Source: Corynebacterium falsenii (lineage in GTDB: Bacteria; Actinomycetota; Actinomycetes; Mycobacteriales; Mycobacteriaceae). Taken from it: a stretch of DNA of 64,000 nucleotides. The stretch spans positions 248,001 through 312,000 of the forward strand of contig NZ_CP083646.1 of NCBI RefSeq assembly GCF_020099275.1. The letters run 5' to 3'. The notes under the pieces are model-generated. The model was not told the origin of the DNA and searched no databases. It saw only the letters and a list, made by a program, of their open reading frames with translations. This document shows positions 1 through 64,000 of the stretch, one piece after another. Positions within the stretch are counted from its first letter, which is position 1. Every line of letters starts with the position of its first letter. Both the position numbers and the translations under genes were made by a program.

Positions 1-611
1 GCCGCGACGTCCTCCCAGGTGGCATCCTCCGGGAGGTCACCCAACCGCCATCCGGGCTGGTTTTCCAGCCCGTACACCACGTCCACGCCGGCGGAGTCTC
101 GGTCGGCGTCGACTACCAACACCGGTGTTCCCTGGGCATGGAGATAGTGGGCGATGCTGGCGGCAAACAAGCTGGTTCCCGCGCCTCCCACGGCACCCGT
201 GACGGCGATGAGTGGGCGATCATCAGCACCGATGCGTTCAGCGAGGGTGAGTGCACCTCCGTCATCTAGCGACGGGGTGCAGGTATCCACTCGGATCACG
301 GTGAGGTTGGGGTGTTTGTCCCAGGGGGTTGCGTGGTCAGCGACGAGATACCCGATGGTCCGGCACGCTGATCCTGCTTCGGCGGGCGGTTCCATCTCGT
401 CCGTCACCGGCACGAGAATGCGCCCGGTCACGGCAACAACCATGCGGACTTCTTGCATCCATGCCGGATCGGCCACGTTGACGAACACGGGCATGAGCGC
501 CGATGTGGCCGCGGCCCCACGAGATGCGCGCGGCTTGTGTGAAGTGCGTGGGCTGTGTGAGGTGCGTGTGGAGCGTGAAGTGTGTGGAGAGCGCGAAGTC
601 CGTCGTGTCAT
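1..611 (-). CDS. Septum-site-determining (Ssd/CpaE-like) P-loop ATPase, 3' end outside window
   Basis: The minus-strand frame stays open from an ATG at 611 to the left edge, so the C-terminus is missing. About 203 residues are visible. A receiver-like N-terminal part is followed by an atypical Walker A, GAVGGAGTS, that lacks the usual lysines, and then by VLVVDADRDSAGVD, the beta-strand/Asp signature of MinD/ParA-type ATPases. This is the pattern of the actinobacterial Ssd/CpaE family, which affects septum placement or Tad-pilus positioning. The neighbouring HAD gene at 731 matches the Rv3660c-Rv3661 arrangement. The first 39 codons form a Ser/Thr/His/Arg-rich tract made by an 18-nt tandem repeat. 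The in-frame ATG at 494 (MPVFVNVADP) may be the real start. Family is fairly sure, function is by analogy. Confidence 0.72.
   Translation of the reverse strand, partial: MTRRTSRSPHTSRSTRTSHSPRTSHKPRASRGAAATSALMPVFVNVADPAWMQEVRMVVAVTGRILVPVTDEMEPPAEAGSACRTIGYLVADHATPWDKHPNLTVIRVDTCTPSLDDGGALTLAERIGADDRPLIAVTGAVGGAGTSLFAASIAHYLHAQGTPVLVVDADRDSAGVDVVYGLENQPGWRLGDLPEDATWEDVA
537..608. repeat. Four imperfect 18-nt tandem repeats at the 5' end of the Ssd-like gene
   Basis: Four consecutive 18-nt units at 537-554, 555-572, 573-590 and 591-608 (type GTGTGAAGTGCGTGGGCT) decay progressively towards 608. On the minus strand they would encode a repeating six-residue Thr-Ser-Arg-His-rich motif, if translation starts at 611. 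Confidence 0.7.
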
Positions 612-730
612 GCCCCAGACTTTCCCAGCGGGCCGGGGAGACTAGCCAGCCCCGGCGTGCTGGTGTGTGGATAAGTGGGGTGGCGTCGAGAAAAAGAGGG
701 AGCCACCCCTGTGGATAAGTAGCCAAAATT

Positions 731-1576
731 GTGACTGGAGTGACAAATGTGACAGAAGATAATACGCTTGATTCCGTGACACCTCGGCGCGCATCCTCGA
801 CGATTCTCGCGGTGTTCGACCTCGACAAGACGATCATCGACACATCCGCATCCCTGGCCTACCGACGGCCCATGGCTCAACGCGGCCTGATCAGCACCGG
901 GGAAGTCCTCAAGATGCTCACGCTGCTCGGCAATTACATGCTCAGCGCGCACACCGAGGAAAGCATGGTCGCCACGAAAGATGCGCTGACCAGCATCATC
1001 AAAGGTCGCGATTCTGCGGCGCTACGCAGCGTGGCCCAAGATGCCCTCACGGAGGTCATCACGCCGTTTATCTATGCGGAGGCGCGCGAGCTGCTGGATT
1101 GGCACAAAGCCCAGGGCCACCACATTGCAATTGTCACGGCATCGGCTTCGATCATGGTGGAACCGATTGCCGCAGAACTCGAGGTCGATCACCTCATCGC
1201 CACCGAACTCGAAGAGATCGACGGCACACTCACCGGCGAGGTGCTGCACTTCAACAAGGGCACAGCCAAGACCGACCGCATCAAGGAGCTAGCGGACCAG
1301 CAAGGCTACGACCTCGCCGAAAGCTACGCCTACTCCGATTCCGCCACCGACGTACCGATGCTCGAACTCGCCGGACACCCCACCGCCGTCAATCCCGACC
1401 GGACGCTGCGCAAGCTCGCGCAAGAACGCGGCTGGGAGATTAAGAACTTCAGCCGGCCCGAACCACTGTTCCCCCAAAGCGCGGTGCTGGTGGGAGCCGG
1501 CGCAACGCTCGCGCTGCTCGGCGCGGCGGCGACCGGACTGGCGATGTGGCTCAAGAGCAAAGACGATAACGCCTAG
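731..1576 (+). CDS. HAD-IB family phosphatase (SerB-like) with C-terminal membrane segment
   Basis: A 281-residue haloacid dehalogenase superfamily hydrolase, subfamily IB. Motif I is VFDLDKTII with nucleophile Asp30 and acid Asp32. Motif II is the IVTASAS strand near residue 137. Motif III is the SDSATDVPML segment near 200. Residues about 250-274 form a hydrophobic helix, so the protein is probably anchored at the membrane. It is divergent from the Ssd-like gene, as in mycobacteria (Rv3661). The start is GTG; GTG 749 is an alternative. The family acts on phosphomonoesters such as phosphoserine or lyso-phospholipids. The substrate cannot be read from the sequence. Confidence 0.82.
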   Translation: MTGVTNVTEDNTLDSVTPRRASSTILAVFDLDKTIIDTSASLAYRRPMAQRGLISTGEVLKMLTLLGNYMLSAHTEESMVATKDALTSIIKGRDSAALRSVAQDALTEVITPFIYAEARELLDWHKAQGHHIAIVTASASIMVEPIAAELEVDHLIATELEEIDGTLTGEVLHFNKGTAKTDRIKELADQQGYDLAESYAYSDSATDVPMLELAGHPTAVNPDRTLRKLAQERGWEIKNFSRPEPLFPQSAVLVGAGATLALLGAAATGLAMWLKSKDDNA

Positions 1577-1602
1577 CCCAACATAGGGCTGCTTAGCCCA
1601 AC

Positions 1603-2427
1603 TTAGCCCTGCTTCGCGTCGGCGATGGACTTCGCCTCCAACGTTCCTTCCGCCAGGCCCGTCGCGTGGAACACGATCCACTCCGCCACGGCATCGGGCG
1701 CACCGGACGCGAACCCTTCCGCCTTCTCCGCATACTCCGCTCGGTGGCGATTCCACCACACCTCCGGCACGCCAAGGCCACGCGGATCCAAACCAGTAGA
1801 AATCGTGGCCAAGCGCGAACACGCGCGGGCGGTGACCCCGTTGGCGTCGGCGAAAGGCTGCAACGTGAGCAGCTCGCCGTGGATCACGGCGGAGAGCACC
1901 ACTGCATTAACCTTCGTGCCGCCGGTAATGAAATTGCCGAGCAGCTGCAATCGCCCATCCGTGGCCCGCTTCGGCCGACCGGGCACGAGGAACTCAGCAG
2001 ATCCAGCCACCTTGCTGCGGAAGCTGGGGTCGGACATCTGCGGGCTGGCCACCGCGTTGATTTTCGCCATGATCTGCGACGGCGCTCGCCGCCAGGTGGT
2101 CTGGGTCTCCGTGATACCGTCCGGCGCCAGCATCTCGGCAGCGCGCAGTGCGCCGGCGAGCACAGCATCCTCTACCTGCCCATCCTCGGGCAGGCGGGGG
2201 CTTCCGCCATCGAGCTGCGCCGAGGCGCGGGCACCGCGCAGCACCGCTTCCGAACCCGTCACATCCCAGCCGCGGAGGTTGGCGGGGTGGCGGTGTACTC
2301 GGGCTAGGAAGTCGTTGGCCTTCTCCACGGCGTCGGGCACGCCCGGCAAGTCCGCCAGTGGTGCCAACGGATCGGGAGCCCCAGCACTCACCGAGTTGGA
2401 CGAAGATCCGTTCGTAAAATCAGCCAT
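1603..2427 (-). CDS. Fic-domain-like protein with degenerate active-site motif (Rv3662c-like)
   Basis: A 274-residue cytoplasmic protein. Residues 190-202 read QPFADANGVTARA, which lines up with the Fic motif HPFx(D/E)GNGRxxR. The catalytic His is Gln and the GNGR turn is altered to ANGV. Around residues 69-74 SAQLDG resembles the Fic inhibitory motif (S/T)xxxE(G/N). The position beside the HAD gene matches Rv3662c of mycobacteria. Active Fic enzymes transfer AMP or other nucleotides to proteins; this one has probably lost that chemistry or uses it differently. Start is ATG 2427. It is convergent with the HAD gene. Fic relation is inferred from motifs only. Confidence 0.6.
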   Translation of the reverse strand: MADFTNGSSSNSVSAGAPDPLAPLADLPGVPDAVEKANDFLARVHRHPANLRGWDVTGSEAVLRGARASAQLDGGSPRLPEDGQVEDAVLAGALRAAEMLAPDGITETQTTWRRAPSQIMAKINAVASPQMSDPSFRSKVAGSAEFLVPGRPKRATDGRLQLLGNFITGGTKVNAVVLSAVIHGELLTLQPFADANGVTARACSRLATISTGLDPRGLGVPEVWWNRHRAEYAEKAEGFASGAPDAVAEWIVFHATGLAEGTLEAKSIADAKQG

Positions 2428-2519
2428 AGAAACAACAATAATTCACCCTATTACGCGAGATCCCACATAGTCTGGCAAACTATAGGGAGTCATTTAGGTG
2501 CGAATTCAGGAGAATACCC

Positions 2520-3029
2520 GTGAGCAACAACAATAGCGATGGCATGTTCACTGACCGCGATAGCTTCAACCCGCAGGTCAATTCCATCCCTCTGTCCGAT
2601 GTAGACACCCACCCGAAGGGTCAGGGAAGCATTGGCGACCTGGTCAAGGACGCATCGGCTCAGATCTCCTCGCTCGTTCGTTCTGAGGTTGAGCTCGCCA
2701 AGGCCGAGGTTGCCACCTCCGCCAAGAAGGCCGGCATCGGCATCGGCCTGTTCGCCGGCGCTGCCGTGATCCTGGCCTACAGCTCCTTCTTCCTGTTCTT
2801 CACCCTGGCCGAGGTCTTCGATACCTTCCTGCCGCGCTGGCTGGCCTTCCTCATCGTCTTCCTCATCATGCTGGCCCTCGTGGCCGTGCTGGCCCTGATC
2901 GGCCTCAAGCAGATCAAGAAGGTCAAGAAGCCAGAAAAGACCATCGAGTCGCTCGGCGAACTCAAGACCGTTGTTCCGCAGAAGGGCAAATCCCGCGCGG
3001 ATTCCCGCGACCCGGGCATGTACACCTAA
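2520..3029 (+). CDS. Phage-holin-like (DUF1469 / holin-X) membrane protein
   Basis: A 169-residue protein starting at GTG 2520, with an AGGAGA ribosome-binding site at 2508-2513. A soluble N-terminus contains the amphipathic stretch of the actinobacterial holin-X family (GDLVKDASAQISSLVRSEVELAKAE). Two adjacent hydrophobic helices lie at about residues 77-98 and 107-127, followed by a Lys-rich cytoplasmic tail. The family is a chromosomal housekeeping membrane protein in actinobacteria despite its name. No phage genes are nearby. The role is not known. It lies 64 nt upstream of the EphE-like gene on the same strand. Confidence 0.7.
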   Translation: MSNNNSDGMFTDRDSFNPQVNSIPLSDVDTHPKGQGSIGDLVKDASAQISSLVRSEVELAKAEVATSAKKAGIGIGLFAGAAVILAYSSFFLFFTLAEVFDTFLPRWLAFLIVFLIMLALVAVLALIGLKQIKKVKKPEKTIESLGELKTVVPQKGKSRADSRDPGMYT

Positions 3030-3093
3030 GAACCCCTCACCGGTTGCGCCCCGCTGTTCAGCGCGCGACCGTTCCCCAAGGGCAACGAGTTTC

Positions 3094-4002
3094 ATGACCT
3101 CTCATGATGGAGCACCGCCGCACGCTCCGGAAGCCGCCTTCGTGCACTCCCGGAGCGTGCGGCTTCATGTCGATGTCCAGGGACCCCGCCGCGCGCCCCT
3201 CGTGCTCCTCATCCACGGCTGGGGCGGCGGGGCCTTCGACTTCGCTCCCTTGATGGAGCAGCTCTCCGGCGATCATCTCTGCGTGGCCGCCGTTGATCTG
3301 CGCGGTTACGGCCGGTCGGATAAGACCCCGCGCGGCTACGATCTCACCACCGCTGCCAGCGACATGGCCGGCGCCGTCCGCGGGCTCGGCCACACGCGGG
3401 CTACGGTTGTGGGCCACGGCTTCGGGGGCATGGTGGGCTGGACGCTCGCCGCGCACGCTCCGGATCGCGTGCGCAATCTCGTATCGCTCTCCTCGGCGCA
3501 CCCCGTGGTGATGTTCCGGTACGTTGCCTCCCACCCGTTTTCTCAGTGGCGTTTGCTGCGGCGCACTCTCGCCGCTCAGGTACCGCGCCTCCCGGAGCAC
3601 CGTCTCGTGAAATCCGACGCCGCCCTGGCCGAGAAAATCTTTCGCGCTCACGTGGGCCCCGGCTTCCGCGACACCGAATTGTATTCTTACATGGCCGCGC
3701 AGCGCCGCGCCGCCATGCAGGTGGATAAGGTCGCGCACCTGTCCTCCGAATACCAGCGCTGGCCGTTCCGCAGCCGCTTCCGCCCCGAGGGGGCGATCTT
3801 CGACAGCAGCTTCCCCCGGAAGATCAAGCCGCCGGTGCTGGCCATCGACGGCAACATGGACCCCAACTACAGCTCCGCCGTGGCCCGCAAGTCCGCCAAG
3901 CGGGCCGCATCGTTCCGCTCCGAGCTCCTCTACGGCGTGGGCCACTACCCGCACATCGAGGACCCCGAGGCCGTGGCGGACCAGATCCGCGGACTGTTCT
4001 AG
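3094..4002 (+). CDS. Alpha/beta hydrolase, EphE-like, lacking the usual nucleophile
   Basis: A 302-residue alpha/beta hydrolase. The oxyanion motif HGWGG is at 41-45 and the DLRGYGRSD strand at 68-76. The nucleophile elbow is GHGFGG at 107-112, where the Ser/Asp position (109) is glycine. The acid region DGNMDPNYS and a C-terminal GVGHYPH histidine are present. Position corresponds to Rv3670 (ephE), annotated as an epoxide hydrolase in mycobacteria. Without Asp109 or Ser109 the standard ester or epoxide mechanism is not possible, so a different role is likely. ATG 3094 was chosen because the alpha/beta fold begins soon after; upstream in-frame codons overlap the preceding gene. Confidence 0.78.
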   Translation: MTSHDGAPPHAPEAAFVHSRSVRLHVDVQGPRRAPLVLLIHGWGGGAFDFAPLMEQLSGDHLCVAAVDLRGYGRSDKTPRGYDLTTAASDMAGAVRGLGHTRATVVGHGFGGMVGWTLAAHAPDRVRNLVSLSSAHPVVMFRYVASHPFSQWRLLRRTLAAQVPRLPEHRLVKSDAALAEKIFRAHVGPGFRDTELYSYMAAQRRAAMQVDKVAHLSSEYQRWPFRSRFRPEGAIFDSSFPRKIKPPVLAIDGNMDPNYSSAVARKSAKRAASFRSELLYGVGHYPHIEDPEAVADQIRGLF

Positions 4003-4038
4003 CAGCGCTAGCGACTCCAGCAGCGGGCCTGGTACCCC

Positions 4039-5250
4039 CTACTTCATCACGCAGGCGCCGGTCTCCACGGGCGTGCGCCACTGGTTCACGTCCCCGACCT
4101 GCCCCTGAACTTCATCGCGGGTGAGCGCGTAACCGGTATCGCTCTCGTTGACGTCCGCGCCGAACACCAGGCCCAACACGTGCCCGCTCGTATCGATCAG
4201 CGGTCCGCCAGAGTTACCTTGCACCACTTCGCCGCGCAGCGAGTACGCCTCGCGCTCCACGCGCTTGTCGCCGTAGATATTGGGCCCGCTGACCATGAAT
4301 GCATCACGGATGCGCGCGGGTGTGGCCTTGAACGGGCCGCCGAGCGGGTATCCCATGACGATCGCGTCCTGGCCCTGCGTGCCGGATTCCTGCGCCCACT
4401 TCATCGGCACGAGGTTGAGGTCCGATGCCCGAAGCAGCGCAATATCTGCCTGGGGGTTGAAGTACACCACCTCGGTGTTCACCGGCCCCTTATCTGTGGC
4501 GAGCTGCACGTGATCCGTTCCGGCCACGACGTGCGCGTTGGTCATCACCACGTTGTCCGCCACGACCCAGCCCGAGCCCTGTAGCAGCCTGCTGCACTGC
4601 TCGGCCTGGCCAACGACGTGCACCACGCTCTCCCGCGTGGCCTGCACCTCGGGCGAGTTGTTCAGCTCGCTATTGGGCGCCTCCACGTTGGCGTTCGGCA
4701 GAGTCTCGAGGGGGTCAGTAATGACCGGGAAGCCGGAGGCGTTGATCAGTGCTGCGGTCTCAGATGGCAGCTGCTTGAGCCACTCCGGCACCACGTTTCC
4801 GACAGCCCCGAGGATGGCCGAGCCGCGCACAGACTTCGCCAGCGACCCGTTGCTGTTGGCCACGATGGGCACCACGATCAGCCAGATCACCAGCAGCGTT
4901 GTCACGACCTGCACGATCGCTCCCACCAGGGATTCCAGCTTGAACACGGCCCGGGTGCGGATCGCGTTGCGCAACCGCAGCCCCAACCCGGAGCCCAGCG
5001 CATAACCGATCACCACGAGCAGCGTGACCGTCACCAGCGCAGCGATGAAGCGCGCCCCGGAGTGCCCCGGCCAGAACTTGTCCACCAGGGTGAACGAGGT
5101 CGGGATGAGCTTCACGCCCAAGTACCCGCCCACAAGCACGCCGATGAGGCTCAGGAATGCGCTGAATCCTCCCTGACGGTAGCCGGACATCATCGCGCCG
5201 ATGGCGATGAGCACCAGCACGATATCGACGATGAGCGACCCGCTGATCAT
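4039..5250 (-). CDS. marP: MarP-like membrane serine protease (CvpA + trypsin-like)
   Basis: 403 residues. Residues 1-130 form four hydrophobic helices of a CvpA/colicin-V-production domain. Residues 200-403 are a trypsin-like protease on the outer face. The catalytic triad is His240 (TNAHV), Asp269 (ADIALL) and Ser347 (GNSGG). Cys219 and Cys399 match the disulfide pair known from mycobacterial MarP (Rv3671c). The family protects against acid and oxidative stress by processing peptidoglycan hydrolases in the periplasm. Its ATG overlaps the stop of the upstream CoA pyrophosphatase gene by four bases, so the two are translated together. Confidence 0.93.
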   Translation of the reverse strand: MISGSLIVDIVLVLIAIGAMMSGYRQGGFSAFLSLIGVLVGGYLGVKLIPTSFTLVDKFWPGHSGARFIAALVTVTLLVVIGYALGSGLGLRLRNAIRTRAVFKLESLVGAIVQVVTTLLVIWLIVVPIVANSNGSLAKSVRGSAILGAVGNVVPEWLKQLPSETAALINASGFPVITDPLETLPNANVEAPNSELNNSPEVQATRESVVHVVGQAEQCSRLLQGSGWVVADNVVMTNAHVVAGTDHVQLATDKGPVNTEVVYFNPQADIALLRASDLNLVPMKWAQESGTQGQDAIVMGYPLGGPFKATPARIRDAFMVSGPNIYGDKRVEREAYSLRGEVVQGNSGGPLIDTSGHVLGLVFGADVNESDTGYALTRDEVQGQVGDVNQWRTPVETGACVMK

Positions 5251-6077
5251 GGAGCGCCTCCCTCGGGGCCTGCGTGGGTGAAGTCACGGTGCATCTGTCC
5301 CAGGGCCTCCCCGTTGTCGGATTGTTTCAGTGCGCTGAATAGATCTACCCTATCGGAATCGTTCCACGGCTGGTCCCACCCGGCGCGTTGCAGCATTGCG
5401 CTGATCACTCCGCCGGTGAAGCCCCACAGCACCAGGTTGCCGAGTTTCCATGCGGGCCCGTTCCACTGCATGAATTCCACCCGGAATCGACGCTCCGGGT
5501 TGGCCAGTTCGCTGATCGGATACGGTTCCACCCAGTCGTTTTCCGCACTCGCGCAGTACACGCGGTGTGGGGTGCGCCAGTAGGCGAGCACGGGGATGAC
5601 CGCGAAGTTGCTGCGGTCGATGTAGATCGGCTGCATGATCGCCAGCGGTTCCACGCTCTCGGGGTTCAGCCCGGTTTCCTCCTGCGCTTCGCGGATGGCG
5701 GTGGCGATCGGCCCGTCATCCTGATCCTCCCGCCCGCCGCCGGGAAAAGCGACCTGCCCGCTGTGCTTCCGCATGGTCGGTGCCCGGTGGGTCAGCAGCA
5801 CGGTTGCATCCTTGGGGTACGACGCCACCCCGCGGGCGGCACCGTCTTTGGGCTCCCATTCGGGGTCGCCACCGATGAGAATAAGCACCGCTGAGTAGCG
5901 GGGCGGATGGCCGTCCGCGTCCTTATCGGGCACAATTCGTGCCTTGTCGTTGAGTAGATCGTGGATGTCCCCTGTGCGGCAGTCTGCAGCGAATCGTCGC
6001 AGCCAGGTGGGGACGTTCTCCGGCAGTGTGGGCTGCTGCTGCGCGGCGTGGAGCCACTGCTGTTGGGAGTATGGCAT
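5247..6077 (-). CDS. CoA pyrophosphatase (Nudix hydrolase)
   Basis: 276 residues. The family-specific motif LLTHRAPTMRKHSGQVAFPGG lies near residue 95, directly before the Nudix box GGGREDQDDG...REAQEETGL. The first conserved Glu of the box position is Asp, and the REAQEE core is intact. The family hydrolyses CoA and derivatives to phosphopantetheine and 3',5'-ADP. Order MarP - CoA pyrophosphatase - TlpA - Nth repeats mycobacterial Rv3671c-Rv3674c. It starts two bases after the tlpA-like stop, so one transcript is likely. Confidence 0.9.
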   Translation of the reverse strand: MPYSQQQWLHAAQQQPTLPENVPTWLRRFAADCRTGDIHDLLNDKARIVPDKDADGHPPRYSAVLILIGGDPEWEPKDGAARGVASYPKDATVLLTHRAPTMRKHSGQVAFPGGGREDQDDGPIATAIREAQEETGLNPESVEPLAIMQPIYIDRSNFAVIPVLAYWRTPHRVYCASAENDWVEPYPISELANPERRFRVEFMQWNGPAWKLGNLVLWGFTGGVISAMLQRAGWDQPWNDSDRVDLFSALKQSDNGEALGQMHRDFTHAGPEGGAP

Positions 6078-6079
6078 GG

Positions 6080-6817
6080 CTACAGTGCCTCCTGGATTTT
6101 CTGTTGCAGCTCGGCCTCGGAATCAAAGGTCTGCGCGAAGGTGGCCGCGCGGGTGCCGTCTGCGCGGTAGACGATGGTCACGGGCACGACCTTGGGGATC
6201 CCCGTGGCGGCGTCGAAGGTGTGGTTGGAGTCCTGGTAGCTCGCCAGGTCGGTGACGTTGAGTGTTTTGAGCAGATCAGCGCCGGCCTGAGCCTTGGCAT
6301 CGAGGTGCACGCCCACCACGTTCCACTGCGGGTTGTCCTGCGCGAGCTGCTGGATGATCGGCAGTTCCTCGCGGCAGGGACCGCACCACCACGCCCAGAC
6401 GTTGATGACGCTGGGCTTTCCTGCCAGTTGTTCTGCCATGGACGTCTCGGAGGGGGCGTCTCCCTCCGTCAGGCAGGGCAGTCGGACATCCCGCAGTTCG
6501 GCAGTGGGGCTGGGGGTGGCGCCGTTGGTGGGCTTCGGGCAGGCCACCCGGTGCGATACCTCAACGGGACCGGGGGCGGCTGGGGCGCTGGTGGCGTCGG
6601 GAGAAGAAGGAGCGGACTGGGGCTCGGACAGGGACGGGGCAGATGTGGCTGGTGTTGACGAGGACGACGACGCATCGTCGCTGGACATCAGCGTGGTGAG
6701 CAGCGGAATGCTCGCGACAACTAGCCCGACGAGCACCGTGATGGTCACGATGATCATGCGGGTGCGGTCGGTCGATGGGGGCGTGTCTGGCTGCTCGCTG
6801 GTCGACTCGGTACTCAT
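6080..6817 (-). CDS. Membrane-anchored thioredoxin-like (TlpA/ResA) protein
   Basis: 245 residues. A hydrophobic anchor at about 21-42 is followed by a Ser/Pro/Ala-rich linker (about 50-85) and a thioredoxin fold. The redox motif WAWWCGPCREELP lies near residue 140, and a cis-Pro loop is present (GIPKVVPVTIV). It should act outside the membrane in reducing or isomerising disulfides, as the TlpA family does. Two extra Cys (CPKPTNG, LPCLTEG) lie between the anchor and the thioredoxin fold. It is seven bases downstream of nth in the same minus-strand operon. Confidence 0.88.
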   Translation of the reverse strand: MSTESTSEQPDTPPSTDRTRMIIVTITVLVGLVVASIPLLTTLMSSDDASSSSSTPATSAPSLSEPQSAPSSPDATSAPAAPGPVEVSHRVACPKPTNGATPSPTAELRDVRLPCLTEGDAPSETSMAEQLAGKPSVINVWAWWCGPCREELPIIQQLAQDNPQWNVVGVHLDAKAQAGADLLKTLNVTDLASYQDSNHTFDAATGIPKVVPVTIVYRADGTRAATFAQTFDSEAELQQKIQEAL

Positions 6818-6824
6818 TGCGTAC

Positions 6825-7586
6825 CTACTCTAATCCGGCGAGAGACAACAGGTGATCCCTGTCCTCCGAGCGGATGAGTTCCATCGCGGCGAGCGGGTCG
6901 GCGGGGCCGTCCACCCCGAAGCTCGGGCACTGCTTGGCCAGCAGGCACGCACCGCACGCCGGGCGGCGCGAGTGGCACACACGGCGACCATGGAAGATGG
7001 CGCGATGGGAGAACATCGTCCACTCGGCGGGCTCGATGAGATCCATGAGGTCGCGCTCGACTTTCACTGGGTCCTGCTGCTCCGTGAGCATCCAGCGCCG
7101 CGCGAGGCGGCCCAGGTGGGTGTCCACGGTGATGCCGGGCACGCCGAACGCGTTGCCGAGCACCACGTTTGCGGTCTTGCGGCCCACGCCGGGGAGCTTC
7201 ACGAGCTCGTCGAGGGTGCGCGGGACCTCGCCACCGTGCCGGTCGACGATGGCGCTGGCGAGCCCCTGGATGGACCTCGCCTTCGCGCGGAAGAAGCCGG
7301 TGGGGCGGATGAGTTCTTCCAGCTCATCGGGGTTGGCCTCCGCATAATCGGCGGCCGTGGGATAGCGGCGGAACAGCTCCGGAGTGACCTGGTTGACGCG
7401 CACGTCGGTGCACTGGGCGGATAGGACGGTGGCGACCAGTAGCTCGAGGGGATTGCTAAAGTCCAGCTCGGCGTGGGCATCGGGATAGGCGACGGCCAGC
7501 ATGCGGTTGATCTTGCGGGCCCGGCGCTTGCGCCCCAGCGGAGTCTCCTTGCCGCGGGCGGCGATGTGCGTTCGGGAAGGTGCCAT
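6825..7586 (-). CDS. nth: Endonuclease III (HhH-GPD DNA glycosylase/AP lyase)
   Basis: 253 residues from the ATG at 7586; an in-frame ATG at 7613 would add nine residues. The HhH-GPD domain has the hairpin [12 protein letters not shown] with catalytic Lys and the downstream catalytic Asp in VDTHLGRL. Four cysteines of the [4Fe-4S] loop are spaced C-x6-C-x2-C-x5-C ([17 protein letters not shown]). It removes oxidised pyrimidines and cleaves abasic sites. It is the first gene of the nth-tlpA-nudix-marP operon and is divergent from glxR. Confidence 0.95.
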
Positions 7587-7814
7587 GCCCACAACAGTAG
7601 TGCGACCCGTCATTCAGGCCGTCATCTGGCTCACAGCGGGGCCCAAAAATGTGCGAAACCACCAATTGACTGTGAGTGGCCGGAAAAAGCACCCTATTTG
7701 AGCTGAAGTGTGACATTTCCGGGTATTGTGTACCTGGAGTAACCAAACATACACAAGAAGGTAGGCTGCACCTCACCACAGTCGCCAGCAATTGATCAGG
7801 AGTGAGTACACACG

Positions 7815-8498
7815 ATGTCTGAAGTATCCGAGATCCTGTCCCGCGCAGGGATTTTTCAAGGAGTGGATCCAGTAGCCGTTCGAGCCTTGATCGAACAGTT
7901 AGACACCGTCAAGTATTCCCGAGGCACCACCATCTTCGAGGAAGGTGAGCCCGGCGACCGCCTGTACATCATCATCAGCGGCAAGGTGAAGCTGGCACGC
8001 CACGCGGCGGATGGCCGCGAGAACCTCCTCACGGTCATGGGCCCGTCCGACATGTTCGGCGAGCTGTCCATCTTCGACCCGGGTCCGCGCACCTCGTCCG
8101 CCGTGTGCGTGACCGAGGTATCCGCAGCAACCATGGATTCCACCATGCTGCACGATTGGATCGGCGAGCACCCGGAGATTTCCGAGCAGCTGCTGCGCGT
8201 GCTGGCCCGCCGCCTGCGCCGGACGAACAACTCGCTGGCCGACCTCATCTTCACCGACGTGCCCGGCCGCGTGGCCAAGGCGCTGCTGCAGCTGGCGAAC
8301 CGCTTCGGCACCCAGGAAGGCACCGCGCTGCGCGTGCACCACGACCTCACGCAGGAAGAGATCGCGCAGCTCGTGGGCGCATCCCGCGAGACCGTGAACA
8401 AGGCACTGGCCGAGTTTGCGCACCGCGGATGGATCCGCCTCGAGGGCAAATCTGTGCTGATTTCCGACACGGAGCGTCTGGCCAAGCGCGCCCGCTAG
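7815..8498 (+). CDS. glxR: GlxR, Crp/Fnr-family cAMP-responsive regulator
   Basis: 227 residues. The cyclic-nucleotide domain covers about 10-120, with phosphate-binding cassette [16 protein letters not shown] (81-96). The winged HTH contains [21 protein letters not shown] (178-198). Size, sequence pattern and the neighbourhood (nth divergent, metallo-hydrolase/RidA/WhiB4-like downstream) match Corynebacterium GlxR and mycobacterial Crp Rv3676, global regulators binding TGTGA-N6-TCACA. A candidate site is present at 10913. The 200-nt upstream region has half-sites (TGTGAG, TGTGAC) but I saw no full palindrome. Confidence 0.95.
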
Positions 8499-8520
8499 CG
8501 CTCTAGCGCGAGAGCGCTAG
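8495..8520. repeat. Perfect 10-bp inverted repeat spanning the glxR stop codon
   Basis: CTAGCGCTCT (8495-8504) and AGAGCGCTAG (8511-8520) flank AGCGCG and include the TAG stop of glxR. No T-run follows, so a factor-independent terminator is not clear. The rest of the gap to 8631 is a low-complexity string of CTAG-containing repeats (CTAGATCTAGCTGGGTCTAG and related). Confidence 0.6.
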
Positions 8521-8631
8521 GGCTGCAAGGGCACTAGGGGGAGGGCAAAGGCGCGCTGGGGAGCGCGCCACCCCGCATCGCTAGATCTAGCTGGGTCTAG
8601 CTGAATCCAGCGGGGTATAGCTGCGTGCCGA

Positions 8632-9459
8632 CTACTTGTCGCCGCGCAAGAAACGCAGCGTGACGCGCGTGGACTGAGCAGCGGCGTCACGCAGAACCGG
8701 ATCCACGTCCGTGTAGATGTGATCCACAATGTCCATCACCGGAGCGTCATCACCCAGCTCCTGCAGGGCCTCCTTGACCTGGTCTAGGCGCTGCTCGCGG
8801 CGCTCAATGTAGCGCTCGGCAACCTCGGACAGATCCGGCTGATCCGGGCCGTGGCCGGGAAGCAGCGGGATACCCTTGCCGCGGTCGCGCAGCTTGGTGA
8901 GCGTCTCCAGGTAGTCGCCCAGATCGCCGTCCGTCTCGGAAATCATGGTGGTGTGGCGGCCAGCGATCGTATCGCCGGTCAGGATGCCTTCCACGTCCGA
9001 ATCGTCATTGCCGCCCTTCGAGTGGACGAACAGGCAGACGGAATCAGAGGTGTGGCCGGGGGTGTGCACAACTTCGATGGTGGGAGTGAGCCCCTCGAAG
9101 GAGATGATCTCTCCATCCTTCAGCTCTTCCGCAGCGATGCAGTACTGCTTGTCGTAGGCGCGCACCGGCGCCTGCGAAATCTGGCGGAAGCGCTGCGCGC
9201 CATTAGCGTGATCCGCGTGACGGTGAGTCAGGATCACCAGCGCGATGGTGGCGCCGTTCTGGGTGGCCTTGGCGTTGAGGACGTTGAGGTGACCTTCGTC
9301 CTGCGGGCCTGGGTCCACGACCACGGCAACCGAGTCGTTTTCCCCACGGATGACCCACGAGTTGGTTCCCTCCAGCGCTGCATAGCTGGGGTTCGGCGCA
9401 AGAACCACGCCGACGTTCGGGGTCACTGGACGTAATTCGCTATAAGCAGGATGCTCCAT
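8632..9459 (-). CDS. Metallo-beta-lactamase fold hydrolase (Rv3677c-like, LACTB2 type)
   Basis: 275 residues. The metal-binding motif is HRHADH, with further ligands in HTPGHTSDS, LTGDTIAG and LLPGHGPD. The C-terminal helical part (YIERREQRLDQVKEAL) is the LACTB2-like extension. The family includes RNases and glyoxalase-like enzymes; the substrate is not evident. It is followed upstream on the same strand by RidA and a small DUF4177 gene, the Rv3677c-Rv3678c arrangement, with 24 nt to the RidA stop. Confidence 0.88.
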   Translation of the reverse strand: MEHPAYSELRPVTPNVGVVLAPNPSYAALEGTNSWVIRGENDSVAVVVDPGPQDEGHLNVLNAKATQNGATIALVILTHRHADHANGAQRFRQISQAPVRAYDKQYCIAAEELKDGEIISFEGLTPTIEVVHTPGHTSDSVCLFVHSKGGNDDSDVEGILTGDTIAGRHTTMISETDGDLGDYLETLTKLRDRGKGIPLLPGHGPDQPDLSEVAERYIERREQRLDQVKEALQELGDDAPVMDIVDHIYTDVDPVLRDAAAQSTRVTLRFLRGDK

Positions 9460-9483
9460 GGCTCCCAGTTTAGAACGAATAGC

Positions 9484-9972
9484 TTACGCGGTGGTGACCC
9501 GCGCGATGATTTCTACCTCTACGGGGGCGTTCAACGGCAACTCGGCAACACCCACTGCGGCGCGGGCGTGCGTACCGGCGTCGCCAAAAATCTCCCCGAG
9601 CAGTTCCGAGGCACCATTGATCACACCAGGTTGACCGCCGAAACCTGCAGCTGAGGCCACAAAACCATTGACCTTGACGATCTGCTCGACGTTATCGATC
9701 CCCACGAGATCGTCGAGGGCGGCGAGTGCGTTGAGGGTGGCCTGGCGGGCGTGATCGTAACCCTCCTTGGGGGTCACGGATGCGCCCTGGTGATTGTCCT
9801 CGCCGACCAGACCGGTCTGGGGGAGGGATCCATCAACGAAGGGAAGCTGGCCGGAGGTGTAGACCATGTCGCCGGACTTCACGGCAGGAACATAAGCGGC
9901 GACGGGGGCGGCCACCGGGGGAAGGGTGATGCCGAGATCCGTCAGGCGCTGGCTAAAAGTCTGTGCGGCCAT
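9484..9972 (-). CDS. RidA family (YjgF/L-PSP) protein
   Basis: 162 residues, Rv3678c-like. The RidA fold shows GDMVYTSGQLPFVDG and a C-terminal AAVGVAELPLNAPVEVEIIA strand. The family deaminates reactive enamine/imine intermediates from PLP enzymes. The Arg of the canonical RidA subfamily (usually in an R-A/Q-A-V-A context) is visible as HARAAVGVAELP. It starts two bases after the DUF4177 stop and is likely cotranscribed with the metallo-hydrolase. Confidence 0.88.
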   Translation of the reverse strand: MAAQTFSQRLTDLGITLPPVAAPVAAYVPAVKSGDMVYTSGQLPFVDGSLPQTGLVGEDNHQGASVTPKEGYDHARQATLNALAALDDLVGIDNVEQIVKVNGFVASAAGFGGQPGVINGASELLGEIFGDAGTHARAAVGVAELPLNAPVEVEIIARVTTA

Positions 9973-9974
9973 CG

Positions 9975-10130
9975 TTAGTTCAGCTCCCGCTTCATGTAAG
10001 CGACGTGCTGCTCACCGGTCGGGCCGGGCAGCACAGAGACGAGCTCCCAGCCATCCTGGCCCCAGTTATCGAGGATCTGCTTGGTGGCGTGGGTCAGAAG
10101 CGGAACGGTCACGTATTCCCATTTAGTCAT
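9975..10130 (-). CDS. Small DUF4177-like protein (51 aa)
   Basis: A 51-residue gene on the minus strand from ATG 10130 to TAA at 9975-9977. The sequence begins MTKWEYVTVPLLTHATKQIL and contains NWGQDGWELVSV, the signature of DUF4177 proteins, and ends YMKRELN. In mycobacteria a protein of this type sits at the same place beside Rv3678c. It overlaps nothing and stops two bases before the RidA start. Function is unknown. Confidence 0.85.
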   Translation of the reverse strand: MTKWEYVTVPLLTHATKQILDNWGQDGWELVSVLPGPTGEQHVAYMKRELN

Positions 10131-10221
10131 GGCACCACTATACGTAACGAGCCACGCACCGAGGGCTCACATGCGTGGCATGTGCGTTCGGTACGTGGCG
10201 GGTGTTGTAGCAGTGGTGAGG

Positions 10222-10602
10222 CTAGTCGCGCGTGTTCGCGACGGCCTCCAGCTGGCCGGCGAAGAAGTCCGCCCAGCTATCGATCTCGGGGTGCTTGCGC
10301 AGCAGCGCGCGGCGCTGGCGCTCGGTCATGCCGCCCCATACGCCGAACTCCACCTTGTTATCCAGGGCATCAGCGCGGCACTGCAGAACCACCGGGCAGT
10401 GACGGCAGATCGCCACGGCCTTGCGCTGCTCTGCACCCTTGACGAAGAGCTCGTCCGGGTCCACGTTGCGGCAGTGCGCCTCGGTGATCCACTCGCCACG
10501 ATTGCGGAACGAATCGCGGTGGGTGAGCTGCTTCGCCGGCATGCGGGTGGGTTGAGCACCCACGCTGGTGGTTGCGGTGGGGCGTGCGAGCGATGCAGTC
10601 AT
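10222..10602 (-). CDS. whcA: WhcA (WhiB4-like) iron-sulfur transcription factor
   Basis: 126 residues from ATG 10602, which has GGAGGAG just upstream; a 19-codon longer frame to 10659 lacks support. Four cysteines (44, 66, 69, 75; C-x21-C-x2-C-x5-C) bind a [4Fe-4S] cluster, followed by the GVWGG turn (87-91) and basic RQRRALLRK. Position opposite the class A PBP gene matches WhiB4 in mycobacteria and WhcA in C. glutamicum, which responds to oxidative stress. The call to WhcA rests on synteny. Confidence 0.9.
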   Translation of the reverse strand: MTASLARPTATTSVGAQPTRMPAKQLTHRDSFRNRGEWITEAHCRNVDPDELFVKGAEQRKAVAICRHCPVVLQCRADALDNKVEFGVWGGMTERQRRALLRKHPEIDSWADFFAGQLEAVANTRD

Positions 10603-11136
10603 GATCTCCTCCAGAAAAGCGCTGATCCGTTTGGGGCGGATCCCGCGAATACGCTTCATCGTTGTGCGCGATAGATGTCAGTGGGGTCTTCGTTTTCGCG
10701 GTGAACGTAATCTTATTCACACGTTTTTAGAACTGTCGAATGGATCACAGTTTGGGGGTACTTAGGCCGGGAAAGACATTCATGAGATATGGCCGACAAT
10801 GCAGCCAGATCGCTCCACGATCGGCGATCGCGGAACCGTGAAACGTGAGGCGCAGAACCCGAAACCCAGCGCGCATTACCACCAGCACTCGCAGGTCACA
10901 GGGGTTCGGCGCGTGATTCGCATCACAGTGCGCAGCCCTGGGGGTCGGCGGTTCCCGTCACATCTGCCCCGCGAGACTCTTCCGTTACCGCCGAAGAAGC
11001 GGGCATGTCACCTATTACCCCCGCCGGGTGGGGCGGCCGTGGGGTGGCGTCGAGAAAGAAGAGAAAGCCAACGGGAAACCTAGCGGGAACGCTAAAGACA
11101 AAGGAGACCGTCTCACAGTCGGCTAATGTGTAACGG
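10603..11136. other. Intergenic region between whcA and the class A PBP gene
   Basis: A 534-bp non-coding stretch holding the divergent promoters of whcA and the PBP gene and a CRP-type palindrome at 10913. The short frame 10799-11083 has no ribosome-binding site and no recognisable protein. Apart from Pro/Gly-type GC tracts near 10990-11060 I see no further structure. Confidence 0.5.
10913..10926. promoter_or_regulatory. Candidate GlxR (CRP-type) operator
   Basis: GTGATTCGCATCAC fits the GTGA-N6-TCAC core of the CRP/GlxR consensus. It lies 211 nt upstream of the PBP start and 311 nt upstream of whcA, between two divergent genes. Confidence 0.5.
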
Positions 11137-13377
11137 GTGGAACGTTCTCAGGCCTTCAACAAGCTCTTGCTCGCCATCCTCACCGGTGGCGTGCTCCTAG
11201 CCGTGGCCATTCTGCCCATCGCCGGAGCAGGTGGATGGGCCGTCAATGCCAGCACAAAGACGATGAACTCGAACCTCGAGGACATCAGCGAAAACAACAC
11301 CTTGCCGCTCACCAGCCGGATCACCGACCGGGAGGGCAACACGCTGGCTTGGCTCTACGAGCAAAACCGCACCGAAGTTCCGTCCAACAAGATTTCGCAG
11401 GCGATGAAAGACAGCATCGTGGCGATCGAGGATCGGCGCTTCTACGAACACGGTGGCGTGGACCTGCGCGGCACGTTGCGCGCAACGGTGTCCAACCTCT
11501 CCAGCGGTGGAGTGGAAGAAGGCGCATCCACGCTGGACCAGCAGTACGTGAAGAACTACCTGTGGCTCATCAGTGCGAAGAGCGAAGCGGAGCAAAACGC
11601 GGCTATCGAAACCTCTATCCCGCGCAAGCTTCGCGAAATGAAGATGGCCTCCGAGCTGGATAAACAGTTCAACAAAGACGAGATTCTCACCCGCTACCTC
11701 AACCTCGTGTCCTTCGGAAACGGGGCCTACGGCGTACAGGCCGCCGCGCAGACCTACTTTGGGGTGAACGCCGCCGACCTCAACGACACCCAGGCGGCGT
11801 TCCTGGCCGGAATCGTACAGTCCACCAGCGGACTGAACCCTTACACCAATCCGGAAGGTGCACTTGCTCGCCGCAACGACGTGCTCCAGGCCCGCGTGAC
11901 AGCGGGAACCCTGCAGCAGCAGCAGGCAGACCAGCTCTCCCAGGAACCGTTGGGTGTCAAGGACAAGCCGGCCATTCCGCAAAATGGCTGCATTGGAGCC
12001 GATGGCGCGGGCTTCTTCTGCGACTACGTGCTCGAATGGCTCGCCGACCAGGGCTACAGCCGGGAAAAGATCGCCGCGGGTGGCTACACCATCAAGACCA
12101 CTCTGGATCCGGCCGCGCAGAAGTCGGCCGAAAACGCCGCGCGGGCCAATGTGGACCCCACCACCCCAGGCGTGGCGGCGGCCACCAACTACCTGGTGCC
12201 GCGCAAAGACACCCACGAGGTTGTCGCCATGGCCGCATCACGCGACTACGGCCTCAACACCGACGCTCACCAGACCGTCATGCCGCTCACGCACTCACTG
12301 CAGGGCCACGGCGCAGGCTCAATCTTCAAGATCTTCGCCGCGGCCATCGCTATCCAGGACGGAATGGGACTGGACACGAACCTGGCCGTGCCGAAGCGCG
12401 TGGAAGTCGATGGCATGGGCGATGGCGGCGCCGAAGGCTGCCCGCCCAACAAGTACTGCGTGGAAAACGCCACCAACTACAAGCCCTCGATGACGCTGCG
12501 CGAAGCGCTGGCGACCAGTCCGAACACGCCATTTATCAACATGGCGCACAAGATCGGCATGGGCCGCATCGTGGACCTCGCGGTGAAGCTGGGACTGCGC
12601 TCCTACGCACAAGACGGCACCTTTGACGGGAAGAGCTCCATCCAGGATTACGTCAAGAACGCGAACCTCGGTTCCTTCGTGCTGGGCCCCACACCGGTCA
12701 ACCCCCTCGAGCTGTCCAACGTGGCCACCACGCTGGCGGATAACGGTCGCTGGTGCGAACCCACCCCGGTGCTGTCCGTCACCGACCGCAAGGGCATCCC
12801 GCAGGAACTGAAGAAGAAGCCCTGCGAGCAGGTTCTGGACAGCAATGTTGCCCATGCCCTCGCCAACGGCATGGGAAGCGACGTGTCCACGGGCACCGCC
12901 GCCAACGCCGCCCGCGCGACCGGCTGGAGCGGGCCCATCTCCACAAAGACCGGTACCACGGAGACCAGCTACTCCGCAGCCTTCCTAGGCTTCACGCCCG
13001 GCTGGGCTGGCTCCTCCTACATCTTCAACGATGGTGGAACGCCTGCGAACCTGTGCACCGCTCCCGTGCGGCAATGCGCCAAGGGTGATCTCTACGGTGG
13101 TGAGGAGCCCGCTCAGATCTACTTCACCACCACGATCCCCAACATCAACCGCTACGGCGGCCCGCAATTGCCGCCGTACGACCCGCGTTACAATGCGGGC
13201 ACGAACCCGCAGGCCTGGGCGGATATTTCCGCCCCCACCGGCAACTCGCGGTCGAACGGGTTCTCCCCCTACGCACAGGCGCCCAGCAACCCAGGGGTCG
13301 GGCTTCCTCCCATTTCCCCGGAGGTACAACGGGGCCTCGATGACCTCAACCGGTTCCTCAACCGGCTCGGCCAATAA
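11137..13377 (+). CDS. Class A penicillin-binding protein (transglycosylase/transpeptidase, PonA2-like)
   Basis: 746 residues starting at GTG 11137; an in-frame TAA directly upstream rules out a longer form. One TM helix (about 13-36) anchors it. The GT51 domain has EDRRFYEHGGVD and STLDQQYVKN. The transpeptidase domain has SIFK (S-x-x-K), SPN and KTG (TKTGTTE). It ends in a Pro/Asn-rich low-complexity tail without the PASTA domain seen in mycobacterial PonA2. It polymerises and crosslinks peptidoglycan. Pairing with WhcA and the metallophosphoesterase matches Rv3681c-Rv3683. Several Cys pairs in the periplasmic part suggest disulfides. Confidence 0.93.
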   Translation: MERSQAFNKLLLAILTGGVLLAVAILPIAGAGGWAVNASTKTMNSNLEDISENNTLPLTSRITDREGNTLAWLYEQNRTEVPSNKISQAMKDSIVAIEDRRFYEHGGVDLRGTLRATVSNLSSGGVEEGASTLDQQYVKNYLWLISAKSEAEQNAAIETSIPRKLREMKMASELDKQFNKDEILTRYLNLVSFGNGAYGVQAAAQTYFGVNAADLNDTQAAFLAGIVQSTSGLNPYTNPEGALARRNDVLQARVTAGTLQQQQADQLSQEPLGVKDKPAIPQNGCIGADGAGFFCDYVLEWLADQGYSREKIAAGGYTIKTTLDPAAQKSAENAARANVDPTTPGVAAATNYLVPRKDTHEVVAMAASRDYGLNTDAHQTVMPLTHSLQGHGAGSIFKIFAAAIAIQDGMGLDTNLAVPKRVEVDGMGDGGAEGCPPNKYCVENATNYKPSMTLREALATSPNTPFINMAHKIGMGRIVDLAVKLGLRSYAQDGTFDGKSSIQDYVKNANLGSFVLGPTPVNPLELSNVATTLADNGRWCEPTPVLSVTDRKGIPQELKKKPCEQVLDSNVAHALANGMGSDVSTGTAANAARATGWSGPISTKTGTTETSYSAAFLGFTPGWAGSSYIFNDGGTPANLCTAPVRQCAKGDLYGGEEPAQIYFTTTIPNINRYGGPQLPPYDPRYNAGTNPQAWADISAPTGNSRSNGFSPYAQAPSNPGVGLPPISPEVQRGLDDLNRFLNRLGQ

Positions 13378-13431
13378 CCACCAACTATTCACGCTTCGAA
13401 CACCCATCGACCGCAGTTAGGACTGATTCTC

Positions 13432-14472
13432 TTGCCTTCGCCCTCACCGCTCACCACCCTTCGTGGCGGAAGGAAGCGAAAGAACCATCGGACTACTACA
13501 AGCGCCACATCTGGGCACACGCCCGGCAGTACGCTGGCCGCCAAGTTGGCTGCCGCTGCGGGAGCCGCCACTGTGGCCGGCTTGGGCACTCTCGCCGCAG
13601 CGAATCGCGAAATCACGCAGTTCCGCCTGCACCACGTAGAGGTGCCGCTGCTGGAACCCGGTAGCCTGCCGGACGATTGGGAGTCCTTCCGCATTCTCCA
13701 CGTCAGCGACTTCCACATGCTCGCCAACCAGACCACTAAGCAGCGGTGGATTTCCCAGCTGGATGATCTGGACCCCGATCTCGTCATCAACACCGGCGAC
13801 AACCTTGGCGAGGCCGAAGGTGTTCCCGGCGTACTCAACGCCCTCGGCCCCCTCCTCGATCGCCCCGGCGTGTTCGTCTTCGGCTCCAACGATTACTTCG
13901 CACCCCGCCCGGTCAATCCCTTCATCTACTTGTTGGGCAAGAAGCGCAAGCCCTCCTCTGTGGAGCTTCCGTGGAAAGGCATGCGGGCGGCCTTTATCGA
14001 GCGGGGTTGGTTCGATGCCACCAACACCAGAGTCGAATTCGCCATTGATCCGGAAGCTACGGGGTCTCTGTCTGGGGCGCCGAAGCTAAAGCTGGCTATC
14101 GCCGGTGTGGATGACCCGCACCACGACCTCGATGATTACGATGCCATCGCCGGACCACCCAACCCGGATGCCGACCTTGCCATTGGCCTGAGCCACTCCC
14201 CCGAGCCTGCTGTGCTGGACCGCTTCGCCGCCGACGGTTACCAGCTCGTCCTATCCGGCCACACTCATGGTGGGCAGCTCTGCCTCCCCGGTGGCCGCGC
14301 GATCGTGACCAACTGCGGCATCGACCGCACGCGGGTCGCGGGCCTGTCGCGGTGGACTGAGCGGATGTGGCTGCATGTCAGCAACGGCTTGGGCAACTCA
14401 AAGTACGTGCCGTTCCGCACGTTCTGCCGCCCCTCGGCCACGCTCGTCCATGTCACGGAGAAGACCCGTTAA
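13432..14472 (+). CDS. Membrane-associated metallophosphoesterase (Rv3683/YkuE-like)
   Basis: 346 residues from TTG 13432. A basic N-terminus precedes a weak hydrophobic segment (about 35-58, LAAKLAAAAGAATVAGLG). Calcineurin-like motifs follow: SDFH (D-x-H), NTGDN (GD), GSNDY (replacing GNHD), LSHSP and SGHTHGGQ. Ser replaces the second-position Asn of the GNHD box. The family includes UDP-diacylglucosamine-type and phosphodiesterase enzymes; no substrate can be named. It lies 54 nt after the PBP gene on the same strand. Confidence 0.87.
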   Translation: MPSPSPLTTLRGGRKRKNHRTTTSATSGHTPGSTLAAKLAAAAGAATVAGLGTLAAANREITQFRLHHVEVPLLEPGSLPDDWESFRILHVSDFHMLANQTTKQRWISQLDDLDPDLVINTGDNLGEAEGVPGVLNALGPLLDRPGVFVFGSNDYFAPRPVNPFIYLLGKKRKPSSVELPWKGMRAAFIERGWFDATNTRVEFAIDPEATGSLSGAPKLKLAIAGVDDPHHDLDDYDAIAGPPNPDADLAIGLSHSPEPAVLDRFAADGYQLVLSGHTHGGQLCLPGGRAIVTNCGIDRTRVAGLSRWTERMWLHVSNGLGNSKYVPFRTFCRPSATLVHVTEKTR

Positions 14473-14634
14473 GGAAAAACTCCTGGAAAACCACCGGAAT
14501 GATCCACGGAAAACGTCTACGAGCTGAGCGCTCCTAGGCGCTTAACCCAGGGCATTTTGGCAGCGCCGAGGGTAGCGGGCTATAGTGTTCAACGTTGCTT
14601 CATTGGTTCGGTTTCGAACCGTGTCGCTCCAGAC

Positions 14635-14711
<77 letters not shown>

Positions 14712-14732
14712 TCAGCCCCCCGGGGCACACCG

Positions 14733-14768
14733 CACCGGCGGGCTCACATTGTGAGCCCGCCGGTGTTT
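14733..14768 (+). terminator. Rho-independent terminator after tRNA-Pro
   Basis: A perfect 15-bp stem (14733-14747 with 14751-14765), loop ATT, followed by TTTT. Confidence 0.92.
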
Positions 14769-15206
14769 TCTATATCCACCGATCACCCCACCTTTACCAC
14801 CCCCGTTCGGGGTAGATTAATGACCTGCTAAGATAGCCATATCGCATAACTTTCCGTCCATGTTCCGACGTGTCGGATCACAATGCCGGTTTCCAAGTTG
14901 TGGCCACCACCCCAGCTTGTTCTCCGGTACGTTCTTCGGGATCGTCGCCGTCCTAGAAATACAGCGAAGAACCCGAGGAACAACGAAGGACACCGAAGGA
15001 TGAGGAGCACTCGCCACGGCTTCCACCGTGGCAGCGCGTGTTGCCTCAACTGTTATCGCAGCGCTGACGTTTCGCACGGGACCGCCCCAAGGGGTGCGCC
15101 CCTGGTACGCGCCAGCATGTGAGCGGTCGTTCCCGCTCGGAACCTGTGGGTCATGTGTGTGAGGAAACTGAAAATCGCCTACAGATAGTTGGGGTGTTGT
15201 ACTGAC
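14769..15206 (+). promoter_or_regulatory. Long leader region of the mrp operon
   Basis: About 430 bp without a convincing gene. A promoter-like TAAGAT lies near 14828. Downstream are several GC-rich hairpins: GCCACGG/CCGTGGC near 15014-15031, CCAGGGGC-type pairing near 15087-15106, and GAGCGG/CCGCTC near 15122-15140. A structured 5' UTR ahead of an ion antiporter operon could be regulatory; this is inference. The frame 14883-15122 shows no family features. Confidence 0.35.
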
Positions 15207-18200
15207 GTGGCCCTTTTAGCCGTTCCAGTCACCATAGCCGTGGCCCTCATTCTGGTTCCTTTACTTGTGAAGGTCCTGGACCGCAATGCAGGTTGGCCCC
15301 TCGGCATCACGTTCATAGCCCTCGCCGGTTATGTCCTCAAGCACGCTCAACCCATCCTCGACGGCAAACCTGTCACGGTTTCCGCAACGTGGGTCTCAGC
15401 GTTCCTTACCAACGGCGGGGCCGGTGGCCCCAGCGCGGCTGAATCGCAGGTTGGCAAGAACATTTCCTTCGCCCTTCGCATGGATGGGCTCGGCCTCTTC
15501 TTCACCTTGCTGGCGCTGCTCATCGGCGCGGTGGTGTTCATCTACTCCACCCGCTACCTGCACCGTGGCGACAAGATCCTGAGCTTCTACCTCCTCATGA
15601 CAGCTTTCATGCTGGCGGTTCTGCTGCTCGTGCTGGCCGATGACGTAGCCCTGCTGTTTATCGGTTGGGAGCTGGTGAGCCTCGCGTCCTTCTTCCTCAT
15701 CGCCCGCTCCGGTTCGGGTGGTGAGGCCGGCTCCATCCGCACGTTGCTGCTCACCTTCATCGGTGGTCTGTTCCTCATCGTTGCTCTCATGCTGGCTGTC
15801 GCCACCACTGGCACGATGCGCGTTTCGGAGATCATTTCCTCGGATGCGTGGGAGGGCCACCACACCCGCTTGGCCATCATCGCCGTTCTCATGGCGCTGG
15901 CCGGCTTCTCGAAGGCCGCGCAGATCCCATTCCACTTCTGGCTGCCCGAGGCCATGGCCGCAGACACCCCCGTCTCGGCATTCCTCCACGCCGCCGCGGT
16001 GGTCAAGGCCGGTGTGTACCTGCTGATGCGCTTCTCCGGCCTGTTCGAGGGCGTCATGATGTGGCACACCCTCCTCATCGTCGTGGGCATGACCACCGCA
16101 ATCATGGCGGCCGTCTTCGCCATGCAGAAGACGGACCTCAAGAAGCTCACCGCTTACTCCACGGTGTCCCAGCTCGGCTGGATCGTGGCCACCATCGGCG
16201 TGGGCACTCCCTTCGCTCTCGCTGCGGCCCTGGTGCACACCGCCGCTCACGCGTTGTTCAAGTCCTCGCTGTTCATGCTCGTTGGCGTGGTTGATCACCA
16301 AGCCGGTTCGCGCGACATTCGCCGCCTCGGCCCGCTGTACAAGCGGATGCCGTTCACCTTCGGCGCCGCCGCTATCGCCGCCGCGTCCATGGCCGCCATC
16401 CCCCCGACCTTCGGCTTCGTTTCCAAGGAGGGCATGCTCGCCTCCTTCGAGGAAGCACCGTTCCACCACGTGGGTATCGTGATCCTCCTCATCGCCGCTG
16501 GTGTCGGCGCACTGGCCACGTTCGTTTACTCCGCTCGCTATGTCTTCGGTGCTTTCATCGACGGCAAGCGCGACGTCTCCAAGGTCAACGAAGCAAGCAT
16601 CTCGCTGTGGTTGCCGGCCGCCATCCCTGGTGTTCTGTCGTTGCCGGTCGTGCTGTTTATGGGCATCTTCGACAAGCCTCTCGACGCCATAGTCCGCGAC
16701 ACCGGAGTCGGCGAACCGGAGACGCACCTCGCCCTGTTCCACGGGGTCAACGTGCCGTTCATCATCTCGATGATCGTGATCGTGCTCGGCGTTATCGTCG
16801 TCGCTAAGAGGCGCACGCTGGTGGATCCGCTAGCAGGGAAGCGCCTGGGAGTAGCCACGGGCAACGAGATGATTCGCGCGTTCACGAACCTGTGCACGCG
16901 CCTCGGCCGGATCGTTGCCACCCCGGCAAACTCCATCAGCCCCTACCGCCACGTCATGTGGATCTTTGGCTCGCTGATCACCCTGGGAGCGTTCGCTATC
17001 CTCGGCCCCGGCCGCTTGGAGAGCCTCCGCGATCTCGAGCCGCGCGTGTCCGGCATCGATCGCGCCTCGGACCTCATCGCCCTCATCATCGTGGCGCTGG
17101 CTACAATCAGCCTGATTTCCACCCGTTCCCGCCTCGCCTCTGTGGCACTGGTGAGCATCGTCGGTGTGGGCGTGTCCTGGCAGATGCTGACGCTCGGTGC
17201 ACCCGATGTGGCAACCACCCAGCTGCTGGTGGAGTTCGCGGTCATCGTGCTGATGATGCTGGTGGTCCGCCACCAGCCACGCCTGTATCTCAAGGAAGGC
17301 GATAACCGCACCCGCTTCGCCACGGCCATGGCCATCATCATGGGGCTGCTGACCTTCTTCGGCCTGTGGCTGCTGCTGGGCCGGCACGACAAGCCAGAAA
17401 TTGCCCAATGGTACCTGGACAACACTCACGAGATCTCGGGCGGCAACAACGTTGTCGCCGTGATCCTGGTGGAGTTCCGTGCACTCGATACTTTGGGCGA
17501 GCTGACGGTTCTGGGCATGGCCGGCATCGTTATTGCCGCGATGATCAAGTCCATCCCGAAGTCCCCGCTGCCAGGCTACGGCCCCGGCTCCACCTCTGAG
17601 CTCTTCCGCGCGCCGGGAACGACCCGTTTCGCCGATGTGCACAAGGTTCCGGAGCTGGCACCGTTCTACTCCAAGTACCTGCGCTCCACCCACCTGAACT
17701 CGATCCTGAGCCGCATGACGGCCTACCCGCTCATGCCGGTTCTGGGCATCCTCACGGTCGTGACTTTCTGGCGTGGCCACCAGGCGCCGGGTGGCGGCTT
17801 CGTTGCTGCCCTCATCACCGGCGGTGGGTTGCTGTACTTCTACGTTGCCCAATCCAAGGCCCAGAAGCTGGGAACCGATCAACTGGGATACACCTTGGTG
17901 GGCTCGGGTGTCGCCACGGCGCTGATCACCGGCATCATCGGTTTCCTCGAGGGCAACTTCCTGGCCCCCATCCACGGGGAAATCCTGGGTCAGCACGTCA
18001 GCACCTCGCTCATCTTCGACTTGGGCGTGTACTTGGCTGTGCTCGGACTCATCGTCTTGGTGGTCAACTACATGGGCGGTCGCGATCGCCCCGGTGCCGA
18101 CCCCGGCGCGTACATGGCCGCCTACAAGGCCACGCGCTCGCCGGACAAGAAGGGCAAGAAGGCCGCGCCGATTGAGGAGCACCACGCGCCCAATCAGCCT

Positions 18201-18410
18201 TCCCCGGTTGCTATCAACGCCGGTGGTAGCCACGTACCGCTGAACCCCACTGAGGTCACGGAAGCCGCACGGGAAGAGGAGGCTCGGCACCGCGCTGAGC
18301 GCGAGGCCGCGCGAGCTCCTGTTCCATCGGGTGGTGGATCGGGGGACGCTTCTGGCGTCGATAACAAAGACGACAACCGCACCAACCGCAGCGAGGGAGA
18401 CGACAAATGA
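15207..18410 (+). CDS. mrpA: Mrp Na+/H+ antiporter subunit A (fused A/B)
   Basis: About 1067 residues. The NuoL-like antiporter core (residues about 1-600) has many TM helices and the proton-channel segment FSKAAQIPFHFWLPEAMAAD. It is followed by the MrpA-specific C-terminal helices and an MnhB-type domain (about 840-960, MTAYPLMPVLGILTVVTFWRGH). A charged, Pro-rich cytoplasmic tail of about 100 residues ends the protein. GTG 15207 is chosen; TTG 15189 is in frame and would add six residues. It is the first gene of mrpACDEFG, and its stop overlaps mrpC by four bases. The complex exchanges cytoplasmic Na+ for external H+. Confidence 0.93.
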   Translation: MALLAVPVTIAVALILVPLLVKVLDRNAGWPLGITFIALAGYVLKHAQPILDGKPVTVSATWVSAFLTNGGAGGPSAAESQVGKNISFALRMDGLGLFFTLLALLIGAVVFIYSTRYLHRGDKILSFYLLMTAFMLAVLLLVLADDVALLFIGWELVSLASFFLIARSGSGGEAGSIRTLLLTFIGGLFLIVALMLAVATTGTMRVSEIISSDAWEGHHTRLAIIAVLMALAGFSKAAQIPFHFWLPEAMAADTPVSAFLHAAAVVKAGVYLLMRFSGLFEGVMMWHTLLIVVGMTTAIMAAVFAMQKTDLKKLTAYSTVSQLGWIVATIGVGTPFALAAALVHTAAHALFKSSLFMLVGVVDHQAGSRDIRRLGPLYKRMPFTFGAAAIAAASMAAIPPTFGFVSKEGMLASFEEAPFHHVGIVILLIAAGVGALATFVYSARYVFGAFIDGKRDVSKVNEASISLWLPAAIPGVLSLPVVLFMGIFDKPLDAIVRDTGVGEPETHLALFHGVNVPFIISMIVIVLGVIVVAKRRTLVDPLAGKRLGVATGNEMIRAFTNLCTRLGRIVATPANSISPYRHVMWIFGSLITLGAFAILGPGRLESLRDLEPRVSGIDRASDLIALIIVALATISLISTRSRLASVALVSIVGVGVSWQMLTLGAPDVATTQLLVEFAVIVLMMLVVRHQPRLYLKEGDNRTRFATAMAIIMGLLTFFGLWLLLGRHDKPEIAQWYLDNTHEISGGNNVVAVILVEFRALDTLGELTVLGMAGIVIAAMIKSIPKSPLPGYGPGSTSELFRAPGTTRFADVHKVPELAPFYSKYLRSTHLNSILSRMTAYPLMPVLGILTVVTFWRGHQAPGGGFVAALITGGGLLYFYVAQSKAQKLGTDQLGYTLVGSGVATALITGIIGFLEGNFLAPIHGEILGQHVSTSLIFDLGVYLAVLGLIVLVVNYMGGRDRPGADPGAYMAAYKATRSPDKKGKKAAPIEEHHAPNQPSPVAINAGGSHVPLNPTEVTEAAREEEARHRAEREAARAPVPSGGGSGDASGVDNKDDNRTNRSEGDDK

Positions 18411-19015
18411 TCATCGCAGCGACCATCGCAATCCTGGTAGCCGGAGGAACGTACCTCGTGCTTCAGCGCGGCATGCTGCGACTGATCATGGGAATCGCCC
18501 TCCTCACCCACGCGGTTAACCTGCTCATTCTCGCCACCGGCATCGGAGCTTGGCGTACCGAGCCGATCATGAACCGCGCGAACGCGGGAGAGGCTGCAGA
18601 CCCGCTGCCGCAGGCCTTCGTGCTGACCGCAATCGTGATTTCCATGGCGGCCACCGCCGTGATGCTCGCGATGGCGGCGCTCGGCCGAGACGACGACACC
18701 CGCGGCACCGACGACCCAGAGGCAGCAAGCCGCAAGTTCCGCGCGCTGCAGACCATGGGTGCCGGCCGGCTGCGCCCCGGCAATGAGGACCCGGTGCGTC
18801 CGCCGATCCTCGGCGCCAACAACTACCAAGCGGTGCACAACTGCGACGGTAAGCCGCACATGCTCGGCGAGGACGAGGGTTCCGGCAAGGCTGGCCAGGA
18901 GCGCAAGGAGCACAAGGGCCGTAAGGGCCGCAAGGCTGCGAAGGCAGACACCACAGACGCCACAGACACCACAGACAAGGCCGACAAGAACAACGAGAAG
19001 GGAGCGGAGAAGTAA
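18407..19015 (+). CDS. mrpC: Mrp antiporter subunit C with charged C-terminal extension
   Basis: 202 residues. Residues 1-95 form the three-helix NuoK-like subunit (TYLVLQRGMLRLIMGIALL, DPLPQAFVLTAIVISMAATAVML). The family normally ends near 115-125 residues. Here a further 80 residues follow, rich in Lys, Glu, Asp and Thr (last part DTTDATDTTDKADKNN). The gene overlaps mrpA by four bases and its stop codon shares a base with the mrpD ATG (TAATG). Confidence 0.92.
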   Translation: MIIAATIAILVAGGTYLVLQRGMLRLIMGIALLTHAVNLLILATGIGAWRTEPIMNRANAGEAADPLPQAFVLTAIVISMAATAVMLAMAALGRDDDTRGTDDPEAASRKFRALQTMGAGRLRPGNEDPVRPPILGANNYQAVHNCDGKPHMLGEDEGSGKAGQERKEHKGRKGRKAAKADTTDATDTTDKADKNNEKGAEK

Positions 19016-20730
19016 TGACAGCCGGAAACATCCTCCCGCTCTTCGTCGTCGTGGCCCTGCTCGGCGCGGCGACCACCGCGGCGATCCCGTGGAGTCGCGT
19101 GCGACGCATCATCGCCATCGCGGTGCCCGCAGCGGGCATCGTGGGCTCCATCTGGATCCTCACCGAGGTCTACGACGGCACCGTGATCGCCGACAATGTG
19201 GGCGACTTCGTGGGTGGCATCGCCATCCCCTTCGCCGCAGATACGCTCACGGGCGTGATGCTGCTGGCCACCTCCGTGGTGGCGCTGACCGCCAACTGGT
19301 TCGCTGACGTGGTGGGCGAATCCCGCACCCGCTTCTACCCCGCGCTGACGCTCATGCTCATCGGCGGCGTGTACGGTGCCCTGCTCACCGCCGACCTATT
19401 CAACCTGTTCGTGTTCATCGAGGTCATGCTCATGCCCTCGTTCGGTTTGGTGGCCATGACAGGCACGTGGGCACGCCTGGCCGCTGCGCGCATGTTCATC
19501 ATCGTCAACCTCGTGACCTCCAGCCTGCTGCTCGCGGGCGTGGCCCTGGTCTACGGCGTGGTGGGCACCACCAACATCGCCGCTCTGGCTGGTTCCGCCG
19601 GCCCGCGCGGAACAGAGTTCGCCTCTGGCGTGTTCGGTGATCAGTGGCAGCTCGTGGTGCCCATGGGCATGGTGCTGCTGGCGCTGGCGATTAAGGCCGG
19701 TCTGGCGCCGGTGCACACGTGGCTGCCGCAGGCCTACCCGTCCACCTCTCCTGCGGTCATGGGGCTGTTCTCCGGTCTGCACACGAAGGTGGGCGTGTAC
19801 GCGATCTTCCGCGTGTTCATGACCATCTTCGAAGGCGATCGCACCTGGTCGTGGGCCCTGGTGGTCATCATGGCCGTGGGCATGATCGTCGGTGGTTTCG
19901 GCGGCTTGTCTGAGTCCACTTTGCGCCGCGTGATCTCCTACCAGATGGTCAACGGCATCCCCGTGATTCTGCTGGCCTTGGCTTTCCTGGCGAACAACCC
20001 GAAGCTCATGCTCAGCGCCGCGCTGTTCTACATGCTGCACCACATGGTGGTCGCGGCATCGCTGATCATGGCCTCCGGCGCGATCGAGGAGACGTACGGC
20101 ACCTCCCGCCTGCGCCCGCTGTCGGGCATCATGCGCCGCGACCCGTTTGTCTCTACCGTGTTCGCCGCCGGTGCGCTGGCCATCGTTGGTTTGCCGCCGT
20201 TTTCCGGCCTGTGGGGCAAGCTGGCCCTCGTGCTGGGCATGGCCCAGGATGGCTCGTGGCGCGCGTGGATCGGCATCGGCGCGCTGATTGTCGGGTCGAT
20301 CGGCGCCCTGATGTCGATGATCTACGCCTGGCGTGAAGTCTTCTGGGGCCGGCAGATGAACGCCAACGAGATGGATCCGAATCTGCGCGTTCCGCAGCGC
20401 TACGTGTGGCCGTCTGCCACGCTCATGATCATTTCCGTGGCGATGTTCTTCGGCGCCGGACCCGTGTTCAACTTCACGGGCAAGGCCGCCCACAACCTCA
20501 CCGACACCACCGCCTACGTGCAGGCGGTGCTCAAGGATCCCGAGACTGCGGTGGGCGTTGTGCTGCCGCCTGGGCCTTCCGGCTTGGACAACGTGCCGAA
20601 GGACAAGCTGTCCACGGCCGGTGCCGGTGTGCGCCAGGAGCAGACCGACCGCAAGCAGGCTCGCGACCCGGAGCAGTACAATTCCACCGAGCGCGCCAAT
20701 AACTCCCCCGGCCCCAAGGACGGTGAGTAA
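19015..20730 (+). CDS. mrpD: Mrp antiporter subunit D
   Basis: 571 residues, NuoN/NuoM-like, with about 14 TM helices. Conserved segments are FIEVMLMPSFGLVAM (with the key membrane Glu) and LAPVHTWLPQAYPSTSPAVMGLFSGLHTKVG. The last 80 residues are hydrophilic and longer than in Bacillus MrpD (about 490 residues). MrpD and MrpA are the two proton-pumping modules. It is translationally coupled to mrpC, and mrpE begins three bases after its stop. Confidence 0.94.
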   Translation: MTAGNILPLFVVVALLGAATTAAIPWSRVRRIIAIAVPAAGIVGSIWILTEVYDGTVIADNVGDFVGGIAIPFAADTLTGVMLLATSVVALTANWFADVVGESRTRFYPALTLMLIGGVYGALLTADLFNLFVFIEVMLMPSFGLVAMTGTWARLAAARMFIIVNLVTSSLLLAGVALVYGVVGTTNIAALAGSAGPRGTEFASGVFGDQWQLVVPMGMVLLALAIKAGLAPVHTWLPQAYPSTSPAVMGLFSGLHTKVGVYAIFRVFMTIFEGDRTWSWALVVIMAVGMIVGGFGGLSESTLRRVISYQMVNGIPVILLALAFLANNPKLMLSAALFYMLHHMVVAASLIMASGAIEETYGTSRLRPLSGIMRRDPFVSTVFAAGALAIVGLPPFSGLWGKLALVLGMAQDGSWRAWIGIGALIVGSIGALMSMIYAWREVFWGRQMNANEMDPNLRVPQRYVWPSATLMIISVAMFFGAGPVFNFTGKAAHNLTDTTAYVQAVLKDPETAVGVVLPPGPSGLDNVPKDKLSTAGAGVRQEQTDRKQARDPEQYNSTERANNSPGPKDGE

Positions 20731-20733
20731 ATC

Positions 20734-21756
20734 ATGTCCCTCTTTCGCACCATCGGGCACTGCATTGCCTACCCCGTGTGGTTGACCGGCCAGGTCATTA
20801 AGGAATCGGTGGTCATGGCCGTCGATACCCTGGGCACCGGTCGCCACATCGCACCGGTTGTGATCTACTACCCGCTGCGGGTCACGAAGGAACGAGACAT
20901 CGCGGCCTTCATGGCCTCGATCACGATGACACCCGGCACCCTTGCCCTCGGCGTCACTGGCCCCAAGGAAGTCGATTACGACGCCGCCGCGGGCAAACGG
21001 TCTTCTAAGGATGCTTTTGCGGTGGCCAGGTCTGAGTACGGCACCCATGGTTTGACCCACGTGCAGCGCTTCCTCGCTGTGCACGCCATGTACGGTTCGG
21101 AGCCCGAGGAGCTGCTCGCTGACTTGGCCCACATGGAGGAGAAGCTCGCGCCGTCGGTGCGTGGAAAGAAGCTGAACTTCAAGGTGGAGAACCTCGTGGA
21201 GCGTGGTCGCCCCGGTCCTCGTGGTTTCCGCGGCAGTCGTGGTGGCAGGGCCTCGGACGAGACAGTCTTCGATGTGGAGAAGGTTGATCCCACGCCCCAT
21301 GCTTCGGCGTTCGTGTCTGCCATCATGGCGATGGATGATGATGACGACGATTCATCCGGCTCGTCCTCTTCGTCCGACGCCACTACGGGGACTCGCCTCG
21401 GCCAGTCCAAGGGTGACCAGCCGGAGAAGAACAAGGGCCGCTTCGGTAAGAAGATGGCTGAGCGCCGCGATGCCCGCAAGCAGCGCAAGGCCGCCAACGC
21501 GAAGCCGGATGTGGATAGCCACAGCGGCGATAATCTGGGTGCATCCCGCCCGGACCGCGAGGGTCGCACGAAGCCCGGCGAGACGCTCTACGATCCCCTG
21601 TACCCGAACAACCGGCCGAAGGGCGATCACGATGTTGATGGCTCTGAGCGCTGGAAGAATCCGCCGAAGAGCTGGGCTGAGGAAGAGAAGGCAGCTCGCG
21701 AGAGGGAGCGGGCAAAGAAGAAAAAGGCTGAGCAAAAGAAGAGGCAGGAAAACTAA
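20734..21756 (+). CDS. mrpE: Mrp antiporter subunit E with long hydrophilic tail
   Basis: 340 residues, about twice the usual 160. The conserved part (1-155) has PVWLTGQVIKESVVMAVDTL and the TMTPGTLALGV segment typical of MrpE. Residues about 155-340 are a disordered tail with Arg/Gly-rich (GPRGFRGSRGG), Asp/Ser-rich (DDDDDSSGSSSSSD) and Lys/Glu/Arg-rich (final 40 residues) blocks. The stop overlaps the mrpF start (TAATG). The tail is an addition to the antiporter whose role is unknown. Confidence 0.9.
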   Translation: MSLFRTIGHCIAYPVWLTGQVIKESVVMAVDTLGTGRHIAPVVIYYPLRVTKERDIAAFMASITMTPGTLALGVTGPKEVDYDAAAGKRSSKDAFAVARSEYGTHGLTHVQRFLAVHAMYGSEPEELLADLAHMEEKLAPSVRGKKLNFKVENLVERGRPGPRGFRGSRGGRASDETVFDVEKVDPTPHASAFVSAIMAMDDDDDDSSGSSSSSDATTGTRLGQSKGDQPEKNKGRFGKKMAERRDARKQRKAANAKPDVDSHSGDNLGASRPDREGRTKPGETLYDPLYPNNRPKGDHDVDGSERWKNPPKSWAEEEKAARERERAKKKKAEQKKRQEN

Positions 21757-22034
21757 TGGAACCCACCGATCTGCTCACCATCATGGTGTGTATCGCCGGG
21801 GCCATCGTGCTGCTGGCGCTCATTACCGTGCTGTGGCACGCGAGCACCACGGATAACGACGCCCGCCGTGCCGTGACGGCAGACATTGTCTTTATGGCTA
21901 TGGCTGGATTGTTCCTGTGTTACACGCTGCTCAACCGCAGCAGCATCACCTACGAGGTCGCGATGTTTGCCGGTCTCTTCGGTGTGCTCTCCACCGTGGC
22001 CTACGCCCGCATCATCACTCGAGGAAGGCGCTGA
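21756..22034 (+). CDS. mrpF: Mrp antiporter subunit F
   Basis: 92 residues with three TM helices (about 6-26, 36-55, 61-82). It includes the ADIVFMAMAGLFLCYTLL segment with the membrane-embedded Asp seen in MrpF. Its size matches the family. It is coupled to mrpE at the 5' end and separated from mrpG by one base. Confidence 0.92.
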   Translation: MEPTDLLTIMVCIAGAIVLLALITVLWHASTTDNDARRAVTADIVFMAMAGLFLCYTLLNRSSITYEVAMFAGLFGVLSTVAYARIITRGRR

Positions 22035-22035
22035 C

Positions 22036-22470
22036 ATGACGACTATCGTGAACACTCCCCTTGCTTCCGGGCAGTCTTTTGTTCTGGCTGCCGCGCAGGA
22101 ACAGGTTCAGTATTCCGATCCGAGTTGGTTTGCGGTGATCCTCACGGGTGCCCTGGCCATCACGGGCTCGATCTTCATCTTCGTCACGGCCCGCGCCATG
22201 TACCTGGCTCCGGACGCGCTGAGCCAAGTCAACATGGTTGGCCCGGCGGTTGGGCTGGGGCTTCCCCTGCTCATCGCCGCGAACCTGGTGTATTCCTTCG
22301 CCACCGAGGGCTTTGTTCTGGGCTACCTGATTCGGGCGATCGTGGCGATCACCGCGCTGCTGGTGGTTAGTTCCGTTGGCTCCAGCGTGATGGGCCGAGC
22401 CCTGCATGCCACGCACTGGGACCACACTGTGCCGCTGTCCGGCGGAAAACGAGCAAAGGATTCGTTCTAA
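22036..22470 (+). CDS. mrpG: Mrp antiporter subunit G
   Basis: 144 residues from ATG 22036, one base after the mrpF stop, with GAGGAAGGCGCTGAC as ribosome-binding context. Three TM helices (about 30-52, 65-85, 95-115) and the segment ARAMYLAPDALSQVNMVGPAVGLG match MrpG (MnhG). It is the last gene of the operon and completes the set needed for a functional group-2 Mrp antiporter. Confidence 0.92.
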   Translation: MTTIVNTPLASGQSFVLAAAQEQVQYSDPSWFAVILTGALAITGSIFIFVTARAMYLAPDALSQVNMVGPAVGLGLPLLIAANLVYSFATEGFVLGYLIRAIVAITALLVVSSVGSSVMGRALHATHWDHTVPLSGGKRAKDSF

Positions 22471-22490
22471 TTGATAGCACCCCCTGCGAA

Positions 22491-22521
22491 CAGCAGCCCC
22501 ATCTTGACAGGGTTGCTGCTG
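22491..22521 (+). terminator. Hairpin after mrpG
   Basis: CAGCAGCCCC (22491-22500) pairs with GGGTTGCTGCTG (22510-22521), leaving a two-base bulge. There is no T-run, so termination is uncertain. TTGACA at 22504-22509 inside it could be a -35 box for the small gene downstream. Confidence 0.35.
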
Positions 22522-22593
22522 CATCTGGGATAGCCGGAACGATCGGCGGCGCTGCAGCCGAATATCCCGGAAACTAGAGAGAAGTGAGTTCTC

Positions 22594-22791
22594 ATCAAAA
22601 AATCAATCGCTCTAACGCTCGGCATCATAGGGCTTGTTCTAGGAGTGACTGTGCTCAGCATGTCCATCACGATTGATGAGATCCGTTCTGCTCCACTCAT
22701 CGTGAGTGCTTCACTATGCACTCTTCTTGGAATAATGGGGACCATCATGGCCACTCAACGACTCCAAGAAAATGCTGACAAGCAGAAGTAG
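22594..22791 (+). CDS. Small two-helix membrane protein, apparent ATC start, AT-rich
   Basis: An open frame of 65 codons ends at TAG 22789-22791. It reads (I)KKSIALTLGIIGLVLGVTV and later SASLCTLLGIMGTIMATQ, i.e. two hydrophobic helices, with a polar C-terminus. An in-frame TGA lies four codons upstream. The only plausible initiation point behind the purine-rich AGAGAGAAGTGAG is ATC 22594, a very rare start codon; a GTG at 22645 would remove the first helix. Codon use (CTA, ATA, TCT) and base composition are clearly more AT-rich than both neighbours. A strong terminator follows at 22804. No family recognised. Confidence 0.5.
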   Translation: MKKSIALTLGIIGLVLGVTVLSMSITIDEIRSAPLIVSASLCTLLGIMGTIMATQRLQENADKQK

Positions 22792-22803
22792 CCCGAACTG
22801 GAA

Positions 22804-22852
22804 AAAGGGAGTTCCTGGCCACGTTACAGCGTGGATAGGAACTCCCTTTCTT
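22804..22852 (+). terminator. Strong bidirectional-type terminator
   Basis: A perfect 13-bp stem, AAAGGGAGTTCCT (22804-22816) with AGGAACTCCCTTT (22837-22849). T-rich sequence lies on the right and an A-run on the left, so it can serve the small gene on the plus strand and ohr on the minus strand. Confidence 0.88.
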
Positions 22853-22877
22853 AGTGTGCCTCGTCGGGCTAGGCCCA

Positions 22878-23303
22878 CTAGCCGGCGATGGCAGTGACCT
22901 CGGGATCAACGTTGCCGCGGAAAGCGCGGGAATAGGGGCAGAACTGGTGAGCCTTGCTCACCAGCTTTTCTGCAGTCTCCTGGTCCACACCAAACACGGT
23001 GGCCTGGATTGCGGCGGTGATCTTAAAGCCGTCGTCGATCTTGTTGATGCTGCACTCAATGACGACCTCGGGGGACTTGTCGATCTCCACGCCCTCGCTC
23101 TTCATGGTGTGCTGCAGGGCGCCGTTGAAGCAGGCTGCCCAACCAGCGGCTACCAGCTGCTCCGGGTTGGTGCCCTCACCGGAGCCGCCCATTGCCTTGG
23201 GCGGACGGACATCCAGATCGATCTGGCGATCATCAGTGGCTACGTGGCCGTCGCGGCCGCCACCGGTAGACAGTGCCTTTGCGGTGTACAGTTTTTCGCT
23301 CAT
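22878..23303 (-). CDS. ohr: Organic hydroperoxide resistance protein (Ohr/OsmC)
   Basis: 141 residues. The two redox cysteines are Cys58 (AAGWAACFNGAL) and Cys122 (FCPYSRA), with conserved Glu48 in TNPEQL. Length and motifs match Ohr more than OsmC. It is a thiol peroxidase that reduces organic hydroperoxides using lipoylated partners. No ohrR gene lies beside it. Its position near katA and sigC groups peroxide-defence genes together. Confidence 0.95.
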   Translation of the reverse strand: MSEKLYTAKALSTGGGRDGHVATDDRQIDLDVRPPKAMGGSGEGTNPEQLVAAGWAACFNGALQHTMKSEGVEIDKSPEVVIECSINKIDDGFKITAAIQATVFGVDQETAEKLVSKAHQFCPYSRAFRGNVDPEVTAIAG

Positions 23304-23517
23304 GGTTCATCCTTTCCCAGGCAAACGCGGTGGTTTGGGCTGGTTTCTCGCTACTAGTAAGTGTTGTGGGTTAGATCGTGTGGGCGCAGCGCAGTCGCTG
23401 AAGCCGCGTGCTCTCGTCTCTTCCTCGACGCCTCAGGGGCACCGAGAAAGATCAAGAGCACCTGTAGTGATGTATAACACAGAATTCAGCGGGCGGCGGG
23501 GCTGCCCGCCGTTGCCG

Positions 23518-25134
23518 CTATCCTTCGAAGATCTCCTTCACGCGATCGCGCAGGTTCTCATCCACCTTGCCCCAGTACACCCAGCACTGCTCGGCGACCT
23601 GGTCGGAGACACCCTCCATAGCGCCGGCAATGTTGTTGGCCAGGCGCTCTCGGGCGGCGTCGTCCATGACCTCGCGCACCAGGATTCCGGGCTGGATGAA
23701 GTCGTCATCCTCCGGGTGGCGCACGTAGGCTCCGCGGGTCAGATCGGTGCCGTGAAGGTCATCGAACAGGCCCAGGTCAGCAGCCAGTCCGGTGCCAGAC
23801 TCCTGACCCCGGCCGAAGCCGTACTTGGACTGACCGGGCTCCACGCCCTTCTCTACTGCGCCGGAGCCGTCGTTGACATCGTCCAAGCCCTCTTGGCGCT
23901 CGAAGCGGTTCGGGGAGTACGTCGGGGTGCCAGCGGGCGGGAACTCCTGCGTGCCCGCACCATCCTTGGCCGTGTAGTAGTTCCGCTGTGCCACGACCGG
24001 GCGGTTCGGCGGCAGCTGGTAGTAGTTGGTTCCCAGGCGGTAACGCTGCGTGTCGGCGTAGGCAAACGCGCGGGCCATCAACATCTTGTCCGGGGACAGG
24101 CCGGTGCCGGGCACCAGGTTCGACGGCGCGAACGCAGCCTGCTCGATCTGGGCGAAGAAGTTCTGGGGGTTCTCGTTGAGCACGAAGTGGCCCACCGGAA
24201 TCAGCGGGTAGTCCTTCTGCGACCAGGTCTTCGTCAGGTCGAAAGGGTTATAGCGGTAGCCCTCGGCCTCATCGATGGGCATGATCTGCACCTTGAAGTC
24301 CCACTCTGGGTAATCGCCGCGCTCGATCGCGTTGTACAGATCCTCGCGGGAGTGGTCGAAGTCGCCCTTCGCGAGCACCTCGGAGGCTTCGTCGTCGGTG
24401 TAAAACTCCCAGCCCTGGCGGGTCTTGAAGTGATACTTCACCCAGAAGCGCTCGCCCTCGGCGTTGATCCACTGGTAGGTGTGGCTGCCGAATCCGTCCA
24501 TGTGGCGGAAGTCGGTCGGGATGCCGCGGTCGCCCATCAGGTAGGTCACTTGGTGAGCGGACTCTGGGCTGCGGGTCCAGAAGTCCCACTGCATGTCGTT
24601 GGAACGAGCACCCGAATCGGCCAGGCGCTTCTGGGAGCGGATGAAGTCGGGGAACTTCACGCCGTCACGCACGAAGAACACCGGGGTGTTATTGCCCACG
24701 ATGTCGAGGTTGCCCTCTTGGGTGTAGAACTTCAGCGAGAAGCCGCGCACGTCGCGGACGGTATCGGGGAAGCCCTGCTCGCCGGCGACGGTGGAGAAGC
24801 GGGCCAGCATGGGGGTCTTGCGACCGGGCTGGAACACATCTGCCTTGGTGTACTTGGAGACATCCTCGGTGATCGTCAGCTCGCCGAAGGCGCCGCCGCC
24901 CTTGGCGTGCACGATGCGCTCCGGGATGCGCTCGCGGTTGAAGTGGCCGTGCTTCTCGGTGAGATGCACGTCCGTCAGCAGCAAGGGGCCTTGCTCACCA
25001 ACAGTGACCGAGTGCTCCTCGGTGTGAACGGGTGCTCCGTTGACGTTCGTGGACGGCCCGGAATAGGGGCACATGCCTCGCTTGGCGACGTCCTCGGACG
25101 TCAGCTGTTTGTTGTTGTGATTCTCCGCTGTCAT
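23518..25134 (-). CDS. katA: Heme catalase
   Basis: 538 residues from ATG 25134 preceded by GGGAGG; the open frame upstream to 25257 lacks a ribosome-binding site. Active-site His lies in ERIVHAKGGGAFGE. The distal Asn region is VGNNTPVFFVRDGVKFPDFI. The heme-ligating Tyr lies in RAFAYADTQRYRLG (R-x3-Y). It is a small-subunit monofunctional catalase. It is divergent from sigC with 149 nt between starts, the arrangement found in C. glutamicum. The cytoplasmic enzyme destroys H2O2. Confidence 0.97.
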   Translation of the reverse strand: MTAENHNNKQLTSEDVAKRGMCPYSGPSTNVNGAPVHTEEHSVTVGEQGPLLLTDVHLTEKHGHFNRERIPERIVHAKGGGAFGELTITEDVSKYTKADVFQPGRKTPMLARFSTVAGEQGFPDTVRDVRGFSLKFYTQEGNLDIVGNNTPVFFVRDGVKFPDFIRSQKRLADSGARSNDMQWDFWTRSPESAHQVTYLMGDRGIPTDFRHMDGFGSHTYQWINAEGERFWVKYHFKTRQGWEFYTDDEASEVLAKGDFDHSREDLYNAIERGDYPEWDFKVQIMPIDEAEGYRYNPFDLTKTWSQKDYPLIPVGHFVLNENPQNFFAQIEQAAFAPSNLVPGTGLSPDKMLMARAFAYADTQRYRLGTNYYQLPPNRPVVAQRNYYTAKDGAGTQEFPPAGTPTYSPNRFERQEGLDDVNDGSGAVEKGVEPGQSKYGFGRGQESGTGLAADLGLFDDLHGTDLTRGAYVRHPEDDDFIQPGILVREVMDDAARERLANNIAGAMEGVSDQVAEQCWVYWGKVDENLRDRVKEIFEG

Positions 25135-25283
25135 GGGGTACCTCCCGTACCTAATGCGAGTATCAGTTGTGGTTGCGGCGTGTTGTGAATCTTGCCGTAT
25201 ACGGCCATGATGCCAGATCGAAAGAAGCTGGGTTGCTAGCCTTTTCACAGTATTCACAGCTTCGCCTGCTAATCTTCAGTTTT

Positions 25284-25997
25284 ATGAATCAGCAAGCTCA
25301 CGATGCCGCAGTGACCGACTTGGCGCTGCGCGCGGCCGGCGGGGATCGGGCCGCGCTCACGGAGTTTATTTCCGCAACGCACAACGACGTGTGGCGCTTG
25401 CTTGCTCACCTGGCGGACACTGATCGGGCGGACGACCTCACCCAGGAAACGTACCTGCGCGTGCTCAGCGCTCTGCCGCGGTTCGCCGCGCGTTCGTCAG
25501 CGCGCACGTGGATTCTTTCGCTCGCTCGCCGCGTCTGGGTCGATTCGATCCGTCACGACATGGCCCGACCAGTCAATTCCGGCACCGAGTGGGAGTCCGC
25601 GGCCGGGTCAACTCCGGCCCAGGAGACCACGGGCGGTCAGACGTGGGCGGAGTGGGTGGACACTCGCGCCCTCATTGATCAGTTGGAGGAGGAGCGCCGA
25701 GAGGCCCTCATCCTCACCCAGGTTCTGGGCTACACTTATGCCGAGGCCGCGAAAATCGCCAACGTTCGCGTGGGCACGATCCGCTCTCGCGTGGCTCGCG
25801 CTCGCGCCGATCTCGTCGAGATGTCGACCGCCCGGCCTTCTTCTCACTCCGACGCCACACCGAGCGCCCTCGGCCACGATTCTCAGAATGTAGCGAACGG
25901 TTCCCCCTATTCCGGGGCAAGCACGTCTGCTAACTCTCAGGGTTCAGCCGCGAACTCACAGCCCTCCCCGCCCCGCCGTCGCTTCGGCATCGTCTAG
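25284..25997 (+). CDS. sigC: ECF sigma factor SigC
   Basis: 237 residues from ATG 25284. Sigma region 2 has DDLTQETYLRVLSALPRF and RTWILSLARRVWVDSIR. Region 4 has LTQVLGYTYAEAAKIANVRVGTIRSRVARAR. The C-terminal 45 residues are Ser/Ala-rich low complexity. There is no anti-sigma gene next to it. Divergence from katA matches C. glutamicum sigC-katA. In that organism SigC controls respiratory-chain and redox genes. Confidence 0.9.
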   Translation: MNQQAHDAAVTDLALRAAGGDRAALTEFISATHNDVWRLLAHLADTDRADDLTQETYLRVLSALPRFAARSSARTWILSLARRVWVDSIRHDMARPVNSGTEWESAAGSTPAQETTGGQTWAEWVDTRALIDQLEEERREALILTQVLGYTYAEAAKIANVRVGTIRSRVARARADLVEMSTARPSSHSDATPSALGHDSQNVANGSPYSGASTSANSQGSAANSQPSPPRRRFGIV

Positions 25998-26026
25998 CTT
26001 CAACGCATTTCATTAGGGTGGGGCGT

Positions 26027-27421
26027 ATGAGCCACACCGAATTCGCCCACACCATCCCCACCAGTCTCGACGACGCGTGGCGCCTGCACGCCCGCGATGG
26101 GATCGTCGCCCGCCTCACCCCGGGCTTATCCCGCATGAAAGTGCGCCAGCAGACTGACGATCTCCGCGACGGCACCACCATCTTCGATCTTCCAGGCGGA
26201 TTGGAGTGGGTTGGCCAGCACGTTCCAGAAAAGTTCAAGGACCACGAGCTGTTCACGGACACGTGCACCACGCCCGGCCTCGGCCTGGTGACGGGTTGGA
26301 CTCACCAGCACGGATTCTCCGGCGACGACGATGCTGCGACGATCCACGACACCATCCACCTCAATGCCCCCGAGTTTGCCGGCCGCAAGCTGCTGGAGCC
26401 GGTCTTCGCCTACCGCCAGAACCAATTACTCCAGGACGTTCTCTTCCTCCAGCGCGCCCGCGAATGGGAGGACAGTGATGCGGCAGCAGGTACGGCAACG
26501 GGTGCGGCGACCACTTCGGCCACCAACTCAACACAGACAACCGCGCCGCGCACCATTGCCGTCACTGGTGCCGATGGCCTCGTCGGCACGCAACTCTGCG
26601 CCCTGCTGAGCCTGGCCGGGCACACCATCAAAAAGCTCAGCCGCTCTACCAACTGGAACCCCGATAACCCGGCAGCCGACCTGCTCGAGGGCGTGGACAC
26701 CCTCATCCACCTCGCGGGTCACCCCATCGCAGGCCGGTTCACCGACGAGCACGTAAAGAAGGTCGAAGAATCCCGCGTGGGCCCCACCCGCAAGCTCGCG
26801 GAGCTCGCCGCCGCCACGGATAGCGTCACCACCTTCGTGTGTGCATCGGCCGTTGGTTTCTACGGCCACGCACAGTCCACCCCAGTCGACGAGAGCGGAG
26901 ACGCCGGGGAAGGGATCCTGGCTGGCGTCGTCAAACGATGGGAAGATGCAACGCAGCCCGCGAAGGATGCGGGCGTGCGTGTGGTCAATGTGCGCAGCGG
27001 CCTGGTCATCGCGGGCGGTTCGCCGATGCTCGATTTGCTGTCCGCGAGCGTGAAGACCGGCGGCGGGCACCTGGGCGATGGCACCCAACACTTCGCGTGG
27101 ATTGCCATCGACGACGTGGTGGACATCTACTACCGAGCGGCGATCGACCCGGAGATGGAAGGGGTCGTCAATGCGGTGGCGCCGGAGACCGTGACCAACC
27201 ACGAATTCACCGAGAAGTTGGCGGAGGTCGGCGGCGGCGCAGCGCTCATTCCGGTGCCGAAGGCCGCGCCCGCGGTGATGCTCGGCAAGGACGGTGCGCG
27301 GGAGCTCGCTCTCGCCGACCAGAACGTGCAGCCGGGCGTGCTGACCCGAATGGGGCACACGTACCGCTACCCCACCGTGGAGGCCGCGTTGCGCCACGAG
27401 CTGGGAAAGGAAGCGAAGTAA
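26027..27421 (+). CDS. TIGR01777-family NAD(P)-binding epimerase with N-terminal SRPBCC domain
   Basis: 464 residues from ATG 26027; GTG 26018 is three codons upstream. Residues 1-150 look like an SRPBCC/START-like fold (DDAWRLHARDGIVARLTPG, GLGLVTGWTHQHGF). A variable linker around 150-170 leads to a Rossmann domain with VTGADGLVGTQLCALL. The DTLIHLAGHPIAGRF motif is characteristic of TIGR01777 (SDR39U1/YfcH) proteins. The substrate is unknown. It starts 30 nt after sigC and reads on towards hemH, so the three may share a transcript. Confidence 0.85.
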   Translation: MSHTEFAHTIPTSLDDAWRLHARDGIVARLTPGLSRMKVRQQTDDLRDGTTIFDLPGGLEWVGQHVPEKFKDHELFTDTCTTPGLGLVTGWTHQHGFSGDDDAATIHDTIHLNAPEFAGRKLLEPVFAYRQNQLLQDVLFLQRAREWEDSDAAAGTATGAATTSATNSTQTTAPRTIAVTGADGLVGTQLCALLSLAGHTIKKLSRSTNWNPDNPAADLLEGVDTLIHLAGHPIAGRFTDEHVKKVEESRVGPTRKLAELAAATDSVTTFVCASAVGFYGHAQSTPVDESGDAGEGILAGVVKRWEDATQPAKDAGVRVVNVRSGLVIAGGSPMLDLLSASVKTGGGHLGDGTQHFAWIAIDDVVDIYYRAAIDPEMEGVVNAVAPETVTNHEFTEKLAEVGGGAALIPVPKAAPAVMLGKDGARELALADQNVQPGVLTRMGHTYRYPTVEAALRHELGKEAK

Positions 27422-27455
27422 GAGACCAGCGGGACAACGTCTACAGTTAATAGTT

Positions 27456-28730
27456 ATGAGCAACACAAGCACCACAACGGCACTGATGGTTCTCTCCTTC
27501 GGCGGCCCCGAAAAGGCCGACGAAGTGGTTCCCTTCCTGGAAAATGTCACCCGTGGGCGCGGCATTCCTCGCGAGCGGCTGGAGAAGGTCGGCGAACACT
27601 ACTTCAAGCTCGGTGGACGCAGCCCCATCAACGACCAGAACAAGAAGCTGATCGAGAACATCGAGGCGGAGCTGAAGCGGCGTGGAATCGACATGCCGGT
27701 GTACTTCGGTAACCGCAACTGGGAGCCTTACGTTGAAGACACGCTGACCCAGATGGCGAAGGACGGGATCACGGACGCATACGTGTTCGCCACCTCGGCG
27801 TGGGGCGGCTACTCCGGCTGCGGCCAGTACCAGGAGGACATCCGCCGCGCTATCGAGGCCGTGGAGAAGGCCGGCGAGACCCCGCCACAGGTGCAGCGGC
27901 TGCCGCAGTTCCACGACAACCCGGCGTTCATCGCCGAGTTCGCTGCAGCGGTGGATCGCGCACGCGAGGAACTTCCGGAGGAGCAGCGCGCAGATGCCGA
28001 CCTGATCTTCACCGCGCACTCCGTACCGAGTGTGGCCGACGACAAGGCGGGCCCGCATTCCTTCGGCGGCAACTTGTACTCCCAGCAGGTGCTGGATGCG
28101 GCTCGGCTGGTGCAGGAGGCCTCGAGCTTTGCCGGGCAGCCGGGCTCCGGCGCCGCGTACAGCTGGACGGGCAAGCTCGCCGAGCACGCCGCAGTGGGTG
28201 GCCGCGGCGACGGCCCAGCCAACACTGGCGTGGACGTGGGCATTGACCTCGGGGTGGACACCGAGCACACGGTGGAACTGGTATGGCAATCGCGCTCCGG
28301 ATCTCCGCATACTCCCTGGTTGGAGCCGGATGTGTGCGACCACATTGAGGCCCGCGTGGAGGCTGGCAACACTCGCCCCATCGTGCTGTGCCCGGTCGGC
28401 TTCATCACCGATCACGTGGAAGTGATGTGGGACCTGGACACGGAGGCAAAGGAAGCTGCGGAGGACGCGAACGTGCCGTTCGTGCGCGTCGATACGCCCG
28501 GGCTGACCCCGGCGTTCGCCTCGATGGTCGTGGACATGATGGCCGAGCTGGGAGCGTTCGGCACCGAGGAGAACACTGCCGGTTCCCGCGAAGCAAACGG
28601 CAGTGATGCCCACGGGGCGGCGTCAGAAGCGAGCGAAGCCGCCCGCCGGATCGTGGAGAAGTACGGTACGGTACCGAACTTCGGCCAGACGGCGAACGGC
28701 TCTCCCTGCGCGCCAGGGTGCTGCAGCTAA
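27456..28730 (+). CDS. hemH: Ferrochelatase (coproporphyrin type) with Cys-rich C-terminus
   Basis: 424 residues, longer than the 320-370 usual for the family. N-terminal MVLSFGGPEKADEVVPFLENVTRG, catalytic His in FTAHSVPS and Glu in PVGFITDHVEVMWDLDTEA are intact. An Asp/Gly-rich insertion lies near residues 246-272. The C-terminus ends in PCAPGCCS; clustered cysteines of this type bind a [2Fe-2S] cluster in actinobacterial ferrochelatases. It inserts Fe2+ into coproporphyrin III in the actinobacterial heme route. Convergent with asd (10 bp apart). Confidence 0.93.
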   Translation: MSNTSTTTALMVLSFGGPEKADEVVPFLENVTRGRGIPRERLEKVGEHYFKLGGRSPINDQNKKLIENIEAELKRRGIDMPVYFGNRNWEPYVEDTLTQMAKDGITDAYVFATSAWGGYSGCGQYQEDIRRAIEAVEKAGETPPQVQRLPQFHDNPAFIAEFAAAVDRAREELPEEQRADADLIFTAHSVPSVADDKAGPHSFGGNLYSQQVLDAARLVQEASSFAGQPGSGAAYSWTGKLAEHAAVGGRGDGPANTGVDVGIDLGVDTEHTVELVWQSRSGSPHTPWLEPDVCDHIEARVEAGNTRPIVLCPVGFITDHVEVMWDLDTEAKEAAEDANVPFVRVDTPGLTPAFASMVVDMMAELGAFGTEENTAGSREANGSDAHGAASEASEAARRIVEKYGTVPNFGQTANGSPCAPGCCS

Positions 28731-28739
28731 AGGCCTGAG

Positions 28740-29858
<1,119 letters not shown>

Positions 29859-31124
29859 TTAGCGGCCGGTTCCAGCGTACACGGTGGCTTCTTCCTCGCC
29901 GCCGAGCTGGAAACGGTCGTGGATGGCCTTCACGGCCTTATCCACCTCGGTGTCGCGGATCAGCACGCTGATACGGATCTCGGAGGTGCTGATCAGTTCG
30001 ATGTTCACGCCCGCATCGCGCAGAGCCTCGCAGAAGTCGGCGGTCACGCCGGGGTGGGACTTCATGCCCGCACCCACGAGGGACACCTTGCCAACGTGGT
30101 CATCGAACAGGACGTCCTGCCAGTCGTTCTGCTGCTGGATGGACTTCAGCAGCTGCACAGCGCGGGTGGCATCCTCGCGCGGGCAGGTGAAAGTGATGTC
30201 CGTGCGATTGTTATCGATCTTGGAGATGTTCTGCAGCACCATGTCGATGTTGATCTCTGCATCCGCCACGGCGCGGAAAACCTGGGCGGCCTCGCCGGGG
30301 GAATCCGGGATGCCTTGAACGGTGATCTTGCTTTCGGAGCGGTCGTGCGCCACGCCGGTGAGTACTGCTTCTTCCACTGGGATATCCTCCATTGATCCGG
30401 AAACGAGGGTGCCGATGTCTGTGCTGTAGGACGAACGCACGCGCAGGGGCACATTGAAAGCGCGGGCGTATTCCACGCTGCGCAGCATGAGGACCTTTGC
30501 GCCGACGGCCGCCATCTCCAGCATTTCCTCGAAGGAGATGGTGTCGAGCTTTCGGGCGTTCTTCACGATGCGGGGATCCGCGGTGTAAACGCCATCCACA
30601 TCCGAATAGATCTCACACACATCCGCATTGAGCGCAGCGGCAAGGGCGACCGCGGTGGCGTCGGAACCACCACGACCCAAGGTGGTGACATCCCTGGTCT
30701 CGCGATTAACACCCTGGAAGCCTGCGACCAGGCAGATCTTGCCATTATCGAGGGCCTCCTGGACGCGGCCGGGGGTCACATCGACGATGCGGGCGTTGCC
30801 GTGACGCTCCGTGGTGAGCACGCCGGCCTGGGAACCGGTGAAGGACTGGGCCTCCGCGCCGAAGGAATCGATAGCCATGGCCACGAGCGCGTTAGAGATG
30901 CGCTCGCCGGCGGTGAGGAGCATGTCCATCTCACGAGCCGGCGGAACAGGATTGACCTGCTCGGCGAGCTCGAGGAACTCATCGGTGGTGTCACCCATTG
31001 CGGAGCAGACAACAACCACGTCGTTGCCCTGCTTCTTGGTCTCCACAATCCGTTCGGCAACTCGTCGAATACGCTCAGCGCTCTCCAGCGACGAGCCACC
31101 GTACTTCTGGACGATCAGTGCCAC
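29859..31124 (-). CDS. lysC: Aspartate kinase, alpha subunit (with internal beta start)
   Basis: 421 residues. The kinase domain has VQKYGGSSL at the N-terminus and the aspartate-binding FTGSQAG and [13 protein letters not shown] segments. Two ACT domains (about 265-345 and 345-421) give lysine/threonine feedback control. It ends VYAGTGR, as in C. glutamicum. By analogy an internal in-frame start yields the beta subunit; the ATG at 30392 ([11 protein letters not shown]) would give 177 residues covering the ACT domains. It catalyses the first step of the aspartate pathway and lies upstream of asd in one operon. Confidence 0.97.
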
Positions 31125-31323
31125 GTAGCACCCACCTCTCGGCTTCCTCAGACACGCGCCATGGACGCGTCGAAATATTGGTCAAAAGTGGCAACCGCAC
31201 ACAGTCTGTTAAACACAGTCCGCTACTGCCACGAAACTCTGCTGCATTTTACCAGTTCCGATAACTCACGCGTGCGTTGCGCGCCGACCACGCGCGACCG
31301 GCGCAAATAGTTTAGCCTTAACC

Positions 31324-32193
31324 GTGATGATCCATAACAATCTGCTCGCGGTCCTGTTCGCCCTCGGTTCCGCCCTCTCCATCGCCTGGGGCACAGTTCT
31401 TCGGCACCGCATCGCCGAAGAGACCGACATGTCCCCCACCAACGGGCACAAGGCTCACAAGACGCCCATTTTCGCGGCACTTGTGCGCCCGCTGTGGTGG
31501 CTGGGCATGTTCGGCGCACTTCTGGGTTATGCGCTGCAGATTGTTGCGCTGTCCTTCGGCACGCTGCTGATCGTTCAGCCCGTGCTGGTGCTGTCGCTGA
31601 TGTTTACCCTGCCGCTGGCCTCGAAGTACGAAGGTCGGCCCATTTCGCGATCGGAAATGTTCTGGGCCGGTCTGCTCACCGTGGCCGTCGGCGTGCTGGT
31701 TGTTCTGGGAAGGCCAACCCCCGGCCGCCCCACTCCCCCGTTGGAGCGCTGGCTGATCGCACTGACCATCGGCGTGGTGGTGTTGGTGGCACTGTACATC
31801 TACGCGAAGCGGCAGCTGCCCAAGGCGCAGGCCCTCTGGCTGGGAACGATCACAGGCGCCATCATGGGTTATGTGGCCGTGATGTCCAAGTCCGTGGTGG
31901 ATATCTTCACCCACAGCGGCCTTGGCCACCTCCTGACGAGCTGGGAGTTGTACGCGCTACTCGCTGGGGCGGCGATCGGCACGGCAGTGCAGCAGGCAAG
32001 TTTCAATGCGGGGGCGCTGGAGAATTCACTGCCTGCCATGACAATTTGGGAGCCACTCGTGGCGTTCACGCTTGGTTACTTGGTGCTCGGTGAGCACTTC
32101 GAGGTAACCGGCGTGGGCTGGGTATTCATGGGGGCTGCGTTGGTGACTATGATCAGTTCGACGATCGTGCTGAGCCGTAAGAGCGTCGAATAA
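31324..32193 (+). CDS. DMT-family transporter-like membrane protein
   Basis: 289 residues with about nine to ten hydrophobic helices starting at residue 1. An EamA-like drug/metabolite transporter arrangement is visible: HRIAEETDM after helix 1, FGTLLIVQPVLVLSLMFTLPLASKYEGR, and the C-terminal mirror AMTIWEPLVAFTLGYLVLGEHFEVTG. Proteins of this branch are often annotated DMT family in corynebacteria, and the substrate is unknown. It is divergent from lysC, with a 200-nt promoter region between. Confidence 0.78.
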   Translation: MMIHNNLLAVLFALGSALSIAWGTVLRHRIAEETDMSPTNGHKAHKTPIFAALVRPLWWLGMFGALLGYALQIVALSFGTLLIVQPVLVLSLMFTLPLASKYEGRPISRSEMFWAGLLTVAVGVLVVLGRPTPGRPTPPLERWLIALTIGVVVLVALYIYAKRQLPKAQALWLGTITGAIMGYVAVMSKSVVDIFTHSGLGHLLTSWELYALLAGAAIGTAVQQASFNAGALENSLPAMTIWEPLVAFTLGYLVLGEHFEVTGVGWVFMGAALVTMISSTIVLSRKSVE

Positions 32194-32216
32194 AAGCAAA
32201 TAAAAAGAGGTCTGCC

Positions 32217-32822
32217 ATGCCCACTAGCCGCTTAGAGGCTTTCTCCGATGGTGTCCTCGCAATCATCATCACGATCATGGTGCTGGAACTCCCCAAACCC
32301 GAGGGAGCCTCCCTTGGGGACCTATGGCACAGCACGGGGGTCGGGTTTTTCTCGTACGTCCTGAGCTTCGTCTACGTGGGTATTTACTGGAACAACCACC
32401 ATCACTTCTTCCATGTGGTCGACCACGTCACCGGAACACTGTTGTGGGCCAACCTGAATTCTCTGTTCTGGTTGTCACTCCTCCCGTTCAGCACCGGTTG
32501 GATGGCCGAGACCTCGTTCGCCCCGGCACCGATCCTGGTGTACGGGGTAAATCTGCTGTCCGCCGGCGTTGCCTACCTCACGTTGCAGCGGGTCGCCATC
32601 TCAAGCAATGTCTGCCATTCCCGCATCAAGCGCGCTCTTGACAAGGACCGCAAGGGCCCGGCCTCCTTCATCCTCTACGCGGTAGGCGTGATCTGCGCCG
32701 CGATCTCGCTGTGGGGCGGCTGGCACGTGTTCGACTACTTCGCGGTTGCGGCATACGTGGTGGTGGCGATTCTGTGGGTCATTCCCGACAAGCGGATGGA
32801 GAAGGCCTTAACCGAGGCCTAG
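32217..32822 (+). CDS. TMEM175-family (DUF1211) potassium-channel-like protein
   Basis: 201 residues with six predicted helices in one TMEM175 unit. The N-terminal RLEAFSDGVLAIIITIMVLEL carries the RxxxFSDG signature of bacterial TMEM175/DUF1211 K+ channels, and FVYVGIYWNNHHHFF the second conserved helix. Bacterial members assemble as tetramers. It begins 23 nt after the DMT gene behind AAAAAGAGG, so the two are probably cotranscribed. Confidence 0.85.
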   Translation: MPTSRLEAFSDGVLAIIITIMVLELPKPEGASLGDLWHSTGVGFFSYVLSFVYVGIYWNNHHHFFHVVDHVTGTLLWANLNSLFWLSLLPFSTGWMAETSFAPAPILVYGVNLLSAGVAYLTLQRVAISSNVCHSRIKRALDKDRKGPASFILYAVGVICAAISLWGGWHVFDYFAVAAYVVVAILWVIPDKRMEKALTEA

Positions 32823-32869
32823 AGCTGCGCATATCGCGGATCCAGCTCGCGCTGCGTACTCAGCACACC

Positions 32870-32904
32870 CTGCTCACTCTGCTCACTCTACTCACTCTGC
32901 TCAC
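32870..32904. repeat. Four 9-nt tandem repeats (CTGCTCACT type)
   Basis: Units CTGCTCACT, CTGCTCACT, CTACTCACT and CTGCTCAC(G) follow each other in the gap between the DUF1211 gene and the leuA leader. No function is evident. Confidence 0.7.
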
Positions 32905-32995
32905 GCAGCATTCCGTCCCCCAGATGGGTGCAGTAATGAGACGTTCATCCCATTTCTTGGGACGCCCTGCAGCTACATCGGGTAAGCTCGGTCAC

Positions 32996-33046
32996 ATGTT
33001 TATCGCTGCGGCTAACCTCCTCCTTATTCGCCGCGACGGGGCCTAA
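32996..33046 (+). CDS. leuA leader peptide (16 aa)
   Basis: ATG 32996 opens a 16-codon frame, MFIAAANLLLIRRDGA, ending at TAA 33044-33046. Three consecutive Leu codons (CTC CTC CTT) are the control codons expected for leucine attenuation. The stop codon lies in the loop of the hairpin 33032-33068. Leader peptides of this kind are known upstream of actinobacterial leuA genes. Ribosome-binding sequence GGTAAG lies close upstream but is weak. Confidence 0.75.
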   Translation: MFIAAANLLLIRRDGA

Positions 33047-33068
33047 CGGCGACTGGCTCCCCGTCGCG
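33032..33068 (+). terminator. Attenuator hairpin of leuA
   Basis: CGCGACGGGG (33032-33041) pairs perfectly with CCCCGTCGCG (33059-33068). The loop contains the leader-peptide stop codon. A ribosome stalled at the Leu codons just upstream would change access to the 5' arm. No T-run follows. Confidence 0.62.
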
Positions 33069-33207
33069 GAGTCAGTCCTGCCAGTCGTATCCGACTCTCG
33101 CAGTGTGCCCAGGGATCTTCCGGAAAATACGCTGCGCACCCCCGCCAGCACGCCTACACTGCACGGACAGGACCCCTCTCAGTTCTCCGCGGCACACCCC
33201 GCCGTGA

Positions 33208-35124
<1,917 letters not shown>

Positions 35125-35158
35125 GCACTAGCGACGGCGCGACGTAACATCTGTATCC

Positions 35159-36835
35159 ATGAATGATCACGAGTCCCACGCGCGGTCGGGATCGCGCCAG
35201 CAGGCTCGTTCGTCTCGCCGCCCGCGCCGTCGCGTGTCGCGGCGCGCTGCATCGCCGTCTCCGGCACCATCGCCAACATCATCGTCGGCATCGTCACCGT
35301 CGCCGTCTTCACCGGCTTCTTTATCCGACGCCACACCGCAGCCCTCCCCCAGCGCTTCCACGCAACCGGCGAATTCCAGCGAGCCGAGGCAGAAGCTGCG
35401 CTCTGCACTGAGTACGCTTCCCAGCGTTGAGGATGCGCCGTTCGCCGCGGTATCCATCGCGACGTCCGGCATCCACCCCACCACCGCACGGCTGGTGGCG
35501 ATCTCCATTGTGTTCTACGCGCCCAGCCCGGAGGATTCCGCGCTGGTCGGCGCCGAGGTGTACGCCCTGACTCGCCACCTCAACCCCGGTGAGGACGCCG
35601 GCCCGTGGCACCTCCACGGCTACCGCCCCGCCGACCTCGCGCAATCCCTGGGCTTCGCCAGCAGCGCGGAGCTGTTCAAAGAAGCGCTGGACGGCCGCAC
35701 GCTCGTGCTGCACCAGGCCGCTTACACGTGGGGCTTCATTCGACACGAGTTCCGCCTAGCGCAGCGCGCCGCCAACCGCGGTCGCCGTGGTCGCGGCCGT
35801 GGGCGGAATGTGAAAAAGGTGCAGGCACCTGAGCCCACGCTCATCATTGACACCCTCGCGACTGCCCGGCGGCAGTCCGTGGAGTGCTACGACTCACGGC
35901 TAAGGGCCATCGTGGATTGCTACAACGACCCGTCTTCTGCCCTGGGCAGCGCGGTCGTGGCACCCGAAGGCGCGATGCCGTTGGTGGGGGCTGTGGCGTC
36001 GGACGAAAGAAGGTCCATCGACCCAGACACGCTACTCGAAGCGGATGCGCGGCTCACCGCGGCGCTGGCGAATGCGCAGCACAGAATCGGCGGATGCGCA
36101 CAGATCGACCCAGAGCAACTGGTGGCCGACCACTTCGGCCTGCAGCGAAGCAGCGTGCGCGTGGATGCGGCGAACGCGCCGCGCACGCACGTGAACCCGG
36201 GCACCTGGGAAGAGGGAAAACCGCTGGTCAAGGGCATGGAGTTCGTGCTGAGCCCGGATGTGGCGAGCGATCCGGACGTGCTCATCGAGCGCGGCGTGGC
36301 CGCCGGGCTGGTCTACAGCGAGAAGCTGAATCGGCGCAGCTCGTTGGTGGTGTGCAACACGAACCACGAACTGCGTGGCAAGGCGATGCACGCTGAGCGG
36401 AAGAATATTCCGCTGGTCGACGACGCCAAGTTCCTCGAGCTGCTGGATGATGTGGCGCCGGGCGAGAAGGAAGAGCGGCCGGTGAAGCCGGGCATGGGGG
36501 TGCGTCCGCGGACGTCTGGGCTGCCAGGTGGGAACTCTGGTGGTTCTGCTGGGGGTTCTGCGGGCAAGTCTGCGGGCAGTTCCGCGGGTAAGTCTGCTGG
36601 TGGAAGTTCGAGTGGCAAGCAGGGTGGCCACAGGAACGGTGGCAGAAGCGGCGGCAGACACGGTGGTAAAAGCGGCTCCAAGAGCGGCGCCAAGAGCAAC
36701 AAGGGCGGCAACAGCATCCCCGGGCCAACGTCCTCGACGAACCGCGGCGACGGCAAGGATCACGGCAAGAACAACGGTGGAAACCGTGGCGGCCGGCGGC
36801 GTCGGCGTGGTGGGCGGCGTGGCCGCAGCCAGTAG
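35159..36835 (+). CDS. DnaQ-like exonuclease-fold protein with BRCT domain; catalytic acids missing
   Basis: 558 residues. A Ser/Pro/Arg-rich N-terminus (1-95) precedes a DEDD-exonuclease fold starting FAAVSIATSGIHPTTARLVAIS. Where active enzymes have DxETTG, this reads SIATSG. The second motif HNAxFDxGFL reads HQAAYTWGFIRHEF. Both catalytic carboxylates are therefore absent. A BRCT-like domain (about 350-440, LVKGMEFVLSPD) follows. The last 120 residues are Gly/Ser/Lys repeats ending in an Arg-rich patch suited to nucleic-acid binding. It lies directly upstream of murT-gatD. Probably a non-catalytic DNA-binding relative. Confidence 0.72.
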   Translation: MNDHESHARSGSRQQARSSRRPRRRVSRRAASPSPAPSPTSSSASSPSPSSPASLSDATPQPSPSASTQPANSSEPRQKLRSALSTLPSVEDAPFAAVSIATSGIHPTTARLVAISIVFYAPSPEDSALVGAEVYALTRHLNPGEDAGPWHLHGYRPADLAQSLGFASSAELFKEALDGRTLVLHQAAYTWGFIRHEFRLAQRAANRGRRGRGRGRNVKKVQAPEPTLIIDTLATARRQSVECYDSRLRAIVDCYNDPSSALGSAVVAPEGAMPLVGAVASDERRSIDPDTLLEADARLTAALANAQHRIGGCAQIDPEQLVADHFGLQRSSVRVDAANAPRTHVNPGTWEEGKPLVKGMEFVLSPDVASDPDVLIERGVAAGLVYSEKLNRRSSLVVCNTNHELRGKAMHAERKNIPLVDDAKFLELLDDVAPGEKEERPVKPGMGVRPRTSGLPGGNSGGSAGGSAGKSAGSSAGKSAGGSSSGKQGGHRNGGRSGGRHGGKSGSKSGAKSNKGGNSIPGPTSSTNRGDGKDHGKNNGGNRGGRRRRRGGRRGRSQ

Positions 36836-36877
36836 CGTGCAGGGAGTTGTCGCGGCCGTGCACTAGAATCGTGAGCC

Positions 36878-38257
36878 GTGAATACAACACCCCAAGCACG
36901 CAAGACGAAAGGCCTGTTCGGCAAGCTGCGGAGCTCCGTGGCCATTGCCGCGGCCGATGCGGCAACGTGGGCCTCGCGGAAGGCCGGGCGCGGCGCCGGC
37001 GGCATGATCGGCGGCCTCGTGGCAGGCGCGATTGACCCAAACCTCATGGCCAACCTGGGGCCCGGCACGAACGGTGCGCACCGCCCCACCGCGATCGTGA
37101 CCGGCACGAATGGCAAGTCCACGACCACCCGGATGCTGGCCAAGGCGGCGCAGACCACCCGCGCGGTCGCCACCAATGAGGGCGGCGACAACATGGACGC
37201 GGGCGTAATCAGCGCGCTGCTGGCCGGCCGCAAGGCTGAGACGGTTGTGTTGGAAGTCGACGAGCTGCACGTGCCCGCCATCGCGGAGAAGCTGGATGCG
37301 GACGTGCTGGTGCTGCTGAACCTTTCGCGTGACCAGCTGGATCGTGTGGGCGAGATCAACAAGATCGAGCGCACGCTGCGCGCCTGCGTGGAGACCCGCC
37401 CGGATATGACCGTGATCGCGAACTGCGACGACGTGTCAGTGACGTCCGTGGCGTGGGACAGCCCGAACGTGGTGTGGGTGTCGGCCGGGTTCGGCTGGGC
37501 TGGCGATTCCACGAGCTGCCCGCGTACGGGAGGGGCGATCATCCACGAGACCCGCGAGGACGGGATCGTGGACTGGTACGCCGTGAAGAAGTTGCCGGAT
37601 GGTCGGGAGTTTCGGCGTCCGGAGCCGACGTGGCGGATCACGGATGAGGGCGTGGTCGTGGAAAAGGGAGCGGTCACGGAGGAGGGCACGTACCCGCTGA
37701 ATCTCAAGCTCCCCGGCAACGCCAACCGCGGCAACTCCACCCAGGCCATCGCCGCCGCGCTGGCGCTGGGCATCGGCGTGACCATCGACGATGCCATCGC
37801 CGCCGCCGAGCAGGTGGATAACGTGGCCGGCCGCTACTCCACGGTGCACTTCGATGGGCACGATGTGCGCCTGATGCTGGCGAAGAATCCCGCCGGGTGG
37901 CAGGAGGCCCTGTCGATGGTGGATCGCACTGCGGATTCCCTGGTCATTAGCGTGAACGGGCAAGTCGCGGACGGTCAGGACTTGTCGTGGCTGTGGGACG
38001 TGCGGTTCGAGAACTTCGAATCCGTGCACGTGGTCGCCGCGGGCGAGCGCGGCACCGACTTGGCTGTGCGCCTGGGCTACGCGGGCGTGGAGCACGAGCT
38101 GATCAAGGACACCGTCGAGGCCATTCGCCAGTGCCCGCCCGGGCGCGTGGAGGTGCTGGCGAACTACACGGCGTTCCGCGATCTGAAGCGGGTGTTGGAC
38201 CGCGATGGCACGGTGGTGTCCGATACAACCCCACCGTCCGAAGGGAAGGAATCATGA
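36878..38257 (+). CDS. murT: Lipid II isoglutaminyl synthase subunit MurT
   Basis: 459 residues from GTG 36878. The Mur-ligase central domain has ATP-binding TGTNGKSTTTRML (about 72-84) and LEVDELHVP. The C-terminal DUF1727 domain includes LAKNPAGWQEAL. In well-studied MurT a four-Cys zinc ribbon interrupts the central domain; here only NCDD and SCPRTG remain, so the ribbon is degenerate. With GatD it amidates D-Glu of lipid II to D-iGln. The stop overlaps the gatD ATG by four bases. Confidence 0.93.
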   Translation: MNTTPQARKTKGLFGKLRSSVAIAAADAATWASRKAGRGAGGMIGGLVAGAIDPNLMANLGPGTNGAHRPTAIVTGTNGKSTTTRMLAKAAQTTRAVATNEGGDNMDAGVISALLAGRKAETVVLEVDELHVPAIAEKLDADVLVLLNLSRDQLDRVGEINKIERTLRACVETRPDMTVIANCDDVSVTSVAWDSPNVVWVSAGFGWAGDSTSCPRTGGAIIHETREDGIVDWYAVKKLPDGREFRRPEPTWRITDEGVVVEKGAVTEEGTYPLNLKLPGNANRGNSTQAIAAALALGIGVTIDDAIAAAEQVDNVAGRYSTVHFDGHDVRLMLAKNPAGWQEALSMVDRTADSLVISVNGQVADGQDLSWLWDVRFENFESVHVVAAGERGTDLAVRLGYAGVEHELIKDTVEAIRQCPPGRVEVLANYTAFRDLKRVLDRDGTVVSDTTPPSEGKES

Positions 38258-39084
38258 GCACGCTCCACATCGGCCTGATTTTGCCGGACGTCCTCGGCAC
38301 CTACGGCGACGACGGCAACGCTCTTGTCCTGCGCCAGCGCGCCCGCATGCGTGGCCTCGACGCGGAGATCGTACCCGTCACCTTGGGCACCGCAGTGCCC
38401 GAGCAGTTGGATGTCTACACCGTCGGCGGCGGCGAGGACACCGCACAGATCCTCGCGGCCGAGCACCTCATCAACGATGGTGGCATCGTCCGCGCCGTCA
38501 ACGCCGGCCGCCCGGTGCTCGCGATTTGCGCTGGTCTGCAGGTTTTCGGCGAGTCCTTCCGCGCTTCCGGCCGCATGGTTGACGGTCTCGGGTTACTCGA
38601 CGCCACCACGTCCGCACTCAAAGAGCGCATGATCGGTGAGATCGCGACTCAGCCGAACGGAGGGGGCGAGGGATACGGCGCCGACTCCCACGTGAGCCCC
38701 TCTGTGCGCCGCGTGCTGGATGCCCTCACGGAACCGCTGACGGGCTTCGCTAACCACATGGGCGCCACGATCTTGGGATCCGAGGCGCGCCCGCTGGGGA
38801 CCCTGACGCGCGGCACGGGTAACACTGATGGGCACGGCGCCACCACCGCGGGGCTTTCCGGCGCCGAGGTGGAGCGCCAGGTGAAGGCCGAGGGTGTGAT
38901 CCAGGGGTCTGTGATCGCCACGTACATGCACGGCCCGGTGCTGGCGCGTAATCCGCAGCTCGCGGACGCGCTCCTCGCCGAGGCGATGGGCACCACCGTG
39001 GCGGAGCTTCCGCCGATGACCAGTGAGTTCGCGGAGCAGCTCACGGCGGAGGTCCGTGCCCTGCGGCGCGAGCGCCTCCACTAG
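38254..39084 (+). CDS. gatD: Glutamine amidotransferase subunit GatD
   Basis: 276 residues from ATG 38254. It is a class I glutaminase of the CobB/CobQ type. The nucleophile is Cys92 in AICAGLQVFGESF and the catalytic His lies in TYMHGPVLARNP. It supplies ammonia to MurT for lipid II amidation in the cytoplasm. The four-base ATGA overlap with murT implies coupled translation. The last residues (about 255-276) are Arg/Glu-rich. Confidence 0.95.
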   Translation: MSTLHIGLILPDVLGTYGDDGNALVLRQRARMRGLDAEIVPVTLGTAVPEQLDVYTVGGGEDTAQILAAEHLINDGGIVRAVNAGRPVLAICAGLQVFGESFRASGRMVDGLGLLDATTSALKERMIGEIATQPNGGGEGYGADSHVSPSVRRVLDALTEPLTGFANHMGATILGSEARPLGTLTRGTGNTDGHGATTAGLSGAEVERQVKAEGVIQGSVIATYMHGPVLARNPQLADALLAEAMGTTVAELPPMTSEFAEQLTAEVRALRRERLH

Positions 39085-39138
39085 CGCCCGAGCTTGCGCG
39101 CCCCCGCTTTGCAGTTCAAGCTCTGCGCACGGCCCGAG

Positions 39139-39585
39139 TTAGCTCCCTAGCTTGCGCGCGGACGCAATCATGGGAATCTGCAGCGGCACGCGCGCGAAGG
39201 CGATCGCCTTCTTGGCCGCGTCCTTATCCCGCCAGTCCCACGCCATCTTCATATTTGCAGGCCACACCGCCGCGAGGAAGCCAGCAGCAGCCGGCGCCAC
39301 TGCGCTGCTCAGGTACGGTCGCAGCGTCGGAACGGCAGTCGCCACTCCAATCGACGCCGCCAGCCCCAGCTCCACCACACCACTCGCGTAGGTCCACTGC
39401 CTCGCCGTGCCGGGGATGCCTTCGGGCACAATCTGATCAAAGTTCTTCGGATGCACGAAGTGAAGCGTTCCTGCCGCGCCGAACACTCCCGCCCAGAGCA
39501 CAGAGCGCCACACCATCCCAGCGCTGCTCTTAGCTGCATCGCCGCTTGTCGTGCGCTGCAGGGCCGTCCTTATCGAATTCTTCAT
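39139..39585 (-). CDS. DoxX-like small membrane protein
   Basis: 148 residues from ATG 39585, which has GGGAAGGG upstream; ATGs at 39609 and 39624 are in frame. Four hydrophobic segments (about 25-45, 65-82, 90-107, 110-127) are visible. The motif TLHFVHPKNFDQIVPEGIPG is typical of the DoxX/MauE-like family. Function is not known; some relatives assist redox or membrane complexes. It is convergent with gatD (54 bp apart). Confidence 0.7.
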   Translation of the reverse strand: MKNSIRTALQRTTSGDAAKSSAGMVWRSVLWAGVFGAAGTLHFVHPKNFDQIVPEGIPGTARQWTYASGVVELGLAASIGVATAVPTLRPYLSSAVAPAAAGFLAAVWPANMKMAWDWRDKDAAKKAIAFARVPLQIPMIASARKLGS

Positions 39586-39846
39586 TGAGCCCTTCCCGCT
39601 ATTCTTCGTCATCAGTGTCACCATTGTCTCTTCATTCTCGTCGGCGCTTCATTGCCGTTGTCTCTGCGTCGTTGTCTCTGCATTGTCCCCACTGTAGACA
39701 CCTCCCGACACACGCACCGGGCGCCCAACCGCACTATCCCGCGCTTACCCCGCCCTTCCCCACCCTTACCTCGCCTTTACCGCGCCCTTCCGAACCCTTC
39801 CGCGTATCTTTCCAGCATTTTCCCCTGCACCTTCCCACCTCGCGAG

Positions 39847-39951
39847 GGCTTCACTTGTGACAATGTTGTGTTTTGCGGAAATTGGCTTTACAAAACCCCA
39901 GGTGGTCAAATATGAAGCAACACAAAACACAATATTGTCACATCTGAAGCC
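39847..39951. repeat. Palindromic element A (105 bp)
   Basis: Left arm TGACAATGTTGTGTTTTG (39858-39875) pairs with right arm CAAAACACAATATTGTCA (39923-39940), one G-T wobble. Outer arms GGCTTCA (39847-39853) and TGAAGCC (39945-39951) pair as well. The spacer is 47 nt and contains CCCCAGGTGGTCAAAT. Copy C at 60305 has the same length and outline; copy B at 40042 shares the spacer core in reverse. The gap 39586-39846 upstream is C-rich low complexity without a gene. Confidence 0.85.
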
Positions 39952-40041
39952 CTTGTCGCCCTCGTAGCCACATCGGCATAGCCTGCATTCCCCGGATTGG
40001 CGAGCACCGTAGGGCTCAAGCACCGTAGCGGCCTCTGCATT

Positions 40042-40130
40042 GTGTGCGAATGCCGTGTTTTGTGAGGTAGCAGATTTGACCACCTAGGCTTTTACAAACC
40101 GGGAAGTGGCAAAACACGGCATTCGCACAC
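40042..40130. repeat. Palindromic element B (89 bp, inverted relative to A)
   Basis: The arms are 21-bp perfect complements (40042-40062 with 40110-40130), ending TGTTTTG and starting CAAAACA as in A and C. The outer arm bases (GTGTGCGAATGCCG) are completely different from those of A and C. The spacer is again 47 nt. Its reverse complement shares AGGTGGTCAAAT with element A. It lies 90 bp from A. Confidence 0.82.
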
Positions 40131-40294
40131 GCCCCACCGCAAGCCACCACCAAAGCGCTCCCGGCGGGCGGCCCAAGACTCAGTTCCGTAGAGCGCAGCG
40201 GCTCAACACCCAGATCAACCCTGGGCTGCAGTTGGTGATAGACGCAGGTCAGCCCAGCGCAGCACGGCCAAACGCCCAGCCCAGCGCAGCACGA
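40131..40294. other. Intergenic stretch with a short direct repeat before recR
   Basis: AGCCCAGCGCAGCACG occurs at 40252-40267 and again at 40278-40293, 26 bp apart, directly downstream of the recR stop. No gene is seen. Confidence 0.5.
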
Positions 40295-40963
40295 CTACAC
40301 CCCCAGCACAGTGCGGCCGGCGAAGGCGCGGGACAACGTCAGCTCATCCACGAACTCCAGGTCCCCTCCCATCGGGATACCCGAAGCAAGGCGCGTCACC
40401 TTCAACCCAGGGAAATCGCGCAGCAGCCGGCCAAGGTAACTAGCCGTGGCCTCGCCCTCCGTGTTCGGATCCGTGGCGATGATGACCTCTTCGACCTCCG
40501 GCGCGGGTTCGAAGACGGGTTCGCCGGTGGTGGCGTCGAGTTGAGAAGAAGCAACATCGGGCAGCACACCACCGATACGCTGCACCAACGGCGTGACATT
40601 CAGCTCCTTCGGCCCGACCCCGTTGAGCGGATCCAACGCACCGCCGAGCACATGGTAGCGGCCACGGTACTCGGCAGTGCGCTCGATGACCTGGATGTCC
40701 TTCGACTCCTCCACCACGCAAATCACCGACTTATCGCGCGAGGAATCCGCGCAGATGCGGCACACATCTTCCTGCGAGATGTTGTGGCAGATGCGGCAGA
40801 GCGCAACGCCCTGCTGCAGGCGCCCGATGGCGGACTGCAGGCGCTCCACGTCCTCGGGTTCCTGCTCGAGCAGGTGCAACGCGATGCGCTGCGCGCTCTT
40901 CGGCCCGATGCCGGGCAGGCGAGAGAACTCGTCGATGACGTCTTGTAATGGTCCTTCGAACAA
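40295..40963 (-). CDS. recR: Recombination mediator RecR
   Basis: 222 residues. N-terminal helix-hairpin-helix [19 protein letters not shown], zinc finger [16 protein letters not shown], and a Toprim domain starting [14 protein letters not shown] with [15 protein letters not shown] roughly 20-residue insertion ([18 protein letters not shown]) makes it longer than the usual 200. It works with RecF/RecO at gaps. It is the last gene of the dnaX-ybaB-recR run, with 49 nt to ybaB. Confidence 0.96.
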
Positions 40964-41012
40964 GGAGGTGTCTTTCCCCTAAAAAGCTATGGTATCGCTG
41001 GTGAAGCCGGTG

Positions 41013-41327
41013 CTACAGGCCCAGCCCCGGGATGCCGCCGGACAGCGGGCCCATCTTCTCCTGGGCGAGCTGCTGAAGCTTGTTGTTGGCGTCCTGGAAT
41101 GCGCCGAGGACCAGGTCCTGCAGGGTTTCGACGTCCTCGGGATCCACGACCTCCGGGTCGATCTCGAGAGACTTCACCTCGCCAGAACCGGCGATCGTGA
41201 TGGTGACGCGGCCGTTGCCAGCATCGCCGGTGACTGTCGACTCCACGATCTCCTTCTGCGCTTCCTGCAGCTGAGCCTGCATCTGCTGCGCCTGCTGCAT
41301 GAGTTGGTTCATATCTGGCTGAGACAT
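41013..41327 (-). CDS. ybaB: YbaB/EbfC nucleoid-associated protein
   Basis: 104 residues from ATG 41327, preceded by GAAAGGACACGAC; the longer frame to 41375 is not supported. An N-terminal coiled helix (QPDMNQLMQQAQQMQAQLQEA) leads to the beta-sheet dimer core (VTITIAGSGEVKSLEIDPEVV) and a C-terminal helix, ending GGIPGLGL. It binds DNA as a dimer. Location between dnaX and recR is widely conserved in bacteria. Confidence 0.95.
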   Translation of the reverse strand: MSQPDMNQLMQQAQQMQAQLQEAQKEIVESTVTGDAGNGRVTITIAGSGEVKSLEIDPEVVDPEDVETLQDLVLGAFQDANNKLQQLAQEKMGPLSGGIPGLGL

Positions 41328-41402
41328 GTCGTGTCCTTTCGTTTCGCGTACCTCGACCACTGTACCGCCGACCACTGTACCGCCGGTCGGCCGGACTGTC
41401 GG

Positions 41403-44045
41403 TCAGCGCACGCGCTTGGCGCCGAGGTGTTGCTCGATGAGGTCGCCTGCGATCTCCAGCGGCGAGCGATGCTCCTTTTCACCCGGGCCGTTGCGCAGCG
41501 ACTCGACCATCTCGTCTTCGAGCCTGCGCCGCTGCTCGTCGCCGGTGTCGCGGGGAGGTTGGTTCGACTGCTGCGCCTGGTGCGTCTGCTGCGCTGGCCG
41601 CTGTCGCACCTGCGCCGGTGCCTGCGCCCGGGCCTGTGCGTTGTCATTTCCCGCCGGACCGCCGGCATTAGCCTGCCCGTGCTGGGGATATGCCTCCGGC
41701 ATGAAGTCCTCCGGCGGGGCCGCGTCCCACGGATCCTCCGGAGGTTCGTCCGGCAGCGGCACCCCGCCGAAGCCGTTCTCTTGGTTGTATTGCCGCTTCG
41801 CGCGCGCCCGTTCCGCGCGTTCGCGGTGCCTGCTCTTGCGCACGTCGGCATTGCTCGGTGGTGTGTCGTTTTTCTCGACGCCACCAGCGTCACCCTGGCC
41901 TCCACCCGCAGCTATCGCGGCGTCCCGCAGGGCGGCTTCCATTGCCTTTGCCCTTTCGAGGGCGCTGGTGGCCGCGGTGCGGATCGTCGTCACATCCGTG
42001 TCTGTCTCGGCGGGGATCGGGTTGTGTGATGATCGCTGCGGCCTAGGCTCTGACGGTTCAGGCTCAGGCCGTGGGGCTTTTCCCGGCGGCTCCCGGTGAG
42101 CGCCGTTGGCGACCACGGTGGCCGGTGTGCCGGTGATGGACTCGATGGCCGTGCTGTAGACCTGCCGGTTGCGGTCATTGTTGACAAAGTTCGCCAGCGC
42201 CCCGGTGTGGTGCGTGACGTGGATTTCGCCGGGAGTGGGTTGCTCGGGAATCAGTGTGGCATCGCGCAGTGCGATCCAGGCGCTGAGGTCGGCGTCCTTG
42301 ACGGCGTTGAGCACGTCTGTCCACTGGTCGGCAGTGATGGCCTTGTCCGCGTCGGCGGCGGGGTCCGGCTGGGTGGTCTCCTGCGATGCAGCGCTGGGGG
42401 CGGCGGCTGTGGGAGTGCTGACGGGCGCACTCGTGGGCGCGCTGGACTGGCGGTTCCGGTCCATGATCTCCCGGGCCTTGCGGGCCTCCGCGACCTCCGG
42501 GGGTTCCACCTCGTCGTGTTCCACCTGCTCGGAGCCCTGCTGTTGCTCCGGCGCGCGCTGCGCCGGTGCTTCCTGCTGCTCCGGCGCGGCGGTCTGCGCC
42601 GGTTCGGGCTGCTGCTCGGGCGCAGTCTGCGCGGGCTGGGTTTCTCGCGATTCCGTTGCCTGCTGCGCGGGCAGAGACTGAGCAGACTGTGCTGGTTGTG
42701 CTGGCTGAGCCGCCGGAGCCTCCTGCCCCTCCCGCGTCTCCTGAGGGGCAGCGCCACCGGCGTTGCCCTCAGCGGACTGGGGTTGGGCGGCATCGGGTTG
42801 GCGTCGGCGAGAAGGGCGTTCGTACTTCTTGCCAGACGACAAGTTCGGCGCCTGACCAGCAGCAGCGGACGCGCCCAACGCGGCCGGCGACCCACCACGG
42901 CCCTGCTCCAAGGCCTCCACGCGCTGGGCCAACGCCTCCACCGTCAAACCGGCAGCGGGAAGCGCCATCCGAGCGCACAGAATCTCCAGCAACAACCGGG
43001 GTGCCGTCGCACCGCGCATCTGTGCCAGCCCCTCGTTGACCAGCGCAGCGCAGCGAGTCAGTGTGGCCTGGCCGAGCATCCGCGACTGCTCCTCCAGCGA
43101 CTGCTTCGCATCCGCGGGGGCGTTGACGAGGCCGCGATCGATGGCATCCGGCACGGCCTGCAATACCAGCAGATCACGGAAACGATCGAGTAGATCCTCG
43201 GCGAAGCGGCGGGGGTCGTAACCGGCCTCGATGACCTCGTCGACCACGCCGAACAACCCGGCCTGGTCCTGGTTCGCCAGCGCCACCACAGCGTTATCGA
43301 TCAGCGTGATGTCTGTGACGCCCAGCAGCGCCAGGGCGCGGTTATACGTGACTCCCTCCGAGCCCGCACCTGCCAGCAGCTGGTCCATGATGGACAGCGA
43401 ATCGCGGGGCGAGCCACCGCCGGCGCGGATGACCAGTGGATACACGGCATCTTCAACCTCCACGCCCTCGCCCTGGACCACGGAGGTCAACAGGTTGCGC
43501 ATGTCCGGCGGCGTGAGCAGGCGGAAGGGGTAGTTGTGCGTGCGCGAGCGGATGGTCTGCAGCAGCTTCTCCGGCTCGGTGGTGGCGAAGATGAAGATGA
43601 GGTGCTCCGGCGGTTCCTCCACGATCTTCAGCAAAGCGTTGAAGCCCGCGGTGGAGATCATGTGCGCCTCGTCGATGATGAACACGCGGTAGCGGGATTC
43701 CGCCGGGGCATAGAAAGCGCGTTCGCGCAGCTCGCGCATGTCGTCCACGCCGTTGTGGGTGGCGGCGTCGAGCTCCGTGACATCCAAGTTGCCGGGCCCA
43801 CCGGGCGCCAGCGATACGCAGGAATCGCACTTCCCGCATGGGGTGGACGTGGGGCCTTCTACGCAGTTCAGCGACCGTGCGAGGATGCGCGCCGAGGAGG
43901 TTTTGCCGCAACCGCGGGGGCCGGAAAAAAGGTAGGCATGGTTGATCCGCCCGCTATCCAGCGCAACGGAGAGCGGTTCGGTCACATGCGATTGCCCCAC
44001 GACCTCGGCGAACGTCGCTGGGCGATATTTCCGGTAAAGAGCCAC
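41403..44045 (-). CDS. dnaX: DNA polymerase III subunit gamma/tau
   Basis: 880 residues. AAA+ clamp-loader domain with Walker A GPRGCGKTSS (about 43-52), zinc cysteines in CVEGPTSTPCGKCDSC, Walker B FIIDEAHM and SRC-like motif near 170. Domain III ends near residue 370. A long Gln/Ala/Pro-rich linker (about 400-560) and a tau-like C-terminus follow, with a further Gln-rich stretch near 790-850. It is the ATPase core of the clamp loader. It is preceded by the SUFU-like gene with 21 nt between. Confidence 0.96.
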   Translation of the reverse strand: MALYRKYRPATFAEVVGQSHVTEPLSVALDSGRINHAYLFSGPRGCGKTSSARILARSLNCVEGPTSTPCGKCDSCVSLAPGGPGNLDVTELDAATHNGVDDMRELRERAFYAPAESRYRVFIIDEAHMISTAGFNALLKIVEEPPEHLIFIFATTEPEKLLQTIRSRTHNYPFRLLTPPDMRNLLTSVVQGEGVEVEDAVYPLVIRAGGGSPRDSLSIMDQLLAGAGSEGVTYNRALALLGVTDITLIDNAVVALANQDQAGLFGVVDEVIEAGYDPRRFAEDLLDRFRDLLVLQAVPDAIDRGLVNAPADAKQSLEEQSRMLGQATLTRCAALVNEGLAQMRGATAPRLLLEILCARMALPAAGLTVEALAQRVEALEQGRGGSPAALGASAAAGQAPNLSSGKKYERPSRRRQPDAAQPQSAEGNAGGAAPQETREGQEAPAAQPAQPAQSAQSLPAQQATESRETQPAQTAPEQQPEPAQTAAPEQQEAPAQRAPEQQQGSEQVEHDEVEPPEVAEARKAREIMDRNRQSSAPTSAPVSTPTAAAPSAASQETTQPDPAADADKAITADQWTDVLNAVKDADLSAWIALRDATLIPEQPTPGEIHVTHHTGALANFVNNDRNRQVYSTAIESITGTPATVVANGAHREPPGKAPRPEPEPSEPRPQRSSHNPIPAETDTDVTTIRTAATSALERAKAMEAALRDAAIAAGGGQGDAGGVEKNDTPPSNADVRKSRHRERAERARAKRQYNQENGFGGVPLPDEPPEDPWDAAPPEDFMPEAYPQHGQANAGGPAGNDNAQARAQAPAQVRQRPAQQTHQAQQSNQPPRDTGDEQRRRLEDEMVESLRNGPGEKEHRSPLEIAGDLIEQHLGAKRVR

Positions 44046-44066
44046 GATTACAGGGTACCGTTCACG

Positions 44067-44726
44067 CTAGCGGTAGACGTTATTCAGATTGATGCCGTGC
44101 TGCACCAGATGGGCCTGAACAGCCTCGATGCCCTGCTTTCGGGCAATGTCCAGCTCTTCGTCGTTGAGCATCACCAGCTGCGCGGCCACGGTCAGCCGGC
44201 CCGGGTGGGTGAGCTCCGCCTCGGCTGGGCCGTTCGACTGCTTGGCGTGCCGACCGCGGGATTCGTGAGCGACCTCGTGGACGTGCGGCACGCCCTCGTC
44301 CCACACGAACGGCACCACGAGCAGCCCATGCCGCGCAGTGACGCCCTCCACGCCCTGGGCCACGTTCGGCAGCAGTGTTCCGGGCTTCGGCGGCCTGTCA
44401 TGCGGCCCTTCGCTGATCATCGTGGCTGCATGAGCCAGTAGATCAGCGGCGACGCCACCATGACCCTCAACCACCGTGAGTAACTCGACCCGCAGGTCTG
44501 AGCCGTCCTCGGTTTCCAACGCGGGGTCGATGCGGGAGGCATCGAGTGTCATGGCGACGGTTTCAGCGTCTCCCGTTTCCGGGGAGCCGAGGAGCACCTG
44601 AGCCATGGCGAATTCGGGGAAGGAATCCCCGAGCTTGCGGCGGGCGATGGTCGGCTCGCCGGGCAGCAGGCCCTCGACCCAGATGTAGGTCTCTTCGATA
44701 TTAATGAGCGATCCCGCCTTCGGCAC
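44067..44726 (-). CDS. Suppressor-of-fused (SUFU) domain-like protein
   Basis: 219 residues if it begins at GTG 44726, which overlaps the 3' end of the aminotransferase gene by 26 nt. The alternative is a rare ATT start near 44702. Segments VELLTVVEGHGGVAADLLAH, GTLLPNVAQGVEGV, HGLLVVPFVWDEG and VAAQLVMLNDEELDIARKQG resemble the bacterial SUFU family. The function of bacterial SUFU proteins is unknown. The tight arrangement aspT-SUFU-dnaX suggests one transcript. Family assignment is from general pattern, not certain. Confidence 0.55.
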   Translation of the reverse strand: MPKAGSLINIEETYIWVEGLLPGEPTIARRKLGDSFPEFAMAQVLLGSPETGDAETVAMTLDASRIDPALETEDGSDLRVELLTVVEGHGGVAADLLAHAATMISEGPHDRPPKPGTLLPNVAQGVEGVTARHGLLVVPFVWDEGVPHVHEVAHESRGRHAKQSNGPAEAELTHPGRLTVAAQLVMLNDEELDIARKQGIEAVQAHLVQHGINLNNVYR

Positions 44727-46047
44727 CGTCCTCGGCGGTGTGCGGCGCACCCGCCTGGCCGTCCGCATCCACAGCGCCGCCCTCGTTGACAGCCTCGATG
44801 GCGGCGAGCAGCACGCAGGTGGCGAACCCATCCATGGCGACCTCGAGGTCATCCATGGTCGGCATGGACGGAGCCAGGCGCAGGTTACGATCGTTCGGGT
44901 CCTTCTTCAGCGGGTAGGTGGCGCCGGCGGCAGTGAGGCTCACGCCTGCCTCCTTGGCCAGTTCGACCACGCGGGAGGCCGTGCCGTCAACCACGTTGAC
45001 GGAGATGAAGTAGCCACCCTCCGGGACGGTCCATTCGGCCACATGCATGTCGCCCAGGCGGCGCTCCAGCACCTCAACCACGCGGGTGAACTTCGGCCCC
45101 AGCACGCCGGCGTGCTTGCGCATCAAGGCACGCACGCCCTCCGGGCTCTCGAGGAACTGCAGGTGAGCGAGCTGGTTGATCTTGTTCGGGCCGATGCCAC
45201 GCACGCCTGCGATGGAGCTGTACCAATCGAGGTTCTCCTTCGACGATGCGAAGAACGCCACGCCCGCTCCGGCCAGGGTGATCTTCGAGGTCGAGGACAT
45301 GAACCAGAAGCGGTTCGGGTTCCCGGCCTTCTCGGCGACGTCGAGGATGTTGATGACGTCCGGGAATTCGTTGGTGAGGGTGTGCACGGCGTAGGCGTTA
45401 TCCCACACGATGCGGAAATCCGGTGCGGCGGTTTCCATTTCCGCCAGCTCGCGGGCGATCTTCTCGCTGTACGTCACGCCCGTGGGGTTGGAGAACATCG
45501 GCACGGTCCACATGCCCTTGACCGCCGGGTCCTTGACGAGCTCGCGGACCTTATCCATGTCCGGGCCCTCGTCCGTCAGGGGCACGGTGACCATCTCGAA
45601 GCCGAACAGCTCCGTGATGGAATGGTGCCGGTCGTAGCCGGGCACGGGGCAGATCCACTTCAGATCGTCCTCGACCGCCCAAGGCTTCGGGGAGTCGTTG
45701 TTGCCGAACGTGTAAGACCAGCTAATGAGGTCAAACATGATGTTCAGGCTGGAGGCATCGCCAGCGAAGACGTTGTCCGCCGGAATGCCGAGCACGTCTG
45801 CCCACAGCTCGCGCAGCTCGGTGATGCCGGTGAGGCCGCCGTAGTTACGGGTATCGGTGCCCGCGGGGGTGCGGTAGCTCTCGCCGGGCAGGCTCAGCAG
45901 GTCGGTGGAGAAATCCAGTTGCTCCGTCGAAGGCTTGCCGCGGGTCAGGTCCAAGTTCAGATTGCGGTCCTTGAGCTCCTGATAAGCCGCCTTGACCTCA
46001 TCTTGCACGGCAAGGAGTTGGTCGCGGTTGATGTTCTCTAGTTTCAT
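44701..46047 (-). CDS. aspT: Aspartate aminotransferase-type PLP enzyme
   Basis: 448 residues from ATG 46047 (MKLENINRDQLLAVQDEV); the frame upstream to 46221 is not coding. Fold type I aminotransferase: Asp/Tyr of the PLP pocket in RIVWDNAYAVHTL, and the Schiff-base Lys in MSSTSKITLAGAGVAFF. N-terminal LDLTRGKPSTEQLDFSTDLL is characteristic of the actinobacterial AspT group. It interconverts aspartate and oxaloacetate. Gene order with dnaX matches C. glutamicum cg0294. The catalytic residues are intact. Confidence 0.9.
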   Translation of the reverse strand: MKLENINRDQLLAVQDEVKAAYQELKDRNLNLDLTRGKPSTEQLDFSTDLLSLPGESYRTPAGTDTRNYGGLTGITELRELWADVLGIPADNVFAGDASSLNIMFDLISWSYTFGNNDSPKPWAVEDDLKWICPVPGYDRHHSITELFGFEMVTVPLTDEGPDMDKVRELVKDPAVKGMWTVPMFSNPTGVTYSEKIARELAEMETAAPDFRIVWDNAYAVHTLTNEFPDVINILDVAEKAGNPNRFWFMSSTSKITLAGAGVAFFASSKENLDWYSSIAGVRGIGPNKINQLAHLQFLESPEGVRALMRKHAGVLGPKFTRVVEVLERRLGDMHVAEWTVPEGGYFISVNVVDGTASRVVELAKEAGVSLTAAGATYPLKKDPNDRNLRLAPSMPTMDDLEVAMDGFATCVLLAAIEAVNEGGAVDADGQAGAPHTAEDGAEGGIAH

Positions 46048-46245
46048 GTTCCGAGCCTCCCTCAGCTGGGTATTCACCCGCGGCTTCGCGGCGATGGATG
46101 GGTCGCGTGCCTGGGATTGTGTTCCGTTACGCCAGTCTAGTAGAAGCCCCTGTGACGTGCCGTTGCCGCCTGTTGGGAGGGCGGCTGTGGGATGGTGTCC
46201 GCCCACCCTTTTGCCCCTCAACCCGAACGAAATAGAGACAATGCG

Positions 46246-46284
46246 CGAAGCCCCGCCTCAGCGTGATGCCGAGACGGGGCTTCG
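46246..46284. terminator. Terminator-like hairpin at the left island border
   Basis: CGAAGCCCCG (46246-46255) pairs with CGGGGCTTCG (46275-46284), with further CTC/GAG pairing inside. It directly precedes the displaced tRNA-Ser end at 46288. It was probably the original terminator of tRNA-Ser before the island inserted. Confidence 0.7.
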
Positions 46285-46287
46285 TGA

Positions 46288-46306
46288 TGGCGGAGGATAG
46301 GGGATT
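46288..46306. other. Attachment site copy, distal end of the island
   Basis: TGGCGGAGGATAGGGGATT is identical to 54162-54180, the 3' 19 bases (with CCA) of tRNA-Ser(GGA). It is not followed by the rest of a tRNA. This is the duplicated core expected after integration into a tRNA 3' end. Confidence 0.93.
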
Positions 46307-46364
46307 CAGACCCCGGCACTGTTTCTGCTGGTCAGGGTGGGCATAAGAATCCCCTCCCCCGAAT

Positions 46365-46426
46365 TGGGGACAAAACTGGGGACATTAGGGTTTCCTAACC
46401 CGCCCCCACTCGCCGCCATGTCCCCA
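46365..46426. repeat. TGGGGACA repeats near the left attachment site
   Basis: TGGGGACA at 46365-46372 and 46377-46384, and in reverse (TGTCCCCA) at 46419-46426. The same octamer occurs at the integrase end (54031-54038, with TGGGGACG at 54023). They are candidate arm-type sites for the integrase or Xis. Confidence 0.5.
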
Positions 46427-46562
46427 CCGGCTGGCCCCATCCTACCGCCCGTAACCCCCACGCGTGCGGGCGCGTGCGAGCCAATCACCGGAACGTCCCC
46501 GCCCTAGGGCGGGTCTCTTAAGGTCGTGGAGGTTGGAGGTCTGACGGTGGGTGGGCTTGGAT

Positions 46563-46699
46563 GCCTCGAGCCCGGGGCGCTCGGCGCGCCAAAGTCCGCG
46601 GCCGCCGGCCTGGATCGCTCACAGGTCACCGGAGCGGACGAGTGCGTAGGGCTGGGAGCGGCCAAGGGACATGATGGTCTGCACGCCCTCCAGCGTCAT
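46563..46699 (-). pseudogene. Decayed excisionase-type HTH gene (copy A)
   Basis: From ATG 46699 the minus strand reads MTLEGVQTIMSLGRSQPYAL and VRSGDL, then a TGA at 46619-46621. After the stop the same frame continues AIQAGGRGLWRAERPGLEAS. This is the common HTH (MerR/Xis-like) protein pattern with a nonsense codon. About 100 bp are closely similar to copy B at 47501-47598. Confidence 0.7.
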
Positions 46700-46740
46700 G
46701 AAGAGGGGCGTGGCGGTCACCGGCTCTCTGGAGGGCCTGA

Positions 46741-46962
46741 TTACTCGGGGACCTCGCTGAGTTGGGCCTCAATCCGATCCAACCGCTCGGTGATGTTGCG
46801 TAGGTGCTCCACGATGAGTTGGTTCGAACCATCGATCGCCGTCGCCGTTTCGCGTCGTGCGCTGGTGACGGTGCGTACCACCCAGACGGTAAGAACAACG
46901 AAGATCGCGAGTGGTAGTGCGGCGGCGAGGATGATAACAAATACGGTAGCGGTAAGTGTCAC
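46741..46962 (-). CDS. Small membrane protein with coiled-coil tail
   Basis: 73 residues. One TM helix (about 5-29, VFVIILAAALPLAIFVVLTVWVV) precedes a helical tail with heptad pattern (LIVEHLRNITERLDRIEAQLSEV). Its ATG overlaps the stop of the ArsR-like gene by four bases (ATGA), so the pair is translationally coupled. The pair regulator plus membrane helix recurs in actinobacteria, but its role is unknown. It is possibly cargo of the island. Confidence 0.75.
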   Translation of the reverse strand: MTLTATVFVIILAAALPLAIFVVLTVWVVRTVTSARRETATAIDGSNQLIVEHLRNITERLDRIEAQLSEVPE

Positions 46963-47267
46963 GAAGATTCCCTTTCCTGTTCTTGATTAATCAGGTGCAC
47001 AATGTGGTCTGGAGTTATTTCAAGCCGAAACGGAGCGACCCAGTAGTGCTTCCTCACTCGGCTCTCTCCGAGCTGTTCCAGGCCACTCTCGATGAGTCGA
47101 GCAGCTTCCAAGCGGTTGAGGTGCTGGTAGAGCAGTGGCCGAGACATCCCGAGTCGGCGGGCCAGCTCACTAACATGGGTCGACTCCGTCTCTAGGGAGG
47201 CGATAATTCGCAACCGAGGCTCACTTCCGAGAGCACTGAGCATCTGAGCGAGCCGTGCTGCGTCCAT
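46959..47267 (-). CDS. ArsR-type winged-helix regulator
   Basis: 102 residues from ATG 47267 behind GGAGGGG. The winged HTH has LSALGSEPRLRIIASLE and HVSELARRLGMSRPLLYQHLNRLEAARLIES, followed by a beta wing (VRKHYWVAPF). No metal-binding Cys are present. It probably autoregulates itself and the coupled membrane protein. The frame upstream to 47405 is not supported. Confidence 0.82.
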   Translation of the reverse strand: MDAARLAQMLSALGSEPRLRIIASLETESTHVSELARRLGMSRPLLYQHLNRLEAARLIESGLEQLGESRVRKHYWVAPFRLEITPDHIVHLINQEQERESS

Positions 47268-47432
47268 CACCCCTCCGGATCGTAATCGAACGATGTCAGG
47301 TGTAAGTATATGCTTACAGTCAGCGGTGCGCAAGTCCTGCCGGGTCAGGCGGAGACGCTGGCTGCTCACCCGGGGTGGCCGGTCGGACTGCGGGCCGGCC
47401 TGCACCGCCGGCGAGTACGGGAGGAGTCGACC

Positions 47433-47598
47433 TCATGGGGTCGACCCCTCCTTGCGCGCGACGAGCTGCGCAGTCTCCTCGCCGCAGCGCTGGATGGACG
47501 CCTCGAGCTCGGGGTGCTCGGCGCGCAACTGCCCACGGCCGCCGACTTGGATCGAGCGCAGCTCCCCGGAACGGACGAGTGCGTAGGTCTGGGAGCGA
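47433..47598 (-). pseudogene. Truncated excisionase-type HTH gene (copy B), cut by the IS
   Basis: The frame reads YRSQTYALVRSGELRSIQVG, GRGQLRAEHPELEAS and on to a stop at 47433-47435. It is the C-terminal two thirds of the same HTH family as copy A. Similarity to copy A ends abruptly at 47598, where IS-like sequence begins. The N-terminal part is not found on the far side of the IS. Confidence 0.65.
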
Positions 47599-48550
47599 TA
47601 TCCCGAAACCTCGTCAAACGAGGTGGTTGAGCCATTGGATGATCGCGCGGAGGACGGCTCCGGCGCGGTAGGTCAGGCCGAGTTTGTCGTAGCGGGTGGC
47701 CAGGCCGCGCCATTGCTTCACGTCGCTGTAGCCGCGCTCGATGACGTTGCGGCCGCGGTAGGCCTCCATGTCGAGACCCACGGGGCGTCCGCCGCGTGAA
47801 CCGCGGTTGCGACGGTGTTGCTGCTGGTCGCTGGGTTCGGGGATCACGGCCTTGATCCCGCGACGGCGCAGAGTCTGGCGGGTGGCGCGGGAGGAGTAGG
47901 CCTTGTCGCCGCGCAACATGTCCGGTCTGGTGCGCGGTCTACCTGGTCCCTTGCGGGCGACGGAGAGGGCGTCGAGCAGTGGGGCGAGCATCGGTGAGTC
48001 CCCTCCCTGACCGGGTCCGCAGAGGATTACCAGCGGTAGGCCGTGTCCATCGACGAGCTGATGGATCTTCGTCGAGAGCCCGCCGCGGGAACGGCCCAGC
48101 GCGTGATCAGCTGGCTCGACGCGGAGATTCTTGTGATTCCACTGCGCCCCCTGTGGTGCGCTCGAGGGTGGTGCCGTGCTGGTGAGCGCGGCAGATCGTG
48201 GAGTCGACCGCGACCGACCAGTCCAGGTCACCGTCCGCGTCGGCACGGACCAGGAGCGCGTCGAGGACCTGGTCCCAGGTGCCATCAACTGCCCAGGCGC
48301 GGTGGCGCTTCCAGACTGTCTGCCAGGGCCCGAAGTCGGCGGGGAGATCGCGCCAGGCGATCCCGCACCGGTAGCGGTAGATGATCCCCTCGACCACCTG
48401 TCTATGATCCCGTCTCGGCCTCCCTGACCAGGGGCGCCGAGCGGGGAGCAAGGGCTGGATCGTCTCCCATTGGGTATCGGACAACACGCTTCGCCGGCTC
48501 ATTGACCTACCGTCACCCCCGCGTCCTCACGAACTTAGGAGACACGCCCT
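47599..48550 (-). mobile_element. IS5-family (IS427-like) insertion sequence
   Basis: About 950 bp. Boundaries are set by the end of homology between HTH copies A and B (47598) and by GGGCGTGTCTCCTAAG, read leftwards from 48549, which looks like a terminal repeat. The two ends match only weakly, so exact ends are uncertain. CTAG at 48549-48552 resembles the YTAR target of this group. Confidence 0.6.
47614..48502 (-). CDS. IS5-family DDE transposase in two frames (frameshift)
   Basis: Frame 1 (48502-48107) gives the N-terminal part, MSRRSVLSDTQWETIQPLLP to VAVDSTICRAHQHGT, with the first catalytic Asp. The remainder lies in a second frame that is open from 48288 to 47614: LRVEPADHALGRSRGGLSTK, RGDKAYSSR (second Asp), and RNVIERGYSDVKQWRGLATR (Glu). 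The change is +1 and falls near the C5/G5 run at 48147-48151, where the frames overlap. IS427-group transposases are commonly made by programmed frameshifting, so this may be active rather than broken. Not cargo of obvious benefit. Confidence 0.85.
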
Positions 48551-49061
48551 AGTCGTCGTCCCCGAGGCGCTGCTCGCCCTTAACTTGTGCGGCGATGGCC
48601 CGGATGCCTTGCCGCAGCTCTTCCACCATCGACTTGTTGCTCCCTCCGTGGAGGTTGATCCCGGCGACCGTCTTGTCGGCGGCGTCGATCAGCTTGGCGG
48701 CGGCGTCGAACGCGGTCTTGACCTCGCGTGCGCTGGGCTCGCGTTCCACCCACATCGGCCCGGCGGTCGTGTTCATCATCTCGCGCACGTCATCCCACGC
48801 GGACCGCAGCACTTCATCCGCATGGGCGAGTAGCGCTTCTGTCCGGTCGATCTTCTCGGCGTTGATCCGCTGTAGCCGGGTCTCTGTGGCGGCGGCGGTT
48901 TGTGCGGTGTCCGTTGTCGCACCGGCGGCTTGCAGCGTACGGGACACCGTGGCGTGCCCCCGGCTTAGTTCTCGGGCGATGATCCGGCACGATGCGCCTT
49001 CTGCGTGGCGCTTGACGATGTACTCGCGTTCCCACTCGTCCAGCGGGCGGGGGGCGTTCAT
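48549..49061 (-). CDS. HTH protein, small-terminase-like, unknown
   Basis: 170 residues starting MNAPRPLDEWEREYIVKRHA. An N-terminal HTH (GASCRIIARELSRGHATVSRTL) is followed by alpha-helical sequence (EALLAHADEVLRSAWDDVRE) and an acidic end LGDDD. Size and layout resemble small terminase subunits or Hin-type HTH proteins, but no large terminase is present. Its TAG stop lies in the CTAG at the right border of the IS, so the IS may have cut off the original 3' end. It overlaps the preceding gene by four bases. Confidence 0.6.
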   Translation of the reverse strand: MNAPRPLDEWEREYIVKRHAEGASCRIIARELSRGHATVSRTLQAAGATTDTAQTAAATETRLQRINAEKIDRTEALLAHADEVLRSAWDDVREMMNTTAGPMWVEREPSAREVKTAFDAAAKLIDAADKTVAGINLHGGSNKSMVEELRQGIRAIAAQVKGEQRLGDDD

Positions 49062-49294
49062 CGGTTGCTCCGGTTGGCTAGGCGGGCGTTCTCGCTCGCA
49101 ACGACTAGGGCGGCGGCTGTCTCTCTACGCTCCCTGAATAGGGCCGCTGCTGCGGTCCCCAGGGCCGGGTTGTGTGCCAGGCCGTCGGGCGTCATCACCG
49201 ACAACACGGCGGCGATAGCGTCGTCCACCTCCTTGCCGTGGGTGGTGAGGGTGTCCGCATAGAGTTCTGCGGTGGTCTGCTGGTACTTGCTCAT
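49058..49294 (-). CDS. Small island protein, unknown (78 aa)
   Basis: 78 residues, MSKYQQTTAELYADTLTTHG onwards, almost entirely helical and polar. ATG 49294 has AGGAGGAGT upstream, a strong ribosome-binding site. The stop overlaps the next gene start (ATGA). No family recognised. It is the first gene downstream of the repeat cluster 49327-49519. Confidence 0.7.
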   Translation of the reverse strand: MSKYQQTTAELYADTLTTHGKEVDDAIAAVLSVMTPDGLAHNPALGTAAAALFRERRETAAALVVASENARLANRSNR

Positions 49295-49326
49295 GTCGTA
49301 CTCCTCCTGGTTGGTGCGGTTCTAGG

Positions 49327-49519
49327 TGTCGCGGGTGTCGCATATGGCTTGACCTGCGGTGATGCCGGATTTCGAGGTGTCGCGGGTCCGTCGCGGGTCC
49401 GTCGCAGCATGTCGCGGGTCCGGATCAACCCGCGATAGTGCCGCGACACATGCGCGACACATGCGCGACACCTCCGAATGCGCCGTTCATGCTGGTCAGG
49501 GACTTGCGACACCCGCGAC
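49327..49519. repeat. GTCGC repeat cluster, candidate iteron origin
   Basis: Six GTCGC in forward orientation (start 49328, 49337, 49379, 49390, 49401, 49411) face five GCGAC in reverse (49443, 49454, 49465, 49506, 49515). Spacings are mostly 9-11 bp, about one helical turn. Forward units read TGTCGCGGGTC, reverse units GCGCGACACAT. The sequence between the two blocks (49421-49440) is a centre of dyad symmetry. It abuts the P-loop ATPase gene, as origins do in iteron-controlled elements. Confidence 0.6.
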
Positions 49520-49523
49520 ACCC

Positions 49524-50846
49524 CTAATCGCGGCATAGTCGCCATTGCAGCCCGCCCCTCGCCCGGGGGTCCGGGTTAGTCTGCGACTCAATTGCCCCGT
49601 TGCCGTCGTCGTCGCCGTCCCGTAGCGAGTCGAGCACATCCGGCAGAACGTCCTGCTGGCGCTTCGTCAGACCCCGGCGAATAAGTCGTTCGTTCACCCA
49701 CCCGCCAACGTCGTCTGCGGACTCTAGGGCGGTGTAGACCTTCTCGGTCACCGCGCTGATCCGGTCGGCGGTGGCGGCGGCCTCTGCGGCCTCGTGGCGG
49801 CGGTGCTTCTCTGCTTCTGCCGCGACGCGCTGGCCCTCTAGATGGGCGGTGCAGCGGTGGCGAACCTTGTCTGAGTACCGGCACATGGCCCCGGCTCGTC
49901 GCCAATCATCTTCGGTGACGTGTGCCCGGCCCCGCAGCACGGCAATGCCGGCGGCGATCTTCAAGCGGGTGAGGTGGCCGTGGGCGTTGAGCCCCCCGGT
50001 GTTGCCGGTGATTAGTCGGGCGTCATCGGCGGCGCGGGTGGCCGCGACAACCTGGTCGCAGTACGTGATCTGGCCGTCGAACGCCGGTAGCGGGACGGGT
50101 AGCACGTCGGCGGTCGGGTATGCCCGCCCCTCTTTGCGCAGCGGGTCGACCAGCTCGGTCCACGCGAACCGTTGCGGTAGGCCGTCGCCTGCGTCGTCGA
50201 GGATGCCGCCCACCCGGTCGGGCTGGGCTCCTACGATCATCCCGGCCCGGTAGGTGCCCCACGGCACGGAGACGTGCTCGGACTTGTTGGTGGCACCTAG
50301 GTCGCCGCCCGAGTAGACCTTTAGCAGCGTCGAGCGCAGCGTCGCCCCGGTGCGCCCCATCAGCGCGGTAAGCGAGGACACTTCCGTTTCAACGAATAGG
50401 GCGGTCGTTTCACCGGGGATGGGGCCGTCGTGGCCTTCTCGTGGCGCATATACGCCCGTGACGCCCTCTCCCGAGCCCAATGGGAACGTTGGCGGGGCAA
50501 TCTCCCTACCGTCGGCGTCGAGGACTCTCAGGGCCCTTGTGGCCGCGTTTAGGGTGCGGTCCTTGCCTGCACCGGATGGGCCGATCAGTGCAACGAAGGT
50601 ATTAAGCGCGCCGGGCCCGCCGCCGGCATTGAGGTGAACGGTTGGGGGGACGGCACCTAGGACGCGAACGATGCTGACGAATAGCAGCGCTATCGGTGCT
50701 ACGCGAACGTGTCGGGCGTGTGCGCGGATGCTCTCTAGCATTTCCGAGTTGTCGAATATTGCGGAGTCGAGTTCACTCCATTGGTCAATATTTAGAACGC
50801 TGTGCAGTGGCGTTTGTGGGGTCTGACCTGCTAGGGTAGTGCTCAC
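49524..50846 (-). CDS. DUF3987-like P-loop ATPase, putative island replication protein
   Basis: 440 residues from GTG 50846 with GAGAGGAATACC upstream; the longer frame to 51188 is not supported. The P-loop is ALIGPSGAGKDRTL (about 72-85), with Asp after the Lys. Further motifs are ALFVETEVSSLTALMGRTG and IVGAQPDRVGGILDDAGDGLPQRFAW, seen in DUF3987/primase-associated ATPases of actinobacterial plasmids and phages. A C-terminal winged-helix region (about 360-440) has KRQQDVLPDVLDSLRDG. It probably acts in replication of the excised element. Family is inferred from pattern. Confidence 0.65.
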   Translation of the reverse strand: MSTTLAGQTPQTPLHSVLNIDQWSELDSAIFDNSEMLESIRAHARHVRVAPIALLFVSIVRVLGAVPPTVHLNAGGGPGALNTFVALIGPSGAGKDRTLNAATRALRVLDADGREIAPPTFPLGSGEGVTGVYAPREGHDGPIPGETTALFVETEVSSLTALMGRTGATLRSTLLKVYSGGDLGATNKSEHVSVPWGTYRAGMIVGAQPDRVGGILDDAGDGLPQRFAWTELVDPLRKEGRAYPTADVLPVPLPAFDGQITYCDQVVAATRAADDARLITGNTGGLNAHGHLTRLKIAAGIAVLRGRAHVTEDDWRRAGAMCRYSDKVRHRCTAHLEGQRVAAEAEKHRRHEAAEAAATADRISAVTEKVYTALESADDVGGWVNERLIRRGLTKRQQDVLPDVLDSLRDGDDDGNGAIESQTNPDPRARGGLQWRLCRD

Positions 50847-50940
50847 GGTATTCCTCTCGCCGTTTACGTCCGCCCTGGTGCCAGCCCGGGGCGGGCGTTC
50901 TTTTTGCTTTAGTGGGGAGGGGATGGGGGCCCGTTGGGTT

Positions 50941-51438
50941 CTACTGGTAGTCGTGCTCGGGCTGGATGTACCCCGGCATGACTTCTTGCTGCGCCGAGGC
51001 CCAAACGCCACCGTGGGAGGATCGGGCTTGCGGGCGCTTCTCGCGGGGCGGTTCGTACTGGTCTCCGAAGATGGCCTGCCGTAGGCCCTCTTTCTGCCGA
51101 CGGCGGAGGTCGTCGTCGTGGGCGATGGGGAGGCCGGCGGGTTGGTCGAAGCGGTATGCTCCCCGGCGCTCGGCGATCTTGTCGGCACCTACGGCGTTCA
51201 CGTACTCGTGCGGCTCTTCGGAGTAGAGCGCCATGCTCGCGGCGTAGTCGCGCACGTCGGCCTCCATGGCGTTCAAGTCGTGCGCTCGGTGATCCGCGTT
51301 GCCGCCTCCGGCCATGCCTGCGGCCTGGTCGATGATCTTGGCGATGGCGGCCTGTAGTGGCGTCTCCGGGGTGCTGCGTCGGGTGTCGGTGGGTTGGTCG
51401 TCGGGCGTGCGGCTGGAATAGGTGTCGTAGTAGGTCAT
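50941..51438 (-). CDS. Island protein, unknown (165 aa)
   Basis: 165 residues from ATG 51438 with GAGAAGGAGC upstream. Polar throughout: N-terminus MTYYDTYSSRTPDDQPTDTR, a helical middle (AIAKIIDQAAGMAGG, MEADVRDYAASMALYSEEPH) and a basic, Tyr-containing C-terminus. No membrane segment, no recognised domain. It overlaps the preceding gene by four bases and lies 94 nt upstream of the ATPase gene. Confidence 0.7.
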   Translation of the reverse strand: MTYYDTYSSRTPDDQPTDTRRSTPETPLQAAIAKIIDQAAGMAGGGNADHRAHDLNAMEADVRDYAASMALYSEEPHEYVNAVGADKIAERRGAYRFDQPAGLPIAHDDDLRRRQKEGLRQAIFGDQYEPPREKRPQARSSHGGVWASAQQEVMPGYIQPEHDYQ

Positions 51439-51761
51439 GCTTGCTCCTTCTCGGTGGTTGTTATCTGGCTTGCCATGAGGGCGACGGCGTCGCGCAGCTC
51501 CGGCCTGGCTTGCCAGACGATGCGCAACTCGTCGCGGGTCGTGCCGTGCGGCACGTAGTGGCCTCCGCCGCGTGCTGCGGCGATGATTCTGGCGTGTGGT
51601 GCTGGTGGCCGGCGGCTGACTGGCAGGCGGTCGCGGCGCGGAGCAATGCCGGAGCCAGGGTCGCGCTTGCCCGAGTGCTCTAATGGCACCAGCCGTTCGG
51701 CGGCGGCGGCGCGTGCGGTCAGCTGGGCCGCGACTGCTAGGTGGCCAGCGCGGGCGGTCAT
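51435..51761 (-). CDS. Island protein, unknown (108 aa), Arg/Ala-rich
   Basis: 108 residues. Ala/Arg-rich N-terminus (MTARAGHLAVAAQLTARAAA), a middle PHARIIAAARGGGHYVPHGT and C-terminal helix ELRIVWQARPELRDAVALMA. Start and stop overlap its neighbours by four bases each (ATGA), so HTH 51943 - this gene - 51438 form one coupled unit. Basic character suggests nucleic-acid contact, but nothing more can be said. Confidence 0.65.
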   Translation of the reverse strand: MTARAGHLAVAAQLTARAAAAERLVPLEHSGKRDPGSGIAPRRDRLPVSRRPPAPHARIIAAARGGGHYVPHGTTRDELRIVWQARPELRDAVALMASQITTTEKEQA

Positions 51762-51943
51762 GCGATGCCCTTAACGTCGCGCAGCCACGATTCAACGGCC
51801 CCACGGCGGTACAGGATTCGACGGCCAGCGCGGACAAAATCGGGGCCAGTGCCCCGGTGGCGATGCGCGGCGAGTGCTGCGGTCGTAGTGCGCAGGATCG
51901 TTGCGGTTTCCTGCGCGGTCATCAAGTCCATGATGTTCTCCAA
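51758..51943 (-). CDS. Small HTH_17-type DNA-binding protein
   Basis: 61 residues (ATG 51943; ATG 51931 in frame). TAQETATILRTTTAALAAHR followed by RAGRRILYRRGAVESWL is the helix-turn-helix plus wing of excisionase/MerR-like proteins. It is the first gene of the coupled unit 51943-50941 and sits behind two strong hairpins. It may regulate the element. Confidence 0.8.
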   Translation of the reverse strand: MENIMDLMTAQETATILRTTTAALAAHRHRGTGPDFVRAGRRILYRRGAVESWLRDVKGIA

Positions 51944-51950
51944 CGGCGTG

Positions 51951-52033
51951 TAGCCCCGTCACCGGGTTCGGTGCGGGGCTAGATGGTCTGGGTACGCAAA
52001 GACCCGGCACTTGCAGCAAGCAAGTCCGGGTCT
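51951..52033. repeat. Two strong hairpins between the HTH genes
   Basis: TAGCCCCG (51951-51958) pairs with CGGGGCTA (51974-51981), with inner CACCG/CGGTG. A second palindrome, AGACCCGG-CACTTGC to GCAAG-TCCGGGTCT, spans 52000-52033. They separate the xis-like gene from the downstream unit and could terminate transcription from xis/int. Confidence 0.7.
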
Positions 52034-52134
52034 GGTCGGTTTTGGATACACCATACCAACACGGGCCACGTTACACGAGTTTACGTCAGCGCGCAACAGG
52101 CACCATGAAACCGCTTTGACCAGCACGGTTGCAG

Positions 52135-52338
52135 CTAGTCAGTGACGGGGATGGGGCGGGCCAGTGCCCACACGTCCGCCTCGCACACGCGGACGGCGCG
52201 GCCTACGCGGAACCCCCGGATCGAGCCGTCAGCTATACGGCGGCGGATGGTGTCGACGGACACTCCGAGCATGTCGGCGGCGTCGCCCTGGGTGATAAGC
52301 CTCTGCGGCGGCTGTTGGCGGCGGTGCTCTTTAGACAT
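52135..52338 (-). CDS. Excisionase-like HTH protein (Xis)
   Basis: 67 residues. LITQGDAADMLGVSVDTIRR plus RRIADGSIRGFRVGRAVRVC is the HTH_17/AlpA-like excisionase domain with its wing. Such proteins bend DNA at att sites and turn integrase towards excision. It lies two genes downstream of the integrase in the same orientation. Confidence 0.85.
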   Translation of the reverse strand: MSKEHRRQQPPQRLITQGDAADMLGVSVDTIRRRIADGSIRGFRVGRAVRVCEADVWALARPIPVTD

Positions 52339-52417
52339 GATGACCCCTTAGGGCCGGGCCGTGGGTGCCCATCCCCAAACGGCTGTTCGCACTTCCAGTG
52401 CGGGCAATGGGGCAATC

Positions 52418-52777
52418 CTACCCCGGGGTTTGGATCGGACCGGCGGCAAGCGCGTTCGCTGCGTCGCCCTCACGGGGAAGAACAACAACCGCCCCGTGAC
52501 CAGCGGCCATGTCGTTCCGCACATCGTCGGCAGACAGTGAGGCGGTGACGTGCCCGCAGCCAACGAGCACGACAGACCGGCCTAGCGGCCATGCTTCGCC
52601 CCACCACTTCGCCGTTACCCCTCCCGGGGTCATCGGCACTACGTGGCGCAGCCGTAGCCGTTCCCCCACCCTCGCGGACGGCCACACGACTATCAGGCCG
52701 GCGGGCACGCGGAGAACCCGCACCAGCTGGCACCCCCTAGCCCTGCATCGGTATGTCAGGGCCGTGTGTGCCTTCAC
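52418..52777 (-). CDS. Island protein, unknown (119 aa), Cys-containing
   Basis: 119 residues from ATG 52777. Starts MKAHTALTYRCRARGCQLVR, with CxxxxC, and later has VVLVGCGHVTASLSADDVRN, giving Cys/His that could bind a metal. Beta-rich in the first half. It lies between integrase and xis, 45 nt from the integrase stop, and reads in the same direction. No family recognised. Confidence 0.6.
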   Translation of the reverse strand: MKAHTALTYRCRARGCQLVRVLRVPAGLIVVWPSARVGERLRLRHVVPMTPGGVTAKWWGEAWPLGRSVVLVGCGHVTASLSADDVRNDMAAGHGAVVVLPREGDAANALAAGPIQTPG

Positions 52778-52822
52778 CCCCCCCGGCGGTCTCTAGGGCC
52801 GCGTAGGCGTCGCCTGCGGCGG

Positions 52823-53989
52823 TCACGCGCCTTCCCCAGTGGCGAGCGCCGACATGGCTGCGGCCAACTGCTCCGCGCGCCCGCTAGCGGCTTTGGCGTA
52901 GTGCAACGACATGGCCGGGTCTGCGTGCCCGAGCCACGCTTGCAGGTCCGGCACGCCGGCCCCCATCCGGGCATACTGCGTCGCGGCGAAGTGGCGGAGG
53001 ACGTGCGGCGTCAGGTCGGGGCACCCCACCTGCCCGGCGCGGTCCGCGAGCACGCGGGCGTAGCGCTGGCGGACGATCATCCCGCCGTCCTTGTTCACAC
53101 ATAGGGGGGCGTCTGCGGTGTCGGCGGTGAACCTCTGCAAGTGCCACACCAGCAGCGGGACGATATGCGGCGGGACCGGCACGCGGCGGCGGGCCTCCTC
53201 TGTCTTGCCCGGGGTGGTGATCCATTCCCCCGCGACACGCTGCACGGTGCGGCGGACATGGACGTAATGGACCGTCTGCCCGCCCGTGGTGACCGCGTAG
53301 GCGTCGGCACGCTGTAGCCCGGCAACCTCCCCGACGCGCAGACCAGACCACGCCATGAGGGCCGTAGGTAGGCGGTAGTGCTCGGGCATGAGGCCGATCA
53401 GTTCCGTGACCTGTTCCACCGTCGGCACCGTCTTAGCGTCGGCCTTCGGCTTGCGGACCTTCACACCGGAACAGGGGTTAACGTCCACGAGCCCGTGCTC
53501 CACGGCCTGGGCGAACATCGTGGACAACATTGCGAACGCATCGCGGTTGCGTTTAAGGGTGGCCGACGTGGCGGGGTCTGCCTTTAGGGCCGCTTGCCAT
53601 GCCTTCACGTCGGGGGCGGTGAGGTCGGTGAGGGGACGGTCCCCGAGGTGTGGCTTGATTCTGGTCTTGTAGACACTGCGCATGGTCGCCTCTGTCGACG
53701 GGCGGTAGCCACGGGCGGTGATGAAGCGGTCCAGGTAGTCATCCAGGGTGGTCGCGGTACGGGCCTTCGCGGCGGCGCGGTCCTTGGGGTGCGTCCAATT
53801 TCCCCACCGGATCAGCTCATACTCGGCGATCAACCACGCTTCGGCATCGGCACGAGTGGTGAAAGACATGGGGCTGTAGACCTTGCGGGGTCGGCCCGAT
53901 GGGGTGAGCGTGCCGGCGGGGTCGTAGTAGGTGGCGCGGTAACGGTTTCCGCGCTTCTCAACGCTGCCATGGGGAATATCGCGGGACAT
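52823..53989 (-). CDS. int: Tyrosine-family site-specific integrase
   Basis: 388 residues from ATG 53989. An AP2-like arm-binding N-terminus (GSVEKRGNRYRATYYDPAG), a SAM-like core-binding domain (about 90-185) and the catalytic domain follow. Active-site residues are Arg in SGLRVGEVAGL, HxxR in LTPHVLRHFAAT, the late His in LGHADPAMS and Tyr in LHYAKAA. The gene reads away from the tRNA-Ser att site 173 bp from its start, the usual position for an integrase using that tRNA. The open frame beyond 53989 runs into the att and tRNA region and is not coding. Confidence 0.94.
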   Translation of the reverse strand: MSRDIPHGSVEKRGNRYRATYYDPAGTLTPSGRPRKVYSPMSFTTRADAEAWLIAEYELIRWGNWTHPKDRAAAKARTATTLDDYLDRFITARGYRPSTEATMRSVYKTRIKPHLGDRPLTDLTAPDVKAWQAALKADPATSATLKRNRDAFAMLSTMFAQAVEHGLVDVNPCSGVKVRKPKADAKTVPTVEQVTELIGLMPEHYRLPTALMAWSGLRVGEVAGLQRADAYAVTTGGQTVHYVHVRRTVQRVAGEWITTPGKTEEARRRVPVPPHIVPLLVWHLQRFTADTADAPLCVNKDGGMIVRQRYARVLADRAGQVGCPDLTPHVLRHFAATQYARMGAGVPDLQAWLGHADPAMSLHYAKAASGRAEQLAAAMSALATGEGA

Positions 53990-54124
53990 GGGGGGTGCTC
54001 CGGGGCGAGTGGGGATACAGGCTGGGGACGTGGGGACACGATTGGGGATTTCGGTGCCGTTCCGTGCCCACTGCTGCATGCTAGCGCTACTGGGGGAATG
54101 TGCCGTTCCCACTGGTAGACACAA

Positions 54125-54157
54125 GAAAACCCCTGGTCGCGGTGACCAGGGGTTTTC
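54125..54157 (-). terminator. Element-borne terminator after tRNA-Ser
   Basis: A 14-bp perfect stem, GAAAACCCCTGGTC (54125-54138) with GACCAGGGGTTTTC (54144-54157), five bases from the tRNA 3' end. On the minus strand it ends in a T-run. It belongs to the element and replaces the host terminator displaced to 46246. Confidence 0.85.
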
Positions 54158-54161
54158 CGTT

Positions 54162-54250
54162 TGGCGGAGGATAGGGGATTTGAACCCCTGAGGGATGTAA
54201 CTCCCGCACGCGTTCCAGGCGTGTGACATAGGCCGCTAGTCGAATCCTCC
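54162..54250 (-). tRNA. tRNA-Ser(GGA)
   Basis: 89 nt with encoded CCA (54162-54164). Acceptor arms GGAGGAT/ATCCTCC pair, the anticodon loop CTGGAAC gives GGA, and a long variable arm is present (GTGCGGGAGTTACATCCCTC region). Its 3' 19 bases are the island attachment core. Confidence 0.96.
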
Positions 54251-54373
54251 ATGCCTGACGGAAAGGGCAGTGCCCTCACGTCCTTCGAAGAGATTACACA
54301 AGCACCGGGGTTGAATCCAAATTGGCTGGATAGGTTTTGGCTTGGCGCGGCGGTCTGGGATAGGATGGGCAAC

Positions 54374-54461
54374 GGATTCCGCGCGGCGTTTATCTTGTGA
54401 ACTCCCCCAGGGCAGGAATGCAGCAAGGGTCAGCGAGCTCTGACGGGTGCGCGGGGTCCCC
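54374..54461 (+). ncRNA. ffs: Signal recognition particle RNA (4.5S type)
   Basis: The conserved apical loop GGCAGGAATGCAGCAAGGGTCAG type sequence lies at 54411-54432. The 5' arm GGATTCCGCGC (54374-54384) pairs with GCGCGGGGTCC (54449-54459). A T7 run follows (54462-54468) as terminator. TAGGAT near 54361 is a likely -10 box. Confidence 0.92.
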
Positions 54462-54735
54462 TTTTTTTATGCCTTTGTGCGGTTGTCCTTTGCACTTGTC
54501 CGCTCTTGCACTTCTTGCTGCCTCCGCGAGACGTTGCAGTGCATTCTTCCAGTTCTGAGAGTGGCTGAGCCGGATGTGTCAGATACGCCACTCACGCTCC
54601 GAATCCCTCCCCCAAGCCCAGCCTCTTTTGTATTCTTAAAAACTGTGGCGAGCGCGCCTCCAAACGGAATGCCCGCCCCTGCACCCCACGCGGTTGTGCT
54701 CAGGAAGTAAGGATCGAAGGAAGGCACCCCGTCAC

Positions 54736-55194
54736 ATGCGGTTGGAACTCGACGAAGTGCAGCTCACCCCCGGCTCCCAGGTTTTCAAAGAATCCTGCGG
54801 CTACGAATTCGACTCGTACTGGTCCGACCCCGAGGGCTTGGAAGACAGCATCTGCGTGTTCCGCGTTCTCAAGGTGGACGACGATGGGGAGCGTGGCGGC
54901 GTCGACGATAAGAAAGACACCCAGAGCGGCAAAGACGTGGCGCGCATCAGCATGGACGGCAACTGCGACGACTGCATCGAAATCGCGCTCATCGACGTGC
55001 GCGAGGACGAGCGCGGGCAGGGGATCGCGCGGTGGATGGTTGACGCGATCCTCGACAAGTTCGCGGACACAAAGCTGATCGCCACGCCGGAAGAAGAGCT
55101 CGCCGGATTCTGGGAGCACCTGGGCTGGCGGCGCGTGGAAGATGCCGACGAGCTGCACGGATTCAAGATGCTCGCGCCGCGCGGGTGGGACTAG
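54736..55194 (+). CDS. GNAT-family acetyltransferase-like protein
   Basis: 152 residues from ATG 54736, preceded by GAAGGAAGGCACC. Motif A of the GNAT fold is visible as IALIDVREDERGQGIARWMV (Q/RxxGxG/A acetyl-CoA loop), with GFWEHLGWRRVEDADELHGF as the C-terminal strand. The N-terminal 80 residues are acidic. The substrate is unknown. It follows ffs in the same orientation and is convergent with the DASS transporter gene. The 267-bp gap upstream shows no convincing gene. Confidence 0.75.
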   Translation: MRLELDEVQLTPGSQVFKESCGYEFDSYWSDPEGLEDSICVFRVLKVDDDGERGGVDDKKDTQSGKDVARISMDGNCDDCIEIALIDVREDERGQGIARWMVDAILDKFADTKLIATPEEELAGFWEHLGWRRVEDADELHGFKMLAPRGWD

Positions 55195-55230
55195 CGCGGA
55201 CTCTCACGCGAGTCCGCGAACGCCAGCGCG

Positions 55231-56841
55231 TTACACCAGGCCCAGCCACTTCCAGTACGTCGCGGAGAACAGCACCACCAGCGCGTAACCGATGATCGTC
55301 AGCGGGATACCCGTGCGCAGGAACTGCTTGGTCGTGAACGCGCCCGTACCGTAAGCCAGCATGTTCTGCGGTGCCGAGACCGGCAGCAGGAACCCGAAGC
55401 TGATGAGGAACTGCTGGATCACCACGAAGCCCAGGCCACCATCGGGGGTGTTCAGCGTGGCGGCCAGCGCGATGTACACCGGGATCAGCGCCGAGGACAG
55501 CGCGGTGGCGGAGGCGAAGCCCAAGTGGATGATCACCGTGAACGCACCGACCAAGATGATGGTGGCGAGCAGTGGCATGGAGTCCAGCCCCATCGCCCCG
55601 AAGGTCTTCTGCGACAGCCAACCGGCCGCGCCCGTCTTCAGCAGCAGCGTGCCGAGCGAGATGCCCACGGCGAAGACCACCAGCGTGCCCCAGTTGATGA
55701 GGTTCTCGGCCTTCTTCCACGTGAACACGCCCACGCGGGGAAGCAGCAGGAAACCGATCGCCACCAGGGTGATCGTGGAGGAATCCACGGGGTGGAGGAA
55801 GCCTTCAGTCGACCAGAAGAACAGCAGCGCGATGGAGACCACGATCAACCGGATCTCCGGGCCCGTGATGGGGCCGATCTCCTCGAGTTGACGGCGGACG
55901 GTCTCCTTGCCGCCATCCATGCGGTCGACCTCGGGCTTGATGGCCCAGCGCATGATGAAAAACAGCGCAATGGACATGAGCACCGACCACGGCGCGGCCC
56001 AGAGGAACCATTGACCCCACGACACGGAACGACCCATGGAGTCTTCGATGAAGTTGAGGGCCACGAGGTTCTGCGCCGCGGCCGTCTTAATGCCGACATT
56101 CCAAATGGAGATCGATTGCGCCGCGGTGATGATAAGCAGCGCGGATAGCTTTGAGTTCGACGCCAACCCGAAGGCGGCAACCATGCCCAGCAGGATAGGG
56201 ACCACCGCGCCTGCGCGGGCCGTAGCCGAAGGAACGAAGAACGCCAGGATGATGGAGATGATGATGGCACCGGCCACGATGTGGGAGATCTTCTCGCCAG
56301 CGATCTTGAGAACCAGCAGGGCCACGCGCTTGTGTAGCCCGGTGGCTTGCATGGCGGCTGCCAGCGCCAGGGCGGCGGCCACGAGGGCCACGCCGGAGGA
56401 GGAGAACCCTGCCAATGCAGTGGTCAGGCCGTTTTTCGTTCCGAAGGCGGCACCGGGCGCGTCTGGGTCCCCGGACAGTCCGAGGAGCAGCGCCAGGTAG
56501 GCGATGATCATGATGGCGGAGACGGGGTAGGTCACTGCCTCCGTGATCCACATGACCACCGCGAAGCCCAAGACCGCGAGGGCAATTTGGCCTTGCCAGC
56601 TGAGGCCGTCTGGGCTGGGTAGCAGCAGGATGGCGATGAGCACCACGTGCGCGAGGGCGAACCATGCGGGTTTGAGGTTGAGCCTGTGCCGCAGTGACTT
56701 GTCCTTCGTCGCTTCGTTCTGCTGCGCGGTCTGCTGTGTGGCCTGTTGCGCATCGTCTGTGGCGGACAGGCCAGCGTCTTGCCCTGAACCTTGCCCTGAA
56801 CCATGCCCTGAGGCGTGCTCGCGTTGAGTTGTCGAGCTCAT
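55231..56841 (-). CDS. DASS/SLC13-family anion:Na+ symporter
   Basis: 536 residues from ATG 56841. A hydrophilic Gln/Ser/Gly-rich N-terminus (1-45) is followed by 11-12 TM helices. FFVPSATARAGAVVPILLGM and HLGFASATALSSALIPVYIAL are the paired hairpin/SNT-like regions of the DASS fold. The family moves dicarboxylates, tricarboxylates or sulfate with Na+. Its energy source could be maintained by the Mrp antiporter in this window. The upstream region 56842-57094 holds the divergent promoters. Confidence 0.88.
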   Translation of the reverse strand: MSSTTQREHASGHGSGQGSGQDAGLSATDDAQQATQQTAQQNEATKDKSLRHRLNLKPAWFALAHVVLIAILLLPSPDGLSWQGQIALAVLGFAVVMWITEAVTYPVSAIMIIAYLALLLGLSGDPDAPGAAFGTKNGLTTALAGFSSSGVALVAAALALAAAMQATGLHKRVALLVLKIAGEKISHIVAGAIIISIILAFFVPSATARAGAVVPILLGMVAAFGLASNSKLSALLIITAAQSISIWNVGIKTAAAQNLVALNFIEDSMGRSVSWGQWFLWAAPWSVLMSIALFFIMRWAIKPEVDRMDGGKETVRRQLEEIGPITGPEIRLIVVSIALLFFWSTEGFLHPVDSSTITLVAIGFLLLPRVGVFTWKKAENLINWGTLVVFAVGISLGTLLLKTGAAGWLSQKTFGAMGLDSMPLLATIILVGAFTVIIHLGFASATALSSALIPVYIALAATLNTPDGGLGFVVIQQFLISFGFLLPVSAPQNMLAYGTGAFTTKQFLRTGIPLTIIGYALVVLFSATYWKWLGLV

Positions 56842-57094
56842 GGGGTGAACTCCTCGTGAGTTAGCGAGGCCCCGATTGTGCCCTGGTGCTCCAGTCATGC
56901 TTGTGGCTATCGGAACCTTCGGTGTGGTGCCGCAGCTGGGGTCACCAGCTCTGCGGACTCTTGCATCCCCACCCTACCATTCGGCAACCCCCATATATGC
57001 AGGTCAGATTAGTTTTGAATCACAATTCATAAAGGCGCAGACCGGTTTCCCAAATCCACCCCGCAGCCGCCCGCTGTGTCCTAGATTCATAACC

Positions 57095-57967
57095 ATGACC
57101 GACCAGACCTCACCCGACCCGACCGTGTCCGAGCACGCAGCGACCGACCAGCTCGTGACCGTCCGCCACTCCGAGACCACCCCCGGCCTCGTCCACGTGC
57201 AGCTGCACCGCCCGGGCAAGCTCAACTCCCTCACGCTCGACACGCTCAACCAGCTCGTCGCCACCGCGCACAAGCTCCGCCGCGACCGCAGCGTGCGGGC
57301 CGTGATCCTCTCCGGGTTCGAGCACAACTTCTCCGCCGGCCTCGATTTCGCCTCGGCGCTGAAAAGCCCGGGCCGCATCGCCGCCACGTTCCTCCCACGC
57401 CCGTGGCGGGGCACCAATACTTTCCAGGAGGCTCCTTGGGCATGGCGACGCCTACCCGTCCCCGTCATCGCCGCGGTGGAGGGATATTGCTTCGGCGGTG
57501 GCGTGCAGATCGCCCTGGCGGCCGACTATCGCTTCACCACGCCCGACGCGCAATGGTCCGTCCTCGAGGCAAAATGGGGCCTCATCCCCGACATGTCCGG
57601 CATCATGACCATGAAGCAGGTGCTGCCCATCGACGTGATGAAGCGCCTGACCATGAGCGGTGAGATCCTCAGTGGTGAAAAGGCCGTGGAGTACGGGCTG
57701 GCCTCCGAGGTCGTGGACGACCCCCTGGCCGCAGCCGAGGAGCTGGCTCGCCAGATCATCACGCGGTCACCGGACTCGGTGGCGTATGCGAAGCGCGTCA
57801 TCGACGAAACGTGGGAGTCAGGCCCGCGCATGACCTTCGTCAAGGAGCGCCTGCGCCAGTCCCGGCTACTGGCGACGAAAAACACGCGAATCGCGCAGAA
57901 GGCCGCGGCGAAGAAGATCCCTGCGGAGAAAATCGCGGCGAAGTTCCGCCGCCGCGAGGTGCGCTAG
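57095..57967 (+). CDS. Enoyl-CoA hydratase/isomerase family protein
   Basis: 290 residues from ATG 57095; the frame upstream to 56876 is not coding. Crotonase fold with oxyanion-hole segments HNFSAGLDFASAL and EGYCFGGGVQIALAADYR. The second catalytic Glu position region is WSVLEAKWGLIPDMSG. A basic Lys/Arg-rich C-terminus (AAAKKIPAEKIAAKFRRREVR) is unusual. It belongs to the EchA-type paralogues of actinobacteria; the substrate is unknown. Its stop overlaps that of the convergent gluQRS by four bases. Confidence 0.88.
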   Translation: MTDQTSPDPTVSEHAATDQLVTVRHSETTPGLVHVQLHRPGKLNSLTLDTLNQLVATAHKLRRDRSVRAVILSGFEHNFSAGLDFASALKSPGRIAATFLPRPWRGTNTFQEAPWAWRRLPVPVIAAVEGYCFGGGVQIALAADYRFTTPDAQWSVLEAKWGLIPDMSGIMTMKQVLPIDVMKRLTMSGEILSGEKAVEYGLASEVVDDPLAAAEELARQIITRSPDSVAYAKRVIDETWESGPRMTFVKERLRQSRLLATKNTRIAQKAAAKKIPAEKIAAKFRRREVR

Positions 57968-59058
57968 CGCCAGGTCACGGGCTCCCGGCTCAGCTTGGCC
58001 AGGTCAAACGTGTCCCTCATGTGGGCAAGTATGGCGGCGGGCGGCGTGGTGGCGTCGGAGGAAAAAGACTGATCAACGGCCTTGCCGAGCGATGCGCGGA
58101 TCCACTGCATCCCCTCGCGCGCGCCGCCGGGTAGTTCGCGGAGGGTCACGGCGCCGTCGCGCTTGGCGAGTCGGCGCCCCTCCGGCCCGAGCACCAGCGG
58201 CACGTGCGCGTACTCCACGTCCGGCAAGCCCAGCAGATGCGCGAGATACGCCTGACGCGGCGCGGACGTCAACAGGTCATCACCGCGCACCACCTGCCCC
58301 ACGCCAGCGAGTGCGTCGTCAACCACGACGCACAGGTTGTAGGCAAAATCGTCAGCGTGACCGCCGGCGCCGTCATCGACCGCATCATCATCAGCGCGCT
58401 CGATGTTGCCGCCGCGGCGCAGCACCATGTCATCCACCTCGCCGCGAAACTCACCGCTATTCCGGCCGGGGTCGTGCGCCACTGCTACGCGCTCGCGCAC
58501 GGCCCACTCCCCTTCGATATTCTCCGACGCCGTCAGCCTCAACGACCACATCCGCCCCTGGGCCAACAAGTCGGCGCGGCGCTGATCGCGCTCGGCGTCG
58601 GTGAGGTTCCGGCAGGTCCCCGGGTAGCGACCGGGCAGGCCGTGGGGAGCGCGTTGGGCGTCGGCGATGTCTTTGCGGGAGCAGTAGCACTCGTAGACCA
58701 TGCCGGCATCCTGCAGCTGCTTGAGCGCTGCGCGGTAGTGGGGCATGTTCTCCTGCTGGCGGGCGATCGGGCCGTCGTGGGTGATGCCCAGGTCGGCGAG
58801 GTCTTCGAGCTGCCTGCTCGCCGCTTCGGCGGTGGAGCGCTGCGCGTCGATATCGTCGATGCGCAGGCGGAACGGGCGGTTCTCCGTGGTGGCGATGAGC
58901 CACGCGAGCACGGCAGTGCGCAGGTTCCCCAGGTGCAGGTCGCCCGAGGGACTGGGGGCATAGCGGCCTGCGGGGCGTCCGAGCGGAGCTGGGTTCTGAA
59001 GCTCAGGGCCTTGGGACCCTGGGTTCTGGGGAGTTGGGCTCGCTGGTGCATCGTTCAC
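57964..59058 (-). CDS. gluQRS: Glutamyl-Q tRNA(Asp) synthetase
   Basis: 364 residues from GTG 59058. The class I catalytic core has HIGH-like APSPSGDLHLGNLRTAV and KMSKS-like RRLAKRDGAVTL. Zinc ligands CYCSRKDI and YPGTC are present. There is no anticodon-binding domain, as expected for GluQRS, though at 364 residues it is longer than the usual 300. It attaches glutamate to the queuosine of tRNA-Asp. Its GTG overlaps the stop of the upstream DUF559-type gene, and tgt lies 1.5 kb away. Confidence 0.88.
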   Translation of the reverse strand: MNDAPASPTPQNPGSQGPELQNPAPLGRPAGRYAPSPSGDLHLGNLRTAVLAWLIATTENRPFRLRIDDIDAQRSTAEAASRQLEDLADLGITHDGPIARQQENMPHYRAALKQLQDAGMVYECYCSRKDIADAQRAPHGLPGRYPGTCRNLTDAERDQRRADLLAQGRMWSLRLTASENIEGEWAVRERVAVAHDPGRNSGEFRGEVDDMVLRRGGNIERADDDAVDDGAGGHADDFAYNLCVVVDDALAGVGQVVRGDDLLTSAPRQAYLAHLLGLPDVEYAHVPLVLGPEGRRLAKRDGAVTLRELPGGAREGMQWIRASLGKAVDQSFSSDATTPPAAILAHMRDTFDLAKLSREPVTWR

Positions 59059-60143
59059 ACCCACGCACGATACCCGCCGACCACCAGCTCCCACTGTCGG
59101 AACTCCCCCGCCTGCCGCTGCGCGTGCGGATGTCCCTGCCAGCGCGCCTGAGCCCCTGCCCCACCATGAGCCGCCGCGATGTCCCACACGGTCTGCGGAT
59201 CGTCGTAGATATCCCCATACACCCGCAGCACCCGAAACCCCTGGTTGAGGAGCATTTTCTCCCGGTCACGCTCGCTGTTGAGAGCATCGAAGGTGTAGGC
59301 AGGATCGTGCGCTTCCGGCTCCAACATCGCCGCCGCGTTCTCCCCTCCATCCGCGCCGCGGTATTTCCCGCGGCCGTCGTATTCGACGATGAGGCTGGAG
59401 GCGTCGTCGAATAAAAAATCCGGACGAGCGATGAACCCGCCAGCCTTGGAATACACCTGGGCCTGCTGCAACGGCGGCGGCAACCCGGCGCGCCACAGTT
59501 TCACCTTGAGGCCAGACTCGCGGGGGCTTTCCGAATGGCGGTTGGACAGGCGCAGGGCCTGGCGGAAGCGGGCGATGCCCTTGCAGCCCGCGAGTGTGAC
59601 GTCGGCGGCGCGGTGGAGTGAGTCCGTAGTCATTGTGCCGGTGCGTAGGGCGGCCTCGATGGCCACGACGGCGTCTTCGACACTGTGCCACGCCGCCAAC
59701 GTGAACGCGGCGAACACGGGATGGGCCACGGCGAACTCGAGGCCGTGCTCACTGTGGCGCGTGGCGGTGGACAGCGCGACGGCGGGCACGCTGCGCTCCC
59801 GCAACAGTGAACCGACGCGGACCCGGCCGGTTGAGCGGTGCCGCGCGGTAGTACGTCTTCCCAGTTCAACGGGCACATCGCGAAATCCGGTTTCGGTGGG
59901 CAGGTTGAGCGCTGCGGCCGCTGCCTTGCGGCACAGCACAGCCTTCGGATTGCTCGCGCCGACGGCCAGGGCGCGCAGCCGGAATCGCTCGCTCGGCCAC
60001 AAGCCGCTCCAGTGCTGCCGATCCGTGTAGATGCCATGCGCGAGTTTCACTACTTTGCCCTGGTGAAACGCCTTTCGGAGCCGGCTCTGCTCGGCGCTCC
60101 CCATCCGCGACGTCACCAGAAAAGGTCCCCACCCCTTAGTCAT
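59055..60143 (-). CDS. AbiEi-like antitoxin domain plus DUF559/Vsr-type nuclease fold
   Basis: 362 residues. N-terminus (about 1-80) resembles the AbiEi winged-HTH antitoxin domain (SRLRKAFHQGKVVKLAHGIYTD). The C-terminal half has SESPRESGLKVKLWRAGLPPP and RPDFLFDDASSLIVEYDGRGKY, the D...ExD pattern of DUF559/Vsr-like endonuclease folds. No AbiEii toxin lies beside it. The combination is common as a single gene in actinobacteria and its role is unknown. Coupled by a four-base overlap to gluQRS. Confidence 0.75.
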   Translation of the reverse strand: MTKGWGPFLVTSRMGSAEQSRLRKAFHQGKVVKLAHGIYTDRQHWSGLWPSERFRLRALAVGASNPKAVLCRKAAAAALNLPTETGFRDVPVELGRRTTARHRSTGRVRVGSLLRERSVPAVALSTATRHSEHGLEFAVAHPVFAAFTLAAWHSVEDAVVAIEAALRTGTMTTDSLHRAADVTLAGCKGIARFRQALRLSNRHSESPRESGLKVKLWRAGLPPPLQQAQVYSKAGGFIARPDFLFDDASSLIVEYDGRGKYRGADGGENAAAMLEPEAHDPAYTFDALNSERDREKMLLNQGFRVLRVYGDIYDDPQTVWDIAAAHGGAGAQARWQGHPHAQRQAGEFRQWELVVGGYRAWV

Positions 60144-60304
60144 GATCGGTATTGTGCGATGCCCGCGGTTGTTCGGCTACCGCAGGCACTTCACGTTCCC
60201 TGTCGCGTGCCAGTCCATCGCTCACATTCACCCGTTCACCCCGGTTGCAGTGTCCCAGTCCGTCTCACTTACGCCCATTCGGCCCTAGACAACCCGGCTC
60301 ACGG

Positions 60305-60409
60305 GGCTTCACTTGTGACAATGTTGTGTTTTGTCGAATTCGGCTCTGCAAAAGCCCAGGTCGCATTTTTAGAAAATGCTCAAAACACAACATTGTCACA
60401 TCTGCAGCC
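60305..60409. repeat. Palindromic element C (105 bp)
   Basis: Left arm TGACAATGTTGTGTTTTG (60316-60333) and right arm CAAAACACAACATTGTCA (60381-60398) are perfect complements around a 47-nt spacer. Outer GGCTTCA (60305-60311) pairs with TGCAGCC (60403-60409) with one mismatch. The spacer contains GGCTCTGCAAAAGCCCAGGT and an inner hairpin GCATTTT/AAAATGC. It lies in the divergent promoter region of the DUF559-type gene and tgt (60144-60520), otherwise empty. Confidence 0.85.
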
Positions 60410-60520
60410 TTTTTGGGCTCGACGCTACCACGGTTCACCCACCCCAGCGCGACCGAGGCATGCCAGTATCCGCGCCGGGAAAAGGGGAATCGAAGCAGCT
60501 GGCGGTTAGACTGTGTGACC

Positions 60521-61903
60521 ATGACTGACAACGCTCGCCCCCAGGCCTCTGCCGATCTCTCCTTCGAGGTGCACACGCGGCTGCGCGACTGCCCGGACAT
60601 CGATACCGTGCGCGAGCAGCAGATCCAAGCGCAGCAGGGCGCAGCGCAGCAGCAGCGCACCACAGAACAACACCCCGCCGCCACCAGGCAGTTCCTCGGC
60701 CGCACCGGCACCATCCACACGCCCCACGGCGACATCCACACCCCCGCGTTCATCCCCGTCGCCACCAAGGCCACCGTGAAAACGCTCACACCGGAGCAGG
60801 TGCGCTCCACCGGCGCCCAAGCGATCCTCTCCAACGCCTACCACCTCTACCTGCAGCCCGGCCCGGACATTGTGGACGAGGCAGGCGGCGTGGCAGCGTT
60901 CGAGAACTGGCGCGGCCCTACCTATACCGATTCGGGCGGTTTCCAGGTGATGAGTTTGGGCGTCGGATATAAAAAGGTGCTCGCGATGGACACGAAAGGT
61001 CTCAGCGAGAAAGACATCATCGCCCAGCAGAAAAAGCGCATGGCCGTGGTGGACGAGGACGGCGTGGATTTCCGCAGCGTCATCGATGGCAGCAAGCACC
61101 GCTTCACCCCGGAAGTGAGCATGCAGATCCAGCACGAGCTCGGCGCGGATATCATGTTCGCGTTCGACGAGCTCACCACCTTGGTCAATACCCGCCACTA
61201 CCAGGAGCAATCCGTGGCGCGCACGCATCGCTGGGCCGCCCGCTGCCTCGAGGAGCACCAGCGCCAGACGGATCTGCGCAGCCACCGCCCGCTGCAGTCA
61301 CTGTGGGGCGTGGTGCAGGGCGCGCAATACGAGGATCTGCGCCGCCAGGCCGCCCGTGGCCTCGTGGAGCTGTCCGAGCAGGCGGAGTCCGAGGGGCGCC
61401 GCGGCTTCGGCGGTTTCGGCATCGGCGGCGCATTGGAGAAGGAAAACCTGGGCACCATCGTGGATTGGGTGTGCCAGGAGCTGCCGGAGGATAAGCCGCG
61501 CCACCTGCTGGGCATTTCCGAGCCGGATGACCTGTTCACCGCCATCGCGGCGGGTGCGGACACATTCGACTGTGTGGCGCCCACCCGCCTGGGCCGCCGC
61601 GGTGGGGTGTACACCCTCGATGGTCGGATGAACCTTGCGGCTGCTCGGTTCAAGCGGGATTTTTCTCCGATCGACGCCGAAACGGGCGGCTATGTCTCCG
61701 AGAACTACTCTCGGGCGTACATTCACCACCTACTCAAGGCGAAGGAGTTTCTGGCGGGCACGCTGTGTACCCTGCATAACCTGCATTTCATGGTGGGGTT
61801 GGTGGACCAGATCCGGGCGTCGATTGACGAGGGGCGCTTCGCGGAGTTCCGCGAGCAGTTCCTGTCGCGGTACTACGGCGACACCTGGCTGGACCACATC
61901 TAG
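60521..61903 (+). CDS. tgt: tRNA-guanine(34) transglycosylase, zinc ligands altered
   Basis: 460 residues from ATG 60521. The N-terminal 60 residues are a Gln-rich extension. The TIM barrel has substrate Asp in TDSGGFQVMSLG, the nucleophile Asp region DTFDCVAPTRLGRRGGVYTLDG, and a C-terminal HNLHFM. In zinc-containing Tgt the segment before NYSRAY is CxCYxC; here it is TGGYVSENYSRAY, with all three Cys replaced. Tgt exchanges G34 for preQ1 or queuine in His, Asp, Asn and Tyr tRNAs. Neighbouring GluQRS supports a queuosine role. Confidence 0.88.
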   Translation: MTDNARPQASADLSFEVHTRLRDCPDIDTVREQQIQAQQGAAQQQRTTEQHPAATRQFLGRTGTIHTPHGDIHTPAFIPVATKATVKTLTPEQVRSTGAQAILSNAYHLYLQPGPDIVDEAGGVAAFENWRGPTYTDSGGFQVMSLGVGYKKVLAMDTKGLSEKDIIAQQKKRMAVVDEDGVDFRSVIDGSKHRFTPEVSMQIQHELGADIMFAFDELTTLVNTRHYQEQSVARTHRWAARCLEEHQRQTDLRSHRPLQSLWGVVQGAQYEDLRRQAARGLVELSEQAESEGRRGFGGFGIGGALEKENLGTIVDWVCQELPEDKPRHLLGISEPDDLFTAIAAGADTFDCVAPTRLGRRGGVYTLDGRMNLAAARFKRDFSPIDAETGGYVSENYSRAYIHHLLKAKEFLAGTLCTLHNLHFMVGLVDQIRASIDEGRFAEFREQFLSRYYGDTWLDHI

Positions 61904-64000
61904 CGCTGGTCGAGCTCGCCCGCGCTAAACGCCCGCTCCAGCGCGCTGCCTTCCACGTCGAAGGTCGGCAGGATCTTGTCCAGCCACCGTGGCATGTACC
62001 AGGTTGCGCGGTTGAACAGGATCATGAGCGCGGGGATCATCGTCATACGCACGAAGAACGCGTCGAATAGCACCCCGGCGCCCAGGGCGAAGCCGAAGAT
62101 CTGAATGAACGGCAACGGCTGGAAAATGAAGCTGGCGAACACGCCGATCATGATGAGCGCGGCGGCCGTCACCACGCGCGCGCCGAGCTCAAAGCCGAAC
62201 ACCACGGAGTCTTCCGTGCGGCTGTACTTCGACCCGCGTGCGGAGTCTTGCGATTCGTGGATGTAGCGCTCCCGCATCCGGGAGACGATGAACACTTGGT
62301 AATCCATCGCCAGCCCGAAAGTCACGCCGATGAGGAAGATCGGCATGAAGCTGATCAGCGGCCCCGGCGAGGGCCACAGTCCCCAGAGCCCTTCCTGCCA
62401 CACCAGCACGGTCACGCCGAAGGCCGCGCCGACGGAGAGCAGGAAGCCACCGGCGGCCATGAGCGGCACGAGCAGGCTGCGGAACACCATGAGCAGCAGC
62501 ACCAACGCCAGCCCCACGACCAGCGCGAGGTAGAGCGGCATGGCGCTGGCGAGGCGATCGGTGACGTCCTGCTGGATCGGCATGAAGCCGGTGATGCCCA
62601 TGTCCACGCCGATTTCTGCTTCGATCTGCGACTGCTGGTCGCGGAGGGCGTGGATGAGGTTGACGGTCTCTTCATCGCGCAACCCGCCCCTGGGGGTAAC
62701 GAGGATCTGCGCCGTGGTTCCGTCCGGACTCTCACCAACGAGCTGCGCGTGTTCCACCGCAGCGTTCGCATTGAGCTGCTCCACGGCATAGATGAACGAC
62801 GCCTGCGTGGCGCGCTTCTGCAGGGTATCGGCCTGCTCCGGAGGCTGTGCTGGGGCGGGCGCTTGCTCTGGCGCAGGGGCAGGTGCCTGTTCCGGGGCTG
62901 CATTCGGATCCGCAGGCGGGTTCTCCTCGCCGGGAGCAGCAGGCGCAGGGGCAGGCGCAGGCTGAGCTGCCTGGGCGAGGATGAGCGGGCGTAGTGCCTC
63001 CGACTGCGGATTCGCATGCTCGCCATTGACCACCACGAGGAACGGAGCATTGCGCCCCGGGCCGAAGCCCTCCTGGATCATCTCCGCGGACTTGCGCTGG
63101 GTGGAGTTCACGTTCGCAGTCATGTCATTCGGCAGCGACAGCTGCAGATTCATCGCCGGCACGGTCAGCGCCGCGAGGCTGAGTGTGACCACGCCAATCA
63201 TGATGCCGGGGAAGCGATACACCAGGCCGATCCACCGCTCACCCAACCCGGGACCGGTCTTCCTGCGACGGCGGCGGGGGCGGCGGGATGTGGAGTCCGT
63301 AGTGGCGTCGGAAAAAATGCGGCGCCCGAACAGTCCCAGAAGCGCAGGCAGCAGGGTCAATGCGACCAAGACAGCAATGAGGACGCTGGCCGCGGCGAAA
63401 TACCCCATGTATGTGAGAAAGGGGATGTCGACGAGGCGCAGGCCCACGAGCGCAACGATGACCGTGAGACCAGCGAGGACCACCGCAGATCCGGCGGTGC
63501 CGGTGGCGAGGCCGATGGCGTCTGTGCGGTCGCGACCGCGGCGGAGCTCGTCGCGGTACCGGGACATGATGAACAGGGCATAGTCGATGCCCACGGCCAA
63601 CCCGATCATCACGCCAAGGGTGGGCGTGATCGAATTCAGCGGCAGCACAGCGGTGGCGCCCAGCGTGAGGAGAGCACCGATGCCCACGCCGACGATCGCG
63701 GTGATCAGCGGCATGCTCGCGGCCAGTAGGGAACCGAAAGTGAACAACAGAATGACCAGCGCAACGATCACGCCGGCGGCCTCGGAGATGGGCTCCACGG
63801 CGATAGGGTCACCGTAACCGGGACCGCCGACTTCGACGGTCAGGCCGGCGTCGCGGGAAATCTGTATAGCGTCCTGAACCGCCTGCCGATCGGCCTTGGT
63901 GACGTCTGCGGGCAGAGGCACATCGAAGGAGAAGGTCGATACGCCGTAACGTCCGTCATCGGAGAGGGTGCGGATGTTGTGGGCGTCGGCCTTGGCTGTG
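61900..64000 (-). CDS. MmpL-family RND transporter, 5' end outside window
   Basis: The frame is open from the stop at 61900 to the right edge, about 700 residues. Two SSD/RND membrane domains have GIDYALFIMSRYRDELRRGRD and AMDYQVFIVSRMRERYIHES, the Asp-Tyr pairs of MmpL3-like proton relays. The second periplasmic domain carries a Pro/Ala/Gln-rich insert (about EENPPADPNAAPEQ). A member next to tgt in C. glutamicum is CmpL1, which exports trehalose monocorynomycolate. The same role is plausible here by synteny. Convergent with tgt, four bases overlapping. Confidence 0.85.
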   Translation of the reverse strand, partial: TAKADAHNIRTLSDDGRYGVSTFSFDVPLPADVTKADRQAVQDAIQISRDAGLTVEVGGPGYGDPIAVEPISEAAGVIVALVILLFTFGSLLAASMPLITAIVGVGIGALLTLGATAVLPLNSITPTLGVMIGLAVGIDYALFIMSRYRDELRRGRDRTDAIGLATGTAGSAVVLAGLTVIVALVGLRLVDIPFLTYMGYFAAASVLIAVLVALTLLPALLGLFGRRIFSDATTDSTSRRPRRRRRKTGPGLGERWIGLVYRFPGIMIGVVTLSLAALTVPAMNLQLSLPNDMTANVNSTQRKSAEMIQEGFGPGRNAPFLVVVNGEHANPQSEALRPLILAQAAQPAPAPAPAAPGEENPPADPNAAPEQAPAPAPEQAPAPAQPPEQADTLQKRATQASFIYAVEQLNANAAVEHAQLVGESPDGTTAQILVTPRGGLRDEETVNLIHALRDQQSQIEAEIGVDMGITGFMPIQQDVTDRLASAMPLYLALVVGLALVLLLMVFRSLLVPLMAAGGFLLSVGAAFGVTVLVWQEGLWGLWPSPGPLISFMPIFLIGVTFGLAMDYQVFIVSRMRERYIHESQDSARGSKYSRTEDSVVFGFELGARVVTAAALIMIGVFASFIFQPLPFIQIFGFALGAGVLFDAFFVRMTMIPALMILFNRATWYMPRWLDKILPTFDVEGSALERAFSAGELDQR

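Follow-up and report, generated by a model that had tools for sequence, protein, structure and literature searches.

Elements A and B, two palindromes in a 64-kb window of the Corynebacterium falsenii genome (the window being the whole stretch of 64,000 nucleotides that was analysed), belong to a dispersed family of dyad-symmetric sites. These sites carry a CCWGG core near the dyad, often adjoin a gene for a nuclease-like protein, have arms that co-vary with that protein and differ in presence among relatives. We think it probable that a lineage-specific protein, which combines an AbiEi-like half with a Vsr/DUF559-like nuclease half, has A and B among its dispersed double-stranded DNA targets. 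For the family as a whole we favour a dimeric nuclease that is spreading its own sites or did so in the past; binding, dimerisation, cleavage and mobilisation by the AbiEi-Vsr-like protein are steps that we infer from comparisons of sequences and predicted structures.

Element A (39856..39942, plus strand) consists of type-A arms at 39856-39875 and 39923-39942 around a 47-bp spacer, with the W of its CCAGG core (39898-39902) lying 1 bp off the dyad and self-complementarity reaching beyond the arms, over 39845-39953. Element B (40043..40129, minus strand) has type-B arms and the same 47-bp spacer, and its core reads on the minus strand. In B, CCTAGG at 40083-40088 replaces CCCAGG, making it a copy that lacks CCWGG; the difference is a C to T change at the inner C of CCAGG. 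That C is the base methylated by Dcm, and its deamination yields a Vsr substrate. A third copy (60314..60400, plus strand), with perfect type-A arms and the core CCAGG at 60356-60360, sits 171 bp upstream of the nuclease-like gene (59055..60143, minus strand), which encodes a 362-aa protein. When the whole window was scanned for inverted repeats with long spacers (25-60, score at least 11), only A, B and this third copy emerged, at scores of 22, 21 and 20; five block-shuffled windows averaged 2.0 matches, none scoring 15 or more.

The first-pass annotation had described A and B as oppositely oriented inverted repeats whose arms, ending TGTTTTG / CAAAACA, stand exactly 47 nt apart and whose spacers have AGGTGGTCAAAT in common, all of which is confirmed. 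It had also held that the outer arm bases differ completely, a claim that arose from an offset comparison: in register, the arms (TGTGACAATGTTGTGTTTTG and TGTGCGAATGCCGTGTTTTG) are identical at 16 of 20 bases. Pairing, which it called perfect, is so in B (21/21) but not in A, which has one mismatch in its 20-bp arms and pairs at 90% over 31 bp. The neighbours of the pair provide context: beside A lies a 161-aa ORF (39139..39624, minus strand) that has no Pfam match at E 0.01, and beside B lies recR (40295..40963, minus strand), which is outside the system. Directly downstream of recR, at 40250-40303, a 27-nt sequence, CAGCCCAGCGCAGCACG..., occurs twice in tandem, the two copies agreeing at 85%.

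When the 2.68-Mb genome was searched by pattern, BLAST and covariance model, the 87-bp element (a 47-bp spacer and conserved core between inverted arms of 20 bp) turned up at 16 places in 12 loci; 15 copies aligned gap-free and one, at 982 kb, is a weaker covariance match. Neither of the outcomes that had been named as counting against the original proposal, a genome holding only the two window copies or decay of the arms in most copies, was seen, as the arms are kept. The arms and a central CCCAGGT are conserved across the 15 aligned copies, while most other spacer positions vary. CCWGG lies 1 bp off the dyad in 13 of them, the exceptions including B in the window. The arms are of type A or type B, except that two of the 15 copies (237 kb and 392 kb) are hybrids with one arm of each type. 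A type-A and a type-B copy occur within 150 bp of each other at five of the 12 loci (288, 551, 597, 2361 and 746 kb, B being partial at 746 kb). The 362-aa protein is the only homologue found in this genome, and the type-B arms have no gene of their own.

Because arms change between species, an arm pattern, which at one mismatch matched in 8 of 61 genomes (seven besides the source genome, with 1-2 matches each), was replaced by a covariance model built from the 15 aligned copies. At E <=0.01 this search, of the kind proposed earlier, was positive in 65 of 242 Corynebacterium genomes. Elements fetched from part of these 65 genomes measure 59-122 bp, are found singly, paired and as tandem arrays, and keep a CAAAACCCCAGGT-like sequence in their spacers, including the CCWGG-containing core. 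Copies in one genome, or in a group of closely related genomes, have arms in common, but the arms of different lineages are unrelated. As to the earlier idea that arms change while pairing is kept, the C. falsenii genome shows essentially one split between two arm types, and between species the change with kept symmetry is far greater than the two window copies could reveal. At one orthologous site, G002 and G061 have arms of TAAACGCCGATATCGGCGTTTA type and G089 has arms of AAAAGACGATATCGTCTTTT type. Genomes G000 and G111 have an element at another common position between the same genes, again with different arms, an arrangement that either inheritance or two separate insertions could explain. 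Within the fetched set, CCWGG is no more than 2 bp off the dyad in 82 of 125 sites and about 6 bp off in 39, the latter mainly in the relatives G097/G100/G110/G232 and G185/G251; this count takes in gene-adjacent loci. As the fetched set was selected by a core-like motif, its CCWGG frequency is not evidence for the core, and only the gene-linked set described below serves for that.

Several loci show more elaborate arrangements. Tandem arrays occur in G116 (L095 and L097, with a period of about 104 bp), G191 (L124, L125 and L128), G019 (L143-L145) and G020 (L121-L123); in the G191 arrays each arm is itself palindromic and adjacent units have arms in common. Genomes G185 and G251 (L254-L259, L264 and L265) also carry a second hairpin, CCTGCATTTCCATAGACAAA...TTTGTCTATGGAAATGCAGG, which lacks the CCWGG core and at several loci lies close to a core-bearing element, forming a repeated two-hairpin unit.

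Within the genus, gene and palindrome are linked. A profile of the homologues was made from nine of ten genes found beside elements (L085 was left out) and has matches in 184 of 242 genus genomes. Seventy gene loci from 47 genomes, 30 from the first profile listing and 40 more, were examined, and 49 of them have a long-spaced inverted repeat within 250 bp of the gene; in genomes that did not supply the profile the count is 35 of 52 loci. These 70 loci rank high against a profile derived from element-adjacent genes, so the linkage rate in remote members may be lower. Inverted repeats occur at 2 of 30 recR control loci, one of the two being B itself (gene loci against recR loci, Fisher P 2e-9). 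Up to 100 bp from the gene there are 2.86 repeats per kb, and at distances of 500-1500 bp five repeats were found in about 136 kb.

The core was recovered independently at these genes. Among 64 gene-linked repeats within 350 bp of a gene, collected without requiring any core, 44 have CCWGG in the spacer, a count that averaged 8.1 and never exceeded 16 in 1000 shuffles; in 41 of the 44 it lies no more than 2 bp off the dyad, where a uniform placement would give 5.4. The repeats span 53 to 138 bp, and the core stays near the dyad nonetheless. CCWGG is missing from 20 of the 64 repeats, and 21 of the 70 genes have no palindrome. In some genomes the core beside the gene differs from that of dispersed copies with the same arms: the gene-linked core is TTTCCCCAGG or TTTTCCCAGG and the dispersed core AAAACCCCAGG in G097 (L252) and G265 (L230 against L061), and gene-linked CCTGG accompanies dispersed CCAGG in G061 (L172), G139 (L173), G002 (L174) and G191 (L189). 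No such difference is obvious in G000, G010, G111 and G116. A differing gene-linked core could mark a self-protected site.

We next consider the domain architecture of the linked protein. In its predicted structure, residues 1-201 match the AbiEi antitoxin, the DNA-binding fold of the AbiE type IV toxin-antitoxin system, and residues 204-331 match the Vsr endonuclease and the catalytic domain of I-Bth0305I. The nuclease half also has a weak sequence match to 3hrl, an endonuclease-like protein (E 0.0042), and the homologue in G198, which lies between two elements, passes the DUF559 cut-off. The residues expected of such a nuclease, E209, D242, E254, D256 and K260, are invariant or nearly so among homologues, so that the predicted fold comes with the conserved acidic residues of the Vsr / EDxHD / DUF559 group. 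Protein searches returned 9 and 20 matches, mostly without names, and an NCBIfam search gave no meaningful match. No Y1 transposase family was detected in eight homologues by Pfam at E 1, a result that stands beside a fold tool that cannot strictly exclude folds outside its list. One homologue in G100 is present only in pieces (G100:C1:1154746-1155322); this genome also has other, intact homologues.

The arms of a genome's dispersed sites go with the protein that the genome encodes. Arm 10-mers are common to the gene locus and the fetched elements of the same genome at 14 of 24 loci, and comparisons of gene loci with other genomes gave such sharing in 31 of 1876 cases; duplicate loci (L087, L103 and L098) and ten gene-adjacent loci were dropped from this comparison and from the intergenic gap count given below. 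Across 49 of the 50 gene loci with a palindrome (L178 was left out), arm similarity correlates with identity of the N-terminal half of the protein (rho 0.20, reached in 0/500 permutations). For pairs at no more than 60% identity the correlation is 0.154 for the N-terminal half (0/500) and 0.068 for the C-terminal half (14/500); arm similarity tracks the AbiEi-like half more closely than the nuclease half. Where N-terminal identity is at least 60%, 16 of 23 pairs have recognisably common arms (score at least 10); below that level none of the 1153 pairs does.

Presence of the elements differs among relatives. The distance from the end of recR to residue 40 of the 161-aa ORF is 788 bp in the source genome, with A and B inside. 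Of nine relatives, seven, among them the five whose RecR is most similar, have a corresponding gap of 9-275 bp; in the other two, G023 and G027, it measures 756 and 669 bp and no such element is seen. From these short or element-free gaps, A and B were probably gained in the lineage of the source genome. In six genomes (G130, G099, G206, G128, G016 and G253) RecR itself matches in two pieces, at about residues 1-150 and 140-220, that lie some 90-170 bp apart within one open frame, which suggests an in-frame insertion. Elsewhere, G089 has an element, a Fic gene and a second element at a site where G002 and G061 have a single element; the Fic-family gene spans L108 1449-2911, and about 50 bp beside each flanking element are also repeated. 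Three elements in G110 and G097 occupy a place where G100 has unrelated sequence. Comparisons of G185 with G251 and of G110/G097/G232 with G100 showed differences but no clean empty site. Dozens of copies are present in G185 and G251 (58 and 59 BLAST matches, counting both strands and the second hairpin), but neither genome has a gene homologue at E 0.1, which points either to loss of the gene or to the action of another factor.

Outside the genus, an order-wide profile search gave at least one match in 175 of 200 genomes. Inverted repeats within 350 bp occur at 21, 14 and 11 of 29 non-genus loci at scores of 12, 14 and 16, and at 5, 2 and 1 of 30 recR loci of the genus, which serve as a rough control from another group. 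Of 24 such non-genus repeats (score at least 12, within 350 bp), 15 have a spacer of 15-24 and none has CCWGG. A collection-wide scan for the core, in which records near the window may be missing, returned a single record from outside the order, Enterorhabdus sp. P55 (NZ_QWKK01000031.1). There, a 154-bp palindrome (L269 6755-6908) with 26-bp arms carries the exact Corynebacterium core at its dyad; it was missed with spacers below 70 and recovered by a wider inverted-repeat search. A crude motif check recognised no nuclease-like gene in 8 kb around it.

These observations are consistent with a mechanism wherein one protomer of the protein would bind each inverted arm of about 20 bp, so that two nuclease halves could meet near the dyad, at CCWGG. 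A nick or cut there may start repair copying or recombination, by which the sites, and at times a gene flanked by two of them, would spread inside a genome and from one genome to another. A lineage in which the DNA-binding half has changed would have changed arms throughout its genome as well, with the core kept. The earlier suggestion of a small mobile element is supported and acquires a candidate enzyme. The related suggestion of a DNA cruciform target is retained as to the DNA target, in the form of a dyad-symmetric double-stranded CCWGG site, and needs no cruciform. Several points speak against the target-site reading: the gene-less copies of G185 and G251, the lack of a type-B gene in the source genome, the gene-linked repeats without CCWGG and the genes without a palindrome, the lack of a clean empty site or a target duplication, and the pairing of A with B, which it leaves unexplained.

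An alternative is that the protein is an AbiEi-like regulator, the palindrome beside its gene an autoregulatory operator, the dispersed copies a regulon or titrating sites, and the nuclease half secondary or inactive. The tracking of the protein by the arms would be expected here too, the palindrome beside a gene is in many cases upstream of it, as it is in the window, and the accessible part of PMC7319586 describes AbiEi and Rv2827c as autoregulating through 23-bp inverted repeats in their promoters. We nevertheless consider an operator unlikely, given that many gene-linked palindromes are downstream or on both sides (within 350 bp, on both sides at 9 of 70 gene loci), that the nuclease residues listed above are so nearly invariant, and that an operator has no need of a near-dyad CCWGG. 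Dispersed clusters are moreover depleted from divergent gaps (7/82, against 17/68 control gaps, P 0.0074; genes were called with a home-made program based on GC content, and of 92 clusters 10 stayed unclassified, five at an edge, one far and four inside a called ORF), and this avoidance argues that they are not simply promoter operators.

Two further explanations were weighed. Short, repeated, intergenic units with inverted ends, variable in presence among relatives and with hybrids and pairs suggestive of recombination between copies, recall a classical MITE, a non-autonomous terminal-inverted-repeat transposon whose arms would be recognised by an ordinary IS transposase. Such an origin is improbable, because from lineage to lineage the elements keep their interior core and change their ends, and a MITE family would do the opposite. 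In addition, every arm-like place in this genome at up to two mismatches falls in an 87-bp copy or one partial B, so no longer element with such ends, and hence no autonomous transposon sharing them, was seen there, and the flanks of its copies have no consistent target duplication, in a comparison made without a clean empty site. A structured RNA or transcribed hairpin selected for pairing, which the first-pass annotation had also raised, is very improbable. Symmetry does survive complete arm change between lineages, and in the 15 aligned copies the paired cells and covariation score exceed all 500 shuffles. That covariation is essentially one A/B split, however, and the count of pairs changed on both sides was equalled by 49 of 500 shuffles; the hybrids break arm pairs yet persist; and the clearest constraint, seen across repeats of 53-138 bp, is on where a DNA motif falls with respect to the geometric dyad, something that pairing in an RNA would not need. 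Against Rfam, window positions 39600-40400 gave eight matches, seven to microRNA families and one to an lncRNA family, all below the gathering score.

Returning to the target-site reading, a broader possibility, which we put forward tentatively and hold with less than even confidence, is a new selfish or recombination class in which AbiEi-Vsr nucleases are paired with lineage-specific, CCWGG-centred dyad sites, spreading solitary sites and bracketing genes. Genomes would then gain pairs, arrays and cassette-like units, with the nuclease gene or a Fic gene between sites, and the sites of a genome would be replaced together upon a change of the DNA-binding half. The CCWGG core may reflect a sensitivity of the enzyme to cytosine methylation or T:G mismatches, and a looser variant, in which spacers are short and CCWGG is missing, would bring other genera of the order into the class. 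The protein family is common in both genus and order, and since candidate recognition sequences can be read beside many genes, the link to a DNA site makes its function directly testable. We recognised no earlier description of the element family or of palindrome-linked AbiEi/DUF559 genes in the open-access literature, a scope that makes this weak evidence of novelty.

Among known systems, MITEs share with these elements a short, repeated, intergenic form and inverted ends, and differ in that here the ends vary between lineages and the core is conserved. Vsr, the EDxHD homing endonuclease I-Bth0305I and DUF559 proteins are the best predicted structural matches of the C-terminal half, and Vsr acts in a CCWGG-derived sequence; unlike them, the protein described here carries a DNA-binding half in addition, and its putative sites are long, symmetric and present many times over. 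The AbiEi antitoxin of the AbiE type IV toxin-antitoxin system, and likewise Rv2827c, resembles the N-terminal half in its predicted fold. It also resembles it in recognition of inverted repeats of about 20 bp, predicted here and reported in the accessible part of PMC7319586, where AbiEi and Rv2827c bind 23-bp inverted repeats and the AbiEi half-sites are 23 bp; the differences are the fused nuclease-like half and the many sites away from the protein's own promoter. The closest parallel in plan is REP/RAYT, or the REPtron, for which the accessible portions of PMC8266576, PMC2817692 and PMC3116915 describe dispersed intergenic palindromes, a linked and often flanked DNA-processing gene, and lineage-specific palindromes that follow the protein. 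In our data, too, the palindromes adjoin their cognate gene and follow it between lineages. In contrast to REP/RAYT, the linked protein is predicted to be AbiEi- and Vsr-like rather than HUH, copies number from one to dozens and not hundreds, and the sites, at 59-122 bp with a long spacer and near-dyad core consistent with double-stranded recognition, exceed the roughly 20-40 bp of REP palindromes given in the part of PMC3733652 available to us. The family is therefore REPtron-like in plan with a different enzyme, and is not filed there because that enzyme resembles other folds and the sites are longer. It would add a second, different type of enzyme to the question of how palindromic repeats persist in bacterial genomes and change in concert, so far studied with RAYTs.
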